Assembly: GCF_014904745.1 (NCBI RefSeq)
Contig: NZ_JACZCS010000011.1
Coordinates: 62,001 to 126,000, forward strand
Reading direction: 5' to 3'
DNA from: Oricola nitratireducens
GTDB lineage: Bacteria; Pseudomonadota; Alphaproteobacteria; Rhizobiales; Rhizobiaceae
DNA length: 64,000 nucleotides
Within the stretch, counting starts at the first letter, position 1; every line of letters begins with the position of its first letter. Positions 1-64,000 of the stretch are shown here, in pieces. The position numbers and the translations under genes are program-made. A model generated the notes under the pieces. That model worked only from the letters and a program-made list of their open reading frames with translations, searched no databases and was not told the origin of the DNA.

Positions 1-123
1 CGGCAGGCTGTCGACGACGTCGCGGCAGGCGCATCCCTCGTTACGCGAAAGATGGTTCAGGATCGCGAGCCGGGCGGGATGCGACAGGGCGGCGAGCCGT
101 TCAGCGATTTTCTCCGTCGGCAT
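1..123 (-). CDS. ArsR-family winged-helix regulator, C-terminal part outside the window
   Basis: Forty-one codons read from an ATG at 123 leftwards off the window edge. The peptide begins MPTEKIAERLAALSHPARL and continues with a Cys-Ala-Cys pair in GCACRDVV, the layout of an ArsR/SmtB helix-turn-helix protein at helices 1 to 3. A ribosome binding site AGAGG lies 6 nt before the ATG. Cys-x-Cys at the start of the recognition region is used for metal(loid) sensing in some family members, but DNA-binding and ligand residues further on are not visible, so the inducer is unknown. Its own promoter carries a near-perfect 23-bp dyad, which argues for autoregulation. Confidence 0.8.
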   Translation of the reverse strand, partial: MPTEKIAERLAALSHPARLAILNHLSRNEGCACRDVVDSLP

Positions 124-136
124 TGCGCGCCTCTTC

Positions 137-159
137 ATCGTTCATCGGCGATATACGAT
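137..159. promoter_or_regulatory. Palindromic operator in front of the ArsR-family gene
   Basis: A 23-bp imperfect dyad, ATCGT(TC)ATCG-G-CGAT(AT)ACGAT, has arms that pair at all but two positions on each side. It lies 14 bp upstream of the ATG at 123 and covers the -10 hexamer. The ATCG/CGAT core spacing resembles operators of ArsR-family repressors. Autorepression is inferred from the position. Confidence 0.6.
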
Positions 160-178
160 GATCTTGTTCCAATCGCAA
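150..178 (-). promoter_or_regulatory. Promoter of the ArsR-family gene
   Basis: On the minus strand a -35 TTGCGA (173-178) is followed after 17 bp by -10 TATATC (150-155). Both match 4 of 6 sigma70-type consensus positions. The -10 lies within the 137-159 dyad, so a bound repressor would block RNA polymerase. Confidence 0.5.
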
Positions 179-213
179 TGCATGCACGGAAATAATTTCC
201 TGCGGCTCACGCG

Positions 214-1680
214 TCAGCCGCCGGATTTTTCCGGAAGCGCGAAGATCTGACCCGGCCAGATCATGTCGGGATCCTTGATCTGGTCCTGATTGGCCAGATA
301 AATCGTCGTATAGCGGATCCCCTTGCCGTAGATCCGGCGCGAGATATGCCACAGCGTATCGCCCCGCCGGATGATCACGGAGGAATTCGTGCGCCGCAGA
401 TGGCCGGTCACAGTGATCCCTTCGGGCACTTTCGGAGGCCCATCCGGCAAGGCTGTCGCCGACCCGGGAACCGACGATGCCGCGCTTTGCTGCCCCTCGC
501 CCGCCGTTCCGCCTGACGTGCCCGACGACGCAGGCGGCGTTTCGCCCGAAACCGGCGTATCGCTGGCGACGGCGGCCAGATGCTCGCCCTCGCTGCGCGT
601 GAAGGGCACGGCGGCGCGTGCGACCACGTCGCCGGTCGCGGGATCGATCACATCGGCACGGATGATGTAATCGCCGACCGGCAGATCTCGCTTGACCTCG
701 ACCAGGAAGCGGCCGTTGGGGCCGGCGGTCGTGTCGCCGAGCAGAATCTCGTTGGCATAGACGCGGACCTGCGCGCCGGGTTTGGCGGCGCCGGCGACGA
801 AGATCGTTCCGGCGTCGATTTCGACGGCCTCGATGCGGATGTCCGCGGGCTTCTCGCCGGCTTCCCCGGGCGTTTTCGCGGCATCCGTCGCCGGAGCGGA
901 CGCGACCTCGGTTTCCCCCGAAGCGGCCGAGGCCGGCTGTTCGGCGGACTGGCCCGCCTGCGCTTCCGCGTTCCCGCCGGGTTCCTCCGGCTTCGGCACA
1001 TTGATCAGCCGCGACGCTTCACCCGGTTGCTCGACGAGCGCGAGAAGTTCGCCCTCATGGCCCTTTTCCGGGACGGAAATGATCGCTGTTTCCTTCGACA
1101 TCGCGACATCGCCATTGGCTTCGGTCGACCGCAGCACCAGTTCGTAATCGCCCGGCGCAAGCGGCGTATCAAGCACGGCGACGAAATCGCCGTTCGAAGC
1201 GGCATGCGCACTGGCGATCTTCTTGGTGCCGGAAAGGATTTCGATGTCGGCGTTGGCGCCGGCCTGCCCGGCGATCACGGTCGATCCATCGGGCTCGACA
1301 CGCAGAAGGCCGAAGCTCGGTATGGTGACAGGCGGGACCTGCGAGGCTTCGACGGCGCGGTTCTCCGGAACCGAAGCCATTTCCTGGGCCGGCGCTTCCC
1401 CTTCGGCGGCGGGCGTCTGCGCAGCGGGTTCCGTTGCCGTCGGCCGGGCTTCCGTCGACGTCGTTGCCGCGGACTCATCCGTGCCGGTTCCGGGGGCGGC
1501 AGCCTGCTGCTGCGCGGAAGCGGCGGTCTCGCCACCGGCGGGCTGAGTTTCGGTCACAGCCGGGCCGGTATCCTTTCCGAGCCAGTCATTGATGCGGTTG
1601 GAGACGCCCGGCGCGCTCGCGATGCCAACGATCGCTACGACGGCAACGAATACCCAAACCGCAATTTTGTTCTTGTTCAT
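214..1680 (-). CDS. Membrane-anchored LysM-domain envelope protein
   Basis: A 488-residue protein. One N-terminal membrane segment (about residues 6-26, IAVWVFVAVVAIVGIA) is followed by an Ala/Glu/Pro/Thr-rich linker to about 115. Two Ig-like beta repeats follow (about 118-205 and 280-370; each carries a GDY motif after an acidic loop), then another low-complexity linker, and a C-terminal LysM domain (about 437-486; RRGDTLWHISRRIYG... then IWPGQIFALP). LysM binds peptidoglycan glycan chains, so a periplasmic wall-binding role is likely. No catalytic domain is visible. GGGTGG lies 6 nt before the ATG. Proteins with this anchor-repeat-LysM layout are common in Hyphomicrobiales; their precise role is not known to me. 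Confidence 0.85.
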   Translation of the reverse strand: MNKNKIAVWVFVAVVAIVGIASAPGVSNRINDWLGKDTGPAVTETQPAGGETAASAQQQAAAPGTGTDESAATTSTEARPTATEPAAQTPAAEGEAPAQEMASVPENRAVEASQVPPVTIPSFGLLRVEPDGSTVIAGQAGANADIEILSGTKKIASAHAASNGDFVAVLDTPLAPGDYELVLRSTEANGDVAMSKETAIISVPEKGHEGELLALVEQPGEASRLINVPKPEEPGGNAEAQAGQSAEQPASAASGETEVASAPATDAAKTPGEAGEKPADIRIEAVEIDAGTIFVAGAAKPGAQVRVYANEILLGDTTAGPNGRFLVEVKRDLPVGDYIIRADVIDPATGDVVARAAVPFTRSEGEHLAAVASDTPVSGETPPASSGTSGGTAGEGQQSAASSVPGSATALPDGPPKVPEGITVTGHLRRTNSSVIIRRGDTLWHISRRIYGKGIRYTTIYLANQDQIKDPDMIWPGQIFALPEKSGG

Positions 1681-1804
1681 GAAAAGCCACCCTTATTGTC
1701 AGGTCTTTCATAGCACCGGCGGGTCAATGGGCTCAACAACCCTTGTCAAGCCCCTGGCGCGGGAGCGTCGCTTTTGCACACAACTCTTGACGGAGTTTAC
1801 CGGC

Positions 1805-2425
1805 ATGGCAAAAGGAGGCATGACAACGAATCCTCTCACCTCCATTTGCGTCTATTGCGGCTCGTCTCCGGGCAACGATCCCGACTATCTCGATTCCGGC
1901 CGGATTCTCGGCCGCGCGATCGGCGAAGCCGGGCTGCGCCTCGTCTATGGCGGCGGCACCAAGGGCATCATGGGCGCGGTTGCCGATGGCACGATAGAAG
2001 CCGGCGGCAAGGTGATCGGCATCATCCCACGCTTCCTGATGAACAAGGAAGCCACCGAAAAGGCGCTCGGCGTGCTCGACGAACTCGTCGTCACCGAGGA
2101 CATGCATGAGCGAAAGCACCGCATGTTCGAGGAAGCGGACGCCTTCGTGACGCTTCCCGGCGGCATCGGGACGCTGGAAGAGGTCATCGAGATCATGACC
2201 TGGGCGCAGCTCGGCCGGCATACCAAGCCGATCGTGCTCGCAAACATCAACGGCTTCTGGGATCCGCTGTCGATGCTGATCGACCACATGCGCGACGCAG
2301 GCTTCATCCACACCGGCCACCGCGTGCAACCGCTCGTCGTCAATTCGGCGCAGGAAATCGTGCCCGCCATCCTCGCCGCCCGCGAACATGGCGAAGGCGA
2401 CGAAAAAATCATCGAGCGGATGTAA
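1805..2425 (+). CDS. LOG-family protein (TIGR00730), probable nucleoside-5'-monophosphate phosphoribohydrolase
   Basis: A 206-residue Rossmann-like protein of the 'lonely guy' family, which releases a base from (cytokinin-type) nucleoside monophosphates. Visible signatures are the N-terminal SICVYCGSSPG strand-loop, the GGGTKGIMG loop near residue 48 and the family motif PGGIGTLEEV with its Glu pair (residues about 118-127). ATG at 1805 is chosen because GGAG lies 9 nt upstream. A second in-frame ATG at 1820 has AGGAGG only 1 nt before it, too close for normal initiation. In many bacteria the physiological substrate of LOG proteins is uncertain, and some were once annotated as lysine decarboxylases. 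The next gene starts 19 nt after the stop, suggesting co-transcription. Confidence 0.9.
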   Translation: MAKGGMTTNPLTSICVYCGSSPGNDPDYLDSGRILGRAIGEAGLRLVYGGGTKGIMGAVADGTIEAGGKVIGIIPRFLMNKEATEKALGVLDELVVTEDMHERKHRMFEEADAFVTLPGGIGTLEEVIEIMTWAQLGRHTKPIVLANINGFWDPLSMLIDHMRDAGFIHTGHRVQPLVVNSAQEIVPAILAAREHGEGDEKIIERM

Positions 2426-2444
2426 TCGCGGAAGCGAGGGTTCA

Positions 2445-3422
2445 ATGTCCGCCGACAAGATGACCCTCTCCCTGGACGAGTTCGACGCCGCCGGGCTGCT
2501 TTACGAATATTCCATCGGCGCAGACGGCTTTCGCTCGGCCGACCGCACAGACGCCACATGGGAATGGATCGGCTTCGCCCTGACCGACGCGCGCGCGCGC
2601 TCCTACATCAACGCGATGAAGCAACTGCCAGACGACGTGCGGGACTGCTTGCTCGACCAAGACGAGCATGTCTTCGTCGAACACGAACATGGCTGGGTAT
2701 TCGGTGCGCTTCCCGACATCCGGCATATGCATTACTCGGATGCTCCCGACCTCGGCGTTTTCCGGTTCGCTTATGACGGGACATTGCTGATCACCGCCCG
2801 CCGGCGGCCGCTCCAGACGATCGACGACATTCGCGGAGAAATGGAGGCGCGCAAACGCGCCTTTGTCACACCGGGCGCGGTCATCGACGCGGTGATCACG
2901 CGCCTTCTGGAATTCCTTGCTTCCCAGATGACCCGACTCTTCCACGAGGTCGATTCGATCGAGGACAGGATCATCGGCGACCACTGGGCGGGCGAACGGG
3001 AGCGGCTGACGCCTTTGCGGCGGCGCGCCAACGTCATCCACCGGCATCTGTTCATGCTGGCGAGCCTGTTTCGCAACCTTGAATCCAGCCGCACGCAATT
3101 ACCCGACATCGACAGCGAGGAATTTGCCGAACGCGCCTATGCGCTGCTGCACGACAGCGAGCAATTGCAGGCGCGCGGGCGGCAATTGCAGGAGGAGATC
3201 ATGGCGCGACTGTCCGAACGCACCAACGCGTTGCTCTACCTGTTGTCCGTGCTGACCGCCGTCCTGATGCCGGCGACGATCATCACCGGCCTTTTCGGCA
3301 TGAACCTGCAGGGGATTCCGTTCGCGGGAGAGTCGGAAGGCTTCTGGCTCGCCGTCCTCCTGTCGGGATGCGCCTCGGCGGCGATCCTGCTCTTCGTACG
3401 CCGGATGGGCGGCCGCGACTAG
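2445..3422 (+). CDS. zntB: ZntB-like CorA-superfamily metal transporter
   Basis: A 325-residue protein with the CorA/ZntB plan: a large N-terminal cytoplasmic alpha/beta domain, a long helical stalk (about 150-255, rich in Glu/Arg heptads), two C-terminal membrane helices (about 260-282 and 297-317) and the pore-loop signature GMN near residue 285. After GMN the sequence is LQGIPFAG, closer to ZntB (GMNxGGIP) than to Mg-type CorA. ZntB proteins move Zn(II) across the inner membrane; direction has been debated, with recent work favouring proton-coupled uptake. The ATG at 2445 lies 19 nt behind the LOG gene with GAGGG just upstream. Confidence 0.85.
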   Translation: MSADKMTLSLDEFDAAGLLYEYSIGADGFRSADRTDATWEWIGFALTDARARSYINAMKQLPDDVRDCLLDQDEHVFVEHEHGWVFGALPDIRHMHYSDAPDLGVFRFAYDGTLLITARRRPLQTIDDIRGEMEARKRAFVTPGAVIDAVITRLLEFLASQMTRLFHEVDSIEDRIIGDHWAGERERLTPLRRRANVIHRHLFMLASLFRNLESSRTQLPDIDSEEFAERAYALLHDSEQLQARGRQLQEEIMARLSERTNALLYLLSVLTAVLMPATIITGLFGMNLQGIPFAGESEGFWLAVLLSGCASAAILLFVRRMGGRD

Positions 3423-3579
3423 CATTGCTGCGAACGCGAGACCATTTCGGTCTCCGCTCGTATGCCGGCGCCGAAATCAACCAAAAATTGCAGGGCTTTC
3501 CGTCTCCGGCCGATACTCTCTATGCTGGGCCGGAGCCCGGCAAGTCATTTGACGATACCGGGACCACAAGCGGGGAGCC

Positions 3580-4578
3580 ATGACAACGGATCGGGCAAGC
3601 GGCGCCTTTGCCGCAGAGGGCAACAGCGACGACGCCCAACCGAGCTTCCGGTCGGTCGTTGCCGAGGACGCCAGCGTTCAGGCCAGACTGCAGTTCTGGG
3701 TTCCGATGGAATGCTACCAGCTCACCAACGGCGACCGGGTCGGGCGAATGGACATCCTCGACCTTGGCGCCCAGCGGCTCGTGCGCGAGCACCAGCACGC
3801 GACGGTGCAGAAACTCGGGATCATGCCCAAAGGCCTGTGCACCATCTCGCTGTCGCGCATCCCCACCGTCCGCTTCTCCGAGATCCTCGAGAACAACGAT
3901 CAATCGGTGTTCTTCCTGCCGGAAAACACCGAATTCGACGTCCATGTTCCCTCCGGAATCGAAACCGCCTATGTCAGTTTCAATCAGGACGATTTCCTGC
4001 GGGCCGCCCGGATACTCGATCCCGGCGGCTGGGAAACGGCGCCACGACAGCTGACCTGGGTGCAAACATCGCAGAAGGTGGCCCTGTGGGCGGCCATCGA
4101 CCAGTGGTTCCGGATCGCCGGCAGCCAGACCGGAAACGTGCCGCAAGCGGAGGCGTTGCGAACAGCCCTGTTCGAGACCGTGCTTCAGGTTGCCACCGCC
4201 TTGCCGCCGAATTGCGGGCGCGATGCCTCCTCGTCAACCCGCCGCCGGGCCACGCGTATCGCTCGATCGGCGAGCGCCTTCATCGAAGGGCACCTCGAGG
4301 AAGGCCATCTGCCCAGCATCATCGAGATCTGCCGCGAACTCGACGTCTCGGAGCGCACGCTTCAATACGCCTTTCTCGATTATGCGGGCCTGCCGCCGAC
4401 AGCCTATCTGCGGCGGGTGCGGCTCAATCGCGCTCGCGAGGCGCTGCGCAAGGCGCACGCGCAAACGACGACCGTCACCGAAACCGCAATGCGGTTCGGT
4501 TTCCTGCATCTCGGCCGCTTCGCCCGGGACTACAAAATGTTCTTTGGCGAATCCCCGTCGGCGACCCTCGCCTCCTGA
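3580..4578 (+). CDS. AraC-family transcriptional regulator
   Basis: A 332-residue protein. The last 100 residues form the double helix-turn-helix AraC domain: LPSIIEICRELDVSERTLQYAF for the first HTH, then TAYLRRVRLNRAREAL and VTETAMRFGFLHLGRFARDYKMFFGESPS for the second, which is the classic family signature. The N-terminal ~230 residues are a sensor-like region with no metabolite-binding motif I can name; it resembles the region of EutR-like members. No operon partner follows; the next gene is the autotransporter 158 nt downstream on the same strand, a possible but unproven target. GGGGAG is placed 4 nt before the ATG. Confidence 0.88.
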   Translation: MTTDRASGAFAAEGNSDDAQPSFRSVVAEDASVQARLQFWVPMECYQLTNGDRVGRMDILDLGAQRLVREHQHATVQKLGIMPKGLCTISLSRIPTVRFSEILENNDQSVFFLPENTEFDVHVPSGIETAYVSFNQDDFLRAARILDPGGWETAPRQLTWVQTSQKVALWAAIDQWFRIAGSQTGNVPQAEALRTALFETVLQVATALPPNCGRDASSSTRRRATRIARSASAFIEGHLEEGHLPSIIEICRELDVSERTLQYAFLDYAGLPPTAYLRRVRLNRAREALRKAHAQTTTVTETAMRFGFLHLGRFARDYKMFFGESPSATLAS

Positions 4579-4736
4579 CGCGCATGCAAATCCGTCGCAC
4601 CCGCCGCCTTTGCGGAAAACGGATAGCGCGCCGCCCCCACAACCCTATGGTGTGGCCGGCCGGATCATACCCGGCGTGAATTCTTTATAGGGGAAGAAAA
4701 GCCACGGCCGCCGCGGTTCGCGGGCTTTCATGACAC

Positions 4737-7700
4737 ATGACACACGTTGGTTTTCTCGCTCGCGGGCGCCGTTGCCGATATTCGACCCGGCGGCGCGCAA
4801 TTCTCCTTTCGGCAACCGCGCTCGCGGGCGGTTTCTTCCTGACGGCGGCGCTGGCCGACGAGATCATCGACGGCACGGACGAGACCGTGATCGGCACGGG
4901 CGGCGGCACGCTGGCCAGTCCGCTGGCCGTCACGGGCTCCCTTCAGGTAGGCGCCACCGGCACGGGCACGCTTTCGATTTCCGCCGGCGGCACTGTGACG
5001 AGCAGCACCGCATATTTTGGCGTTAGCGAAACAGGCAAAGGGACGGTCACCGTCACCGGTGCGAGTTCCGCGTTGACCGTCCGCTATGACCTCTCCGTCG
5101 GGTTCACCGGCGATGGTACGCTGACGATTTCCAACGGCGGCGCGGTCAACACGATGGACACCGGACATGTGGGCAATGTCGATACCGCAACAGGAACGGT
5201 CACCGTCACCGGCGCGGGTTCGATCTGGACAACCGGCAACGCCCTCGTGGTCGGAGGCTCCGGCGAGGGCACGCTGACGATTTCCGACGGCGGCACGGTC
5301 AACACGACCGGCATCGGATATGTGAGCGCCGTTGCGGGCAGCAATGGAACAGTCGACGTCACCGGCACGGACTCCACGTGGACAGTCAACGGCCCGCTTT
5401 ACGTCGGATATGCCGGTGATGGCACACTGACGATTTCGGATGGCGGCGCGGTGAGCGCCGGCGCCACGGTGACCATCGCAGGCAATTCCGGCGCGACCGG
5501 CACGCTGAACATCGGCGCGGCCTCGGCCGATGCGGCCATCGCCGCCGGAACGCTCGACGCCGATACGGTCTCCTTCGGTGCAGGCACCGGTGTCATCGTC
5601 TTCAACCACACGGACACGGACTACGTCTTCGCCGCCGACGTCAGCGGCGCCGGATCAGTCGATGTGCTGTCCGGCACGACGATTCTGACCGGCGGCAACA
5701 CCCATACCGGCGGCACGACGATTTCCGGCGGCACGCTGCAGATCGGCGACGGCGGCACCACGGGCAGCCTGACCGGCGATGTCACGAACAACAGCGTCCT
5801 GATCTTCAACCGCTCCGACGCCTCGTCCTATGGCGGTGTCATCTCCGGTGCGGGCACGCTCACCAAGTCCGGCGCCGGCACCCTTATCTTGACGGGAACC
5901 AGCAGCCATACCGGCGGCACGACGATTTCCGGCGGCACGTTGCAAATCGGCGACGGCGGAACCGCGGGCAGCTTGTCGGGAAACGTCGCCAACAACGCCG
6001 CGCTGATCTTCAATCGCAACGATGCGATCGGTTATGGCAGTGTCATCTCCGGAACCGGCTCTGTCACCCAATCCGGGGCCGGCACGCTTGTCCTGACCGG
6101 CGCCAACACCTATTCCGGCGGCACGACCGTATCCGGGGGCACGCTTCAGGCGGGGAGCGCCAGTGCGTTCGCCGCCAATACCGGTTTCACTGTCAATGGC
6201 GGCACGCTCGACCTCCACGGCTTCGACCTGACAGCCTCGTCGCTCTCCGGCACCGGCGGAATCGTCGATCTGGGCAGCGCGGAACTGATCGTGGCGCAAT
6301 CTGCCAACACCGGCTATTCCGGCACGATTTCGGGCACGGGCAGCCTCGCCAAATCCGGCGCCGGCACCCTGACCCTGACCGGCGCCAACACCTATACCGG
6401 CGGTACGACGATCACCGCCGGAACGCTGGCCGTCAACGGCAGCACAGGCGACGTTCTGCTCGATAGCGGCACGCTCGGAGGCTCTGGTACAGTCGGTTCC
6501 GTGACAGCGAATTCCGGCGCCACCGTCGCGCCGGGCAATTCCATCGGCACGCTGACCGTGTCCGGCGACGCCGACTTCGCTTCCGGCTCGACATTTGCCG
6601 TGGAAGTCGACAGCGCGGGTCACTCCGACCTTTTGCACGCCACCGGCACGGTGACCATCGACAGCGGCGCCACGGTGAGCGTGTCGGCGGAAAACGGCAC
6701 CGACACGGGTGCGACCTATGCGCCCTTCACCACCTATACGATCCTCACCGCCGATACCGCCGTCACCGGAACCTTCGGCTCTGTCAGTGACAGCTTCGCC
6801 TTCCTTGACGCGACGCTCGTCTATGATGCCAACAACGTCACCCTGACGCTCCTGCGCAACGATTTCGATTTCGCTTCGGTTGCTGCGACGCCGAACCAGA
6901 TCGCGGTCGCCAGTGGCGTCGAGAGCCTCGGTACCGGCAGCGCCGTCTATACTGCCGTACTGGGACTGAACGCGGCGCGGGCCCGCGACGCCTATGACGC
7001 GCTGTCCGGCGAGATCCACGCCTCGGCGAACGGCATGTTCATCGACGACAGCCGTTTCGTGCGCGATGCAGCCAACGACCGGCTGCGCGCGGCGTTCGAC
7101 GACGGCGCCGGCGCATGGGGCACGGCCTATGGCGCATTCGGCAAGCGCGACAGCGATGGCAACGCTTCCGCCTTCGATCGCCATCTCGGCGGCATTTTCG
7201 CGGGCCTCGATTGGGCTTTCGGAACCGACTGGCGCGGGGGCTTCGTCACCGGGTTCGGCGCGACTTCCTTCGATGCCGCGGCTTCATCCGGATCTGCCGA
7301 CAGCTACCACCTCGGCGCCTATGCCGGCAGGCAGAGCGGCGCATTTTCCTACCGGTTCGGCGCGGCCTATGCGCTGCACCGGATCGTCACGAAGCGCGCG
7401 GTCTCCATCGGCGCGCTCAGCGAGACGCTTTCCGCCAGCTACAACGCCTCCACGGCGCAAGCCTTCGGCGAGATCGGCCGCGACTTCACGCATGACGGCA
7501 CCCGCCTTGAGCCCTATGCCGGGCTCGCCCTCGTCCACCAGCATTCGGACGGTTTCAGCGAAATCGGCGGCAGCGCGGCGCTGACGGCGGCCTCGACCTC
7601 GCAGACACTGGGCATCACCACGCTCGGGATGCGCGCGGAAACCGATGCGACGGACGCCATCGGCGCCAACGCCAGGCTGCATGGCGGCCTTGCCTGGCGT

Positions 7701-7925
7701 CACGCCTTTGGCGACGTGACGCCGGAAACATCCATGCGCTTAGCCGGCGGCGGCGCGGCGTTCGGCATCGCCGGCGTGCCGGTTGACCGCGATTCCATGA
7801 TTGTCGAGGCCGGCATCGATTTCGCCGTTTCGCAGAACGCCGCGCTCTCCCTCGACTTCCATGGCGAGGTCGGCGCCACCGTACGGGGCGGAACGATCAA
7901 GGCCAACTTCTCGGCAAAGTTCTAA
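4737..7925 (+). CDS. Type V secretion autotransporter with beta-strand-repeat passenger
   Basis: A 1062-residue protein. An extended, Arg-rich signal peptide (residues 1-40; cleavage expected at AALA|DE) precedes a passenger of two repeat classes: GTLTISxGGxV-type units (about 60-265) and autotransporter-associated beta-strand repeats (about 300-590; GAGTLxLTGxNTYxGGTTIS with GGTLQ). Both predict a right-handed beta-helix. A linker (about 600-780) leads to a C-terminal ~280-residue beta-barrel ending in Phe (NFSAKF), as needed for BamA assembly. It should be an adhesin or matrix protein exposed on the surface. No RGD motif or protease triad is seen. An overlapping ATG at 4730 is out of frame. 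Confidence 0.92.
5703..5975. repeat. Near-identical internal repeats in the autotransporter passenger
   Basis: The stretch from 5703 (CATACCGGCGGCACGACG...) recurs at 5907 with only a few third-position changes over about 69 nt, exactly 204 nt (68 codons) apart. A further, more diverged copy lies near 6112 and 6390. Such units allow in-frame length change by recombination or slippage. Confidence 0.75.
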
Positions 7926-8833
7926 CGGCGGAACAACGAGAGCGTGTAAAGCGCCAGCGCCGACCAGATGAAGATGAAGGCGATCAGCTGCCAGTGCGAG
8001 AACGGCTCGCCGAACGCGAACACGGCGGCGAGGAAGATCATCGTCGGCGTCAGATACTGCACGATGCCGATTGTGGTGTAGCGCAGCGCCTTGGCGCCGA
8101 AGGCGTAAAGGATCAGCGGCAAGGCCGTCACCGGACCGGCCAGCAGCAGCAGGCCGATATCGCCGATCCCGGTCGGGCCGAAATGGCTTTGACCGTGCGC
8201 GGCCAGCCAAGCGATGATCGCGATCGCCGGGATCGACAACAGCGTCACCTCGAGCATGAAGCCCTGGGTCGGGCCGATCGGCAGCGTTTTGCGGAAAAAG
8301 CCGTAGAAGCCGAAGGAGAAGGCCAGCACCAGCGACACCCAGGGTAGACCGCCGGCCTTCATCGTCAGGATGGCGACGGCGACGACCGCGCAGGCAATCG
8401 CGGTCGCCTGCAGGCGGTTGAAACGCTCGCCGAGGAAGACCGCGCCAAGCACGACATTGACGAGCGGGTTGATGTAATAGCCGAGCGCCGCCTCGACCGT
8501 GTGTCCCGCGGCGACCGCCCAGACATAGACGCCCCAGTTGATCGAGATCAGTCCCGCCGTCAGCGCGGCCAGCGCCAGCGTGCGCGGCGAACGGAAGGCG
8601 GCGCGCAAATCGGCGGTGCGGCGCAGCGCGATCAGGATGACGCCGGCGACCGGCACCGACCAGATCACGCGGTGCGCGACGACCTCGTAGGCCGGGATAT
8701 GGGCGACGGCCTTCATGTAGAACGGCAGCCCGCCCCACAGAAGGTAGGCGCCGAGCGCATAGGCGAAGCCTGCGAGCGGTTCGCGTTGCTGCGAATGCGC
8801 GGAAGGAGAATTCTTTACAGCAGTTTCGGACAT
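7922..8833 (-). CDS. rarD: RarD-type EamA/DMT-superfamily permease
   Basis: A 303-residue, strongly hydrophobic protein with about ten predicted membrane helices in two EamA halves. The N-terminal region [20 protein letters not shown] and the later [15 protein letters not shown] motif are characteristic of the RarD subgroup (TIGR00688) of drug/metabolite transporters. Substrate is unknown; RarD was first named for a chloramphenicol phenotype in Pseudomonas. Its stop overlaps the autotransporter stop in convergent orientation (7922-7925), leaving no room for a conventional terminator between them. Confidence 0.88.
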
Positions 8834-8911
8834 GGCCGGTCACTACACCGGGCACAAATTTCCGGCAAATGGAGGATTGTCACCGCAACAATCGGCGGTG
8901 GCGGCGGCCGG

Positions 8912-10531
8912 TTACTCCGCCGCCGCCAGGCCGGCGTGGCCGCGGTTCTTCAGGAGCTTGAAGGTGATGGAATCCATCAGCGCCTCGAAGGAGGCGTCGA
9001 TGATGTTTTCCGACACGCCGACCGTCCACCAGCGCATGCCCGACGCGTCGGCGCTCTCGATCAACACGCGCGTCACCGCCTCGGTGCCGCCATTGAGGAT
9101 ACGCACCTTGTAGTCGACGAGTTCCAGGTCTGCGATCTCGGCCTGGTATTTGCCGAGATCCTTCCTGAGCGCCATGTCGAGCGCGTTGACCGGGCCGTTC
9201 GCGCTCTCGGCAACCGACATGCGTTCCTCGCCGTCGACGCTCACCTTCACGACCGCCTCGGCGACCGTGATCACCTTGCCGACGGCGTTGTGGCGGCGTT
9301 CCACCATCGAGCGGAACGAGACGACCTCGAAGAAGTCCGGCACCTCGCCGAGCGTGCGGCGCGCCAGGAGTTCGAAGCTCGCATCGGCGCCTTCATAGGC
9401 GTAGCCCGCCGCCTCGCGTTCCTTGACGATGGAGATCAGCGTGTCGAGACGCGGATCGTCCTTGGCAACGGTGACGCCGCGACGGTTCAATTCGGAGATG
9501 AAGTTCGACTTGCCGCCCTGGTCGGAGACCATGATGTGGCGGACATTGCCGACCTTTTCCGGCTCGACATGCTCGTAGGTCGCGGGATCCTTGGCGAGCG
9601 CCGAGGCATGAATGCCGGCCTTGGTGGCGAAGGCCGAGAGGCCGACATAGGGCGCCTGCGTGGCCGGGGACCGGTTCAGCAACTCGTCGAACCAGCGCGA
9701 GAGCCGCGTCAGGCCTTCCAACCTTTCGGCATCGATGCCGGTCTCGAAACGGCCGGCCCATGCCGGCTTCAGGGACAGCGTGCCGATCAGCGTGACGATG
9801 TTGGCGTTGCCGCAGCGCTCGCCGATGCCGTTCAGCGTGCCCTGGACCTGGCGCACGCCGGCGTCGATAGCGGCGAGCGAGTTGGCGACGGCCTGTTCGG
9901 TGTCGTTATGGGCATGGATGCCGAGCCGGTCGCCGGGCACGCCCGAGGCGATTACCGTGGAGACAATGTCGCGGACCTCGTGCGGCTGGGTGCCGCCATT
10001 GGTATCGCAGAGCACGATCCAGCGCGCGCCCGCGTCGAGCGCCGTCTTCGCGCAGGCGAGCGCGTAATCCGGATTGGCCTTGTAGCCGTCGAAGAAATGC
10101 TCGCAGTCGACCAGCGCCTCCTTGCCGGCGGCGACCGTCGCCTCGACCGACTGGCGGATCGATTCGAGGTTTTCCTCATTGGTGCAGCCGAGCGCGACAC
10201 GGACGTGATAATCCCAGCTCTTGGCGACATAGCAGACCGCGTCCGACTTCGAGGCGTTGAGCGCGGCGACGCCCGGATCGTTGGAGACCGAGACCCCGGC
10301 CCGCTTGGTCATGCCGAAGGCGACGAATTTGGCGTCCGCCGTGCGCTTGCGCTCGAAGAAGGCGGTGTCGGTCGGATTGGCGCCGGGATAGCCGCCCTCG
10401 ACGTAATCGATGCCGAATTCGTCCAGCATCCGGGCGATCGCGATCTTGTCCTCGACCGAAAAGTCGATGCCGGGCGTCTGCTGCCCGTCACGCAATGTCG
10501 TGTCGAAGAGATAGATGCGTTCGCGTGTCAT
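8912..10531 (-). CDS. cimA: (R)-citramalate synthase
   Basis: A 539-residue enzyme of the LeuA/DRE-TIM metallolyase group (TIGR00977) that condenses pyruvate with acetyl-CoA to (R)-citramalate, feeding isoleucine synthesis without threonine. The start shows DTTLRDGQQTPG (residues about 9-20), with the metal-binding Asp and the RDG catalytic signature, then GGYPGANPTD and the HAHNDTEQAVANS metal-binding His pair near residue 210. The C-terminal ~120 residues match the LeuA allosteric domain, so end-product feedback is expected. YxEGGYPGANP separates this family from isopropylmalate synthase. It stands alone, between rarD and proline iminopeptidase. Confidence 0.92.
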   Translation of the reverse strand: MTRERIYLFDTTLRDGQQTPGIDFSVEDKIAIARMLDEFGIDYVEGGYPGANPTDTAFFERKRTADAKFVAFGMTKRAGVSVSNDPGVAALNASKSDAVCYVAKSWDYHVRVALGCTNEENLESIRQSVEATVAAGKEALVDCEHFFDGYKANPDYALACAKTALDAGARWIVLCDTNGGTQPHEVRDIVSTVIASGVPGDRLGIHAHNDTEQAVANSLAAIDAGVRQVQGTLNGIGERCGNANIVTLIGTLSLKPAWAGRFETGIDAERLEGLTRLSRWFDELLNRSPATQAPYVGLSAFATKAGIHASALAKDPATYEHVEPEKVGNVRHIMVSDQGGKSNFISELNRRGVTVAKDDPRLDTLISIVKEREAAGYAYEGADASFELLARRTLGEVPDFFEVVSFRSMVERRHNAVGKVITVAEAVVKVSVDGEERMSVAESANGPVNALDMALRKDLGKYQAEIADLELVDYKVRILNGGTEAVTRVLIESADASGMRWWTVGVSENIIDASFEALMDSITFKLLKNRGHAGLAAAE

Positions 10532-10565
10532 GTTCCTACCCGTCGCGGCCCTTTTTCGGGCCTTG

Positions 10566-11652
<1,087 letters not shown>

Positions 11653-11661
11653 CGGGCTTTC

Positions 11662-12045
11662 CTATTCGGGCTTGTGGCAGACGGCCTCGATATTGTGGCC
11701 GTCGGGATCGCGCACGAAGGCGCCGTAGTAGTTCTCGTGGTAGTGCGGCCGCAGTCCCGGCGCGCCATTGTCCTCGCCGCCGGCGGCGATCGCGGCGGCA
11801 TGGAACGCGTCGACATCGGCCCGGCTTTCCGCCGTGAACGCGACGTGGACCGGCGGGGTCTGTTTCTCGCCCTCATGCAGCCAGAAAACCGGCCGCTCGC
11901 GACCGTAGCCGCCGACTTTCACGCCGCCGGTGAATTCCGGCGGAACCGTCATCACCAGAGAGGCGCCCAAGGGCGCCAGCGCCCTGTCGTAGAATGCCGT
12001 GGCAGCGTCGTAGTCCGTTACGCTGATTCCCATGTGGTCGATCAT
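11662..12045 (-). CDS. VOC-superfamily (glyoxalase/bleomycin-resistance fold) protein
   Basis: A 127-residue protein with a single vicinal-oxygen-chelate module pair. It begins MIDHMGISVTDYDAATAFYD, supplying the first-strand His metal ligand, and ends with RDPDGHNIEAVCHKPE, supplying the last Glu. A central HVAFTAESRADVDAFHAAA helix is typical. Members act as glyoxalase-like isomerases, dioxygenases or antibiotic-binding proteins; specificity cannot be assigned here. The stop lies 9 nt before the small membrane protein start. Confidence 0.85.
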   Translation of the reverse strand: MIDHMGISVTDYDAATAFYDRALAPLGASLVMTVPPEFTGGVKVGGYGRERPVFWLHEGEKQTPPVHVAFTAESRADVDAFHAAAIAAGGEDNGAPGLRPHYHENYYGAFVRDPDGHNIEAVCHKPE

Positions 12046-12122
12046 TTCGAGATCCCCTCTTTTTCGGATTGCAGGATATATCGGCGCCGCAATGCGGGTT
12101 CGCCACGCGGCGAAACGTCCCG

Positions 12123-12584
12123 TCAGGCCGGCGGCCAGACATCGGTGTCGCGATCCGGGTGCTGGTGGCTTTCGATGCCGGCCATGAATTCGGCGACCTC
12201 CGAATTGTCGGGCGCGCGGCGCACCGGCAGCGTGTGCAGCGCATCGACATAGGACAGCTTGTCGGCCGGATTGACCTGGATCTCCGGCGGCGCCAGTTCC
12301 GGGTCGTCGAGCGAGCCAATGGAGATTTCGACGTCGCCGCCCCAGTCATAGGCGAGCGGCGTGCCGCATTGCGCGCAGAAGCCGCGCCGGACCTTGTTGG
12401 ACGACTGGAACCAGGACGGCGCGCCGCGCGTCCATTCGAGTCCCTTCGCGGTCACCAGCGGGCCGTAGAACGCGCCGAAGGCCTTCTGGCACATGCGGCA
12501 ATGGCAGATCGAGGCACGCCCCAGTTCCTCGCAACGGTAGCGGACCGCGCCGCACTGGCAGCCGCCGGCGATTATGTCAGTCAT
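12123..12584 (-). CDS. GFA-family protein, copy 1
   Basis: A 153-residue protein of the GFA (CENP-V/GFA, Mss4-like) fold. It carries the zinc motifs CQCGAVRY, CHCRMCQKAFG and GFCAQCGTPLAY. Named from a glutathione-dependent formaldehyde-activating enzyme, but most members have no proven activity. The start is ATG 12584 with GGGAGG 6 nt upstream; it overlaps the end of GFA copy 2 by 8 nt (ATGACTGA), a sign of translational coupling. The C-terminus SHQHPDRDTDVWP recurs in the other two copies, showing they arose by tandem duplication. Confidence 0.9.
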   Translation of the reverse strand: MTDIIAGGCQCGAVRYRCEELGRASICHCRMCQKAFGAFYGPLVTAKGLEWTRGAPSWFQSSNKVRRGFCAQCGTPLAYDWGGDVEISIGSLDDPELAPPEIQVNPADKLSYVDALHTLPVRRAPDNSEVAEFMAGIESHQHPDRDTDVWPPA

Positions 12585-13134
12585 CTGCGTCCTCCCTCGG
12601 CCATACATCCGTATCGTGGTCGGGATGCTGGTGGTTGCTGTCCCGGATCGCCCTGATCTCGTCGGCGGAAAAATCGTCCCCGGTCACCTTCTGGCGCGTA
12701 CCGGCCCATTCGGCGACGAAAGGCAGCCGCGATTCCACCGAATCCTCCGAGACCGGCTTGTAGCGCGCCGGATCGTCGAGGCCGCCGAGGGTGACCAGCA
12801 GATGCCCGCTGTCAACCGGATCGAAGAACAGCGGCGTGCCGCAATCGCGGCAGAAGCCGCGCCGGACGATGTCGGAGGAATGGAACCAGCCGGGCTCGCC
12901 CCGGGTGACGACGATTTTCTCGCGCGGCGCGCCGGCGAGCGGCATGAAATAGTTACCCGCCGCCTTCTGGCACATGCGGCAGTGGCAGAGATGCGGATTG
13001 GTCAGCTCCGTCTCGACGCGATAGCGCACCGCGCCGCACTGGCAGCCGCCGGTGATGGCTCCACTCTCTCTCCCCTCTTGTGGGGGAGATGTCTGCGCCG
13101 CAGACAGAGGGGGGTCCTGGCTACGTCCGGTCAT
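12577..13134 (-). CDS. GFA-family protein, copy 2, with a repeat-derived N-terminus
   Basis: The GFA domain begins at GAITGGCQCGAVRY (about residue 25) and has CHCRMCQKAAGN and GFCRDCGTPLFF zinc motifs plus the HQHPDHDTDVWP tail. Residues 3-24, including DPPLSAAQTSPPQEG, are not GFA sequence: they are translated from a two-hairpin repeat. No ATG, GTG or TTG occurs in frame between the repeat and the domain, so the only usual start is ATG 13134, which sits inside the last codons of the DUF559 gene (14-nt overlap). Unless a rare start codon is used, the 185-residue product carries a foreign 24-residue leader. Confidence 0.82.
   Translation of the reverse strand: MTGRSQDPPLSAAQTSPPQEGRESGAITGGCQCGAVRYRVETELTNPHLCHCRMCQKAAGNYFMPLAGAPREKIVVTRGEPGWFHSSDIVRRGFCRDCGTPLFFDPVDSGHLLVTLGGLDDPARYKPVSEDSVESRLPFVAEWAGTRQKVTGDDFSADEIRAIRDSNHQHPDHDTDVWPREDADD
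13064..13116 (-). repeat. Two-hairpin repeat, left copy (A)
   Basis: Two adjacent stem-loops: CTCCCC/GGGGAG at 13070-13088 and TGTCTGC-GCC-GCAGACA at 13090-13106, with a C5 run at one end. Read on the minus strand the frame CCCCCTCTGTC...GACATCTCCCCC...CAAG...GGGGAGAG is the same as in copy B, but the second stem tip is different sequence with preserved pairing. It is in inverted orientation to copy B. Confidence 0.8.
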
Positions 13135-13507
13135 CGAATTCCTCCGGGCAGGCTACGGTCACGATATGCTGGCATACATTGTCGATATCCCTGAGAACAT
13201 CGTCATTCCAGAAGCGCAAGACCGTCCAGCCGTCTGATTCCAGCGTCTTCGTACGCGACAGGTCACGTGCCGCAGTTCCATCGTCCGCATGGTGCGAACC
13301 GTCGATCTCAACGATCAGACGACGCGCAGGACAGGCGAAGTCGGCAATGTAGTTGCGGATCGGATATTGGCGGCGAAATCCCAATCCCATCAGCCGATGC
13401 GCGCGGAGTTCGTGCCAGAGCTTGCGTTCCGCGTCGGTCATGTTCTTTCGCATGCGCTTCGCGTTGGCGCGATTCAGTGGCGGTACCGGAACGTGCGACT
13501 GCGTCAT
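13121..13507 (-). CDS. DUF559 endonuclease-fold protein
   Basis: A 128-residue protein of the DUF559 family, which has the Vsr/restriction-endonuclease fold. Seen are RMRKNMTDAERKLWHELR (helix that precedes the nuclease core), GLGFRRQYPIRNYIADFACP with its Asp, RRLIVEIDGSHH with the conserved Glu-x-Asp pair, and the late GWTVLRFWNDDVL strand. This is the arrangement of a PD-(D/E)xK active site. Function is unknown for the family. The start is taken at ATG 13507, where the G-run of repeat B serves as ribosome site 5 nt upstream; longer in-frame starts would translate the repeat. It separates GFA copies 2 and 3. Confidence 0.85.
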   Translation of the reverse strand: MTQSHVPVPPLNRANAKRMRKNMTDAERKLWHELRAHRLMGLGFRRQYPIRNYIADFACPARRLIVEIDGSHHADDGTAARDLSRTKTLESDGWTVLRFWNDDVLRDIDNVCQHIVTVACPEEFDDRT

Positions 13508-13511
13508 GAGT

Positions 13512-13557
13512 ACCCCCCTCTGTCCCTTCGGGACATCTCCCCCGCAAGGGGGGAGAG
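13512..13557 (+). repeat. Two-hairpin repeat, right copy (B)
   Basis: Stem-loops TGTCCC-TTC-GGGACA (13521-13535) and CTCCCCC/GGGGGAG (13537-13555), with a C6 run next to the DUF559 start. It matches copy A closely outside the second stem tip. The C-run ends of A and B both face the DUF559 gene, so A and B form terminal inverted repeats around it. Confidence 0.8.
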
Positions 13558-13583
13558 TGATGTCCGATCCGCCCAGTTCCCCT

Positions 13584-14051
13584 TCATTCGTCCGGCCAGA
13601 CATCCGTGTCACGGTCCGGGTGCTGGTAATTGACCAGCGTCTTCAGGAAATCGACGGCTTCGGCATCCTCGAGCGTGTGGCGCCCGGGGAGCGACGGGAT
13701 GGAATCGCAGAAGGAAAGCTTGCCCTCGACGCCATAGGCGATCGTCGGCGGGCAGGTTTCGGGATCGTCGAGCGCGACGACCGAAAGCGCCAGCCCGTCG
13801 GGCGCCTCGTAGGCGAGCGGCGTGCCGCAGGCCGAGCAGAAGCCGCGCCGCGCGGCGCTGGACGAGCGGAACCATGACGGCGCGCCGCGCGTCCACTCGA
13901 CGCGGTTGTCGCGTACCGAAACGAGGATCAGGGCGTGGCTCGCCGACGCCTTCTGGCACATCCGGCAATAGCAGACGGACGATTCCCCGGGTGCGCCGTG
14001 GATGCGGAACCGCACCGCGCCGCACTGGCAGCCGCCGGACAGTGACGTCAT
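13584..14051 (-). CDS. GFA-family protein, copy 3
   Basis: A 155-residue GFA-fold protein with CQCGAVRF, CYCRMCQKASA and GFCSACGTPLAY zinc motifs and the terminal NYQHPDRDTDVWPDE shared with copies 1 and 2. Start ATG 14051 is preceded by GAGGAGG about 8 nt upstream; an ORF extension to 14129 lacks a ribosome site and does not look like GFA sequence. It is the first gene of the minus-strand run copy 3, DUF559, copy 2, copy 1. The gap of 76 nt to the DUF559 start is occupied by repeat B. Confidence 0.9.
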   Translation of the reverse strand: MTSLSGGCQCGAVRFRIHGAPGESSVCYCRMCQKASASHALILVSVRDNRVEWTRGAPSWFRSSSAARRGFCSACGTPLAYEAPDGLALSVVALDDPETCPPTIAYGVEGKLSFCDSIPSLPGRHTLEDAEAVDFLKTLVNYQHPDRDTDVWPDE

Positions 14052-14193
14052 GGGCCGGCCTCCTCTCCATAATTCCTGTTTCCAATCGAATGGATTGGAT
14101 AGAACGCGCGGTAGGTCAACCGCGAACATACGGTTTCGCCCCGTCTCCTGACAGAAGACAGGCCCCGAAGGCGAATGCCCGCATGGCGAAGGC

Positions 14194-14886
14194 TCATGGC
14201 GGGTCAGGACCGGCCCATGCGTCCAGCGCTAGGAAATGGCACTCGTTCAGCACTTCCGCAATGGCGGTCTTCGGGCGTTTCGCCCATCCGGGCGGCCGGC
14301 CCGGACGCATCGGCATCCAGCGCTTCGGACGGCAGGTTTCGAGATGCCGCCTCGCCCGCCAGCGGGCCAGCCGCCGGGCATAGCCGTCCAGATCCTCCAG
14401 GGCGTGGCGCAGTGCGGCGATGCGCCGGCAGAGCGCGCGGGCGTCGACCGCTTCGTCCGGCGGGAACGCCGACGCCGCGCATGGAGAGGCATGAGGACCG
14501 CCGAGGGCGGCGATCTCCTCCGGCGTCAGCCAGGGCTCGGCGTAACGTTTGAGGGGGTCGAACAGCCGAAATGCCGCGGTCCGGCACGAATCGCCGCCCG
14601 AAGGCTCCGGTTTCGCGCCTGCCGGCTTGCCGCAAACGGGCGGAACCTTGCCTTCCCGAACCGCCGGGAGCGCGAAGCCGCGCGTGCAAGCCGCCATCGC
14701 GATGAGCCGCCGCGCGGCGAATTCGGCGGGGCGCAGGACGGAAAGAATTCGGATGCGCAGATGACGCGGCAGCGTGTCGACGAAGGGGCGGAGCGAGGTG
14801 ATCCCGGCGAGCGCATAAAGGCCCGCCACGATGCGTTCGATCGCCTCGAAGTTCCTTTCGATCGCGCTTTCCCAGTCGAACGTCAT
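14194..14886 (-). CDS. Conserved hypothetical protein of rhizobial type
   Basis: A 230-residue protein, no signal peptide or membrane span. It opens with TFDWESAIERNFEAIERIVAG, has a Cys/Pro-rich middle (VCGKPAG) and ends with a basic RPKRWMPMRPGRPPGWAKRP segment followed by LNECHFLALDAW. The RPGRPPG and ECHxLA features recur in uncharacterised Hyphomicrobiales proteins I have seen, which is why this frame is chosen over two other open frames here. Function is unknown. The lower-half acidic/His pair ECH could bind metal, but that is speculation. Confidence 0.6.
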   Translation of the reverse strand: MTFDWESAIERNFEAIERIVAGLYALAGITSLRPFVDTLPRHLRIRILSVLRPAEFAARRLIAMAACTRGFALPAVREGKVPPVCGKPAGAKPEPSGGDSCRTAAFRLFDPLKRYAEPWLTPEEIAALGGPHASPCAASAFPPDEAVDARALCRRIAALRHALEDLDGYARRLARWRARRHLETCRPKRWMPMRPGRPPGWAKRPKTAIAEVLNECHFLALDAWAGPDPP

Positions 14887-15010
14887 CCCGTTTCGCCATG
14901 TCGCCGGTTTCCATGCCCCGAGGCTAGGACAGCGAGTGACGCGGTGGACAAGTTTCTATTGTAAACCTGCTCGCCGCCATGCCGGCGAGCTGAATTCCAA
15001 AAGGTTTTTC

Positions 15011-15064
15011 GTTTGTCGCTTCGCGACGACCCCCACCCTTCATCCCTCCCCACAAGGAGGAGGG
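15011..15064. repeat. Diverged two-hairpin repeat (C)
   Basis: Stem-loop GTCGC-TTC-GCGAC (15015-15027), a C-rich spacer, then TCCCTCC-CCACAA-GGAGGAGGGA type stem (15043-15065). The architecture is that of copies A and B, but the sequence is of a different subfamily. It lies in the gap between the hypothetical gene and cysS. Confidence 0.6.
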
Positions 15065-15134
15065 AAGACGCCGGCACCATCGCCTGCGCCTGGCACATCG
15101 CAGCGAGCAGATGTTCCGGAGCGCGGCGGCCGGC

Positions 15135-16706
15135 CTAGCGTTTCACTTCCCAGGTCGTGACGCGTTCGCCGGTTTCGGGGTCTTTCGAATCCTTTAGCTG
15201 GATTCCTTCAGAAAGCAGTTCATCGCGGATGCGGTCGGCCTCGGCCCAGTTCTTGTCGGCGATGAAGGCAAGGCGCTCGTCGATCGACCCTTGAACTTTC
15301 TCCGCGTCAATTCCAAGACTCGCAAGGGCGTTCTCTTTTAGGAAATCGCCCAACTTTCGACGTACGGACGCCATGTCCGGAAAGCCGCCCGCTCGCGCAT
15401 ACTCATCGTCAGTAAGATCATATCTTTGCTGCACGAAGTCCAATGAGCATCCGATAAACGAGATGTCAGCAGCGAATTGCGCCCGCGTAGTTTTTTCCCC
15501 ACGGGCAGCACTCTCTGATCTGGACAGGAACGCAATCGCACCCGGTGTATCGAGGTCATTGGCCAATAAAGAAACGAGCTCTGGGCTTGGAGACCGTTTT
15601 ACAGCTGACAAATCGAGATCGGAGATTATTGACCACCAAGTTTCGGCTTTTGCCTCCGCCTCCTCCAGCCGCCTGACGCTGAAATCGATGGGCTCGCGAT
15701 AATGCGTCATCAGCATGGCGAGGCGCAGCACCTCGCCCGGCCATTTGCGTCCGCCGAAATTCTCAGTGTGCATCAATTCGTGAATGGTGAAGAAATTGCC
15801 CTCCGACTTGGACATCTTCCTGCCCTCGACCTGCAGGAAGCCGTTGTGCATCCAGACATTGGCCATGCGCGTCGTTCCGTGCGCGCAGCAGGACTGGGCT
15901 ATCTCGTTTTCGTGATGCGGGAAGATCAGGTCGAGCCCGCCGCCATGGATGTCGAAGACCTTGCCCAGGTGATACTCGCTCATCACCGAGCACTCGATGT
16001 GCCAGCCGGGACGGCCGTGGATCGTTACCTCGCCCTCCGGCGTCCCGAACTTGCCGTCCCAGCCGGGCTCGTCGGGGTCGGACTCCTTCCACAGCACGAA
16101 ATCGGCCGGGTTCTTCTTATGCGCCTCGACCGCGATGCGCGCCCCTGCCTGCTGCTCGTCGAGATTGCGCTTCGACAGGCCGCCATAGGCCGGCATCGAG
16201 GTGACGTCGAACAGCACCTCCCTGCCCTCGTTCCCCTTGGCGACATAAGCATGGCCGCGCGCGATCAGCGTGCGGATCATGGCGATCATGCCGTCGATGT
16301 GCTCGGTGGCGCGCGGCTGGAACGTCGGTTCGAGGCAACCGAGTTCGGTGACGTCTTCGAGATACTGCGCAAGCGTCTTCTCGGTGACGGCGCGGATCGC
16401 CGCGTTGAGGCTCATGCGGCCGGCATCGATCTCATCGCCATAGTCGCGCAGCGCACGCGCGTTGATCTTGTCATCGACGTCGGTGATGTTGCGCACATAG
16501 GTGACGTGATCCGGCCCGTAGATGTGGCGGAGCAGCCGGAACAGCACGTCGAAGACGATCGCCGGGCGCGCATTGCCGATATGGGCGAAGTCGTAGACCG
16601 TCGGGCCGCAGACATACATGCGCACATTGTTCGCATCGATCGGCACGAACGGCTCTTTCCGCCGTGTCAGCGTATTGTAGAGGGTCAGGACGGGTTTATC
16701 GGTCAT
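15135..16706 (-). CDS. cysS: Cysteinyl-tRNA synthetase
   Basis: A 523-residue class I enzyme that charges tRNA-Cys. Signature motifs are [19 protein letters not shown] (HIGH box with the first zinc Cys) and [14 protein letters not shown] (KMSKS). Other zinc ligands lie in HIECSVMS and [18 protein letters not shown]. The start ATG 16706 gives the family N-terminus [14 protein letters not shown]; a 30-codon upstream extension is dismissed. The 3' part, 15301-15660 (anticodon-binding region), counts by eye to about 53% GC against 60-66% around it and uses A/T-ending codons freely, pointing to an exchanged allele segment. The reading frame is intact. Confidence 0.95.
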
Positions 16707-16983
16707 CGCGCGGCTCTCTTCGTCATCGCGCCTGTCCATTGCAAGGCTTCGGGCCAAAGGCAACCCATTCGTGCCCCGCAGATTGCTCTCCCGCATGCGT
16801 TGTCATCAATCAATCCCAATTTTCGCATAAATGCGCGGCGATCAAAATGCCGTCCCGCGTTATGATAGCTTACCTTGCGAAAGGTAGGCCCCGGGCGTTG
16901 TCTGGCGGACGGTTTCTTCACCGTCGGCCAGGCCAGCAATCCATGAACCGCGGACCAGGGGGATTGGGCGGTTGAGCCCGGGG
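16707..16983. other. Intergenic region, no gene seen
   Basis: The stretch between cysS and the LysE gene holds no ORF with family features. It should contain the cysS promoter, but no hexamer pair stands out. A short inverted repeat TACCTT-GCGA-AAGGTA lies at 16871-16886; it has no T-tract on either side. Confidence 0.5.
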
Positions 16984-17610
16984 CTAGTTCATTGCCCGCG
17001 CCGCCAGGCTGAAGGCGAGTGCGTACATCACGCCGGCGATCGCCAGATCGAGGACGCGCCAGGCCGCGGGTTTGGCAAACAGCGGCTGCAGCAGCCTGGC
17101 ACCATATCCGAGCGCGAAGAACCAGACGAAGGATGCGGCGACGGCGCCGGCGCCGAACACGGCGCGCGCCATGCCCGCATAGCCCGCCGAAATGCCGCCG
17201 ACGAGGACGACCGTGTCCAGATAGACATGCGGGTTGAGGAAGGTGAAGGAAAGGCAGGTCGCCACCGCGCTTGCGAGCGAGGTCCGGCCGTCTCTTGCCG
17301 CCTTCAGCGCGGACGGCTTCCATGCCCGCGCCAGCGCGATCGTGCCGTAGATCGCCAGAAAGGCGGCGCCCGCCCAGGTCACCAGACGGATCGCGGTTTC
17401 GCTGGCCGCGACCAGGGACCCGAAACCGCCGACACCGGCCGCGATCAGCGCCGCATCCGACAGCGAGCAGATCAGGCACAGGACGAAGACATGCTCGCGC
17501 AACAATCCCTGGCGCAGGATGAAGGCGTTCTGCGCGCCGATGGCGATAATCAGCGACGCGCCGAGAAAGAAGCCGGACGCACCGGCGGTGAGAATCGGTG
17601 AAACGAACAT
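16984..17610 (-). CDS. LysE/ArgO-family amino-acid exporter
   Basis: A 208-residue protein with six predicted membrane helices. The N-terminal block GASLIIAIGAQNAFILRQGL is the LysE/ArgO signature, and the middle has SFTFLNPHVYLDTVVLVGG with the conserved Asn-Pro-x-x-Tyr-Leu-Asp. These exporters release L-lysine or L-arginine; which one cannot be told here. No LysG/ArgP-type regulator gene is adjacent. The upstream gene (SRAP) ends 8 nt before its start, so the two may share a transcript. Confidence 0.88.
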   Translation of the reverse strand: MFVSPILTAGASGFFLGASLIIAIGAQNAFILRQGLLREHVFVLCLICSLSDAALIAAGVGGFGSLVAASETAIRLVTWAGAAFLAIYGTIALARAWKPSALKAARDGRTSLASAVATCLSFTFLNPHVYLDTVVLVGGISAGYAGMARAVFGAGAVAASFVWFFALGYGARLLQPLFAKPAAWRVLDLAIAGVMYALAFSLAARAMN

Positions 17611-17618
17611 GGGACGGT

Positions 17619-18410
17619 TCAGAACAGCTTCATCTGGCCGCCCTCGGGCGATTTGCCGGGCGATTCTTCGGTGGCGTCCGGTTTAGCCGTATCGCCGGGC
17701 ACGGCAAAGCCCTTCGGCTCGACGCGGTCCTGCACGTCAGGCGTCGTGTTGGCAACCTTGTTGACCTTGTCTGAGACCGGAATGGCCTCGAAGAAGCCGT
17801 CCGGCGCGGGCGCGAGCAGATCCCTGACGTCGCGCGGCTCCAGGGTGCGGCAATCGAGCCAGCGGGCAAAATCCTCCGGCATGATCGTCACGGGCATGCG
17901 GTCATGAATGAAGGCGATGGCGGGCGACGATGCCGTGGTCAGGATCGCCGCGGTGTCGAGTTCGCTGCCATCGGTCGACATCCAGGTTTCCGCCAATCCG
18001 CCGAAGGCGATGACGCCGCCATCCGCCGGCCGGATCCAGTAGGCCTGCGACCGGCCGGTCGCCTTGTCGCGCTTCCATTCATAGAAGCCGGAGGCCGGGA
18101 TGAGCGCCCGGCGGTGGCGCATGGCGGCGCGGAACGACGCCTTTTCCGCCGCCGTCTCCGAACGCGCGTTGATCAGCAGCGGGAAATCCTTCGGATCCTT
18201 GACCCAGGAGGGCAGCAGACCCCAGCGCGCCAGATGCGCCTCGCGGTCGGGCCGGTTCGAACCCGGTTCGCGCGGCGGCGCGGCGGTGACCGTCAGGATC
18301 GGCTGCGTCGGCGCGATGTTGTAGCGCGGCGGAAACGCCTCCAGCCCGTCGAGCGCGAAGAAGGCCTCCACCTCCTCGGGCGACTGCAGCAATGAGAAGC
18401 GCCCGCACAT
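17619..18410 (-). CDS. yedK: SRAP/HMCES-family DNA-protein crosslink peptidase (YedK type)
   Basis: A 263-residue SOS-associated protein. It begins MCGRFSL: Cys2, exposed after Met removal, forms a thiazolidine with abasic sites in single-stranded DNA and shields them. Also visible are PPRYNIAPTQ (active-site Asn), INARSETAAEKASFR, SGFYEWKR (catalytic Glu) and IHDRMPV (His). The C-terminal ~40 residues are a Pro/Glu-rich tail beyond the usual domain. The ATG shares one base with the stop of the DUF2799 gene upstream (TGATG), implying translational coupling. No LexA box was identified. Confidence 0.93.
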   Translation of the reverse strand: MCGRFSLLQSPEEVEAFFALDGLEAFPPRYNIAPTQPILTVTAAPPREPGSNRPDREAHLARWGLLPSWVKDPKDFPLLINARSETAAEKASFRAAMRHRRALIPASGFYEWKRDKATGRSQAYWIRPADGGVIAFGGLAETWMSTDGSELDTAAILTTASSPAIAFIHDRMPVTIMPEDFARWLDCRTLEPRDVRDLLAPAPDGFFEAIPVSDKVNKVANTTPDVQDRVEPKGFAVPGDTAKPDATEESPGKSPEGGQMKLF

Positions 18411-18976
18411 CAGCCGTTGGACTGCAGCCGGAGCCGATAGAAATCGGCTGCCCGATCGGCATCGTTGAGACGGTTCTGCGCGGAGAACAATTCGTTGCGC
18501 TTCAGTTCGACTTTCAGTTGCGCGAGAGACCGGTTTTCCGGCGCCGCCCTAGCCACTTCAGTGATTGCGTCGTCGAGCTCGCGCTGGATGCGATCGCGTT
18601 CGATGCGCGCCGACCAGACTTGGTGGCCGGTGTCGTAGGCCTCGCGGAAGGAAACCGCCAGATCGGCGGGGCACGAGTTGGCATAGGACGAACCGCGACG
18701 GCCGACTTCGAGCCCGTTATAGGGCGTGCAGTAACGGCGGATCCCCTCCTGCCAGCCCGACCGCCAGGCCGGGACATCGACCGGAATGCCGTATTTCGTG
18801 CAGGCCTCCTGATGGCGGGCGACATAGTCCTGCGCGCGCCCGGCGGCCCCGTCCGTGCCACCCAAGGTCCGCCAGTCGGTGACCGAACACTGGTCCTCGT
18901 TCAGCGTCTGGCAGTTCGACAGCGCCAGCGCCGCGCCAATGACGAGCGTAACCACCGTCAAATGTTTCACATTCAT
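18410..18976 (-). CDS. DUF2799 secreted/lipoprotein-like protein
   Basis: A 188-residue protein. A signal-like N-terminus (NVKHLTVVTLVIGAALALSNC) ends in LSNCQ; Cys at this place suggests a lipoprotein, although Asn at -1 is unusual for signal peptidase II. The rest shows the DUF2799 pattern: CSVTDWRTLGGTDGAAG, a GxxVDxxAWxxGWQEGxRxYCTPxNG core, and GSSYANSCPADLAVSFREAYDTG, then a charged helical C-terminus. Function is unknown. Start ATG 18976 puts the signal at the N-terminus; an ORF extension to 19009 would bury it. Last bases overlap the SRAP start. Confidence 0.82.
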   Translation of the reverse strand: MNVKHLTVVTLVIGAALALSNCQTLNEDQCSVTDWRTLGGTDGAAGRAQDYVARHQEACTKYGIPVDVPAWRSGWQEGIRRYCTPYNGLEVGRRGSSYANSCPADLAVSFREAYDTGHQVWSARIERDRIQRELDDAITEVARAAPENRSLAQLKVELKRNELFSAQNRLNDADRAADFYRLRLQSNG

Positions 18977-19047
18977 CCCTCTGGTCCCCTCAACGTCGAC
19001 AGGCTGCAATGCTACAAGCGAACCGCAGCAGGACCGCGACGAGCATT

Positions 19048-19473
19048 ATGACGAAGCCAAAACCTACACCCCTTATCGCCGTATCGGTGGCGGCGCGAAA
19101 CCCCGAAACCGGGGAATTCCTGTTGGTACTGCGCGGCCGGCCGCCGGCAAAGGACCTGTGGGCGTTTCCGGGCGGACGGCTGGATTTCGGCGAAACACTG
19201 GAACAGGCGGTGCGGCGCGAACTTTTCGAAGAAACCGGACTCGAGGCGCGTGACGTCTGTTTTCACACCCTGCTGGAAATCATCGGCAACGACAGCGGGG
19301 ACGAGCCGCCGCATCATTTCGTGCTCGCCGTTCATCGCGCGACCGTCTCGGGCGATCCGGACGCCGGCGACGACGCGGCTGAAGCGGGATGGTTTTCGCT
19401 TGCCGACATGGCTTCGCTCGATATCACCGAGACGACGCTTGCGGTGGCGCGCGAGATCGCGGCCGCGACCTGA
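19048..19473 (+). CDS. Nudix hydrolase
   Basis: A 141-residue Nudix protein hydrolysing a nucleoside-diphosphate-linked substrate. The Nudix box is complete: GGRLDFGETLEQAVRREL then FEETGL, i.e. G-x5-E-x7-REUxEExGU (residues about 44-66). N-terminal IAVSVAARNPETGEFLLVLRG and a late EAGWFSLADM are typical of the ADP-ribose/house-cleaning group. Substrate not assigned. ATG 19048 is preferred to one at 19009, which lies next to the oppositely directed DUF2799 gene start. Confidence 0.88.
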   Translation: MTKPKPTPLIAVSVAARNPETGEFLLVLRGRPPAKDLWAFPGGRLDFGETLEQAVRRELFEETGLEARDVCFHTLLEIIGNDSGDEPPHHFVLAVHRATVSGDPDAGDDAAEAGWFSLADMASLDITETTLAVAREIAAAT

Positions 19474-19600
19474 AGCGAACACCGCAAGGGCTTTGCGGGC
19501 CGCCGCAAAATCGGCTAACACGCAAGCCGAACCGAACGGCCCGGCAAACAGGGCCGCGAACCGCTGGAGGCGGCCGGACTTGTCCAGAGGAAAGGCAAAT

Positions 19601-19966
19601 TTGCACGCGATCGCCGTGATCGCGACGATCCTTCTCCCCGCCGCGTCTGCGGCGCAGGGCGCTTCCAACGTGCCCTACGACGCCAAACTCACCAGGCTTG
19701 CCGAAGTCCTCGGCTCGATCCACTACCTGCGCAATCTGTGCGGTGAGGAATCGAACCAGTGGCGCGATCAGATGCAGCAGCTGCTGACGATCGAAAATCC
19801 GGAACCGTTGCGGCGCGCCCGGCTGATCGCGAGTTTCAACCGCGGCTATCGCACTTTCGACAGCGTCTACACCACCTGCACGGACCAGGCGCTCGAGGCC
19901 GCGGGGCACTACATGGCCGAGGGCGTAAACCTGACGCGGGAAATCAACAGCCGCTACGGCGAATAA
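19601..19966 (+). CDS. TIGR02301-family periplasmic protein
   Basis: A 121-residue protein starting with TTG at 19601 (AAAGG 5 nt upstream). The signal peptide is HAIAVIATILLPAASAAQG, cleaved near AAQG. The mature part shows LTRLAEVLGSIHYLRNLCG, QWRDQMQQLL, ARLIASFNRGYRTFDSVYTTC and AEGVNLTREINSRYGE, the pattern of alphaproteobacterial family TIGR02301, with two Cys that probably form a disulfide. Function is unknown. No in-frame ATG lies between the Nudix stop and the signal peptide, which supports the rare TTG start; GTG 19613 would shorten the signal. Confidence 0.8.
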   Translation: MHAIAVIATILLPAASAAQGASNVPYDAKLTRLAEVLGSIHYLRNLCGEESNQWRDQMQQLLTIENPEPLRRARLIASFNRGYRTFDSVYTTCTDQALEAAGHYMAEGVNLTREINSRYGE

Positions 19967-20097
19967 GAAAACGTGAAGCGGCCTTAATCTTTCGTTAACG
20001 GTTTTCCCCGTTGCCGCTTTTGTTTCGCGGAGCGGTGCTGATATGTTAACAGCGTGTAAATGCAGTGTACCAAAATGGCGTGATCCAATTGAGCACG

Positions 20098-20355
20098 ATG
20101 AATGTAACGATAAACGAGATGGATGAGATCATCGAGCGCGAGAAACGGATCGCGGCGCTGGAGTTCCACAGCGAAGCGTGGGCCGACGGCGCAATGGAGG
20201 GGATCGAATCCGACATCCTCGCCGATGCGGCGATCGCCACCGCGCTCGAAGAGATGATCCGCGCCCATGGCGAGGACGCCGCGCTTGCGCTGGTCGACAC
20301 GCTGCGCGAACGCATCCTGTGCGGAGAGTTCACGCCGGACCGAATTGTTCAGTAA
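20098..20355 (+). CDS. Small acidic conserved hypothetical protein
   Basis: An 85-residue, helix-rich, soluble protein: MNVTINEMDEIIEREKRIAA, then a middle GAMEGIESDILADAAIATALEEM and the end ERILCGEFTPDRIVQ. It has no signal peptide, membrane span or known motif. A possible promoter precedes it (TTGTTT at 20019 and TATGTT at 20042). A longer form from GTG 20065 is possible. Clean codon use and position between two signal-peptide genes support it, but the function is unknown to me. Confidence 0.6.
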   Translation: MNVTINEMDEIIEREKRIAALEFHSEAWADGAMEGIESDILADAAIATALEEMIRAHGEDAALALVDTLRERILCGEFTPDRIVQ

Positions 20356-20386
20356 GAGATTTCGAAAAGCGCCCCCGGGGGATGAA

Positions 20387-21121
20387 ATGACGGTGCGTGC
20401 CAGACGGTCAGTCGGATGTTTTCAGCCGCGCCGTTGTCCCGGCCCGCTCGCGTCACTGTTCCGTTTCGCCCTGACCGCCGCGCTTTTCTCCGCCATGGCC
20501 CTGCCGCAATCCGCGCTCGCGCAGGACTCCGGCGACACGACCGGCCCGGGGCCCAGCCTGGTGCCGTTGCCGGAACCGTTCCAGCGGCCGATCGCGCAGG
20601 ATCCGGAAAATCCGCTCGCCGTGCCCGGCGGCGCCGGCACCATCCAGACCGCGGAACCGGTCATCGGCGGCAAGGTCGAGGACCTGCCGGCGCCCGTGCA
20701 AGAGATGCGCGAAATGATCATGAAGGCCGCGCGCGACGCCGATTACGAGGCGCTCAGGCCGCTGATCGGTGTCGGCGCGAACACGACCCAGCTTTCGCTC
20801 GGCGGCTATGACGGCGATCCGATCGAATATATCCGCGCGCTTTCGGGCGACCCGGAGGGATACGAGATTCTTGCCATCCTGCTGGAAGTGATGGAGGCCG
20901 GTTACGCGATCTACGATCCCGGCACGCCGAACGAGATGTTCGTCTGGCCCTATTTCGTCGCGACCTCGCTCGACGACCTGACGCCGAAACAGCGCGTGGA
21001 GCTGTTCAAGCTCGTCACCGCGGGCGACTACGAGGACATGCGCTCCTTCGGCGCCTATGTCTTCTACCGCGTCGGGATCACGCCCGACGGACGCTGGCGC
21101 TTCTTCGTCGCCGGCGACTGA
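20387..21121 (+). CDS. Secreted conserved hypothetical protein
   Basis: A 244-residue protein with a Sec signal (basic start TVRARRSVG, hydrophobic core FRFALTAALFSAMALPQSALA, cleavage near ALA|QD at about 46). A Pro-rich stretch follows, then a folded part starting VQEMREMIMKAARDADYEALRPLIGV and ending in FYRVGITPDGRWRFFVAGD. The pattern of a helical pair then a YRVGIxPDGRWRFFVAGD end recurs in uncharacterised Hyphomicrobiales periplasmic proteins. GGGGGA lies 5 nt before ATG 20387. No catalytic motif seen. Confidence 0.72.
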   Translation: MTVRARRSVGCFQPRRCPGPLASLFRFALTAALFSAMALPQSALAQDSGDTTGPGPSLVPLPEPFQRPIAQDPENPLAVPGGAGTIQTAEPVIGGKVEDLPAPVQEMREMIMKAARDADYEALRPLIGVGANTTQLSLGGYDGDPIEYIRALSGDPEGYEILAILLEVMEAGYAIYDPGTPNEMFVWPYFVATSLDDLTPKQRVELFKLVTAGDYEDMRSFGAYVFYRVGITPDGRWRFFVAGD

Positions 21122-21197
21122 GTTCAGTGCCGCAGGTCTTGGATTCCGGCGGATCCATCCCGATATGTAACCCAGGCGGACCATGCGGGGAGTGACC

Positions 21198-21635
21198 ATG
21201 ACCAGCCAGACGCAGATTTACCGGCCGGTTGCCGAAGGCACAGCCTTGGGTGGACTATCGCGCGGTGCGCTGTTGCGCCGTCTCATCATCTTTCAGGTCA
21301 AACTGTTCGCCGACGGCTTGCGCGATTTCGTGCTGAGCCCGGTTTCCTTTGTCGTGGCGGCTTTCGGCATCCTGTTCGGCGGGCGCAATCCGCACGGGCT
21401 GTTCGACCGGTTGATGGACGCCGGTCACATCACCGACAACTGGATCGACCTGTTCGGCCATCATGCGCGCGAGGGCGACCGGCCGAGCCTGGAACGGATG
21501 ATCGACGAGGTCGAAAAGGCGCTGCGCGCCGATCACGCGCGCGGCGGCGTAACGGCCGAAGCCGAAAAGCGTCTCAGGACGCTTGCCGAGGAACTGCGCC
21601 GGCGTGCTTCAGGCGGGCAGAGCTTCGGAGAATAG
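21198..21635 (+). CDS. Conserved membrane-associated protein, unknown function
   Basis: A 145-residue protein. The middle has an amphipathic/hydrophobic stretch LIIFQVKLFADGLRDFVLSP and VSFVVAAFGILFGG (residues about 28-63), likely one membrane insertion or hairpin, followed by a charged C-terminal half (LERMIDEVEKALRADH, AEKRLRTLAEELRRRA) likely helical. GGAG precedes ATG 21198 by 5 nt. Its last 27 nt overlap the 3' end of the convergent amidohydrolase gene. Function not recognised. Confidence 0.72.
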   Translation: MTSQTQIYRPVAEGTALGGLSRGALLRRLIIFQVKLFADGLRDFVLSPVSFVVAAFGILFGGRNPHGLFDRLMDAGHITDNWIDLFGHHAREGDRPSLERMIDEVEKALRADHARGGVTAEAEKRLRTLAEELRRRASGGQSFGE

Positions 21636-22940
21636 AACCGGTTCGCCCGTCGCGGGCGTGACGATTTCCGCCTCCCACATCACCCGCCTGCCGCGAATGA
21701 CGGTGCCGACCGGCCAGCCGGTGACTTGCCTGCCGTCATAGGGTGTCCAGCCCGCTTTCGATCCGGCCTGTTCGTTGCGGATGGTTTCGCGCCGCTTCAT
21801 GTCGACGATGGTGAAATCGGCGTCATAGCCGGCGGCGATACGGCCCTTGCGGGCCATGCCGAAGATGCGGTTCGGGCCGTGCGAGGACATGTCGACGAAG
21901 CGCTCCAGCGTCAGTTTCCCGGCATTGACGTGATCGAGCATGATCGGCACCAGCGTCTGGACGCCGGTCATGCCGGAGGGGGACGCTGGATAGGGTTTCG
22001 CCTTCTCGTCGAGCGTATGCGGCGCATGGTCGGAGCCAAGCACGTCGATGACGCCCTGGGCGACGCCGTGCCAGATGCCGTCGCGGTGGCGCGGCGCGCG
22101 CACCGGCGGGTTCATCTGGATCAACGTACCGAGACGGGCGTAATCGTCCGCCGTCAGCGTCAGGTGGTGCGGCGTCGCCTCGGCGGTCGCGACATCCTTG
22201 TGCTGCTGGAGGAAGGCGATCTCCTCGGCCGTCGAGATATGCAGGACATGGATCCGGGCGCGGGTCTCGCGGGCGATGCGCACCAGACGTTCCGTGCACA
22301 TCATGGCCGCGACCTCGTCGCGCCAGACCGGATGCGAGGACGGATCGTCCTCGACGCGGAGCCCCGCCCGCTCGCGCAGCCGGTATTCGTCCTCGGAATG
22401 GAACGCGGCGCGGCGACGCGTGTTGCGCAGAACCGAGGCGACGCCCTCGTCGTCCTCGACGAGCAGGCTTCCGGTCGACGATCCCATGAAGACCTTGATG
22501 CCCGCAGCACCCGGCAGGCGCTCCAGTTCACCGACGATATCGGCGTTTTCGCGCGTACCGCCGACCCAGAAGGCGAAATCGCAATGCATGCGGTGCGTCG
22601 CGCGGGCAACCTTGTCGGCAAGCGCTTCCTCGCTGGTCGTCAGCGGATTGGTGTTGGGCATCTCGAAGACGGCGGTGACGCCGCCAAGCACCGCGGCGCG
22701 CGATCCGGTCTCCAGATCTTCCTTGTGCTCGAGGCCAGGCTCGCGGAAATGGACCTGGCTGTCGACGACGCCCGGCAGCACATGCAGGCCGGTGCAATCG
22801 ATCACCTCGCCGGCATCGGCGCCGGACAGCGCGCCGATAAATGCGATGCGACCGTCGCGCACGCCGATATCGCGGCGGCCCTGACCGTCGTGATTGACCA
22901 CGGTTCCGTTCTTCAGGATGAGATCGAAAGTTTCATTCAT
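21609..22940 (-). CDS. pyrC: Dihydroorotase-like cyclic amidohydrolase
   Basis: A 443-residue protein of the dihydroorotase/allantoinase amidohydrolase family (TIGR00857 type). Visible: LPGVVDSQVHFREPGLEHK, IKVFMGSSTGSL (Lys for the carbamate bridge), HVLHISTAEE, PHHLTLT and VLGSDHAPHTLDEK (late catalytic Asp-His). In the metal-binding D-x-H-x-H motif the first His is Gln62 (DSQVH). The same DxQVHFREPG form is known to me from other alphaproteobacteria, so it is not a sequencing oddity, but catalytic status is unclear. No aspartate carbamoyltransferase gene is beside it. Start ATG 22940 fixes the family N-terminus; a longer frame to 23339 runs into ygfZ. Confidence 0.85.
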   Translation of the reverse strand: MNETFDLILKNGTVVNHDGQGRRDIGVRDGRIAFIGALSGADAGEVIDCTGLHVLPGVVDSQVHFREPGLEHKEDLETGSRAAVLGGVTAVFEMPNTNPLTTSEEALADKVARATHRMHCDFAFWVGGTRENADIVGELERLPGAAGIKVFMGSSTGSLLVEDDEGVASVLRNTRRRAAFHSEDEYRLRERAGLRVEDDPSSHPVWRDEVAAMMCTERLVRIARETRARIHVLHISTAEEIAFLQQHKDVATAEATPHHLTLTADDYARLGTLIQMNPPVRAPRHRDGIWHGVAQGVIDVLGSDHAPHTLDEKAKPYPASPSGMTGVQTLVPIMLDHVNAGKLTLERFVDMSSHGPNRIFGMARKGRIAAGYDADFTIVDMKRRETIRNEQAGSKAGWTPYDGRQVTGWPVGTVIRGRRVMWEAEIVTPATGEPVLFSEALPA

Positions 22941-23024
22941 GCCAGTCCGTCCCTTGCCGCGCCGTTGCGCCGGGATTACGTAGCACTCACCCCGAAAGCA
23001 AGCGCGCGAAGCGAATCTGGTGCC

Positions 23025-23882
23025 ATGCCCGTTCATTTTCCATCCGGCCGAAGCCTGATTTCCGTCACCGGCGAGGACGCGGAACATTTTCTGCAGAATC
23101 TCGTCACCTGCGACGTGACGACGATTCCCGTCGACATGGCCCGCGCCGGGGCGCTGCTGACGCCGCAGGGCAAGATCATGTTCGATTTCCTGGTCTTCCG
23201 GGACGGCGCGGGCGGATTTTTGATCGACATCCGCTCCAACCTCGCCGGCGATTTCACGCGCCGGCTGACCATGTACAAGCTGCGCGCCAAGGTCGAAATT
23301 GCCGAGTCGGAAGAATCGCTTGCGGCAATATCCTGGCAAAAAGATTCAATGCCGGCGGGCGGCCGAACCATCGCCGACAGCCGGTTCCCCGACGATCTCC
23401 GCGTGTTGCGCCATTACGGCGAGGCGCCTGCCGGCGAGGATGACGCGCAAGGCTGGACGGCGCTGCGCATCGCGCATGGCGTTGCCGAAAGCGGCCCGGA
23501 TTTCGAGCCGGGCGACGCCTTCCCGCACGACATTTCCTATGACCAGAACAGCGGCGTCGATTTCCGCAAGGGCTGCTATGTCGGCCAGGAAGTCGTTTCG
23601 CGCATGCAGCACCGCGGCACGGCGCGCCGTCGTCTTGCGATCGCGGCCGGCGAAGCGCCCCTGCCCCAGCCCGGAACGCCGCTCGAAGCGGGCGGCAAGA
23701 CCGTCGGCGCGCTCGGCAGCGTGTCCGGCGGCCAGGCGCTCGCGCTGGTGCGTCTCGACCGGGCAAAAGATGCCATGGACGCCGGCCAGCCGATCACGGC
23801 CGCCGGACAGACCGTCACCTTGTCGCTGCCGGACAATGTCGGCTATCGCTGGCCGGAGGAAGCCGGCCATGAGGGAGACTGA
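23025..23882 (+). CDS. ygfZ: YgfZ-type folate-binding Fe-S cluster assembly/repair protein
   Basis: A 285-residue GcvT-fold protein (TIGR03317). The hallmark motif is present as GVDFRKGCYVGQEVVSRMQH (K-G-C-Y-x-G-Q-E; the Cys is essential in YgfZ). The N-terminus has LISVTGEDAEHFLQNLVTCD with GALLTPQGKIMFDF. YgfZ uses tetrahydrofolate to support enzymes such as MiaB and fumarase Fe-S proteins. It starts a tight operon: the HD gene begins 2 nt after its stop. It is divergent from the amidohydrolase with an 84-nt gap that must hold both promoters. Confidence 0.93.
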   Translation: MPVHFPSGRSLISVTGEDAEHFLQNLVTCDVTTIPVDMARAGALLTPQGKIMFDFLVFRDGAGGFLIDIRSNLAGDFTRRLTMYKLRAKVEIAESEESLAAISWQKDSMPAGGRTIADSRFPDDLRVLRHYGEAPAGEDDAQGWTALRIAHGVAESGPDFEPGDAFPHDISYDQNSGVDFRKGCYVGQEVVSRMQHRGTARRRLAIAAGEAPLPQPGTPLEAGGKTVGALGSVSGGQALALVRLDRAKDAMDAGQPITAAGQTVTLSLPDNVGYRWPEEAGHEGD

Positions 23883-23884
23883 CC

Positions 23885-24523
23885 ATGCCTGACCGCGAGG
23901 GCGCGCCGTCGCGCGCATGGCAGCGCATGCTATCCGGCCGCCGGCTCGACCTGCTCGATCCTTCGCCGCTCGACATCGAGATCTCTGACATCGCGCACGG
24001 GATCGCGCGCGTGGCGCGCTGGAACGGCCAGACCGGCGGCGACCACGCCTACTCAGTGGCGCAGCATTCGCTCCTCGTCGAGGAAATCGTGGCCCGGATC
24101 GTTCCGTCCTGCACGGCACAGCTTCGCCTCGCGGCGCTGCTGCACGACGCGCCGGAATATGTGATCGGCGACATGATCTCGCCCTTCAAGAAGGTGCTCG
24201 GCGGAAACTACAAGGCCGTGGAATCCCGCCTCGAGGCCGCGATCCACATCCGTTTCGGCCTGCCGCCGCATCCCTCGAAAGCGATGCATGCGCAGATCAA
24301 GCGCGCCGACCAGATTTCCGCATTTTTCGAGGCTACGCTTCTTGCCGGCTTCTCGGAGAAGGAAGCCGTCACCTATTTCGGACGACCGCGCGGCTTTTCG
24401 CCCGACGGGCTCGACCTGACGCCGCTTCCGGCGTCCGAGGTGCAGGAGATGTTCCTCGCCCGCTTCGCCGAAGTCGAAGCCGATTTCGAGGCGGAACGCG
24501 CGCCGCGCAAAAGGAAAGCCTGA
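23885..24523 (+). CDS. HD-domain hydrolase, YfbR-like
   Basis: A 212-residue HD-superfamily protein. Metal ligands appear as YSVAQHSLLVEEI (His), LRLAALLHDAPEYVIGDM (His-Asp pair) and a late Asp in IKRADQISAFFEATLL. The order resembles YfbR 5'-deoxynucleotidases and related phosphohydrolases. A short basic tail ends RAPRKRKA. It sits 2 nt after ygfZ and 2 nt before the phosphatase gene (TGA-CC-ATG both times), so the three are one operon. Substrate is unproven. Confidence 0.85.
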   Translation: MPDREGAPSRAWQRMLSGRRLDLLDPSPLDIEISDIAHGIARVARWNGQTGGDHAYSVAQHSLLVEEIVARIVPSCTAQLRLAALLHDAPEYVIGDMISPFKKVLGGNYKAVESRLEAAIHIRFGLPPHPSKAMHAQIKRADQISAFFEATLLAGFSEKEAVTYFGRPRGFSPDGLDLTPLPASEVQEMFLARFAEVEADFEAERAPRKRKA

Positions 24524-24525
24524 CC

Positions 24526-25053
24526 ATGCCGTATATCGTCGTCTGCCCGCTCGCCCATATCCATGCCACCGCCGCCTCGACCGGAGCGAAGCGGATGCTG
24601 ACCGTCATCAATGCGGGAACGCCGGTGGAACGTCCGCAGGAGATCGCCGAGGAGCAGCATCTGTTCCTCGGCTTCAACGACATCGCGATGCCGATGGAAG
24701 GCATGACGCTGCCGGGCGAGGAACATGTGCGCGCGATCCTCGATTTCGGCCGGGACTGGGACCAGGCGGACCCGATGATCGTGCATTGTTTTGCCGGCAT
24801 CTCGCGCTCGACGGCTTCGGCCTACATGATCGCGCTGGCGCTCAATCCGGAGCTCGATGAACGCGAACTGGCGCATGATTTGCGCTGGCGCGCGCCGTCG
24901 GCGACGCCCAATCCGAAGCTGATCGAGATCGCCGACGCGGTGCTCGGCCGGCAGGGCCGCATGGTCGACGCGATCCGGTCGATCGGACGCGGCGAGGACG
25001 CCTTCGAGGGGGTGCCGTTCCGGCTGTCGCTGACGCCGGGCAGCGACGACTAG
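24526..25053 (+). CDS. Cysteine-based (tyrosine-type) protein phosphatase
   Basis: A 175-residue protein with the CX5R phosphatase loop IVHCFAGISRSTASAYM (His87, Cys88, Arg94). The conserved general-acid Asp probably lies in the preceding ILDFGRDWDQADP. It begins PYIVVCPLAHIHATAA, the form seen in rhizobial tyrosine-phosphatase-like proteins. No signal peptide. The substrate is unknown; pairing with an HD phosphohydrolase suggests small phosphorylated metabolites as an alternative to proteins. The stop overlaps the convergent alkB stop by 4 nt. Confidence 0.85.
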   Translation: MPYIVVCPLAHIHATAASTGAKRMLTVINAGTPVERPQEIAEEQHLFLGFNDIAMPMEGMTLPGEEHVRAILDFGRDWDQADPMIVHCFAGISRSTASAYMIALALNPELDERELAHDLRWRAPSATPNPKLIEIADAVLGRQGRMVDAIRSIGRGEDAFEGVPFRLSLTPGSDD

Positions 25054-26216
25054 CTGGCGAATTTCGCCGCATACCGGCTTTCGAGACCGGGCATGACATT
25101 AGCGTTTTCGAGCTTTCCGCCGGCCCAGCGCATCACCTTCGGGTCCATCACCATGCGCCACAGCGGCGGAATCGCGGCCAGCATGAAGCAGCCGGGATAG
25201 CCGCTCGGCAGGCGCGGCAATTCATCGAAATTGCGCAATGCCTGATAGGGCCGCATCGGATTGGCGTGATGGTCGGAATGGCGCTGCAGGTGAAACAGCA
25301 TCAGGTTCGACACGATGTGGTTGGTATTCCAGGAATGGCGCGGTGCGCAGGGCTCGTAGCGTCCGTCGGCGCGCCTCTGCCGCTTCAGGCCGTAATGTTC
25401 GACATAGTTGGCCTGCGTCAGCTGCAGCCAGCCGAAGACGTGGTGGATCACCAGGAACGGCACCACCGCCCAGCCGAACAGCGCAGTCAGCATAACCGCG
25501 GCGGCGAGCGTGATCGCATAGCCCTGCAGGATGTCGTTACGCCAATGCCAGAACGGAAAACCCTTCTTCTGCAGCCGCGCCCGCTCCAGCGCCCAGCCGC
25601 GCACCGCCGCGCCCGGGATTTCGCGCAATGCGAAGCGGAAGACGCTTTCGCCGAGTCGCGCCGAGGCCGGGTCGTCCGGCGTCGCGACATGGAGATGATG
25701 GCCGCGATTGTGCTCGATGCAGAAATGGCTGTAGGCGGTCAGCGCGCAGGCCAGTTTGGCGCCGAACCGGTCGAGCGCATTCGCCTTGTGGCCGAGTTCA
25801 TGGCCGACGGTGAGCCCGCCGCCGGACACCGCTCCGGCGCCGAACGCCATGAGAAGATACGCCCAGACAGGCAGGTCCAGCGAGGCCGCGACCGCGGCGC
25901 TGGCAAGGAAACTGAACCAGAGCACCGGCACGGAGACGAAGAGCAGGAAGCGGTAGTAGCCGTCATTCGACAGTTCCTCGACGACCTCCTCCGGCGGGTT
26001 GTTGGTATCCTCGCCGAACAGGAAATCGAGTGCCGGCACCAGGCCGAAGATGAACAATAGCGGGAATGCCGCCCAGAACAGGTTTCCGGTGTGCCAGAGC
26101 AGGAGCGCGGAAACGCCGGGTATGCCCGGCGACAGGACCGAGAGCCACCACAAATACCGTTTGGTGTCGCGATAGCGGATTTCGCCGCCATCCTTGCTTG
26201 CCGCAACGAAAATCAT
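25050..26216 (-). CDS. alkB: Alkane 1-monooxygenase (AlkB)
   Basis: A 388-residue integral-membrane diiron hydroxylase for terminal oxidation of medium-chain alkanes. All histidine boxes are present: VGHELGHKAN, EHNRGHHLHVATPDDPASAR, QANYVEHYGLKR and LQRHSDHHANP. About six membrane helices surround them. ATG 26216 has GGAGGA 6 nt upstream; the frame remains open upstream to 26840 but that part lies under another gene. No rubredoxin, rubredoxin reductase or alkane regulator gene is adjacent, so electrons must come from partners elsewhere. Confidence 0.93.
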   Translation of the reverse strand: MIFVAASKDGGEIRYRDTKRYLWWLSVLSPGIPGVSALLLWHTGNLFWAAFPLLFIFGLVPALDFLFGEDTNNPPEEVVEELSNDGYYRFLLFVSVPVLWFSFLASAAVAASLDLPVWAYLLMAFGAGAVSGGGLTVGHELGHKANALDRFGAKLACALTAYSHFCIEHNRGHHLHVATPDDPASARLGESVFRFALREIPGAAVRGWALERARLQKKGFPFWHWRNDILQGYAITLAAAVMLTALFGWAVVPFLVIHHVFGWLQLTQANYVEHYGLKRQRRADGRYEPCAPRHSWNTNHIVSNLMLFHLQRHSDHHANPMRPYQALRNFDELPRLPSGYPGCFMLAAIPPLWRMVMDPKVMRWAGGKLENANVMPGLESRYAAKFAS

Positions 26217-26323
26217 CGCGCTTCCTCCCCCCGGCGCCATTCCGTTTTCGGGAAAGCCGGGACCTCGTCCCAGTATCCCGCGAAGCGGGTAATCCGGCAA
26301 GTTACGGGCGGAAAGAGGGAGCG

Positions 26324-26743
26324 TTATCCCGCACGCAGGCGTTCGGCTTTCTCGCGGATGTCGTCGGGGATCGGCGCGGCTTTCCGGGTTTCGAGATCGA
26401 GCAGCACACAGCGAAACAGCGCCTCGAACGAAAGTACCTCCTGTTCGGCCCGGTAGAGGCGGTGCCGGAAAAGCATCGACTTGTTGCCGATCTCCTCGAC
26501 GGCGGTGCGCATCGCGATCACCTCGCCGGCGAGCACCTCGGAGCGGAAGTCGGCTTCGGTGTGCACGACGGCGAAGGACATCCTCTTCCCGCCGGTGATG
26601 TTGCTCAGCCCGAGACCGAGCGTGGTTTGAAGCGAGAACATTGCGTCGCTGCAGGCGGCGAAATACCGGGATACGTTCATATGGCCGAGAATATCGCACT
26701 CGCTCGGGTCGACGGCTTTTCTGTACGTTTCGACAAAGGACAT
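26324..26743 (-). CDS. Hotdog-fold acyl-CoA thioesterase
   Basis: A 139-residue protein of the 4-hydroxybenzoyl-CoA-thioesterase/FcbC-like group. It shows the N-terminal DILGHMNVSRYFAACSDA (active-site Asp/His region of the hotdog helix), then a central AVVHTEADFRSEVLAGEVIAM and a late FRCVLLDLETRKAAPIPDDIR. It should hydrolyse an acyl-CoA. GAGG lies 6 nt before ATG 26743. It is encoded just upstream of alkB in the same direction (107-nt gap), but a link to fatty acids from alkane oxidation is only inference. Confidence 0.85.
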   Translation of the reverse strand: MSFVETYRKAVDPSECDILGHMNVSRYFAACSDAMFSLQTTLGLGLSNITGGKRMSFAVVHTEADFRSEVLAGEVIAMRTAVEEIGNKSMLFRHRLYRAEQEVLSFEALFRCVLLDLETRKAAPIPDDIREKAERLRAG

Positions 26744-26898
26744 GCAAACCTCGTTTTTCCCAATGACCGGCGCGCAGAAAACCATAGCGCAGGCCGGCGA
26801 CCAAGCCGGGAGGGATACAAACGAAAACTTGGGGAACCAAAGCGGGCGGATATGCGTAGTATCCGGTGTGTTCAATTTAACAGGCAAAGGGGGTCCGA

Positions 26899-27768
26899 AT
26901 GGAGAATACCGACCAGATCGTGAAAGGCGCGGTGGGCAGCGTCAACGACGCGGCCGGCGTCATATGGGACGCGGCCAGCCGCCTTATCATCGAATACGCC
27001 TTCTCCGTCATCGGCGCGCTGCTGATCCTGGTCATCGGCTTCATCGTCGCCGGCATCGTGCGGCACTGGGTTTATACGGCCCTGAAACGGCTGCGCAACA
27101 GCGACGAGACGCTGAACCTGTTCATCGCCAAGGGCGCGCGCTACACGGTCCTCATCCTCGTTTTCGTGATGGTGCTGACGCAGTTCGGCGTCCAGACCGC
27201 GTCGATCATCGCGGCGCTGGGCGCCGCCGGCCTCGCCATCGGCCTCGCGCTGCAGGGAACACTGCAGAACATCGCGGCCGGGATCATGCTTCTGTTCCTG
27301 CGGCCGTTCCAGGTCGGCGACTATGTCGAGACCAGCAACGCCAAGGGCGTGGTCAAGGAAATCGGCCTCTTCGCGACGGAGTTCGAGACGCTGGACGGGC
27401 TTTACCTGCTCGCGCCGAATTCCGATGTCTGGGGCAGCACGGTGACGAATTTCTCGCGCAAGCCGAAGCGGCGTTTCGATCTCGTCGTCGGCATCGCATA
27501 CAAGGACGACATCGACAAGGCGTTTGCGGCCTTCGAGGCGTTGGCCCGCGACCACGACAAGGTGCTCGCCGATCCGGAACCGTTCATCTACGTGTCCAAT
27601 CTCGGCGACAGCGCGGTCGAGGTCACCTGCCGCGTCTGGATCGCCACGCCGGACTGGTGGACGACGTCACGCGACCTGATCAGGCTCGCCAAGCAGCGTT
27701 TCGACGCCGAGGGGCTTTCGATCCCCTTCCCGCAGCGCGACGTGCATCTCTACGAGGTGACCGCGTAA
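26899..27768 (+). CDS. mscS: Small-conductance mechanosensitive channel (MscS family)
   Basis: A 289-residue protein with the short MscS plan: a periplasmic N-terminus, three membrane helices (about 33-55, 80-100 and the pore-lining 105-135), then a cytoplasmic beta and alpha/beta cage. The TM3 Gly/Ala pattern appears in ALGAAGLAIGLALQGTLQNIAAG and the beta-domain start in RPFQVGDYVE, followed by PNSDVWGSTVTNFS. It opens under membrane tension to release solutes in hypo-osmotic shock. Six nucleotides separate its stop from the convergent nadC stop. Confidence 0.93.
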   Translation: MENTDQIVKGAVGSVNDAAGVIWDAASRLIIEYAFSVIGALLILVIGFIVAGIVRHWVYTALKRLRNSDETLNLFIAKGARYTVLILVFVMVLTQFGVQTASIIAALGAAGLAIGLALQGTLQNIAAGIMLLFLRPFQVGDYVETSNAKGVVKEIGLFATEFETLDGLYLLAPNSDVWGSTVTNFSRKPKRRFDLVVGIAYKDDIDKAFAAFEALARDHDKVLADPEPFIYVSNLGDSAVEVTCRVWIATPDWWTTSRDLIRLAKQRFDAEGLSIPFPQRDVHLYEVTA

Positions 27769-27774
27769 GGCAGA

Positions 27775-28658
27775 TCAGCCGAGCCGGATATCGAGACCGA
27801 CATCGAGCGTCGGGGCGGCCATGGTGATCTTCGAGGTCGAGATGTAGTCGACGCCGGTCTCGGCGATCTCCCCGATCGTCTCGAAACGGACATTGCCCGA
27901 TGCCTCCAGCTTCACGCGGCCGCCATTGTCGGCCTTGTTGAGGGCGACGGCCTCGCGCAGCTGGTCGTTGGTCATGTTGTCGAGCAGGACCGCGTCGGGC
28001 GCCGCCGTCAGCGCCTCGTGCAACTGTTCTATCGTATCGACCTCGACCTCGATCCTGACCAGGTGGCCGGCATAGGCGCGCGCGGCTTGAACCGCTTTCG
28101 CGACGCCGCCGGAAACAGCGATGTGGTTGTCCTTGATCAGGATCGCGTCGTCGAGGCCGAAGCGGTGGTTGGAGCCGCCGCCGCAACGCACGGCATATTT
28201 CTCGAAGCTGCGATGGCCGGGAATGGTCTTGCGCGTGCAGGTAACCTTCGCATGGGTATGCGCGATCTCGCGGGCAAAGCGCGCCGTGTAGGTGGCGATG
28301 CCGGACATGTGCATCAGGAAATTGAGCGCGACGCGTTCGGCGGAGAGAATGGCGCGGGCATTGCCGCTGATCGCGGCGACCACGTCGCCCGGCTTGACCG
28401 TGTCGCAATCCGACAGCCTTGCCTCGAAGGCAATCGACGGATCCATCAGCTTGAAAGCGGTCTCGGCAAGCCCGAGCCCGGCGATCACGCCATCCTCGCG
28501 CGAGGCGAGCAGCGCTGTCGCCGTGGCGTCGGGAGCAATGGTCGCGTTCGTCGTTATGTCGCCGGCACGTCCGAGATCCTCAAGGAGCGCGGCGCGCACG
28601 GCGTCCTCTACCATCAGGCGTGGCAGGCTCGGCGGCAGGGCGGCAACGGGCATGGGTC

Positions 28659-28662
<4 letters not shown>
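27775..28662 (-). CDS. nadC: Nicotinate-nucleotide pyrophosphorylase (quinolinate phosphoribosyltransferase)
   Basis: A 295-residue enzyme converting quinolinate and PRPP to nicotinate mononucleotide and CO2. Visible: [69 protein letters not shown] (active-site Arg/Lys/His cluster) and VEVDTIEQL with DAVLLDNM. The usual family layout is complete. The ATG overlaps the nadB stop (ATGA), so the two are translationally coupled. An ATG three codons later (28653) is possible. Confidence 0.95.
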
Positions 28663-30221
<1,559 letters not shown>

Positions 30222-30447
30222 TTCGGTCTGTTCCCCTCACCGTCCGCCCGGCGGTTCGGCCGCGGACGTCATTTCAAACATCTTCCCCTTACGCTGTTCC
30301 GGTGGAATTGCGCTAGTCCCCGCGGCTGTTCCCGCCTGAAAGGCTCCCCGAAAGACCGCAGCTTGCCGCCCAAGCGGCCATGTTGACCATTTCCGGCGCA
30401 AACAGGAAACTGATTCCGTTACGGAACCGGTTCCGAGGAGAAATCAC

Positions 30448-31020
30448 ATGCGCGCAGGCACCTTCGCCGTCTCCCTTCTTTTCCTGGCGATCTCCGCCGC
30501 CGGCAGCCGCGCCGGCCCGATCACGGATTACGCACAAGAGGCGGAACGCCTGCTCGGCCAGGGAGACCCGATCGGCGCCGTGACGGCGCTGGACAAGGCG
30601 ATGGGAGAGATCTGGTCGGCATCGCCGCTGGTTTTCCGCAAGGTGCTCTTCGTCGAAGATTCCGACGGTTTCGGTATCTACCGGCCGCGCGACTCCAGCG
30701 TCTTCAAGCCCGGCGAACCGCTGGTGATCTATGCCGAACCGATCGGCTTCGGCTATGGGAAGCATTCGATCGGCGGAAACGAAATCGGCCTCGTCTCGGA
30801 TTTCATCCTGACCGACCCGGACGGCAAGGAGCTGTTCTCCAAGGACGATTTCCTCGCCATCACCCTGCCGGTGCGCTATCACAACCGCGAATTCCAGATG
30901 CAGCTGACCGTCAGTCTCTCGGGTCTGCCGGCCGGGGAATATGTCGCGAAATTCCACGTGCGCGACCAGCACTCGGACAAAAGCGGCGATTTCGAATTGC
31001 CGTTCGAACTGGCCGAGTGA
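30448..31020 (+). CDS. Secreted conserved hypothetical protein between nadB and nadA
   Basis: A 190-residue protein with a clear Sec signal (AGTFAVSLLFLAISAAGSRA, cleavage near SRA|GP). The mature protein begins with a helical ITDYAQEAERLLGQGDPIGAVTALDKA segment and continues as a beta-rich domain with FKPGEPLVIYAEPIGFGYG and ending FHVRDQHSDKSGDFELPFEL, which looks like an Ig/beta-sandwich module. It is on the opposite strand to the nad genes and splits them. The function is not recognised. Confidence 0.72.
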   Translation: MRAGTFAVSLLFLAISAAGSRAGPITDYAQEAERLLGQGDPIGAVTALDKAMGEIWSASPLVFRKVLFVEDSDGFGIYRPRDSSVFKPGEPLVIYAEPIGFGYGKHSIGGNEIGLVSDFILTDPDGKELFSKDDFLAITLPVRYHNREFQMQLTVSLSGLPAGEYVAKFHVRDQHSDKSGDFELPFELAE

Positions 31021-31059
31021 AGCAGACGGCTGCGCAGACAGCCGCCGCTCGCTGTTTCC

Positions 31060-32139
31060 TCAGTGCTTCAGGTTCACCATGCGCTCGACGGCAAGGCGCG
31101 CGCGGTCGGCGATGGCGGGATCGACGAGGATCTCCTCCTTCATCTCGCACAGCGAGTCGAGGATCTTCGGCAGCGTGATCCGCTTCATGTGGGGGCACAG
31201 GTTGCACGGCTTGACGAACTGCACCTCCGGCACTTCGGATTCGATGTTCGAGGCCATGGAGCATTCGGTCACCAGCAGCACCTTCGGCGGCTTCCGGTCC
31301 TTCACATAGTTGATCATGCCCGATGTCGAGCCGGTGTAATCGGCGATCTCGACGACCTCGCGCGGGCATTCGGGATGGGCGACGATCTCGATCTGCGGAT
31401 CGGCTTCCTTGTAGGCGAGCAGTTCTTCCGCCGTGAAGCGCTCATGCACCTCGCAATGGCCCTTCCAGGTCAGGATCTTCACCTTGGTCTGGGCGGCGAC
31501 GTTGAGCGCCAGATATTCGTCGGGAATGCACAGCACCCTGTCGACGCCGAAGGATTCGACGACCTGCACCGCGTTGGACGAGGTGCAGCAGATGTCGGTC
31601 TCGGCCTTCACCTCGGCGGAGGTGTTGACATAGGTGACGACCGGCACGCCGGGATAACGCTCGCGCAGCAGACGAATATCGGCGCCGGTGATCGAATCCG
31701 CCAGGCTGCAGCCGGCCTTCATGTCCGGGATCAGAATGGTCTTGTCCGGATTGAGCAACTTCGAGGTCTCGGCCATGAAGTGGACGCCGCACTGGATGAT
31801 GATCTCGGCGTCGACCTTGGTCGCCTCCTTGGCGAGCTGCAGCGAGTCGCCGACGATATCGGCGACGCAGTGATAGATCTCCGGCGTCTGGTAGTTGTGC
31901 GCCAGAATGACCGCGTTGCGCTCTTTCTTCAGGCGGTTGATCGCCGAGATATAGGGCGCGTAAACGGGCCACTCGATGCGCGGGATGTGGTCCTTGACCT
32001 TCTGGTAGAGGTGCTCGGTCTCTTCCGCGATCTCCGGCGTCCATTCCAGCAGGGGGCGCTCGATGACGCCAAAACGCTCGGCGGCGCTCTGGATGGCAGT
32101 TTTTCCGGTTCCGCCGGATGTCTGGGGGGACTGGCTCAT
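31060..32139 (-). CDS. nadA: Quinolinate synthase A
   Basis: A 359-residue [4Fe-4S] enzyme that condenses iminoaspartate and dihydroxyacetone phosphate to quinolinate. Seen: [40 protein letters not shown] with the first cluster Cys, [17 protein letters not shown] with the second, and [15 protein letters not shown] with the third. Together these are the three cluster cysteines. The ATG at 32139 begins [14 protein letters not shown]; a 26-codon upstream extension of basic residues is dismissed. Upstream 32140-32308 presumably holds its promoter; I saw no known repressor site. Confidence 0.95.
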
Positions 32140-32308
32140 GTCGTGTTTCCCGTCGGGCCTCGCCTCGCGGCGCCCTGTCTTTGCGCCTTGCGGGCGGTCT
32201 CCTCTGGGCTTCGGCATAGCCTCTCAATGTGGCGGCCGCATGCCCGATCCTTGTTGCAGGCAATGCGGCGCGAATTCAATCCCTTGCGCGTAAAAACCGA
32301 AGGGCCGG

Positions 32309-33142
32309 TCACGTGGCCGCGAGCGCGAGCGGCGGCGCACAGAGGATCTTGCGGATGCGGCGTTCGGAGCGCGCGACGGCGGCCTTCGCGTCGTTTTCCA
32401 CCTTCGAATCCCACCAGCCGCCATAAATTCGGTCATAGGCGAGCGGTTCGGTCATGGCGACAATGCGCCGGATATGGGCGGGCGGAAGCTGGATCAGGCC
32501 CGGCATAGACCACATGAAACTGACGCGCCTGCCGCCCGGCGTGACCATGATAGTGTCTCCGGTCAGAAGCGCGCCCTTTCCTTCCGCGCCATCGCGCCAA
32601 TGGAGGAACGCCGAGCCGTCGAAATGGCCGCCGGTGACATGCGCCGTGACGCCGTGGCCGAGGTCCAGCCGGTCACCGGCGAAAACGCGGATATTCTCGT
32701 GCGGGCGCGCGATCCAGTCGCGATCGGCCACCGGGATGAAGATCGGCACGTTGCCGAGGCTGATCGAATTGCTGACCGCCGCCCCGTAGAGGTGGGGATG
32801 CGACATCACCATGGCGCGCACGCCGCCACGCCGGTTGATCTCGTCGATCGCCTCCTCGCTGAGCAGCGGCACGCCATCCCACAACACGCCGCCGTCGGGA
32901 TGTTCGATCAGCAGTGCGCGCTGACCGATACCCGCCTGCGGTTCTACGCCGATGCCAAGCAGCCCCGGCTCCTGGTCGCGAAGGTCGTTGCGGTGCGTGG
33001 CGGCGAAATCCGCAATCGAGATCCATTCCTGACCTGCCGGCGGAACATGCTGGCGTTCGTCGGAACAGATCCGACAGGTTTCCGGCGGTTCGGCAGACGG
33101 CGCAACCTCATTGAAACATGTCTTGCACAACCAGACTGTCAT
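32309..33142 (-). CDS. SoxR-controlled metallo-beta-lactamase-fold hydrolase with N-terminal zinc ribbon
   Basis: A 277-residue protein. The N-terminus holds a rubredoxin/zinc-ribbon-like knuckle, CKTCF...CRIC (residues about 5-29). The MBL fold follows but is atypical: SHPHLYGAA replaces the usual HxHxDH, with later GGHFDGSAFLHW and LTGDTIMVTPG supplying His and Asp positions. The active site may therefore bind one metal. GGAG precedes ATG 33142 by 6 nt; ATG 33154 is in frame but has no ribosome site. Its promoter carries a SoxR box, so it should respond to redox-active compounds or nitric oxide. Substrate unknown. Confidence 0.8.
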   Translation of the reverse strand: MTVWLCKTCFNEVAPSAEPPETCRICSDERQHVPPAGQEWISIADFAATHRNDLRDQEPGLLGIGVEPQAGIGQRALLIEHPDGGVLWDGVPLLSEEAIDEINRRGGVRAMVMSHPHLYGAAVSNSISLGNVPIFIPVADRDWIARPHENIRVFAGDRLDLGHGVTAHVTGGHFDGSAFLHWRDGAEGKGALLTGDTIMVTPGGRRVSFMWSMPGLIQLPPAHIRRIVAMTEPLAYDRIYGGWWDSKVENDAKAAVARSERRIRKILCAPPLALAAT

Positions 33143-33209
33143 AATTTTCTCCATCGTTTTCAGTCATTTGTCGCAATCAGTTCGGACGGCGTGACTTGCG
33201 ATGGCGCAG

Positions 33210-33240
33210 GTGATACAACCTCAACTATTGTTGAGGTCAA
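33210..33240 (-). promoter_or_regulatory. SoxR-type promoter with 19-bp spacer and SoxR box
   Basis: On the minus strand -35 TTGACC (33235-33240) and -10 TATCAC (33210-33215) are separated by 19 bp, the over-long spacer typical of MerR-family targets. Centred in it is a 20-bp dyad ACCTCAACTATTGTTGAGGT (33218-33237) with 18 of 20 positions symmetric. The arms CCTCAA/TTGAGG equal those of the E. coli soxS SoxR box. It drives the metallo-hydrolase gene starting at 33142. Confidence 0.82.
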
Positions 33241-33255
33241 CAGGGCGCTTTCATC

Positions 33256-33726
33256 ATGGCTCCACTCGAATGGACGGTCGGCCAGGTTTCCGAACGCACC
33301 GGACTGCCGGTATCGACGCTGCATTTCTACGAGAGGCAGGGACTCGTCAAAGCCTCGCGCACACGCGGCAACCAGCGCCGCTACAGCCGCGCCGCGGTGC
33401 GCCGGCTTTCCATCATCCGCTTCGCGCAGGAACTCGGCATTCCGCTGAAAGAGATCGCCGAGGCGCTGTCGGCGCTTCCCGAGGACCGGATCGCGACACG
33501 CGAGGACTGGGAGGCGATTTCGGCGCAATGGTCGAAATTGCTGGACGAGCGGTTGGCGCGCCTGCAGCGGCTGCGCGACAATCTCGGCACATGTATCGGT
33601 TGCGGCTGCCTCTCGCTCGACCGTTGCGTGATCTACAACCGCAACGACATGCGCGCGGCGGAAGGCCCCGGCCCGCGCACGCTGGTCGCCGGGCCGATCG
33701 ACATGAACGCGGCGCCGGAGGACTGA
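33256..33726 (+). CDS. soxR: Redox-sensing transcriptional activator SoxR
   Basis: A 156-residue MerR-family protein. The N-terminal winged HTH is WTVGQVSERTGLPVSTLHFYERQGL with RRYSRAAVRRLSIIRFAQELGIPL, followed by a dimerising coiled coil and the [2Fe-2S] motif CIGCGCLSLDRC with Cys113, 116, 118 and 124. This cluster pattern defines SoxR. When oxidised by redox-cycling compounds or NO it untwists 19-bp-spacer promoters. The divergent neighbour's promoter contains its expected box 19-38 bp upstream of this ATG, so the metallo-hydrolase is the likely direct target. Confidence 0.95.
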   Translation: MAPLEWTVGQVSERTGLPVSTLHFYERQGLVKASRTRGNQRRYSRAAVRRLSIIRFAQELGIPLKEIAEALSALPEDRIATREDWEAISAQWSKLLDERLARLQRLRDNLGTCIGCGCLSLDRCVIYNRNDMRAAEGPGPRTLVAGPIDMNAAPED

Positions 33727-33739
33727 CCGGACGAACGTG

Positions 33740-34060
33740 TCAGCCGATATTGGCGACGAACATGGCGATCATCACGAAGAGCGCCGCGATCAAAAGCACG
33801 AGCAGCATGTCCGGGCCGGTCGAGGCGTCATCAAGCTCTTCCTGTCGGTCGATGCGGCGCCGCACGACGAGCATGCGGGCATAGGCGACCAATACGAGCG
33901 CCGTGCCGGAAACCAACAGCCCGACCTCCGACCACACCGGCGTCACCGTGTTTCCGAACCGTGCGACCGCCAATCCGAAACCGACGATGGCGACGGCGGT
34001 GCGCACCCATGCGAGGAAGGTGCGTTCGTTGGCTGCATGGTCTGTGTAATTGCGGATCAT
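33740..34060 (-). CDS. DUF202 (YidH-like) inner-membrane protein
   Basis: A 106-residue protein with three predicted membrane helices. The N-terminal [25 protein letters not shown] is the DUF202 signature, and the C-terminus is [20 protein letters not shown]. Function unknown; E. coli YidG/YidH are relatives. It starts 10 nt after the mprF stop on the same strand, suggesting one transcript and perhaps a membrane-lipid context. Its stop lies 13 nt from the soxR stop (convergent). Confidence 0.85.
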
Positions 34061-34070
34061 CGCATCTTCC

Positions 34071-36650
34071 CTAGTCCACCAGGCCGCGCATGCCGCCCGA
34101 TATCAGCCCGTTGACCTCGAGCAGCACGCGCGGCGCGTCGAAGCCGCCGGGACATGCGAGATAATTCGCCGTCCAGACGGGATCGAAACGCTGCTTGAAT
34201 GCCCTCAATCCCTCGAAATGATACAGATTGTCGCCATAGCGGTATATGTAGCTGCCGAGCCGGCTCCACAGTGGCGACAAAGGGTGGTCGCTCAGCCCGG
34301 ATAGCGGCGCCGCGCCGAGCGAGAACCAGCCATAGCCTTCCGCCTTCGCCCACAGCATCAAATGGGCGAACAGCGCGTCCATCGCGTAGCGCGGCCCGCC
34401 GGGATCGAAGCGCATCAGGTCCACCGAAGCCTCGTGATGGCCGGCACCGGTCAGGATGTTGGCGAAGGCGACGATCTCTCCGCCCTCGCCCTTCTGCAGG
34501 ACCGCGTGATCGAACCGCACGAGATAATCCTCGGAAAACGCACCAAGCGCAAAGCCTTTCTCGCGGCCCTGTCTCTCCGCCAGCCAGGCGTCGGAAACCC
34601 GGCGCAGTTCGGGCAGACGATGGACGATTTCCGCTGCGGGCAGGACGGCGAAGACATAGCCCTCGCGCTCCGCACGGTGCAGGGCGTTGCGCATGTTGGC
34701 CCTGGATGCGCCATCGAGCGTGAAACGCCGCAGATCGACGCGCGCGACCTCGCCGATCTTGAGGATCGACATGCCCATGTCGAGATAGACGGGAAGATAT
34801 TTCTCGCCGACAGCGTAGAACGCGCACTTCTTGCCGAGACGGTCCGCATGTTCGCGCAGCTTCCAGGCAAGCTGGGTGCCCGATTGCTCGTCGCCGACCG
34901 GATCGCCCTTGGATATCAGCGTCGTGCCGCCATCGGCATAGGAGATGAAGGCATTGCCGTCATCCGACAGCATGAACCGCTTGTCGCCGGTCAGCGCGAT
35001 GGCAGCCTCGGTGTCGGGAGACGCGGCGATCAGCTCGCGCACGCGCTGCGGAACCGGCTCGCCGGCGCCCAGTTTCGGCGACGCCTTCAGGAAGGAATTC
35101 AGGCCGATCGCGAGGAAGATCACGCTGGTCGCCAGGGCGGCGCGCAGGAAGCGGGGCGCATCGCCATGCAGCGTGAATTGCCACAACAGGTCGTTGCTGT
35201 AGGGCACCTTGGAATAGGCGAAGAAGCCGACCCATATCGACACCGCCAGGAACAGAGCGCTTGCCAGCGCCCAATGCCATTCCAGCTGGAAGATCGCATG
35301 TTTGTAGCGATAGAAGGCGGCGCGGAAGGACGCCAGCAATGCGAGCGCGGCGGCCATCGTCACCGCCTCCTCCCAGTCGAGCCCCTTGGTAAGCGACGTG
35401 ACAAGCCCGAGCGACAGCAGGCCGATCGCCACCAGCCAGGCGCGAAAGCTGCGCAGGTAAAGCCCGTGGGCGACGATGATCAGCAGCAACCCGGCGATAC
35501 TCGCCAGCAGGTGCGACGCCTCGATGAACGGCAGCGGCACGAGATCACGCAGGTCGAGCAGGCGGTTCGTTTCGCCGGGCAGACTGCCGGAAACGAGGAG
35601 CAGCGCGCCGGCAAGAAGCACCACGCCGGCCGCGATTGCCGGCATCACCGGCATCAGCGCGCGGCGCAGCGTCGGCAGCGCGTCGCGGTGCTTGCGGCCC
35701 ATCGCATAGACCGACGCGCTGGCGAGAACGGCCGCGGCGACCACGAAGGGCAGCACGTAGTAGACCATCCGGAACAGGACGAGGCCGGCCAGCATGTCGG
35801 GCCGGCCGATGGCGCCGAGGCCGCCGATGATCGTCGCCTCGAAGACACCGACGCCGCCCGGAGAATGGCTGGCGACGCCGAGCCCCATCGCGGAGACGAA
35901 CACCACGAAGAAGAGCGCGAAATTGCCGGTCAAGTCGCCCGGAAGCAGCACATAGAGGCACAGGGCCGCGCCGAGCACGTCGATGATGGCGACCACGGTC
36001 TGCGACGCGGCGACGAAGCCGGTCGGAAACCGCAATTGGTAGGAACGGACGTGGATCCTGCGTCCCTTGCGGCCGAGCCAGACGAAAAACACCGCAATCG
36101 CGATCACCAGCAGGACTCCGGCGACGCGCTCGAATTGGGGTGTCATCTGGAATGCGGCGCTAAGCCCGGACGGATGGAACAGGAACAGTGCCGCGACGAT
36201 CGTCATCAGGCCGAGCCAGAAGCTCAGCCACACATTGGCGATCACCTGGGCGATATCGACGAGATCGAGACCATAGGAGGAATACAGGCGGTAACGCACA
36301 GCGCCGCCGGTCAACCACGAGAATCCGAGCAGGTTGGTGACGGCATAGCCGGTGGATCCGGCAAGGAAGGCGATGCGCGGCGGGACCTTGCCGGGCGCCG
36401 CCGTCGCGGTTCCAAGCACGTCGTAAAACGCCATCGCCAGATAACTGAGCCCCGTCGCCGCGACCGCGAGAAGGATGCTGTCCCAGGACTGCGCCGACAG
36501 ATCGGTCTTGACGTCGCTCCAGTTGACCTCGCGCGAGAACCGGTGAAGCGCGTAGATGGCGACGACAAACACAGCCATCGCGGCTGCCGCCTTCGCCACC
36601 GGCGCGATGTAGCGAGACACGCCGGACGGCTCTTCAACCTGCTCACTCAT
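34071..36650 (-). CDS. mprF: Lysylphosphatidylglycerol synthase/flippase (MprF type)
   Basis: An 859-residue protein: an N-terminal flippase region of about 14 membrane helices (residues 20-520), then a C-terminal cytosolic DUF2156/GNAT-like synthase domain (about 545-850). The latter contains [40 protein letters not shown] and the late [24 protein letters not shown] motif found in MprF synthases. It adds lysine (or another amino acid) from tRNA to phosphatidylglycerol and flips the product, lowering surface charge. Start ATG 36650 chosen at [10 protein letters not shown]; a 16-codon extension lacks support. A DUF202 gene follows 10 nt later. Confidence 0.9.
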
Positions 36651-36716
36651 TACCGGTATTTTCCAGGAGCCCGATATCGATTGCCGATCAGCAGCCACCC
36701 TTTCGGGGGAAGCCGC

Positions 36717-37682
36717 CTACCCGGTAACCGCCGGGAGCATCCATAGCAACAGGCTGACCGTGAAAAAGGAGAAAAGCGTCGTCGCAAGCAACGCCACCGC
36801 AGCCACGCCCTCCTCGCCGTATTTCTGGGCGAAGATGGGATAGACGCCGAAAATCGGCATCGCCGCCGACAGCACCAAAGCCTCGCGCAGCGGCGATTCA
36901 ATCGGTGCGAATCCCAAATGCGGAACGACCAGGATCGCCGCAACGAGAATCAAGGGATGGACAAGAAGCTTGCCGATGACGATCGGGACGATGCGGTCGG
37001 CAAGCCCGCTCACCGGCAGCCCGACCAGCATGCCGCCGATGACGAAAAGCGATACGGCGGCGCTCGAAGAAGCGAACAGGTCGACCGACCTGACGACCGG
37101 TGCCGGCAGGTGCAACCCGCTCAGCGAAACCACCAGACCGGCCGCGAGGCCGATGACGATGGGATTCATCACAAGGCGGCCGAACGCCGATCCGAGAACG
37201 GCGACAGGATGGCCTTCCTGCCCCTTGGCGCGCTCGGCCAGCATCAGCAGCAGCGGCACGATGAAAATGTTCTCCACGAACATGTTGAGCGCCAGCACGT
37301 TGCCCGCGATCGGCGGAAAGGTCAGCAGGATGATCGGAAAACCGACGAAACCGCTGTTCGGGCACGACATGCCCATGGCGGAGAAGGTGGCGGCGGAGCG
37401 GTCCTGCCCCAACACCTTGCGGACGACGAGATAGCCCAGCAACACCATCGTCACCGTTCCGCCGAGATAGGCGGCGATGTATGCAGGATTGACGATTTCG
37501 GCGACAGGTTTTTGCGACAGGGCCCGGAACAGCAGCGCCGGCAACGCCAGATAGAGCACGTAGCGCCCCAGCGTCCGCATGTCGCCAGCGGCAAAAAGAC
37601 CAAATCGCGTGGAGAGATATCCGACCGCAATGGTGATATAGATCGGACCGGTTACGGAAAAGACTTCAAACAATGCGATCAC
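36717..37682 (-). CDS. AEC-family (auxin-efflux-carrier-like) permease
   Basis: A 321-residue protein with about ten membrane helices in two five-helix halves. Typical features are the start IALFEVFSVTGPIYITIAVGYLS, the conserved SCPNSGFVGFPIIL crossover segment, and an inverted repeat half ending FSFFTVSLLLWMLPAVTG. The family exports organic anions such as malate or carries sulfonates; substrate not assigned. The start is GTG 37682: no in-frame ATG is near, and upstream sequence reads as non-coding. Ribosome site is weak. It lies 66 nt upstream of mprF in reverse view, and could have its own promoter. Confidence 0.85.
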   Translation of the reverse strand: MIALFEVFSVTGPIYITIAVGYLSTRFGLFAAGDMRTLGRYVLYLALPALLFRALSQKPVAEIVNPAYIAAYLGGTVTMVLLGYLVVRKVLGQDRSAATFSAMGMSCPNSGFVGFPIILLTFPPIAGNVLALNMFVENIFIVPLLLMLAERAKGQEGHPVAVLGSAFGRLVMNPIVIGLAAGLVVSLSGLHLPAPVVRSVDLFASSSAAVSLFVIGGMLVGLPVSGLADRIVPIVIGKLLVHPLILVAAILVVPHLGFAPIESPLREALVLSAAMPIFGVYPIFAQKYGEEGVAAVALLATTLFSFFTVSLLLWMLPAVTG

Positions 37683-37782
37683 GCTGGCAGGTAATGGATT
37701 TTTGGGTTGTATACATGCCGGCGATCGAGGGTTCCAGAGCGAAATCCGGCACTTTCGAGCGGTTGCGGGCGCGGCCGCCGGC

Positions 37783-38220
37783 ATGACGGCATTCGGCGCC
37801 TATGCAGGCTTGTTCGCGATCGCCTTTTTGGCCGCAACGATCTTCCCGGCTCAATCCGAACTTGGCCTGTCGGCGCTGCTGCTCGGCGGGGAACACCCCG
37901 TCTGGGCGCTGCTCGCCGCCGCAAGCCTCGGCAACACGCTGGGCGCGGTCGTCAACTGGGTGCTCGGCCGTGGCATCGAGAAATTCCGGCACCGCCGCTG
38001 GTTTCCGGCGAGCGAGGCACAGCTCGCGCGGGCGACACGCTGGTACTCCCGATGGGGCCGCTGGAGCCTGCTGTTGAGCTGGATGCCGTTCGGCGGCGAT
38101 GCGCTGACGCTCATCGCGGGCGTGCTGCGCGAACCCCTGCCCTCGTTCCTGGCCCTGGTCGCGGCCGCCAAGACATTGCGCTATCTCGCCGTCGCCGCGC
38201 TGGTGTTGCAGTGGCCGTAA
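37783..38220 (+). CDS. yqaA: YqaA-family membrane protein
   Basis: A 145-residue protein with four predicted membrane segments, from the VTT/DedA-related YqaA group. Seen are LAATIFPAQSELGLSALL, ASLGNTLGAVVNWVLGRGIEKF and YSRWGRWSLLLSWMPFGGDALTLIAGVL with the conserved Trp-x-Pro-x-x-Gly-Asp turn. DedA-like proteins help recycle or flip membrane lipids; YqaA itself is uncharacterised. ATG 37783 matches the usual family start. Its stop is only 3 nt from the convergent aldehyde dehydrogenase stop. Confidence 0.85.
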   Translation: MTAFGAYAGLFAIAFLAATIFPAQSELGLSALLLGGEHPVWALLAAASLGNTLGAVVNWVLGRGIEKFRHRRWFPASEAQLARATRWYSRWGRWSLLLSWMPFGGDALTLIAGVLREPLPSFLALVAAAKTLRYLAVAALVLQWP

Positions 38221-38223
38221 CGG

Positions 38224-39642
38224 CTACATGATGCGCGGCAAAAGCTTTTTGAACACAGCGAGCGACGTCTTGTAGGGCGGGTATTTCAGCTTCAGATCGA
38301 GCCATGTCCCGCGCCGGACGATCGCCCGGCGATGCGAGAACGTGTCGAAGCCGGCCTTGCCGTGATAGGCGCCCATGCCGCTGTCGCCGACGCCACCGAA
38401 GGGCAGTTCCAGATTGAGCAACTGGGCGAAAATGTCGTTGACGCTGGCCCCACCCGACGACACCCCGTGGAGCACCTTGTCGGCGCGGTTCCCGTCCGCC
38501 GTGAAGATGTAGAGGGCGAGTGGTTTCGGCCGCTCCTGCAGCCTGGCGATCTCCGCATCGAGATCGTCATAGACGACAACCGGCAGAACGGGGCCGAAGA
38601 TCTCGTCCGCCATGACCGGGTCGTCCCAGCCAATATCGGCGATCACGGTCGGCGCAAAGTAGCGTTGCGCCCGGTCGATCTCGCCGCCGGCGACCACCCT
38701 GCCCCGGTCCAGAAACGACGCGAGGCGATCGAAATGGCGTTCGTTGACGATGCGGGCATAGTCCGCGCTCTTCGCCGGATCGGCGCCGTAAAATTCCGTG
38801 AGCGCCGCCCTGAGCGCGCCGAGGAACGCCGCCTCGGCGGATCGCTCGACAAGGAGGAAGTCGGGTGAGATGCAGGTCTGGCCGGCATTGAAATACTTGC
38901 CCCAGGCGATGCGCCGCGCCGCCGTCTTCATGTCGGTATCGGCGGCGACGATGCAGGGGTTCTTGCCGCCGAGTTCGAGGGTCACGGGCGTCAGATGTTC
39001 GGCAGCCGCCGCCATGACGATCTTGCCGATCTTCGTGCCGCCAGTGAAAAACAAATAGTCGAAATCCTGACCGAGCAACGCCTGTGTCGGTTCGATCCCG
39101 CCCTCGACGACCGCCAGAATGTTCGGATCGAAGGTCTTGCGGATCATGCCGGCGAGGAGAGTGGAGGTAGCGGGCGCCAGTTCCGACGGCTTGACGACGG
39201 CGCAGTTGCCCGCCGCGATCGCCGCAACGACGGGAGCGAGAACCAACTGCAGCGGATAGTTCCACGGCCCGATGACCAGGACGCTGCCGAACGGCTCGGG
39301 AACGACATGGCTCGACGCCGGAAACAGCAGCCGGGGGCTGCGCGCGCGTTTCGGCCGCGCCCAGCCGGCAAGCCGCCTCAGCGCGGTGTCGATCTCGATC
39401 AGCACGACCGCGATCTCGCTGGAATAGGCTTCGGCGGGCGGGCGGCCGAGATCGCGGCGCAGCGCTTCCAGAATGTCGGTCTCGTGGGATACGAGCATGG
39501 CGCGCAGAGTGCGAAGCTGGCGCCGGCGGAAATCGAGATCGCGGGTTGCGCCGGTGCGGAAGAAGCGCCGCTGCGTTTCGGCCAGCCTGCCGATCTCCGT
39601 CGCGTTCGGCGCGGCAACGTTTCCGGCTGCGTGTATCGTCAT
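38224..39642 (-). CDS. ALDH3-type aldehyde dehydrogenase (coniferyl aldehyde dehydrogenase-like)
   Basis: A 472-residue NAD(P)-dependent dehydrogenase of the short, class 3 type. It shows PFGSVLVIGPWNYPLQLVLAP, VVKPSELAPAT, FFTGGTKIGKIVM, VTLELGGKNPCIV (catalytic Glu) and KYFNAGQTCISPDF (catalytic Cys), and the late PFGGVGDSGMGAYHGKAGFDTFSHRR. This subgroup oxidises fatty or aromatic aldehydes; coniferyl aldehyde dehydrogenase is a close annotation. It is divergent from the ars cluster across 141 nt containing an ArsR-type operator, which is nearer to arsR. ATG 39642 is chosen over an upstream ORF start. Confidence 0.92.
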   Translation of the reverse strand: MTIHAAGNVAAPNATEIGRLAETQRRFFRTGATRDLDFRRRQLRTLRAMLVSHETDILEALRRDLGRPPAEAYSSEIAVVLIEIDTALRRLAGWARPKRARSPRLLFPASSHVVPEPFGSVLVIGPWNYPLQLVLAPVVAAIAAGNCAVVKPSELAPATSTLLAGMIRKTFDPNILAVVEGGIEPTQALLGQDFDYLFFTGGTKIGKIVMAAAAEHLTPVTLELGGKNPCIVAADTDMKTAARRIAWGKYFNAGQTCISPDFLLVERSAEAAFLGALRAALTEFYGADPAKSADYARIVNERHFDRLASFLDRGRVVAGGEIDRAQRYFAPTVIADIGWDDPVMADEIFGPVLPVVVYDDLDAEIARLQERPKPLALYIFTADGNRADKVLHGVSSGGASVNDIFAQLLNLELPFGGVGDSGMGAYHGKAGFDTFSHRRAIVRRGTWLDLKLKYPPYKTSLAVFKKLLPRIM

Positions 39643-39745
39643 GCCAGTTTCCCTTTCCGGAACCCGTTTCTTGGCATTGTCAAGATTAATCCCACTCTGC
39701 GGAGATACCAAGACGAAACGTGTAACGCGACAGTTTGTTGCGCCG

Positions 39746-39765
39746 ATATTGACATTCTTCAATAT
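39746..39765. promoter_or_regulatory. Candidate ArsR operator/promoter of the ars cluster
   Basis: A perfect dyad ATATTGA-CATTCT-TCAATAT lies 18 bp before the arsR ATG. A TTGACA (39749-39754), identical to the -35 consensus, is embedded in it; a -10 17 bp further is poor (AATTCT). The surrounding 60 bp is AT-rich, unlike the coding sequence. Repression by the ArsR encoded next to it is inferred. Confidence 0.6.
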
Positions 39766-39783
39766 ATCAATAATTCTTGAATT

Positions 39784-40116
39784 ATGGATAAGTCACATGT
39801 AATCGACGCGCTGCACGCGCTGGCCCAGGAAACGCGGCTGGATGTCTTCCGTTTGCTGGTGAAACAGGGCGAAGCCGGCATGGCCGCGGGCGACATCGCC
39901 GAGACGCTCGGCGTCCGGCAAAACACGATGTCGGCCAATCTCGCCGTTCTGGCGCGCGCCGGCATGGTGCGCAGCGAACGCGAGGGCCGAGTCATCCGCT
40001 ATTTCGCCGATTTCGACGGGATGCGCGGCCTGCTCGCCTTTCTGATGGAAGACTGCTGCGGCGGCAATCCGCAGCTTTGCCAACCGGTTTTGGATGAAAT
40101 CGTCTGCGCTTGCTAG
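39784..40116 (+). CDS. arsR: Arsenic-responsive repressor ArsR
   Basis: A 110-residue winged-helix repressor: ALHALAQETRLDVFRLLVKQG, HTH AAGDIAETLGVRQNTMSANL, wing VRSEREGRVIRYFAD. It lacks the E. coli-type CVC motif in the DNA helix. Instead there is a C-terminal cysteine group Cys91, Cys92, Cys99 (DCCGGNPQLC) plus Cys108 and Cys110, like the Cys95/96/102 As(III) site of Acidithiobacillus ferrooxidans ArsR. It heads the arsenic cluster with 11 nt to arsC1. Confidence 0.92.
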   Translation: MDKSHVIDALHALAQETRLDVFRLLVKQGEAGMAAGDIAETLGVRQNTMSANLAVLARAGMVRSEREGRVIRYFADFDGMRGLLAFLMEDCCGGNPQLCQPVLDEIVCAC

Positions 40117-40127
40117 GGAGGCTCCGC

Positions 40128-40646
40128 ATGGCTGACAAAGTGTATAACGTGCTGTTTCTGTGCACCGGAAACTCCGCCCGCTCGGTTCTGGCCGAAGCGA
40201 TCCTCAACCGCGAGGGAATGGGCCGGTTCAAGGCCTGGTCGGCCGGGTCGCACCCGAAGGGCGAGGTCCACCCCTATACGCTGGCACTGCTCGAAAACCT
40301 CAATTTCGACACGTCCTTCGCGCGCTCCAAGAGCTGGGACGAATTCGCCATCCCCGGCGCGCCGGCGATGGATTTCGTCTTCACGGTCTGCGACCAGGCC
40401 GCCGCGGAAGCCTGCCCCGTCTGGCCTGGCCAGCCGATGACAGCCCACTGGGGCGTGCCGGATCCGGCCGCGGTCGAAGGCAACGAGGCCGAAAAACGCC
40501 TCGCCTTCTCCGACACGTTCCGCATGCTCAAGAACCGCATCTCGGTGTTCACGAGCCTGCCGATCGCTTCGCTCGACAGCCTCGCGCTTCAAAGACAACT
40601 CGACGATATCGGCCGGAAAGTCGAATCCCTTCAAACACATTCGTGA
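40128..40646 (+). CDS. arsC: Arsenate reductase, LMW-phosphatase/thioredoxin type, copy 1
   Basis: A 172-residue protein that reduces arsenate to arsenite. The P-loop is [11 protein letters not shown] (Cys12 to Arg18), and the redox relay cysteines are in [17 protein letters not shown], ahead of AHWGVPDPA. This is the thioredoxin-coupled fold related to low-molecular-weight phosphatases (ArsC, pI258 class). AGGGAGG precedes ATG 40128 by about 4 nt. It is one of two tandem copies of equal length; the second follows after 5 nt. Confidence 0.93.
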
Positions 40647-40651
40647 GTTTC

Positions 40652-41170
40652 ATGAAGAACATTCTCATTCTGTGCACCGCCAATTCCGCGCGGTCGATCC
40701 TCGGCGAGGCAATTCTGGCGAAGCTCGGCGAAGGCCGCGTGAACGCGTTTTCCGCCGGCTCGACGCCGCGCGGGACGCCCAATCCGGACGGGCTCGCGCT
40801 GTTGAAGGAATACGGCCACGACACGGGCCGCTTCCGTTCCAAGTCCTGGTCGGAATTCGAGGGACCGGACGCGCCGAAAATGGATATCGTCATCACGGTC
40901 TGCGACAATGCCGCCGGCGAGACCTGTCCGTTCTGGCCGGGCGCGCCGGTGCAGGCGCATTGGGGCATTCCCGACCCCGCAGGCAAGGGCGACGCGCCCG
41001 AGGAACGCCGCGCGGCCTTCGCCGAGACCTACCGCCTGCTCGAGGCGCGCATCCGCGCGCTGATGACCCTGCCCTTCGAGGAGATGAACCCGAAGGATCT
41101 CAAAACCGCGCTCAACACGATCGGCGCCATGGAAGGCGCGACGGACCTCGCCGCGTCATACGCAAGCTAG
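40652..41170 (+). CDS. arsC: Arsenate reductase, LMW-phosphatase/thioredoxin type, copy 2
   Basis: A 172-residue paralogue of the preceding gene, with [12 protein letters not shown] (Cys8 to Arg14), [18 protein letters not shown] and [12 protein letters not shown]. All active-site and relay Cys positions are kept, so both copies should be active. The two are clearly diverged, meaning an old duplication or separate acquisition rather than a fresh copy. ATG 40652 lies 5 nt past the first copy; a GTG three codons earlier is possible. arsH begins 8 nt after its stop. Confidence 0.92.
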
Positions 41171-41178
41171 AAGGCCGC

Positions 41179-41907
41179 ATGGACTGGAAAGACGATTCAA
41201 GCCTGCCGAACCTGGCAGACGACCTCCTGCACGACATCGACAACGCAGCGCTGTTCAACACCGCGCCGTCCAAACACAAGCCGCGCGTGCTGATGCTATA
41301 CGGCTCGCTGCGCGAGCGCTCCTATAGCAGGCTCGTGACCTACGAGGCCGCGCGCGTGCTCGACCGGCTCGGCGCGGAGGTGCGGATATTCGATCCGGAC
41401 GGCCTTCCGCTGCCCGACTCGACCGAGCCCGACCACCCGAAGGTGCAGGAATTGCGCGAATTATCGCTGTGGTCGGAGGCGCATGTCTGGTGTTCGCCGG
41501 AACGCCACGGCGCGATGACCGGCATCATGAAGGCGCAGATCGACTGGCTTCCACTGTCGCCGATCGGCGGCATACGGCCGACCCAGGGACGCACGCTCGC
41601 GGTGATGCAGGTCTGCGGCGGGTCACAAAGCTTCAATGCGGTCAACCAGATGCGCATTCTCGGGCGCTGGATGCGCATGATCACCATTCCCAACCAGTCC
41701 TCGATCGCCAAGGCATGGCTGGAATTCGACGACGCCGGGCGGATGAAACCGTCGCCCTATTACAACCGCGTCGTCGACGTCATGGAGGAACTGATGAAGT
41801 TCACGCTGCTGACCCGCGACATATCGGGCTATCTGACCGACCGGTACTCGGAACGCGTGGAAACCGCCGAGGACGTCCACAAGCGGGTCAGTCTTAAGAG
41901 CATCTGA
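41179..41907 (+). CDS. arsH: ArsH, NADPH-dependent FMN reductase of organoarsenical resistance
   Basis: A 242-residue flavodoxin-like protein with the FMN loop [20 protein letters not shown], then [24 protein letters not shown] and [16 protein letters not shown], which are ArsH hallmarks. ArsH oxidises trivalent methyl- and aromatic arsenicals to less toxic pentavalent forms. The gene is last in arsR-arsC-arsC-arsH. An arsenite exporter (ArsB, Acr3) or AqpS channel, usual in such clusters, is not present on either side in this window. Confidence 0.95.
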
Positions 41908-41989
41908 TCGCCGCTCCGGCCGATGTCGGCCTGACGTCAAATTTGGCCGCAACGGCGATTGTATCCGTGCGCGCCCTTGTCTACAGTTC

Positions 41990-42175
41990 GAGTCCCAGGT
42001 TCCATGAAGGCCAAGCCTTCTGGATTAAAAGGGAACACGGTAGGGACGACCCGAAGGGGGCCCGATCCGTGACTGCCCACGCAACTGTGAGCGTGAGCCG
42101 CATCCATTGTGCCACTGGGTTTGACCTGGGAAGGCGGGTGACGGCGTCGAAGCGCGAGTCAGGAGACCTGCCCGG
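41990..42175 (+). ncRNA. Cobalamin riboswitch
   Basis: The 5' leader holds the conserved B12-element parts in order: CAGGT (41996) pairing with ACCTG (42166-42170) as P1, GGGAACACGGT (42031), CGACCCGAAGGGGG, CCGTGACTGCCC, GCAACTGTGAGCG (from 42081), GCCACTGGG (42111), GGGAAGGCGGGTG (42128) and CGAGTCAGGAGACCTGCC (from 42155). It ends about 75 nt before the CbiM-like start. The intervening GC-rich hairpin around 42187-42212 may be the expression platform. It should repress the permease when adenosyl- or hydroxocobalamin is plentiful. Confidence 0.93.
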
Positions 42176-42246
42176 GAAAACCGCAATGGCGGCCGCTTTG
42201 GCGCGCCGCCCTCCAAATGCACGATGGGTGCAGGAAGGAACTGACC

Positions 42247-42927
42247 ATGCATATCGAACCCGGCGTCGTCGACGGCGCCAAGATTGTCCTCAGCTACGCA
42301 ACCGCCGCAGGCTCCGTCGGACTGGCGGGCAAGATGGCGGCCGACACGATCCGCAACGGTGGCGTCGCATCGCTTGCCGCACGCTCGGTGATGACGACGG
42401 CGCTCGTCTTCTGCTTCTTCCAGGTGCTGCCGCACCATCCGGTCGGCGTGTCGGAAGTCCACCTGATTCTCGGCTCGACGCTCTATCTGATCTTCGGCGG
42501 CGGACCTGCCGCGATCGGGCTCGCGCTCGGCCTTCTGATCCAGGGCCTGTTCTTCGCGCCGTTCGACCTGCCGCAATACGGCATGAACGTCACGACGCTG
42601 ATCGTGCCGCTGTTCGCGATGGGCATGCTGGCGAAACGCATCATTCCCGCCGACATCGCCTACAAGGATGTCGCCTATCGCCAAGCGCTCGCGCTTTCGA
42701 CCACCTATCAGGGCGGCATCGTCGCATGGGTGGCGTTCTGGGCCATCTACGGCCACGGTTTCGGCGCGGCGAACCTGGCGCAGGTCGCCTCCTTCGGCCT
42801 CGCCTACATGACGGTGATCATCGTCGAGCCGCTCGTCGATCTCGGCGTGCTTGCCGTCGCGAAGAACCTGCATCGCCTGACCGACAACGCGCTTTTCGAA
42901 CAGCGTCTGCACCACGCAGCGGCCTGA
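42247..42927 (+). CDS. cbiM: CbiM-like energy-coupling-factor permease (cobalt uptake)
   Basis: A 226-residue membrane protein with about six helices. It begins MHIEPGVVDGAKIVLSYATA, retaining the N-terminal Met-His of the CbiM family that binds the metal, and has PHHPVGVSEVHLILGSTLYLIFGGGPAAIG in the CbiM order. AGGAAGGA lies 7 nt before ATG 42247. The upstream cobalamin riboswitch supports a role in cobalt supply for B12. No CbiN, CbiQ or CbiO gene is adjacent, so it either works alone or shares components encoded elsewhere. Confidence 0.85.
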   Translation: MHIEPGVVDGAKIVLSYATAAGSVGLAGKMAADTIRNGGVASLAARSVMTTALVFCFFQVLPHHPVGVSEVHLILGSTLYLIFGGGPAAIGLALGLLIQGLFFAPFDLPQYGMNVTTLIVPLFAMGMLAKRIIPADIAYKDVAYRQALALSTTYQGGIVAWVAFWAIYGHGFGAANLAQVASFGLAYMTVIIVEPLVDLGVLAVAKNLHRLTDNALFEQRLHHAAA

Positions 42928-42938
42928 TTTTCGACCCG

Positions 42939-42968
42939 GTCTCCGGCGGCAACGCCGGAGACATTTTT
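42939..42968 (+). terminator. Intrinsic terminator after the CbiM-like gene
   Basis: GTCTCCGGC (42939-42947), loop GGCAAC, GCCGGAGAC (42954-42962), then ATTTTT. The 9-bp GC-rich stem plus T-tract 12 nt after the stop is a good Rho-independent terminator for the plus strand. It ends at the convergent HD-GYP stop. Confidence 0.85.
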
Positions 42969-44374
42969 CAGGCGGCGATTTCCGCCGTTCCGGCCGCCGG
43001 TCCCAATTTCGCGAGCCCCTTCTTCAGCGCCGCGACGCAATCGGGATCGAATGCCGTCCCGACATCCCCCTCGATGATCTCCAGCGCTTTCGCGACCGGC
43101 ATCGCCGCCCGATAAGGCCGTTCGGCGGCCAGTGCGTCGAACACATCGGCGACCGTAAGGATTCGCGTCTCGAGGCAGATTTCATCGCCTTTCAGACCAT
43201 AGGGATAACCCCTGCCGTCAAGCCGCTCGTGATGTGCGCCGGCAATCGGCGCGATGTCCGCGAAGGCGGAGACGCGTTCGAGGATGCGTTCGCTGTGCCG
43301 GGGGTGTTCGCGGATGGCTTGCCATTCGCGGTCGTCGAGCTTGCCGGGCTTGTCAAGCACCTGATTGCTGACGGCGAGCTTGCCGATATCGTGCAGGAGC
43401 GCGGCGCGGCGAAGCCAGCGCCGGTGTGCCGGCTCGAGGCCCAGTTCCTCGGCGATCATGTCGGCATAAAGCGTCACGCGGCTGGAATGATTGGCGGTAA
43501 ACGGGCTCTTCGCGTCGACGACATCGGCGAAGGCAGAGGCCACATCGTCGAGATAGGCCTCGTCGACGGTAATCTCCTGCACCGCCGGCTCCATCGCGTA
43601 GATACGTTCGGCGAGATCGTCGGCGGCGAGACCGGCCCAGAAGCCCTCGTCGTCCTGCACCCGCAGGAAGGTCTCCACCAGATAGGGATCGAACCAGGTT
43701 CCCTCGCGGGCCTGCACCTCCGCAACCGCCGCCTCGCGGCCCTGCTCGGAGAGGAAGACGTCGACCACCTGCGCGAGAAGCGCGATATTGGCGTTTTGCG
43801 GAATGGCTCCGGCCTGGAGACGGTCCGGCTTGCCGGAGCCGTCCCAATGCTCGTCGAGCGCGCGGATGCCGTCCTGAACCGCATCAGAGAAGCCGAGCTT
43901 GGCGGCGATGTCCGCGCCGCGGTGGCAGCGCGTCTCGATCAGTTCGCGCGAGATTTCACCGCCGTTGCGCAGGATGTTGACGATGGCGCGCAGCCGCTCG
44001 CTCAATCCGGATTCCAGCCCGGTCTTCGCGAAGACGAAGCGCAAGGCGGCGCCGAGGCTGCCGTCGATGGTCTTGAAATCGTGTTTGAATGTTAGGTCGT
44101 CGGTCAGATAGAGCTCGCAAATGCGCGCGGCATTGCTGCTGCAGCCGAGATCCTTGAGCAGAAGCGTGAAATAGAGATCGCCGAGTTCGCGTGGACCAAG
44201 CCCCAGCGCCTTGCCGACATGCGTGCCGATCCAGCAGCATCGAAGGCAATGGCCTTCCGGCTGGCCCTCGGTGATGTCGAGCGCATGGCTAAGCGCACCG
44301 AGAATTTCGGAAAGGCGGAACGACGTCTTGCCGGGCCGGCCGGTCATGGCCCGATATCGCGATTGTGCAGTCAT
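42968..44374 (-). CDS. Tandem HD protein with C-terminal HD-GYP domain (probable c-di-GMP phosphodiesterase)
   Basis: A 468-residue cytosolic protein. The C-terminal domain has SRVTLYADMIAEEL, RRAALLHDIGKLAVSN (about residue 325), HPRHSERILERV, AGAHHERLDGRGYPYGL (GYP near 386) and ILTVADVFDALAAERPYR, a full HD-GYP set. The N-terminal half (20-260) resembles an older HD fold but only partly keeps metal ligands (GHCLRCCWIG, LLLKDLGCSSN in place of HD-x-GK, CHRGADIAAKLGF, LDEHWDGSGKPD), so it is probably a regulatory pseudo-domain. Output would be cyclic-di-GMP hydrolysis. Start ATG 44374. Confidence 0.88.
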   Translation of the reverse strand: MTAQSRYRAMTGRPGKTSFRLSEILGALSHALDITEGQPEGHCLRCCWIGTHVGKALGLGPRELGDLYFTLLLKDLGCSSNAARICELYLTDDLTFKHDFKTIDGSLGAALRFVFAKTGLESGLSERLRAIVNILRNGGEISRELIETRCHRGADIAAKLGFSDAVQDGIRALDEHWDGSGKPDRLQAGAIPQNANIALLAQVVDVFLSEQGREAAVAEVQAREGTWFDPYLVETFLRVQDDEGFWAGLAADDLAERIYAMEPAVQEITVDEAYLDDVASAFADVVDAKSPFTANHSSRVTLYADMIAEELGLEPAHRRWLRRAALLHDIGKLAVSNQVLDKPGKLDDREWQAIREHPRHSERILERVSAFADIAPIAGAHHERLDGRGYPYGLKGDEICLETRILTVADVFDALAAERPYRAAMPVAKALEIIEGDVGTAFDPDCVAALKKGLAKLGPAAGTAEIAA

Positions 44375-44426
44375 GCTCACTCCGGTCGCCGGCCGGAGCA
44401 AACCACGAACCGGTTAAACAACGGTG

Positions 44427-47162
44427 TCACGCCGGGCCACCGGTTCCCGCATCACTTTCGGGGAGTTCCGGGGGACCGGCCTCGGCTGGCGGTGCATTCC
44501 CCGTCCTGACAAGGATACGCTGGTAGAACCGGCCGATCGCCAGCAGCGACACCCCGAGCCCGATGAAGGAGAAGGCGCGCAGCGCGCCGGTCAGCGCCGT
44601 CATGTCGAGCAGGAAGACCTTGCAGATGGTCAGCGCGATGACCGCCGCCGAGGCCAGCCGCAAGGGCATCGATTTCAGGAACAGGCCGGCCAGAAGCAGC
44701 GCCGCGCCGAGGACCAGCCAGACGGCCGAATAGGTCCAGAACTCCATGTCGGAGGTGCGGTGCCACATGCCGATCCGGCTGCCCTGGAAGGCGTGGCGCG
44801 TCATCATCGTGAAATAGGCAAAGACGAGCAGGCCCGCCAGGAGCGCATAGGCGAGCGTGTACCAGCGCGGACGGATCGGGCGCGCCATCAGCGCCACGAC
44901 CCCGGCAAGCGCGCCGGTGACGAGATAGGCCGGCAGGAGCACGTTCAGGACCGCGCCGTCGCCGACGCCCGAGCCGGTCAGCAGCGGGTTGTGGACGACG
45001 AACAGGCCGATCGCGATCATCGCCGCGCTCAATCCGCCGGCGACCAGGGATGCGACATCGTAGACGTTCGCCTTCGTGTAGCGGGCGACGCGCTGGAGCC
45101 CGATTGCGAAACCGAGCGCGGCGATCGTCTGCGCCGCCATGTCGGCGAGCCGGAACGGACCGACGATTTCGCCGCCGTGGATCCAGTGGCGCAATTCGAG
45201 CCCGACAAAAAAGCCGAGCAGCGCGAGGCCGATCGCGGTGACTGCGGCGCCGGTGCGTTCAGCGCCATTGCGGCGCAGGATTTCGCCGGCGAGCAGGATC
45301 GCCGTGGCCGGCAGGCCGGCGATCACGACGAGCCTGTTCAGGAGCGGCGTCGTGCCGATCACTTCGCCGGGGAACGGCGCGCTCGCCCACAGACCGAGAG
45401 CGGCGAGCAGGCTTGCGGCGATCGCAAGGAACGGCAGCGCGCGCAACGGCCGTGCCCGGTACACCCAGGCAATGCCCGCCGCCGTCAGGGCGAAACCGAA
45501 CGGCATCCAGGTCTTCGACAGCGTGACGCCGAGCGCGAAGGAAACCAGCGCGACCGATGTCACCGCGAATGCCGCCGGGGCCGGCGCGGACCAGTCGTCC
45601 GGACGGGCGCGGGTGAAGAGTTCCGTCAGCAGGACGAACAACAGCGCCAATGCCAGCGCGGCGACGCCGAACAGCACTTTCGTTTCGAACGGGGCAATCC
45701 GGAGATAGGCAACGATGATCGTCAAAAAGGCGATGACGGACGCCGAAATCGCGAGGTTGCCGGCCATACGCGGCGCCGTGGCCGCGGCGCGGCGGGCGGC
45801 CCAGATGGCCAGTCCGCCGACGGGCACGGCCAGGAAACCGAGCGCGAGGAAATAGGTGGCTGCATCGGCCGGCATGAAGGCCGTGCGGTAGTCCGCGTCG
45901 CCGAGCAGTCCGGGATAGCGCGCCAGCGGCAGGTCGATGGCAACGGCGGCGGCCACGACGATGAACGCCGCCGCGCCCGAGGCGAGCGAAAAGGACGGCC
46001 AGACGCCCGCTGCCGCGACGATCACCAGGCCCGTAGCCAGTCCCGCGCTCATCGCCGGAAAATCATAGGCGCTGGCGCTGTGCATCGCAAAGGCGAGCGC
46101 CACCAGCGCTAATGCGGTCACCGCAGGGCTATCCGGTGGACGGTCGGCGAGCGGTACCGGGCGTTCCGCTTTTTCCCAGCCGAAGGTTGCTACATGGATG
46201 ATCGCGAGGCCCACGAGCAACGCCCCGCCGGCAAAGCCCGCCGTCGTGCCCTCGATCGCCGCCGTCATGAAAGCCCAGGCCGTGCTGCCGATGATCCCGC
46301 CCACCGCCAGCCACAGCCAGTTGCGCAGGCGCGACACCGTCATGATCGCGGCGGTGACGACCAGCGTATGCCCGGCAAGCGCGGGCGCATTCGGGGTAGT
46401 CGACGAGACGAGCAACGGCGCGCCGTAAGCGCCGAGCAGGCCGATGGCCGCCAGTTTCGGCCCGTGGATGGCCGACAGCAACAGGCTCGCAATGCCGATT
46501 GCCGTCAGGCCGACAAAGGCGACCGCCGGCCCGACGAACCCGTAGAGCGCGTGCGCGGCGTAAAGCGTGCCGAACGCGGCGATCGCGCCTGCGCCGGTCA
46601 GGATGCCCGGAATGTCGGCGCTCTCGAAGACCGGCAGTTTCAGCGCCATGTCGCGCCGGCGCAGCCATTCGCCGACCGCAAATAGCGCCGCCGAGAACAG
46701 GGTTCCCGCCGCTATCCGGGCACCCGGGCCAAGCAGGCCCGCCTCGATGGAGTAGCGCACCAGGAAAAGCGCGCCGAGCGCGATCGCGATGCCGCCGAGG
46801 ATGACCGTCCAGTTCGCGCCGACCAGTTTTTCCAGATCCGCGGCGCTGCGCCGGCGGGCGGGCGCTTCCTGTGCCTTCGCCGGCAAAGGCGGCGGCGTCG
46901 CGGCAGACTGCATGGCGACGGGCTCCGCTTCCGGAACGGCGGCGCCGGCGGACTTTTTGCCCTCTTCCGGCTCTTCCGCCTTGCCGAAATCCGCGCGGAA
47001 GTCCGGCCTCGGGACGCGCGCCGTTTCCGCAACCGCGATGCCGACATCCTGAAGGGCGGCTCGCAGCGCGGCGACCTGGGCTTCAAGCCGCCTGCCGCGC
47101 CGGTCGACGCTGAGCAGCCAGAACACCAGAACAATTGCGCCGATCAGAAGTAATGTGATCAT
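44427..47162 (-). CDS. DUF2339 giant multi-spanning membrane protein
   Basis: A 911-residue protein with an N-terminal anchor (ITLLLIGAIVLVFWLLSV), a short coiled segment (LEAQVAALRAALQDVG), an Ala/Pro-rich linker, and then an almost unbroken series of about 24-26 membrane helices starting at the DUF2339 entry motif LEKLVGANWTVILGGIAIALGALFLVRYS. The end has KSMPLRLASAAVIALTICKVFLLDM and FIGLGVSLLAIGRFYQR, typical of the family. Function unknown. GAGG lies 5 nt before ATG 47162. It stands alone between the HD-GYP gene and the divergent MFS gene. Confidence 0.88.
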   Translation of the reverse strand: MITLLLIGAIVLVFWLLSVDRRGRRLEAQVAALRAALQDVGIAVAETARVPRPDFRADFGKAEEPEEGKKSAGAAVPEAEPVAMQSAATPPPLPAKAQEAPARRRSAADLEKLVGANWTVILGGIAIALGALFLVRYSIEAGLLGPGARIAAGTLFSAALFAVGEWLRRRDMALKLPVFESADIPGILTGAGAIAAFGTLYAAHALYGFVGPAVAFVGLTAIGIASLLLSAIHGPKLAAIGLLGAYGAPLLVSSTTPNAPALAGHTLVVTAAIMTVSRLRNWLWLAVGGIIGSTAWAFMTAAIEGTTAGFAGGALLVGLAIIHVATFGWEKAERPVPLADRPPDSPAVTALALVALAFAMHSASAYDFPAMSAGLATGLVIVAAAGVWPSFSLASGAAAFIVVAAAVAIDLPLARYPGLLGDADYRTAFMPADAATYFLALGFLAVPVGGLAIWAARRAAATAPRMAGNLAISASVIAFLTIIVAYLRIAPFETKVLFGVAALALALLFVLLTELFTRARPDDWSAPAPAAFAVTSVALVSFALGVTLSKTWMPFGFALTAAGIAWVYRARPLRALPFLAIAASLLAALGLWASAPFPGEVIGTTPLLNRLVVIAGLPATAILLAGEILRRNGAERTGAAVTAIGLALLGFFVGLELRHWIHGGEIVGPFRLADMAAQTIAALGFAIGLQRVARYTKANVYDVASLVAGGLSAAMIAIGLFVVHNPLLTGSGVGDGAVLNVLLPAYLVTGALAGVVALMARPIRPRWYTLAYALLAGLLVFAYFTMMTRHAFQGSRIGMWHRTSDMEFWTYSAVWLVLGAALLLAGLFLKSMPLRLASAAVIALTICKVFLLDMTALTGALRAFSFIGLGVSLLAIGRFYQRILVRTGNAPPAEAGPPELPESDAGTGGPA

Positions 47163-47400
47163 GCCGCCCTCTATTTTCCCCGCCCCACTTCTCTATGTCG
47201 CAAAAAGCCTAACCGGTTCATTACACGGATTGCTATATTGTTTCCGCATTACCTGCGTCAGGCGCCGCCCTCCCTCAGGTGCCGAAGATGAAGCGGCGTT
47301 AAACCAGCCTTCAACCGAATTGATCGACCGGACGCAAAGCCCCGCTTGGCCTTCAAACCGTTCCGGCTTATTTCTCTCAGGCACTCCAGAGGGGATCACG

Positions 47401-48633
47401 ATGAGCACGCTGGCCATTTCAAGACGAGAACCGGAATTTCCGTGGCTGATTATCGCCAGCGGCTGCCTGATCGCGGCGCTGACCTTCGGACCGCGCTCGG
47501 CCATGGGCTTCTTCCAACTGCCGATGCTGGCCGACACGGGATGGTCGCGCTCCGAATTCGGCCTCGCCATGGCGATCCAGAACCTGATGTGGGGCGTCGG
47601 CCAGCCCTTTTTCGGCGCACTCGCCGACAAGCACGGCACATGGCGCGTGCTGCTGCTTTCGGCGATCCTTTATGCGTCGGGCCTTTTCCTGATGGCCGCG
47701 CCGCAAAGCATCTGGTTTCTGCATCTGGGCGGCGGTTTGCTCATCGGCCTCGCCATCGCGTCCGGTTCCTTCGGCATCATCCTCGCCGCTTTTGCGCGCA
47801 ACGTCACGGCGGAACAGCGCTCCTTCGCCTTCGGCATGGGCACCGCTGCCGGATCGGCCGGCATGTTCCTGTTCGCGCCTTTCAGCCAGATGCTGATCGA
47901 CAGCCTTGGCTGGTCGGATTCGCTGCTGGTGATGTCGGCGATGATGCTGATCGTGCCGATCCTCGCCATACCGCTGCGCGGCAACTCGTCGTCCGGCAGC
48001 CAGAAGCAGTCCGAGGTCGACCAGTCGATCGGCGAGGCACTGCGCGAGGCCTTCGGCCACCACAGCTATCTGCTGCTGACCGCCGGTTTCTTCGTCTGCG
48101 GCTTCCAGGTCGCCTTTATCACCGCGCATTTTCCGGCCTATATCGGCGATATCGGCATCGATGCGCGCTACGCCGTCATCGGCATCGCGCTGATCGGCTT
48201 CTTCAACATCATCGGGTCGCTCGCCTCCGGCGTGATCGGCCAGAAATATTCCAAGCCCGCCTTCCTCTCGCTGATCTATATCGGCCGGGCCATCGCCGTG
48301 ACCGTCTTCCTGCTGACGCCGCAGACCGGCACCACGGTGATCATATTTTCCGGCGTGATGGGGCTGTTGTGGCTTTCCACCGTGCCGCCGACCAACGCGC
48401 TCGTCGCGATCATGTTCGGCACGCGCCATCTCGGCATGCTGGGCGGCATCGTATTCTTCTCGCACCAGATCGGCTCGTTCCTCGGCGTCTGGCTCGGCGG
48501 GTTCATGTACGACATGTTCGGCAGCTACGATTCCGTCTGGTGGCTCGGCGTCGCGCTCGGCCTGTTCGCGGCCGCCGTCCACTGGCCGATCAAGGAACGC
48601 CCGGTCGCCCGCCCCTCCGCGGTCGTTGCATGA
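47401..48633 (+). CDS. MFS transporter
   Basis: A 410-residue permease with twelve predicted helices. The N-terminal half shows FGPRSAMGFFQLPMLADTGW, ALADKHGTWRVLLLSAILYASG (MFS loop 2-3 motif D-K-x-G-x-x-x) and GGLLIGLAIASGSFGIILAAFA. The central loop is hydrophilic (SSGSQKQSEVDQSIGE). The RSAMGFF and SRSEFG context suggests the oxalate/monocarboxylate-type MFS group, with substrate unassigned. GAGGGG sits 6 nt before ATG 47401. The 238-nt leader from 47163 is shared with the divergent DUF2339 gene and shows no convincing promoter or known RNA element. Confidence 0.88.
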   Translation: MSTLAISRREPEFPWLIIASGCLIAALTFGPRSAMGFFQLPMLADTGWSRSEFGLAMAIQNLMWGVGQPFFGALADKHGTWRVLLLSAILYASGLFLMAAPQSIWFLHLGGGLLIGLAIASGSFGIILAAFARNVTAEQRSFAFGMGTAAGSAGMFLFAPFSQMLIDSLGWSDSLLVMSAMMLIVPILAIPLRGNSSSGSQKQSEVDQSIGEALREAFGHHSYLLLTAGFFVCGFQVAFITAHFPAYIGDIGIDARYAVIGIALIGFFNIIGSLASGVIGQKYSKPAFLSLIYIGRAIAVTVFLLTPQTGTTVIIFSGVMGLLWLSTVPPTNALVAIMFGTRHLGMLGGIVFFSHQIGSFLGVWLGGFMYDMFGSYDSVWWLGVALGLFAAAVHWPIKERPVARPSAVVA

Positions 48634-48668
48634 AAAAACGCCGGGCGATCCGCCCGGCGTTTCCGTTT
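48633..48668. terminator. Bidirectional intrinsic terminator
   Basis: A6 run, then CGCCGGGCG-ATC-CGCCCGGCG (48639-48659), then TTTCCGTTT. The strong 9-bp stem with A-tract before and T-tract after can stop both the MFS transcript and, on the minus strand, the PhoX-like transcript ending at 48690. Confidence 0.88.
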
Positions 48669-48689
48669 CTGACAGGCGGGTAGCCGGTC

Positions 48690-50450
48690 TTATTTCGCCA
48701 TTGCCGAGGTCTTCACGGCCGGGAACGGGCCGATATAGCCGACATAGGCGCGCGCTTCGGCCGGGTCCTGCAGCTTGTCCTCGTCGGACTCTCCGTAAGG
48801 ATGCTGGACGACCGTGGTCAGGTAGGCGAAGCCGTTCACATCCGGCCACCAATCGACCGAGGTGTTCTCGGCGCCATAAGGCGTTGTGGTGATCCGGGTC
48901 ATTTCCTTCGACGTCGCGTCGACGGCCCAGGTCGCGTCGTTCTGGTGGCCCGAACCGGTATCCTCGGCCACGATCAGCGTATTGTAGCCAGGAATGAAGG
49001 TCAGGTTGTCCGGATTGGCGATGCCGTCGATGGCGCAGGTGTTGCCGGCGTAGTCGCCTTCCTCGATCTTCTGCGGCGTGCCTTCCAGGAAGCTCGACGC
49101 CTTGGTGACGAGGTAGTCGCCGTCCATCGACAGTTCGTAAACCGCGCCGCATTTGTTCTGGGCGAGCCTGACATCGTTGCGGCCACCCTTGTCCTGCTTG
49201 GCGCCGTCTTCCATGCCCTTGGACACTTCGGACATCGCCAGGAACATGCGGTTTGCTTCCGGATCGAAGGCAAGGCCTTCCATCTTGCGGAACTCGGTCG
49301 TCGCACCCAGCATCGAGGCATAACGGCGGGTCTCAAGCCGCGATGCGACGGCTTCCATGCCCGGCTTCACCTTGAGACATTCGGCCCGTGCTTCTGCGTT
49401 GGACGACATGAAACCTTCCGGGCAGGTGCCGTCGTCGTTGTAGGACGCGGTTTCGAAGATGTCGGAGAAACCGACGTCGAGCGCCAGAGCCGTGCGGATT
49501 TCGCTGTCGGAGGCATGGCCGAGGCCGATCCACTCGATATCGGCAGCGCCCGCGCCCTCGCCCGAGGTCTGATTCCATTTGGCGGCGTAGAGTTCGCCGG
49601 AGGAGAGATCGCCAGCCGTGTCGGCGACGAACCGGAACAGGCCGGTATTGGTGCCGTCGTCGGTGATGTAGGCGGTCTTGTTGTCGGGCATGATGTAGGC
49701 GAGTTCGACGGCGACGCGGCCCATCGCGTAATGCTTCGCCACGCTGGTCGACCCGTCTTCGCTGACGGCGACCTCGACCGGGAAGCCGTATTTGTAGGGC
49801 TTGAACACGGATTTGAAGACGTCAAGCGTCATCAGCTTGTCGTTGACGCCCTGGTAGCGGACCATCGGCTGGTAATAGCCGTCGATGTCGTCAAGCGAGG
49901 TGGCTTCCTCGACAGAACGCGCATCCGGCGGATACTCCTCGGAACCGAGATGGGTGTTCCACGGCGTCACGGATCCGGCGCAGGGAACCCAAAGGCCGCC
50001 GACGGAGGTGAAATCGACCGGGCGCGAGGAAACCGGCGTCAGGTTGCCGTCGGAATCCTGCTTCAGCTCGGAGAGATACATCGCGGCAGGACGCGATTCG
50101 AAATGCGTCAGCGAGAACAGCTTGCCGCCGACCGGCAGGAACGAGGTGAAATCGGCATCGTTGGAAACGATCGGTTTGCCGTCTCCATCGCGCAATGCGG
50201 CGCCCGAGGCGTCCGTCAGAACACCGAACTCGGCGTCGCCGATCTTGTCGCCGGAACGGGCGATCACATGATACCGGGTCTTGATCGCATTACCGTCGAT
50301 CGTGACGGTCGGCGAAACATTGACCAGACGCTTGGCCGCGTCTTCTTTCGGCGCATCGACAGGCGCGAATTTGATGTCACCGGCACTGGCGGCCGCTGTC
50401 AGCGCCGATAGCGCGGTGGCGGCAAGAAGCATGGTTTGGAGCTTCCGCAT
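48690..50450 (-). CDS. phoX: PhoX-like secreted phosphatase (DUF839)
   Basis: A 586-residue protein with a Sec signal (LQTMLLAATALSALTAAASA, cleavage after Ala23). The mature part follows the DUF839/PhoX beta-propeller plan with WVPCAGSVTPWNTHLGSEEY, EVAVSEDGSTSVAKHYAMGRVAVE, MEGLAFDPEANRMFLAMSEV, GIANPDNLTFIPGYNTLIVAEDTG and a late VVQHPYGESDED. These are PhoX calcium/iron-binding regions, so an extracytoplasmic Ca-dependent phosphomonoesterase is likely. It has no twin-arginine signal, unlike classical PhoX. GGGAG lies 7 nt before ATG 50450. A weak Pho-box-like sequence is upstream. Confidence 0.8.
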   Translation of the reverse strand: MRKLQTMLLAATALSALTAAASAGDIKFAPVDAPKEDAAKRLVNVSPTVTIDGNAIKTRYHVIARSGDKIGDAEFGVLTDASGAALRDGDGKPIVSNDADFTSFLPVGGKLFSLTHFESRPAAMYLSELKQDSDGNLTPVSSRPVDFTSVGGLWVPCAGSVTPWNTHLGSEEYPPDARSVEEATSLDDIDGYYQPMVRYQGVNDKLMTLDVFKSVFKPYKYGFPVEVAVSEDGSTSVAKHYAMGRVAVELAYIMPDNKTAYITDDGTNTGLFRFVADTAGDLSSGELYAAKWNQTSGEGAGAADIEWIGLGHASDSEIRTALALDVGFSDIFETASYNDDGTCPEGFMSSNAEARAECLKVKPGMEAVASRLETRRYASMLGATTEFRKMEGLAFDPEANRMFLAMSEVSKGMEDGAKQDKGGRNDVRLAQNKCGAVYELSMDGDYLVTKASSFLEGTPQKIEEGDYAGNTCAIDGIANPDNLTFIPGYNTLIVAEDTGSGHQNDATWAVDATSKEMTRITTTPYGAENTSVDWWPDVNGFAYLTTVVQHPYGESDEDKLQDPAEARAYVGYIGPFPAVKTSAMAK

Positions 50451-50528
50451 GGCTATTCTCCCATTGTCCAAAGAATCCCTGGCCAACGCCTTAATGCGCA
50501 TGGCCGCGACCAGACCTATGGGGCGCGT

Positions 50529-50546
50529 ATGAAGCCTCTATGACGA
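50529..50546 (-). promoter_or_regulatory. Possible Pho box upstream of the PhoX-like gene
   Basis: Minus strand: TCGTCAT-AGAG-GCTTCAT, two 7-nt units 11 nt apart matching CTGTCAT at 5 and 4 of 7 positions, 79 nt before the ATG. The spacing fits PhoB binding; the match is weak. Confidence 0.3.
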
Positions 50547-50604
50547 GCTGTGCAACGGCGGCATATTTTGCTGCGGCCCGCCATTTTCGCGCCGTCGACC
50601 GCTC

Positions 50605-51132
50605 CTATTTCCGCTCCGTCATCCGGGTGGCCGGGAAGATCGAACAGGTTTCCGTGCCGAAGGCCATCATGCGCCCGCGCGAATCGACCACGCGGCACTC
50701 CGAAACACCGATGGTGCGGCCGCGGCTGACGACCTTCGCCTCGCAGGTGACCTCGCCGGTGTCCGGCAGGATCGGCCGGATGAGATTGACCTTGAACTCC
50801 GTGGTGGTGAAGGCCTCGCCCTTCCTCAAAACGGTCTGGATGGAGCAGGCGAGCGCGGAGTCCATGATCGTCGCCGTCCAGCCGCCATGGATCGTGCCGA
50901 CAGGATTGAGATATTCCTCGCGCGGCATGCCCTTGAACACCGCCCTGCCCTCATCGACCTCGACAATTCCGAGAGACAGGGTTTTCGACATCGGCGGCGC
51001 CGGCAATTCGCCGGCGATGATCATCCGGAGCACTTCCAGCCCGCTGTGATCGTGGAAAGCCTGCCCCGGCACGATGCCGAAGCCGGACGGTGCGCTCAAT
51101 CCCGGGTAAATCTCGTTATCAGCCGTCGTCAC
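50605..51132 (-). CDS. PaaI-type hotdog thioesterase
   Basis: A 175-residue acyl-CoA thioesterase-like protein. The core motif PVGTIHGGWTATIMDSALACSI (Gly-Gly-x-x-x-x-x-x-Asp) is the hotdog active-site helix, and FKVNLIRPILPDTGEVTCEAKVVSRGRTIGVSECRVVDSRGRMMAFGT closes the sheet, as in PaaI/YbgC relatives. Substrate unassigned. The start is GTG 51132, which shares one base with the recO stop (TAGTG), so it is translationally coupled to recO and ends the housekeeping operon. Confidence 0.9.
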   Translation of the reverse strand: MTTADNEIYPGLSAPSGFGIVPGQAFHDHSGLEVLRMIIAGELPAPPMSKTLSLGIVEVDEGRAVFKGMPREEYLNPVGTIHGGWTATIMDSALACSIQTVLRKGEAFTTTEFKVNLIRPILPDTGEVTCEAKVVSRGRTIGVSECRVVDSRGRMMAFGTETCSIFPATRMTERK

Positions 51133-51878
51133 TACGTCTTCTCCCCTGCGTTGGCGATTGCACGCCTGACGGCGGCGACAAAACCGGCGCGCGCGTCCGG
51201 CTCCTTGATGGCGCGCGGCTCATAGACATGGCGGCGCAGAAAATAAGACGTCAGATCGAAGGCGTTGGCGATATCGGCCTCGTTCGGCACCACGGAAGGC
51301 TGGCCGGCAAGAAAGGCCGGCAGCGCCAGGAGCTTGTCCTTCCACGGATCGCCAGCGATCCGGCTGACCGCACGGCCGCTTTTCGGCGAGACGTAGACGA
51401 GATCGTTGCGTCGTCCCGATCCGGCGCAGGAGGAGAGATCGAGGCCGAAGCCCAGTTCCTCCAGCAGCCTCAGTTCGAAGCGCACCATCAGCGGCCCGGC
51501 AATCTCCGGCTCGCACAGATGCTCGATGACGACCTCCATGGCGCGGAACAGTTCGAAATGACGGTCGCGTTCGGGCAACAGGCGCAAATGGCTGGCGAGA
51601 AGCTGAATGCCGTAGATGCCGGAGGGATGTTCCATCAACCGGGCGGCGGCAAGCGCCAGCGGCTCGACCTGGAATGTGCCGAGATGCTCATCCAGACGCG
51701 CGCGCCAGGTCAGTTCGACCTCGTTGCCCGGCTGCAGAACCGGCTGCTGGCGGCGCGAACGGCCGCCGCGCACCAGACCGAGATGACGGCCGCGCTGTTC
51801 GGTCATCACTTCGAGGATCAGGCTGGTCTCGCCATGCCTGCGCGTTCCGATGATGATGCCGCGATCCCGCCATTCCAT
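51132..51878 (-). CDS. recO: DNA repair protein RecO
   Basis: A 248-residue protein: N-terminal OB fold starting [20 protein letters not shown], central helical region with [21 protein letters not shown] and [20 protein letters not shown], then the family segment [12 protein letters not shown]. Only one Cys of the zinc knuckle seen in some RecO proteins is obvious. RecO loads RecA with RecF/RecR in gap repair. It starts 15 nt after era in the conserved lepB-rnc-era-recO order. Confidence 0.95.
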
Positions 51879-51893
51879 GGCGCGGAGATTGCG

Positions 51894-52808
51894 TTACTCG
51901 GCGGAAAAGTCCAGCCCCATCTCGCGGTAACGCTCGGGATCGTTGCCCCAGTTCTCGCGCACCTTGACGAACAGGAAGAGATGCACCGGCTGTTCGAGGA
52001 TCCCGGCGATCTCCTTGCGCGACGCCTGGCCGATCGACTTGATCGTCTCGCCCTTGTGCCCGAGCACGATCTTCTTCTGGCTGTCGCGCTCGACATAGAT
52101 GACCTGATCGATACGCACCGAACCGTCCTTCTTCTCCTCCCATTTTTCCGTTTCCACGGTGGACGAATAAGGCAGTTCCTGATGCAGGCGCAGATAGAGT
52201 TTCTCGCGGGTGATTTCCGCCGCGAGCTGGCGCATCGGCAGGTCGGAGATCTGGTCCTCGGGGTAATACCACGGCCCTTCCGGAACGGTCTCCGCCAGCT
52301 TCCTCAGAAGGTCCTTGCAGCCATATCCTTCCGACGCGGAAATCATGAAGGTTTCGGCGAATTCCGCGCGGTCGTTGAGCTCCTTGGCGAGTTCCAGCAG
52401 GCGCGGCGGCTCGACCGTGTCGATCTTGTTGAGCACCAGATATTTCGTCTGCCGAATGTCCGGCAGCACTTCGAGGATACGCTCCTCGTCCTCGCGAACG
52501 CCCTTGCGCGCGTCGATCAGCACCAGGACAATGTCCGCGTCGCGCGCACCGGACCATGCGGAGGTCACCATGGCGCGGTCGAGGCGGCGCTTCGGCGCGA
52601 AGACGCCCGGCGCGTCCATGAAGACGAGCTGCGTCTGGCCGACGGTGGCGATACCGCGCACCAGCGCGCGCGTCGTCTGCACCTTGTGGGTCACGATCGA
52701 CACCTTCGCGCCGACAAGCTGGTTGACCAGGGTCGACTTGCCGGCGTTCGGTGCGCCGATCAGCGCCACGAAACCCGAGCGGGTCGCCGGTTGCGGCGTA
52801 TCATTCAT
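51894..52808 (-). CDS. era: GTPase Era
   Basis: A 304-residue GTPase for 16S rRNA 3'-end maturation and 30S assembly. G1 GAPNAGKSTLVNQL, G3 DAPGVFAPKR, G4 LNKIDTVEPP and G5 SASEGYG are all present, followed by the C-terminal KH domain with VIYVERDSQKKIVLGHKGETIKSIG. ATG overlaps the rnc stop by 8 nt (ATGAATGA), so translation is coupled. Confidence 0.97.
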   Translation of the reverse strand: MNDTPQPATRSGFVALIGAPNAGKSTLVNQLVGAKVSIVTHKVQTTRALVRGIATVGQTQLVFMDAPGVFAPKRRLDRAMVTSAWSGARDADIVLVLIDARKGVREDEERILEVLPDIRQTKYLVLNKIDTVEPPRLLELAKELNDRAEFAETFMISASEGYGCKDLLRKLAETVPEGPWYYPEDQISDLPMRQLAAEITREKLYLRLHQELPYSSTVETEKWEEKKDGSVRIDQVIYVERDSQKKIVLGHKGETIKSIGQASRKEIAGILEQPVHLFLFVKVRENWGNDPERYREMGLDFSAE

Positions 52809-53520
52809 TTTCGCGTACCTTTTCGCGTATGAGCATTCGGTTGGCCGCGGCCTGCTCGGCGATGCGCTTGGAGCGCCCGTCGGCGGTTTCGGGCCTCAGA
52901 TTTCCGACGGTGACCGAGACCGTGAACACCGGATCGTGGTCCGGGCCTTCGCGTGTGACGACCTTGTAGACGGGCGACACGGCGTATTCGCGATGCGCCC
53001 ATTCCTGCAATTCCGTCTTGGCGTCGCGGCGCGCCGCCGTGGCATTGGCGGCACGTTTCGTCCAGTAACGGCGGATGAAGGGGCGAACCGCCTCCAGCCC
53101 GCCTTCGAGATAGATCGTGGCGATCAGCGATTCGACGACATCGGCGCGCAGGTTCTTCTGATGCGCCTTGCGCAATTGCTGCACGTCGGAGCCGGTGCGG
53201 ATGAAATCCGGCAGCGACAATTCGTCGGCGACCTCGGCGAGCGTGTTGGCGTTGACGAGCTGGTTCAGCCGCACCGACAATTCGCCCTCGTCGGCCATCT
53301 GGAATTCGTCGAACAGCATCTCCGCGATACAAAGACCGAGTACCCGGTCGCCGAGAAATTCCAGCCGCTCGTAATCGCGGCCGCCCTTGTTGCGGGCGCT
53401 GGCATGGGTCAGGGCGCGGTCGAGACGTTCGTGATCGGCGAAGCGGTGTCCGGTGGCCTGTTCCAGCCGCTGCACCGCTTCGGGAGAAATCCTGTCCTTC
53501 GACGCCTTGCCCTTCGTCAT
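52801..53520 (-). CDS. rnc: Ribonuclease III
   Basis: A 239-residue double-strand-specific endonuclease. The signature NKGGRDYERLEFLGDRVLGL carries the catalytic Glu and Asp; a second acidic pair is in DVVESLIATIYLEGG. The C-terminal dsRNA-binding domain spans about 160-235 (DAKTELQEWAHREY). ATG overlaps the lepB stop by 4 nt and its stop overlaps the era start by 8 nt. Confidence 0.97.
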   Translation of the reverse strand: MTKGKASKDRISPEAVQRLEQATGHRFADHERLDRALTHASARNKGGRDYERLEFLGDRVLGLCIAEMLFDEFQMADEGELSVRLNQLVNANTLAEVADELSLPDFIRTGSDVQQLRKAHQKNLRADVVESLIATIYLEGGLEAVRPFIRRYWTKRAANATAARRDAKTELQEWAHREYAVSPVYKVVTREGPDHDPVFTVSVTVGNLRPETADGRSKRIAEQAAANRMLIREKVRENE

Positions 53521-54260
53521 TTCATCGCGGAATGGAAGAACCTGTCGAGCCGCAGCTCGGACGGCCAGCGCCAGATTTCGAGCGGCGACGCGCCGCCGGC
53601 AATGGAGAAGAAGATGATGTTGGCGCGGCCGACGAAGTTCTCCAACGGCACGTAGCCGACGCCGAAGCGGCTGTCGTTGGAGTTGTCGCGGTTGTCGCCC
53701 ATCATGAAGTAGTGGCCTTCCGGCACGACGAATTCACGCGTGTTGTCGGCGCTGGAATTCGGCGACAGGTCGAGCGTGTCGTAGCTGACGCCGTTCGGCA
53801 GGGTTTCCTTGTAGACGTCGACAGGGCCGAACCGTTCGGTCACGTCCGGATTGTCGATCTGGCCCTCATATTCGCGCTTCACCGGCTTGTCGTTGATGAA
53901 CAGCTGGCCGTTGCGCATCTGGACGCGGTCGCCGGGAAGCCCGATCACGCGCTTGATGTAGTCGACATGGGAAACCGGATGCTTGAAGACCGCGACGTCG
54001 CCGCGCTGCGGGCTCGCCGACCAGATGCGACCGGAAAAGATGTCCGGCGAAAACGGCAGCGAGAAATGCGAGTAGCCGTAGGCGAATTTCGAAACGAAGA
54101 GATAATCGCCCTCGAGCAATGTCGGACGCATGGAGCCGCTGGGGATCGAGAAAGGCTGGAACAGAAGCGTTCGGATCAGCAGCGCAAGAATCAACGCCTG
54201 AACGATGACCGAGACGGTCTCGGACAATGTGCTTTGCTTTTTCTCGATTTTCTCAGCCAC
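53517..54260 (-). CDS. lepB: Signal peptidase I
   Basis: A 247-residue inner-membrane serine/lysine protease. One N-terminal membrane helix (SVIVQALILALLIRTLLFQP) leads to the catalytic Ser in IPSGSMRPTLLEGDYLFVSK. The catalytic Lys is in YIKRVIGLPGDRVQMRNG, and the late GHYFMMGDNRDNSNDSR completes the family boxes. It cleaves Sec and Tat signal peptides. The 104-nt gap to acpS upstream contains a GC-rich hairpin (CCGGCC/GGCCGG near 54290-54305) without a T-tract. Confidence 0.97.
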   Translation of the reverse strand: MAEKIEKKQSTLSETVSVIVQALILALLIRTLLFQPFSIPSGSMRPTLLEGDYLFVSKFAYGYSHFSLPFSPDIFSGRIWSASPQRGDVAVFKHPVSHVDYIKRVIGLPGDRVQMRNGQLFINDKPVKREYEGQIDNPDVTERFGPVDVYKETLPNGVSYDTLDLSPNSSADNTREFVVPEGHYFMMGDNRDNSNDSRFGVGYVPLENFVGRANIIFFSIAGGASPLEIWRWPSELRLDRFFHSAMK

Positions 54261-54364
54261 GAGTAAGGTCCTGTTCTTGAGTTCGGTCCGGCCGTGCGCG
54301 GGCCGGTCTTAGCCTTTCGGGAGATTGGCCGCAATTCCCATTGTCGCGCTGATGCGCGCCGGTG

Positions 54365-54763
54365 TTATTCGGGGACGGCCTCGATGATAACGAATGCCTG
54401 GGCAAGCGGCATGTCGTCGGTGATGGTGAGATGGATGACGGGTTTGTGGCCGGCCGGCATCATCGCCGTAAGACGTACAGCCGCGCCGCCGGTGAGTTGC
54501 ATGGTCGGCTTGCCGCCGGGGAGATTGACGACGCCCATGTCGCGCCAGAAAACGCCTTTTGCCATGCCGGTTCCGAGCGCCTTGGCGCAGGCTTCCTTGG
54601 CCGCGAAACGCTTGGCGTAGGACGCCGCCCGCATACGCCGGCGATCGGATTTGGCGCGCTCGATTTCTGTGAAGACACGCTCGGTGAAGCGCGCGCCGAA
54701 GCGCTCCAGCGACCTTTCGACACGTCTGATGTCGATGAGATCACTGCCGAGGCCTATGATCAT
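54365..54763 (-). CDS. acpS: Holo-[acyl-carrier-protein] synthase
   Basis: A 132-residue phosphopantetheinyl transferase. It begins [20 protein letters not shown] (Mg-binding Asp) and has [19 protein letters not shown] with the catalytic/metal Glu, then [15 protein letters not shown] and [18 protein letters not shown]. It transfers 4'-phosphopantetheine from CoA to apo-ACP. ATG overlaps the DUF2062 stop by 4 nt. Confidence 0.97.
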
Positions 54764-55338
54764 GCCTCGACCTCGGGATTTGCAGCGACAGACTTGTGCG
54801 TTTCGAAATGCAGGCGGCGGCGGTTCTGGAACGCCGCGACGGCGAATCGCGTCACCACGTAGAGGAACAGCCCGACCACGATTCCCAGCGGAATGCCGCC
54901 GATGAGCATCGGCTTGATGATCGGATCCCAGACCGACATGATCTCGCCGTGCTTCAACAGCGTGCCAAGCTTTACCGGCGCCGGGTGGGCGCCCGCCTCG
55001 GCCATGCCGAGAATGGCCGTACCGGCGCCATGGGTGGCCGCCCAGATCGCCGGGAATGTCAGCGGATTGCCGACGGCGGTTCCGAATGCCGCGGCGATCA
55101 TGTTTCCGGCAAGAAGCCAGGCGACGACGAAGGCGAGGATGAAATGCAGCCCCATGAAGGGGGTAAAGGACGCGAAAGCGCCGGCGGCAACGCCGGCAGC
55201 TATGGCGTGCGGGGTCGCCTTGATGCGCAGCATCCGCTTCCAGTAGTAACGAAAAGATCGCGCATAGTTGCGACGCGGAAGCAGATAAACCCGCAACCTG
55301 CGGCGCCAGTGTTCGCGATCCCTGCGTCTAAAAATCAT
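54760..55338 (-). CDS. DUF2062 membrane protein
   Basis: A 192-residue protein with a very basic N-terminus ([20 protein letters not shown]) and three or so membrane helices. The DUF2062 core is [41 protein letters not shown] and the late [20 protein letters not shown]. Function is unknown; it is a constant member of this operon in rhizobia. Its ATG overlaps the stop of a 42-codon ORF (ATGA) and its stop overlaps acpS. Confidence 0.88.
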
Positions 55339-55463
55339 TCGGGCAACACCCGTTTAATACGGACCTTCACTGCGCCAGGGACAATCCCGAACGCGGGGCC
55401 AACCCCTTTGAAATAGTCAGTCGATCGGTTCACATCAAGCACAAGCGCAAACTGCCCGCTCAC
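55335..55463 (-). CDS. Unrecognised 42-residue protein coupled to pyrE and the DUF2062 gene
   Basis: GTG 55463 shares GTGA with the pyrE stop, and the TGA at 55335 shares ATGA with the DUF2062 start. GGGGAG lies 9 nt before the GTG. The product starts [20 protein letters not shown], continues [14 protein letters not shown] and ends RIKRVLPE: mixed hydrophobic and charged, no membrane span or signal. The DNA is about 56% GC against about 64% around it. Double start-stop overlap in the operon direction is the main evidence for translation. It might instead be the tail of a decayed gene. I do not recognise the sequence. Confidence 0.5.
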
Positions 55464-56050
55464 AGTGACCGGCTCCCCGGCTTGACAGCCGGTATGGCCG
55501 CCAATTCCGGCGGTATTTTGTCTGCCGGCCAGGCCGGCACTTCGTATTCGGCGAGCGCGATCAGCGGAACGCCGACATCGGCCTTGCCGGCCGAGCGGTC
55601 GATCAGGCAACCGGCGGCCAGCACGTCCGCACCGAGCGCTTTCAGGCTTTCGACGGTTTCGCGGATCGACAGGCCTGTCGTCACGATATCCTCGATGATG
55701 ACCACCCGCGCGCCCTTGGCGATTTCGAAGCGGCGCAGCTTGAAGACGCCATCCTCGCGCTCGACCCAGATCGCCGGGACGCCGAGGTGGCGCGACGTTT
55801 CGTAGGCCGGGATGATGCCGCCGACCGCGGGGCCGACCACATAGTCTATCGGGCCGGGCACAGCGGCCTTGATCTTGTCGGCCAGCGCGCTGCACAGGAT
55901 CTCGGTCTTGTCGGGATGCATGAAGACGCGCGCCTTCTGCAGGAAGACCGGACTGCGCAGGCCCGACGTCAGGATGAAATGTCCATGCAGCACGGCACCC
56001 GCGCTTTCGAACACCTTCAGGACATCTTCGGTCGTCATTTCCCGTGCCAT
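55460..56050 (-). CDS. pyrE: Orotate phosphoribosyltransferase
   Basis: A 196-residue enzyme making orotidine-5'-phosphate from orotate and PRPP. The PRPP loop is [19 protein letters not shown]; other features are [41 protein letters not shown] and the flexible-loop region [13 protein letters not shown]. It belongs to the TIGR01367 (Thermus/alphaproteobacterial) subgroup. Start ATG 56050 has GGGA 7 nt upstream; ATG 56038 is an alternative. It begins 13 nt after the rel stop. Confidence 0.95.
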
Positions 56051-56063
56051 CGCCTTTTCCCGT

Positions 56064-58328
56064 CTATCCACTCGCGCGTTCCACCGTCGAGACCGCCTCG
56101 GCGTCGCGCAACCGCGCGATCAGGCCGTTGAGGTGCTTCAGGTCCCAGACCTCGAGATCGAATATCATTTCGGTGAAGTCGGGGGCAGTGCGAACCATCG
56201 AAAGGGTGTGGATGTTGGCGTCCATGGAGCCGATGATCTGCGCGATCTCGGCCAGCGAGCCCGGCGCGTTGATGGCGGTCACGACGAGCTGCGCTCCGAA
56301 GCGCTGCCGCTCCAATCCGTCGAGATCCCAGCGCACGTCGATCCAGCGTTCCGGCTGGTCGTCATAGGCGGCGAGCGCCGGCGACTGGATCGGGTAGATC
56401 ATGATCCCCTTGCCCGGCGTCGAAATGCCGATGATGCGGTCGCCCGGCACCGCGCCCTCGGGCGAGAAGCGGACCGGAATGTCGCTCGCCGCGCCGCGGA
56501 TCGGGATGGCCGTGTTGATCGCGTCGCGTGTCGCCGCGCCGTGATCCTCCTCCGGGCCGGTATTGCCGGGGATGCGGAACATCATGCCGGTGGCGTTGGT
56601 GAGGTTGAACCAGCCGTCGCCCTCGACACCGCCGGCGGGCACGTTGGCGGAGCGGTTGTCCTGATAGTCGGGAAAGACGGCGCGCACGACGTCGTCGGAC
56701 GGGATCTCCCCTCGCCCGACCGCGGCCAGCACGTCGTCGGCCTCCTTGTGGCCGAGCCGTTTCACGCCCTGCTTGAGGACGTCCTTGGAGAATTCCTTGC
56801 CGGCGCGCTCGAAGGCGCGGTCGAGAATGCGGTGGCCGAGGCCGGCATATTGCTTGCGCACGGCCATGCGCGAGGCCCGCCTGATCGCGGAGCGCGCCTT
56901 GCCGGTGACGACGACATGTTCCCATGCCGCCGGCGGGGTCTGCGCGTTGGAGCGCACGATCTCGACCTCGTCGCCGTTCTGCAGCCGCGTTACGAGCGGC
57001 ATGATGCGGCCGTTGATCTTGGCGCCGACGCAGGAATTGCCGACATCGGTGTGAACCGCATAGGCGAAATCGACGGGCGTCGCGCCGCGCGGCAGCGCGA
57101 TCAGCCGGCCTTTCGGTGTGAAGCAGAAGACCTGGTCCTGGAAGAGCTCGAGCTTGGTGTTCTCGAGGAATTCCTCGGGATTGTCGCCTTCCGACAGGGA
57201 TTCGATCGTGTGGCGCAGCCAGGCGTAGGCGTTGGAATCCTTCGACAGCGCGAAGTCGGCGTCGTTGCCGTGGCCATTCGCCTTTCCGGCGACCGACTTG
57301 TCCTTGTAGATCGCGTGCGCGGCAACGCCATATTCGGCGACATCGTGCATCTTGCGGGTGCGGATCTGCAGCTCGACGCGCTGCTTCGACGGGCCGACGA
57401 TGGTCGTGTGGATCGAGCGGTAGTCGTTTTGTTTCGGCGTCGAGATATAGTCCTTGAAGCGGCCGGGCACGGTGTTCCACTTACGGTGGACGATACCGAG
57501 CGCGCGGTAGCAGTCGTCCTCGGTGTCGACGAGGATGCGGAACCCGAACACGTCGGACAATTGCTCGAAGGAAAGCGCTTTCGCTTCCATCTTGCGGAAG
57601 ACGGACCACGGCTTCTTCTGCCGGCTGTAGACCTCGGCGTCGATGCCGTTTTCGACCAGCAGGTTCTTCAGCGTCTCGGTAATGTCGCCGAGCGTTTCGC
57701 GGTTGTATTCGCCGAGATCGGCAAGCCGGTCGGTGATGGTGCGGTGGGCTTCCGGATTGATGTGGCGAAACGCCAGTTCCTCCAGTTCCTCGCGCATGTC
57801 CTGCATGCCCATGCGGCCGGCCAGCGGCGCATAGATCTCCATTGTTTCCTCGGCGATGCGGGCGCGCTTGTGCGGCGGCACGAAATCGAGCGTGCGCATG
57901 TTGTGCAGCCGGTCGGCGAGCTTGACGAGAAGGACGCGCACGTCGTCGGCGATGGCCAGCAGCAGCTTGCGCAGGTTTTCCGCCTGGGCCGCCCGCTTGG
58001 AGACGAGATCGAGCTTCTTCAGCTTGGTCAGCCCCTCGACGAGACGGCCGATATCGTCGCCGAACATCTCCTCGATCTCGCGGCGCGTCGCCGTCGTGTC
58101 CTCGATCGTGTCATGCAGCAGGCCGACGGCGACCGTGCTCTCGTCGAGGCGCATGTCGGTGAGGATCGCGGCGACCTCGAGCGGATGGGAGAAATAGGGA
58201 TCGCCAGACGCGCGTTTCTGGTCGCCATGCTTCTGCATGGCGTAGACATACGCCTTGTTCAGAAGGGCTTCGTTGACCTCCGGCTTGTAGCGCTGGATGC
58301 GCTCGACAAGCTCGTACTGGCGCATCAT
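56064..58328 (-). CDS. rel: Bifunctional (p)ppGpp synthetase/hydrolase (Rel/SpoT type)
   Basis: A 754-residue RSH protein. The HD hydrolase domain (1-200) retains [24 protein letters not shown] (HD plus ED) and [14 protein letters not shown]. The synthetase domain (about 240-350) has [17 protein letters not shown] and the [20 protein letters not shown] segment; RxKD rather than ExDD marks the bifunctional type. TGS (about 390-450, [21 protein letters not shown]), a helical/zinc-finger region and a C-terminal ACT (about 680-754) follow. It is the stringent response enzyme. The start lies 16 nt after a terminator-like U-tract. Confidence 0.96.
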
Positions 58329-58344
58329 CGGTGCTTGACCTCAC

Positions 58345-58374
58345 AAAAAACGCGCGGACAGGACCGTCCGCGCG
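58345..58374 (-). terminator. Terminator-like hairpin between rpoZ and rel
   Basis: Minus strand: CGCGCGGAC-GGTCCT-GTCCGCGCG followed at once by TTTTTT (58350-58345). It has the features of a Rho-independent terminator but lies only 16 nt before the rel ATG, with the rel ribosome site (GAGG) right after the U-tract. It could end most rpoZ transcripts and act as an attenuator, or be a processing/stability stem in the rel leader. Confidence 0.8.
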
Positions 58375-58378
58375 CTTC

Positions 58379-58407
58379 AATATAACCATTTAATGCGTGG
58401 CCTTGAA
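58379..58407 (-). promoter_or_regulatory. Possible rel promoter in the rpoZ-rel gap
   Basis: Minus strand -35 TTCAAG (58402-58407; 3 of 6) and -10 TATATT (58379-58384; 5 of 6) are 17 bp apart. Transcription from it would start inside or just before the terminator-like stem, placing the hairpin at the mRNA 5' end. Confidence 0.35.
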
Positions 58408-58421
58408 GGCCGGCAGACCGC

Positions 58422-58802
58422 TTACAGATCGTCGGATTTCTCCGGCGGGACAAGGCCTTCGATACCGGCCAGCAGCTCTTCTTCCGACATACGGTCGAAG
58501 GTGATTGCCTCGGGTGCCTCTTCGCCTTCCGCAGCCTCTGCGGTGTCGATGACTTCGCTTTCCGGCTCGTCGACCTCGACGTGCTTCTGCAGCGAATGGA
58601 TCAGGTCTTCCTTCAGATCGCCCGGCGAAAGCGTCTGGTCGGCGATTTCGCGCAATGCGACCACCGGGTTCTTGTCGTTGTCGCGATCGATCGTGATCGG
58701 TGCGCCCTGTGAGACCTGGCGGGCCCTGTGGGCGGCCAGGAGAACGAGATCGAAACGGTTCTCGACCTTATCAATGCAGTCTTCGACGGTAACGCGAGCC
58801 AT
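58422..58802 (-). CDS. rpoZ: RNA polymerase omega subunit
   Basis: A 126-residue omega protein: [20 protein letters not shown] with [20 protein letters not shown] and [20 protein letters not shown], the family core of about 70 residues, then an acidic C-terminal tail ([18 protein letters not shown]) typical of alphaproteobacteria. It aids assembly of beta' and, with rel next door, ppGpp response. rpoZ-rel adjacency is conserved widely. Confidence 0.96.
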
Positions 58803-59056
58803 ATTGCGTTTCCCCTACGTCAATTTGTGTGAAAATCACATCCATCCGGATATCCAGGCGCGCTATAACCTTTTATCCAGCCCAGCGCAACTCGATAGCA
58901 GATCCGTATACACGCCAATCGGGCGTCAAAAAGGCGATGGGCCATAAAACCGCCGGTTTTACGTGCCTAGAGCACATCCAGTGTTTGATTTGGCGCACCG
59001 TACATGACATTGCGCGCCATTCCGCGATTTTATTGATTTCGCCCAGAGGCCAAAAA
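58803..59056. other. Intergenic region between divergent rpoZ and NYN genes
   Basis: No gene is seen. A 17-bp perfect-arm palindrome TAAAACC-GCC-GGTTTTA lies at 58945-58961 and an ACGCC/GGCGT inverted repeat at 58913-58926. For rpoZ a weak promoter is possible on the minus strand (TTGCGC near 58890 and TATAGC near 58868). The stretch is AT-richer than coding sequence. Confidence 0.45.
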
Positions 59057-59653
59057 ATGTTTGATGCACGCGAAAAGATTGCCTTGTTCATCGATGGCGC
59101 CAACCTCTACGCAGCCGCCAAGGCGCTCGGCTTCGACATCGATTACCGCAAGCTTCTGAAAGCCTTCCAGTCGCGCGGCTACCTGCTGCGCGCCTATTAT
59201 TACACCGCGCTAATCGAGGATCAGGAATATTCCTCGATCCGCCCGCTGATCGACTGGCTCGACTACAATGGCTACAAGGTCGTCACCAAGCCGGCCAAGG
59301 AGTTCACCGACTCCATGGGCCGCCGCAAGATCAAGGGCAATATGGACATCGAACTGACCATCGACGCGATGGAACTCGGCGAGTCGGTCGATCATTTCGT
59401 GATCTTTTCCGGCGACGGCGATTTCCGTTCGCTGGTCGAGGCGCTGCAGCGGCGCGGCCGCAAGGTCTCGGTAGTGTCGACGCTGTCGACCCAGCCGCCG
59501 ATGATCGCCGACGACCTGCGCCGGCAGGCCGACCATTTCATCGACCTGAAGTCGCTCAGGGACGAGGTCGGGCGCGAGCCGTCCGAGCGCCCCGCTCCGC
59601 GCCAGGCGGCGGTTGCCGCCGCGCCGGAAGACGACGACGACCTGGATTACTGA
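59057..59653 (+). CDS. NYN-domain (LabA/DUF88) protein, probable ribonuclease
   Basis: A 198-residue PIN-like protein. Conserved acidic residues are in KIALFIDGANLYAAAKAL (Asp near 13), KGNMDIELTIDAMEL and FVIFSGDGDFRSLVEALQRRG, then a basic LRRQADHFIDLKSLRDEV helix. The last 25 residues form a Pro/Ala linker ending in EDDDDLDY. NYN proteins are metal-dependent RNases. AGAGG precedes ATG 59057 by 7 nt. The uracil-DNA glycosylase gene follows after 13 nt. Confidence 0.9.
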   Translation: MFDAREKIALFIDGANLYAAAKALGFDIDYRKLLKAFQSRGYLLRAYYYTALIEDQEYSSIRPLIDWLDYNGYKVVTKPAKEFTDSMGRRKIKGNMDIELTIDAMELGESVDHFVIFSGDGDFRSLVEALQRRGRKVSVVSTLSTQPPMIADDLRRQADHFIDLKSLRDEVGREPSERPAPRQAAVAAAPEDDDDLDY

Positions 59654-59666
59654 CAGCCCGACCGCC

Positions 59667-60323
59667 GTGACCATTCCCACAACCGCCGACCCCGTCCGGG
59701 ACTGCGCGCTTTGCCCGCGCCTGCATGATTTCATCGCCTTGTGGCGGGAGCGCGAGCCGGACTGGCACAACGCGCCCGTGCCGACATGGCTGGCGCCGGA
59801 GGGGCCGCAAAGCGTCCGGTTGCTGATCGTGGGATTGGCGCCGGGCCTGCGTGGCGCGAACCGCACCGGCCGGCCGTTCACCGGCGATTTTGCCGGCGAC
59901 CTGCTCTACGCGACGCTGAAGAAATACGGCTTCGCCGAGGGCGAGTTCGAAGCGCGCCCGGACGACAGCCTGCGACTGAAGGCGACGGCGATCACCAACG
60001 CCGTGCGCTGCGTGCCGCCAGAAAACAAGCCGACCGCTGCCGAGATCAACACCTGCCGGTCTTTCCTGACCGCAACGATCGAGCGGTTCGAGAACCTCGA
60101 AGCCATTGTGACGCTCGGCAAGATCGCCCACGATTCCACCGTTCGCGCGCTGAAGGGCCGCGTCGCCGCGCATCCGTTCAAGCACAATGTCGCAACGGAA
60201 ATCGACGGATTATCGATCACATCCAGCTATCACTGCTCGCGCTACAACACCAATACGGGCGTGCTGACGCCTGAGATGTTCGAGCAGGTCTTTACAAGCG
60301 TAAGGCGGCGTATCGACGGCTAA
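59667..60323 (+). CDS. Uracil-DNA glycosylase, family 5 (UDGb) type
   Basis: A 218-residue Fe-S UDG-superfamily enzyme. It has the cluster-type pair CALCPR near the N-terminus, motif GLAPGLRGANRTGRPFTGDFAG, then TNAVRCVPPENKPTAAEI with further cluster Cys, LGKIAHDSTVRAL, and the late SYHCSRYNTNTGVLTPEMF with the family 5 His. Such enzymes excise uracil and deaminated purines. Its start is GTG 59667; no ATG fits and no strong ribosome site is visible, consistent with coupling to the NYN gene 13 nt upstream. Confidence 0.9.
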   Translation: MTIPTTADPVRDCALCPRLHDFIALWREREPDWHNAPVPTWLAPEGPQSVRLLIVGLAPGLRGANRTGRPFTGDFAGDLLYATLKKYGFAEGEFEARPDDSLRLKATAITNAVRCVPPENKPTAAEINTCRSFLTATIERFENLEAIVTLGKIAHDSTVRALKGRVAAHPFKHNVATEIDGLSITSSYHCSRYNTNTGVLTPEMFEQVFTSVRRRIDG

Positions 60324-60388
60324 AGTGTTTTGTTTTACGCAATTCCGGACGGAAAACCGGCTTCCACTTTTCCTGGAATTGCTCTGGC

Positions 60389-60868
60389 TCAGCCGTGCTC
60401 GCGGATCAGGCGCGCCTTCTGGCGGTTCCAATCACGTTTCTTTTCGGTCTCGCGCTTGTCGTGCAGCTTCTTGCCCTTGCCGATGGCGACTTCCAGCTTG
60501 GCGCGGCCGCGATCGTTGAAATAGAGTTTTAGCGGCACCAGCGTCATGCCCTCGCGGTCGGCGGCCTGTGCCAGTTTGGCCATTTCGCGCTTGTGCAGCA
60601 GCAGTTTGCGGCGGCGGCGCGGCTCGTGGTTGAAGCGGTTCGCCTCGAGATATTCCGGGATGTAGGAGTTGATCAGCCAGATCTCCCCGCCTTCCTCGGA
60701 GACATAGCTCTCGGCGATATTGGCCTCGCCGTTGCGCAGCGCCTTGACCTCGGTCCCCTGCAGGACGATGCCCGCCTCGACCGTGTCCTGGATCTCGTAA
60801 TTGAAGCGCGCCTTGCGGTTTTCGGCGACGAGCTTTCGTGCCGGATCTATTTTTTTCTTTTGTGCCAT
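60389..60868 (-). CDS. smpB: SsrA-binding protein SmpB
   Basis: A 159-residue tmRNA partner. Seen: [69 protein letters not shown] and the basic C-terminal tail [15 protein letters not shown] needed for ribosome entry. It lies 25 nt after dapA on the same strand. The tmRNA gene itself was not seen here. Confidence 0.97.
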
Positions 60869-60893
60869 GACCGGAAGGTGTGTACGCGCCGGC

Positions 60894-61790
60894 TCAGTTC
60901 AAGAGACCGGCATGGCGCATTGCCTCGTCGATGACATGCGCGGTGGTGTCCTCCACCGGAACCATCGGCGAGCGCAGCCGGTTCTTGACCCGGCCGAGCC
61001 GCGACAGCGCGTATTTCGCGCCGGACACGCCCGGTTCGATGAACAACGCCTTGTGCAGCGGCATCAGCCTGTCCTGGTATTCGAGCGCCTTGGCGAATTC
61101 GCCCGCCTGGCAGGCGGCCTGGAATTCCGAACACAGGCGCGGTGCGACATTCGCCGTCACCGAAATCGCGCCGACACCGCCATGAGCGCGAAAGCCGAGC
61201 GCGGAGGCATCCTCGCCCGACAGCTGAATGAAGTCGTGACCGCAGGTGATGCGCTGCTCGGACACGCGCTCAACCTTGCCGGTCGCGTCCTTGACGCCCC
61301 AGATATTCTGGAAATCGGCGACGAGGCGGCCCATCGTCTGCGGCGTCATGTCGATGATCGAACGAGGCGGAATATTGTAGATGATGATCGGAATGTCGAT
61401 CGCCTGGGCGACGGCGGCGAAATGCTCGTAGAGACCGCGCTGGTTCGGCTTGTTGTAGTAAGGCGTGACGACAAGCACCGCATCGGCGCCGGCACTCTCG
61501 GCATGCATGGCGAGATCGACGGCTTCATGGGTGTTGTTCGACCCCGCGCCGGCGATGACCGGCGCCCGGCCCGCGGCCGCCTCGATGCAGACCTCGATGA
61601 CCCGTTTGTGTTCGTCATGGCTCAGCGTCGGCGACTCGCCCGTGGTCCCGACCGGAACCAGGCCCTTCGTCCCTTCGGTCACCTGCCAGTCGACGAAGGC
61701 GCGGAAAGCCGCCTCGTCGAACGCGCCCGAGGTGTCGAACGGGGTAACAAGCGCGGTCATGGAACCGCGCAATGCCGAACGCTCAATCAT
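60894..61790 (-). CDS. dapA: 4-hydroxy-tetrahydrodipicolinate synthase
   Basis: A 298-residue TIM-barrel aldolase for lysine and diaminopimelate. [21 protein letters not shown] carries the Thr relay, [18 protein letters not shown] the Tyr, IIYNIPPRS the conserved turn and [13 protein letters not shown] the Schiff-base Lys (near 163); [12 protein letters not shown] follows. ATG 61790 matches the family start; the frame upstream is dismissed. It is divergent from the transglycosylase gene. Confidence 0.96.
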
Positions 61791-61988
61791 GTAAACAGAA
61801 CTCCCGCCTGCATTCGCGCGTTGACCGCGCTTCCGGATCTTTGAAATTCGGCGCACCATAATCGCGCGGCCGGACCGCCGCAAGCGCGGATATGTCGCGC
61901 AATCCGGCCTTCTTCACGATGCATTCACCATAAACGGGCCACTATTCGCCCGAAAACCGCCATGGGGCGCTTGTATCGCGGGACCACC

Positions 61989-64000
61989 ATGTCTTTGCTT
62001 CGCCTTTCAGCTATCGCCGCTGCCGTCGCGGGTTTCCACGCGGCGGTGATCGGCGTTGTGTTCACCGGTGCGCCCGCGGACATCGACCGCCGCGTGACGG
62101 GTTCGATCGCCAGCGAGGGGCCGGCCGTGCCCATTCTCTCCGAGGCGCTCGCCGCGCTCGACGCCGGCGACTACGACACGATGCGCAACTTGCGGCATGT
62201 GCTCGCGCGCGACGGGCTCGACCGCAAGATTCTCGCCTGGGCGGTAGCCCGCTCCGGCGCCGCGGCGATCACGGCCGATGAAATCGCTTCGGCCACGAAG
62301 GTGCTGAAGGGCTGGCCGGACGCGAAACTGATCCGCGCGAATTACGAACGGGCGCTTGCGCGCGAGAAACTCGATCCGCCTGCCCTGGTGAAGGCCTATG
62401 CGGACCGCGCGCCGCAGACGTTCACCGGCGCGGTCTCGCTCGCACGGGCCTGGCGCTGGCTCGGCGACAACGAGAAGGCCCACGCCGTGCTCGCGCCGTG
62501 GTGGCATTCCGAACCGCTTGCCGGCCGGGACGAACTGGCGGTCCTCGCCGAATTCTCGGGCGTGCTGACCAGGGACGACCACCGCCAGCGCTTCCTCGCC
62601 ATGATGTATCGCGACCGAATCCGCTCGGCGGAGCGTGTCGCGGACCTCGCCGGCCTGAAAAACTACCTCGACCCATGGGCGGCCGCCATCCGCAAGCAAC
62701 GCAATGCCCTGAAGTTGCTGGACAAGGCCGACAAGGACTTCAAGAAGACACCACACCACCTGTTTGCCCGCATCACCTGGCTGCGCCGCATGGAACGCGA
62801 CAGCGACGCCGCCAAGCTGCTGCTGAAATCGCCGGTCGACGAACACGACCTGGTCGACCCGGACGAGTGGTGGGTGGAACGGCGTATCGTCTCGCGCGAT
62901 GCCTTCGAGCGCGGCGATACGGAGACCGCCTACAAAATTGCCGCCATGCAACGCGGCGGATCGACGGAAACGCAGATCGAGGCCGCCTTCCATGCGGGAT
63001 GGTACGCGCTGCGCGGCTTGCGCAACCCGGAAAGGGCCGCTCCACATTTCGCGAAGATCGAGAAACTGGCAAATGGCGCCATCTCCCGGGCGCGCGGCGC
63101 CTATTGGCTCGGGCGCGCGCATGACGCCATGGGCCTGCCGGAAGCAAAGGACGACTTCGAACGCGCCGCCGCCTATCCGACAACCTTCTACGGCCAGCTG
63201 GCGCGCCAGCATCTCGGCCTTCCGCTCGACGGCATTACACGCCCCTCGGTGACGCCGGACGACGCCGACCGGTTCCAGTCGAACGAACCCATTGCCGCCA
63301 TGCGGCGGCTGGAGGAGATCGGCGCCACGGCACGGGCCAAGCAGATCGCGCTCGGCCTCGGCTGGTCGCTCGACGACACGCCGGAAATCACCCAGCTCGT
63401 CGCGCATTGGGAGAAGCAGAACGACCGCTACGTCGCGCTGCGCATCGCCAAGGCCGCCCAATGGCGCGGCATCGAAACCGGCGGGCTGACCCATCCGATC
63501 GGCGCCATTCCGTCGTCGGCGCCGATCCCGCCGGAAGAACGCCCGCTCGCCTATGCGATCGCGCGCCAGGAAAGCGAGTTCAACGTCGCGGCGCGTTCGC
63601 ACGCCAACGCGCTCGGCCTGATGCAGCTCCTGCCCGGCACGGCAAAGGAAGTCGCCAAGCAGGCCGGGCTCGCCTACCAGCCGTCGAAACTGGATTCCGA
63701 TGGCGGCTACAATGCCACGCTCGGCACGGCCTATCTGAATTCCCAGCTCGATCGTTTCGACGGGTCCTATATCCTCACCTTCGTCGCCTACAATGCCGGC
63801 CCCGGACGCGCGCGCGAGTGGCTGAAGCGTTTCGGCGATCCGCGCGGCAAGCCGCTCGACGTGGTGATCGATTGGGTGGAGCAGATCCCCTTCACCGAGA
63901 CGCGCAATTACGTGCAGCGGGTGATGGAAAACCTGCAGGTCTACAAGGCACGGCTGGGAGAGCCTTCCGACATCGCGCACGACCTCCGTTTCGGCGCGAA
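61989..64000 (+). CDS. slt: Soluble lytic murein transglycosylase (Slt type), truncated by the window
   Basis: An open frame of 670 codons runs off the window. The start is a signal sequence (SLLRLSAIAAAVAGFHAAVIGVV). Residues about 45-500 form the helical U/L superhelix of Slt70 relatives (SLARAWRWLGDNEKAHAVL, SRARGAYWLGRAHDAMGL). The catalytic domain follows: IARQESEFNVAARSHANALG with Glu528, then LMQLLPGTAKEVAKQAGL and TFVAYNAGPGRAREWL. It cleaves glycan strands to 1,6-anhydromuropeptides. ATG 61989 has GGGA 5 nt upstream; an in-frame ATG at 61962 lacks one. Divergent from dapA, as in other rhizobia. Confidence 0.95.
   Translation, partial: MSLLRLSAIAAAVAGFHAAVIGVVFTGAPADIDRRVTGSIASEGPAVPILSEALAALDAGDYDTMRNLRHVLARDGLDRKILAWAVARSGAAAITADEIASATKVLKGWPDAKLIRANYERALAREKLDPPALVKAYADRAPQTFTGAVSLARAWRWLGDNEKAHAVLAPWWHSEPLAGRDELAVLAEFSGVLTRDDHRQRFLAMMYRDRIRSAERVADLAGLKNYLDPWAAAIRKQRNALKLLDKADKDFKKTPHHLFARITWLRRMERDSDAAKLLLKSPVDEHDLVDPDEWWVERRIVSRDAFERGDTETAYKIAAMQRGGSTETQIEAAFHAGWYALRGLRNPERAAPHFAKIEKLANGAISRARGAYWLGRAHDAMGLPEAKDDFERAAAYPTTFYGQLARQHLGLPLDGITRPSVTPDDADRFQSNEPIAAMRRLEEIGATARAKQIALGLGWSLDDTPEITQLVAHWEKQNDRYVALRIAKAAQWRGIETGGLTHPIGAIPSSAPIPPEERPLAYAIARQESEFNVAARSHANALGLMQLLPGTAKEVAKQAGLAYQPSKLDSDGGYNATLGTAYLNSQLDRFDGSYILTFVAYNAGPGRAREWLKRFGDPRGKPLDVVIDWVEQIPFTETRNYVQRVMENLQVYKARLGEPSDIAHDLRFGA

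Follow-up and report, generated by a model that had tools for sequence, protein, structure and literature searches.

The DUF559 protein encoded in the window (the whole 64-kb stretch of DNA analysed here, G000:C25:62001-126000, inside a 4.93 Mb genome) probably acts as cognate enzyme for the two-hairpin repeats adjoining its gene, in an arrangement that resembles RAYT enzymes and their REP repeats and uses an unrelated enzyme. Such repeats are much commoner beside DUF559 genes than beside other genes, and branches of the enzyme tree match repeat families, so that DUF559 is a good candidate for the missing repeat-spreading enzyme. A preliminary description of this DNA had likened the nuclease and its neighbouring palindromes to RAYT/REP systems, and a tie between the two is strongly supported by flank counts, clade matching and genome co-occurrence. 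The observations comprise the association itself, clade-specific pairing of enzyme and repeat, genome co-occurrence, dispersed close pairs, site polymorphism and one block transfer.

The window locus and its nuclease

The DUF559 gene lies between two GFA-family genes, with one two-hairpin repeat on each side, the two copies being mutually inverted:

13064-13116, forward strand: repeat copy A, with outer hairpin 13066-13089, second hairpin 13090-13106 and tag GAGGGGGG at 13107-13114 facing the gene
13512-13557, reverse strand: repeat copy B, with tag 13513-13520 facing the gene, second hairpin 13521-13535 and outer hairpin 13536-13556
13121-13507, reverse strand: DUF559 (PF04480) nuclease gene, 128 aa, predicted EDxHD/Vsr-like fold
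12577-13134, reverse strand: GFA-family gene, whose homologous core begins near 13058 and whose upstream codons cross repeat A
13584-14129, reverse strand: second GFA-family gene, on the opposite side of the DUF559 gene

The two copies are inverted, share a frame and turn the same end toward the nuclease gene, just as first described. In both, the outer hairpin has the form CTCTCCCC..GGGGGAGA and the C-run/G-run tag, of the CCCCCTCTG type, points toward the gene; the second hairpin is TGTCTGCGCCGCAGACA in copy A versus TGTCCCTTCGGGACA in copy B. Repeat A also reads as N-terminal codons of the displaced GFA open reading frame, whose start now lies beyond the repeat. The G-run tag of copy B stops approximately 5 nt ahead of the DUF559 ATG and could act as a ribosome-binding site for the gene.

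A pattern search of the 64-kb window found no further full repeat copies besides A and B, and the exact repeat core occurred five times in the 4.93 Mb genome, compared with 0 for a reversed-pattern control. These five cores are A, B, a solo copy on contig C37 and a gene-less pair on contig C43 (L008), which is tags-inward like the window arms, with its members about 24 bp apart and no gene between them. The hairpins match no curated RNA family: at Rfam gathering thresholds, the sole hit in the window was a cobalamin riboswitch (41980-42189; RF00174, 110.8 bits). Separately, a degenerate related element, CCCCCACCCTTCATCCCTCCCC..GGAGGAGGGAAG, lies at 15030-15070 near a gene that we take to be cysS, and the congener G004 has a DUF559 unit at the corresponding place.

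The window protein matched DUF559 (PF04480) with an E-value of 2.3e-40 and 137.3 bits, against a curated cut-off of 20.6. Residues E15, D44, E55, D57, H61 and D70 were among those invariant across 34 aligned DUF559 domains including the window's, bearing out the claim that the enclosed 128-residue protein keeps the acidic site of an endonuclease fold; E15, D44, H61 and D70 presumably correspond to the letters of the EDxHD motif. A predicted model of the 105-residue domain had a pLDDT of 90.2, and its best fold match was the solved DUF559 relative 3hrl (47% identical), followed by the catalytic domain of the homing endonuclease I-Bth0305I (E 8.7e-5) and, more weakly, by Vsr (E 2.3e-2). The fold match together with the conserved acidic/histidine site predicts that the protein belongs to the EDxHD/Vsr-like nuclease fold. 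Pfam analysis (E 0.001) gave only DUF559 and MTES_1575 matches, with the RAYT Y1/HUH domain absent; the window enzyme is not a RAYT and has no Y1 domain. In the excerpted text of PMC3943268, EDxHD-type enzymes are described as metal-dependent hydrolytic nucleases, and a DUF559 gene of a cyanobacterial genome has already been placed in the EDxHD homing family (PMC9403480, in part).

In many aligned flanks of DUF559 genes, the layout was an outer hairpin (CTCTCCCC- or CTTCTCCCC-like), often a second hairpin, and then a gene-facing G-rich tag (GACAGAGGGGGG, GGATGAGGGG, GGGTGAGGGG or GGATGGGGG), and complete repeat pairs occurred on one or both sides at other DUF559 loci. Stem covariation was evaluated in 14 distinct 28-base RIME-type copies chosen among the matches listed, other lengths being excluded; "RIME-type" here is our label for a search pattern. 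In these 14 chosen copies, 94% of stem cells were paired and 8 had changed on both sides; of the 5 stem pairs, 3 included such a both-side change, a number that 23 of 500 shuffles equalled (their mean being 1.4), and the covariation score was 0.343 compared with 0.119 after shuffling (0/500). These compensatory changes agree with the earlier proposal, made from copies A and B, that pairing is kept despite sequence change.

Association of DUF559 genes with repeat families

The flank test scored matching inverted repeats between the left and right 220-bp flanks of a gene, with no sequence fixed beforehand. The first set consisted of 42 DUF559 loci from the genus and order, with 725 placements within those loci as controls; 26 of the 42 exceeded the control 99th percentile (30.8; control maximum, 39). 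The second set comprised 79 named loci from a scan of the whole collection, 77 of which were scorable (L113 and L120 being untestable), with L132 dropped for an N-run; two loci are common to both sets (L015 = L091, L025 = L097). The preliminary description had staked its idea on DUF559 genes being flanked by hairpins more often than other genes, and they are: 52 of 76 named loci scored at least 36, compared with 8 of 879 other open reading frames of those loci (p ~3e-58). A later set of family loci gave 12 of 28 at or above 36 (among these 28, L231 duplicates the L093 place, and the earlier-seen L174 and L168 are overlapped by L251 and by part of L230). None of 30 GFA genes of the same order, taken as controls, reached 36, the best scoring 32. 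Below the two-flank threshold were 24 of the 76 named and 16 of the 28 later loci. Passing loci came from alpha-, beta- and gammaproteobacteria, with single records named Planctomycetota, Anaerolineae and Geobacteraceae. The association between DUF559 genes and repeats is real and general.

Five repeat types, with patterns composed after the flank scans of the 42 and 79 loci, were sought within 330 bp of 123 DUF559 genes. A repeat type was present on some side of 87 genes, and the identical type flanked 51 on both sides. The phylogenetic tree contained 117 proteins, leaving out L132, L091 and L097 (the L015 and L025 places), and L094, L099 and L126 (stops or short reads), all six of which remain among the 123 genes of the repeat-type count. 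On this tree, which has few columns and many unresolved forks, the distribution of all types required 18 changes compared with 41 when shuffled (0/200). All 12 RIME-type loci, the window included, fell within one clade of 14 (support 93), requiring 1 change against a shuffled mean of 11.4 (0/500); the two members with none of the five types nearby were L028 and L130. The TGGGGTGGGG type (5 rows) showed no clustering on the tree.

The later loci gave a similar pattern, with RIME-type repeats at 10 of 10 RIME-clade genes and at 0 of 18 others, 9 of these 18 showing none of the five types. All 10, which include L251 and L230 with their overlap onto earlier-seen stretches, carried RIME repeats on one side only, with 0 of 10 bracketed. 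Over both sets, 9 of 24 RIME-clade genes were bracketed (the window among them), 13 had one-sided repeats and 2 had none of the five types, so that adjacency to a matching repeat is the general feature and bracketing is one form of it. Mesorhizobium mediterraneum, for instance, carries L085 (GATGAGG type) as well as L142 (RIME type); both types are likewise present in G003 and in G004. Because the same genera hold several clades, each with its own repeat, host relatedness alone is insufficient to account for the match. Repeat types follow the nuclease tree, and enzyme clade matches repeat family. On contig C6 of G003, two DUF559 genes of different clades (L010 and L017) lie approximately 2.6 kb apart.

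Genome co-occurrence was analysed in 151 genomes of the family, with a RIME-clade gene defined as scoring at least 150 bits with model A3, a cut-off set after the scores had been seen. All 33 clade-bearing genomes had the RIME pattern, as did 47 of the 118 clade-less ones; G373 and G396 (140-150 bits) were counted as clade-less, and excluding both gives 33 of 33 versus 46 of 116. Median RIME copy number was 26 with the clade, 2.5 in the 60 genomes with other DUF559 genes only, and 0 in the 58 without DUF559. Within genera that differ in gene presence, copy number with the gene was higher in 10 cases, lower in 1 and tied in 1 (p 0.012). Copies of the repeats far outnumber DUF559 genes in the same genomes, the highest RIME-type count being 312 (G408). 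Twenty clade-less genomes had at least 10 RIME copies, and G171 had 19 without any DUF559 gene. The GATGAGGG-type repeat occurred in 28 of 121 genomes of the order, of which 25 have DUF559 (p 4e-8; exceptions G010, G060 and G063), and in 29 genomes of the order DUF559 was present and the GATGAGGG type absent.

Pairs within 300 bp were counted among 127 RIME copies from the matches listed in seven genomes. Among these matches, 43 of 46 close pairs (within 300 bp, with no room for the DUF559 gene) were tags-outward, whereas the window gene lies between tags-inward arms. Spacing was near-constant in several genomes, at 124 in G142 and G208, 144 in G373 and 82-86 in 5 of 7 pairs in G413, and was more variable in G165. 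Regularity of this kind is characteristic of a defined bipartite element.

Movement and residence of the unit

Movement of hairpin, gene and hairpin as one block is supported by sequence comparison of one same-genus pair. L011 and L015 come from two species of the window genus, and the only long DNA shared by their 3.3-kb loci is a 610-bp hairpin-gene-hairpin block, which is 86% identical, includes both hairpins and stands at unrelated sites. The right edge of the L015 block lies within a few bases of where homology to five congeners starts, and its left flank gave no long match in those five. The neighbour of L011 is a cysS-like gene, which we take to be cysS, and the window has no such unit there. 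No target-site duplication was established.

One intergenic site was traced through 146 genomes of a single genus, which the 100% match of G230 to the M. ciceri locus L083 indicates to be Mesorhizobium. In eleven genomes, G230 among them, the query aligned over its full length as a single piece containing the DUF559 unit. Among 20 further genomes examined, L224 also retains a portion of the gene, the site in L209 and L210 is approximately 80 bp with a lone hairpin only, seven genomes have a tags-inward RIME-type pair, and L218 and L220-L223 have a tags-inward GATGAGG-type pair. In a single case at an orthologous Mesorhizobium site, the whole hairpin-DUF559 unit of L099 is inverted relative to the flanking genes when compared with L081 and L083.

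RIME-clade DUF559 genes were found near GFA genes at 11 of 24 loci, compared with 3 of 127 other loci, which suggests a mostly vertical gene and makes long residence with losses at the window site as likely as a recent insertion there. Loci L162 and L163 (G132 and G191, of two other genera) have the GFA relatives directly joined with no unit between; as proof of an insertion in the window lineage they are weakened, because loss in those genera fits equally well given the GFA adjacency. In G001 (L161/L013), the orthologous GFA gene has a different DUF559 gene upstream of it, accompanied by other repeats; the domain that this gene encodes is 43% identical to that of the window.

The interpretation first given is supported in part, through the tie of nuclease to palindromes and the L011/L015 block; that the window copy is itself a minimal mobile unit is a conjecture. 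Counting against a simple mobile unit are the bracketing of only 9 of 24 members of the window's own clade, the proximity of 11 of 24 to GFA genes, which makes the clade look old or vertical, the existence of many repeat-bearing genomes without the clade, and the mostly opposite polarity of close RIME pairs elsewhere (43 of 46, among the matches listed).

Downstream of the E. coli gene ycjD (L078, 3001-3700), itself a DUF559 gene, lie a CCCCTCTGGGGAGAGGGTTAGGGTGAGGGG repeat and an incomplete second copy of the 3' end of ycjD. A sapF-ycjD-fabI query had a place covering at least 80% of it in 3362 of 5426 genomes; we rejected this locus as an empty-site test, since two genomes examined among the non-matching ones hold efflux genes there and the case is not a clean insertion. 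The DUF559 gene at L088 (~9,985-10,365) shares 93% identity with the L085 gene and stands at an unrelated site with no hairpins, beside a 16-bp direct repeat copying the gene's own 3' end; this too is a single case.

Proposed mechanism, alternatives and known systems

For binding, cutting and the copying of DNA, we infer the following. Each DUF559 clade would work with its own repeat family, the window's clade with RIME-type repeats. The nuclease would recognise the hairpin-plus-tag when extruded or single-stranded and cut at the G-run tag; host repair would then copy the element into the break, or shift an excised repeat pair to a new site. Repeats would spread mostly as gene-less pairs, with the whole hairpin-gene-hairpin block moving occasionally. 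We know of no strand joining by EDxHD-type hydrolytic nucleases, and spread would need host repair because hydrolytic nucleases cannot join strands alone.

An unlikely alternative casts DUF559 genes as mobile genes of the homing type, inserted at or next to existing repeats, which would be landing pads moved by another enzyme. A near fold neighbour is indeed a homing endonuclease, RIME repeats persist in genomes without the clade, RIME-clade genes often have repeats on one side only, the hairpin-free gene of L088 matches that of L085 at 93% identity from a site unrelated to it, and a congener has a different DUF559 gene (L013, 43% identical) upstream of the orthologous GFA gene. This account nevertheless leaves unexplained why one clade keeps one repeat family across genera and why the repeat is never missing where the clade is present, usually in more copies than in clade-less congeners; L011 and L015, moreover, have both hairpins as well as the gene in common at unrelated sites.

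We regard as improbable that DUF559 is a host repair nuclease of the Vsr kind, comparable to Caulobacter VsrA, whose link to repeats is a by-product, for example of hairpin processing that keeps it nearby. Fold similarity to Vsr, the frequent stay of the RIME-clade gene near GFA genes, and a DNA-damage response that depends on a DUF559 protein (PMC12907096, in the text available) fit this reading, yet a general repair enzyme needs no adjacent copies of one lineage-specific repeat and would not vary in presence among congeners. It is very improbable that the hairpins, rather than being substrates, serve the nuclease gene as terminators, RNA-stability elements or leader regulators: one copy is upstream and the other downstream of the gene, and the G-run of the window tag ends about 5 nt ahead of the ATG in the manner of a ribosome-binding site, but up to 312 repeat copies per genome far exceed the number of DUF559 genes, and many repeats are close pairs with near-constant spacing.

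With DUF559 as the probable cognate enzyme of its repeats, comparison with known systems begins with the RAYT transposases and their REP and REPIN repeats. RAYTs are HUH/Y1 tyrosine enzymes, unlike the EDxHD/Vsr-like DUF559 nuclease, and instead of GTAG, the tags here are of CCCCTCTG, CCCTCATCC or CCCTCACCC types. As in REPtrons, outlined in part in PMC3733652, a small gene stands beside its own palindromic repeats, inverted pairs are dispersed, enzyme lineages have their own repeat families, and repeats also occur where the gene is missing. The same source, as excerpted, describes CGTC-tagged REPs as abundant in Alphaproteobacteria, mostly paired and apparently without a dedicated transposase (Di Nocera et al. 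2013, PMC3733652). The repeats studied here are like these in abundance in Alphaproteobacteria, in being mostly paired and in having no dedicated transposase reported; they differ in being two-hairpin with a C-rich tag, where GTAG and CGTC REPs have an unpaired tag next to one stem, and the CGTC stem rule given in that excerpt (AT at first and second positions) is absent from the copies examined. Some GATGAGGG-type copies carry CGTC next to the second hairpin, so that a distant link between CGTC REPs and these repeats is conceivable.

RIME elements were reportedly described in Rhizobium by Osteras and colleagues in 1995, and we take the window repeat to resemble one arm of such an element; both are intergenic rhizobial elements. 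In the consulted part of PMC2573895, RIMEs and comparable repeats are listed as sequences whose function is unknown; unlike RIMEs as described there, the repeats here are accompanied by a nuclease clade. I-Bth0305I, an EDxHD homing endonuclease, has the nearest fold after the solved DUF559 relative. Homing enzymes reside in introns or inteins or are free-standing, with long target sites (PMC3943268, in excerpt), whereas the DUF559 genes here adjoin repeat families. Caulobacter VsrA has the same DUF559 domain and is read, in the sections of PMC12907096 available, as mismatch repair linked to cytosine methylation, the DNA-damage response depending on VsrA when the cytosine methylase is missing. 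The string "palindrom" has 0 occurrences in the main text of that paper, and neither its available sections nor those of PMC9403480 tie DUF559 to repeats. Titles and partial texts of open-licence PMC papers gave no earlier DUF559-repeat link, including under COG2852, Vsr, RIME, REP/RAYT and EDxHD/I-Bth0305I, and none of the titles listed for papers that contain the repeat letters dealt with repeats of this sort. A repeat-cutting role would be an alternative reading of VsrA.

More broadly, and tentatively, EDxHD (DUF559) lineages could form a widespread, unrecognised class of repeat-spreading enzymes, each with its own two-hairpin families, acting through cutting and host repair with no transposase strand transfer; we place this extension a little short of an even chance. 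The repeat families concerned are the RIME, CCCTCATCC, CCCTCACCC and CCCCATCC types, and the lineages occur in alpha-, beta- and gammaproteobacteria, with a small number of records from other phyla. In some Alphaproteobacteria, such short palindromes reach hundreds of copies. If the match between clade and repeat holds, RIME-like and CCCTCAYCC repeats gain a candidate enzyme, a common protein without known function gains a role, and the question becomes testable in laboratory rhizobia or, through ycjD, in E. coli K-12. Should the work be done by a hydrolytic nuclease, the RAYT outcome would have been reached twice, by independent routes.
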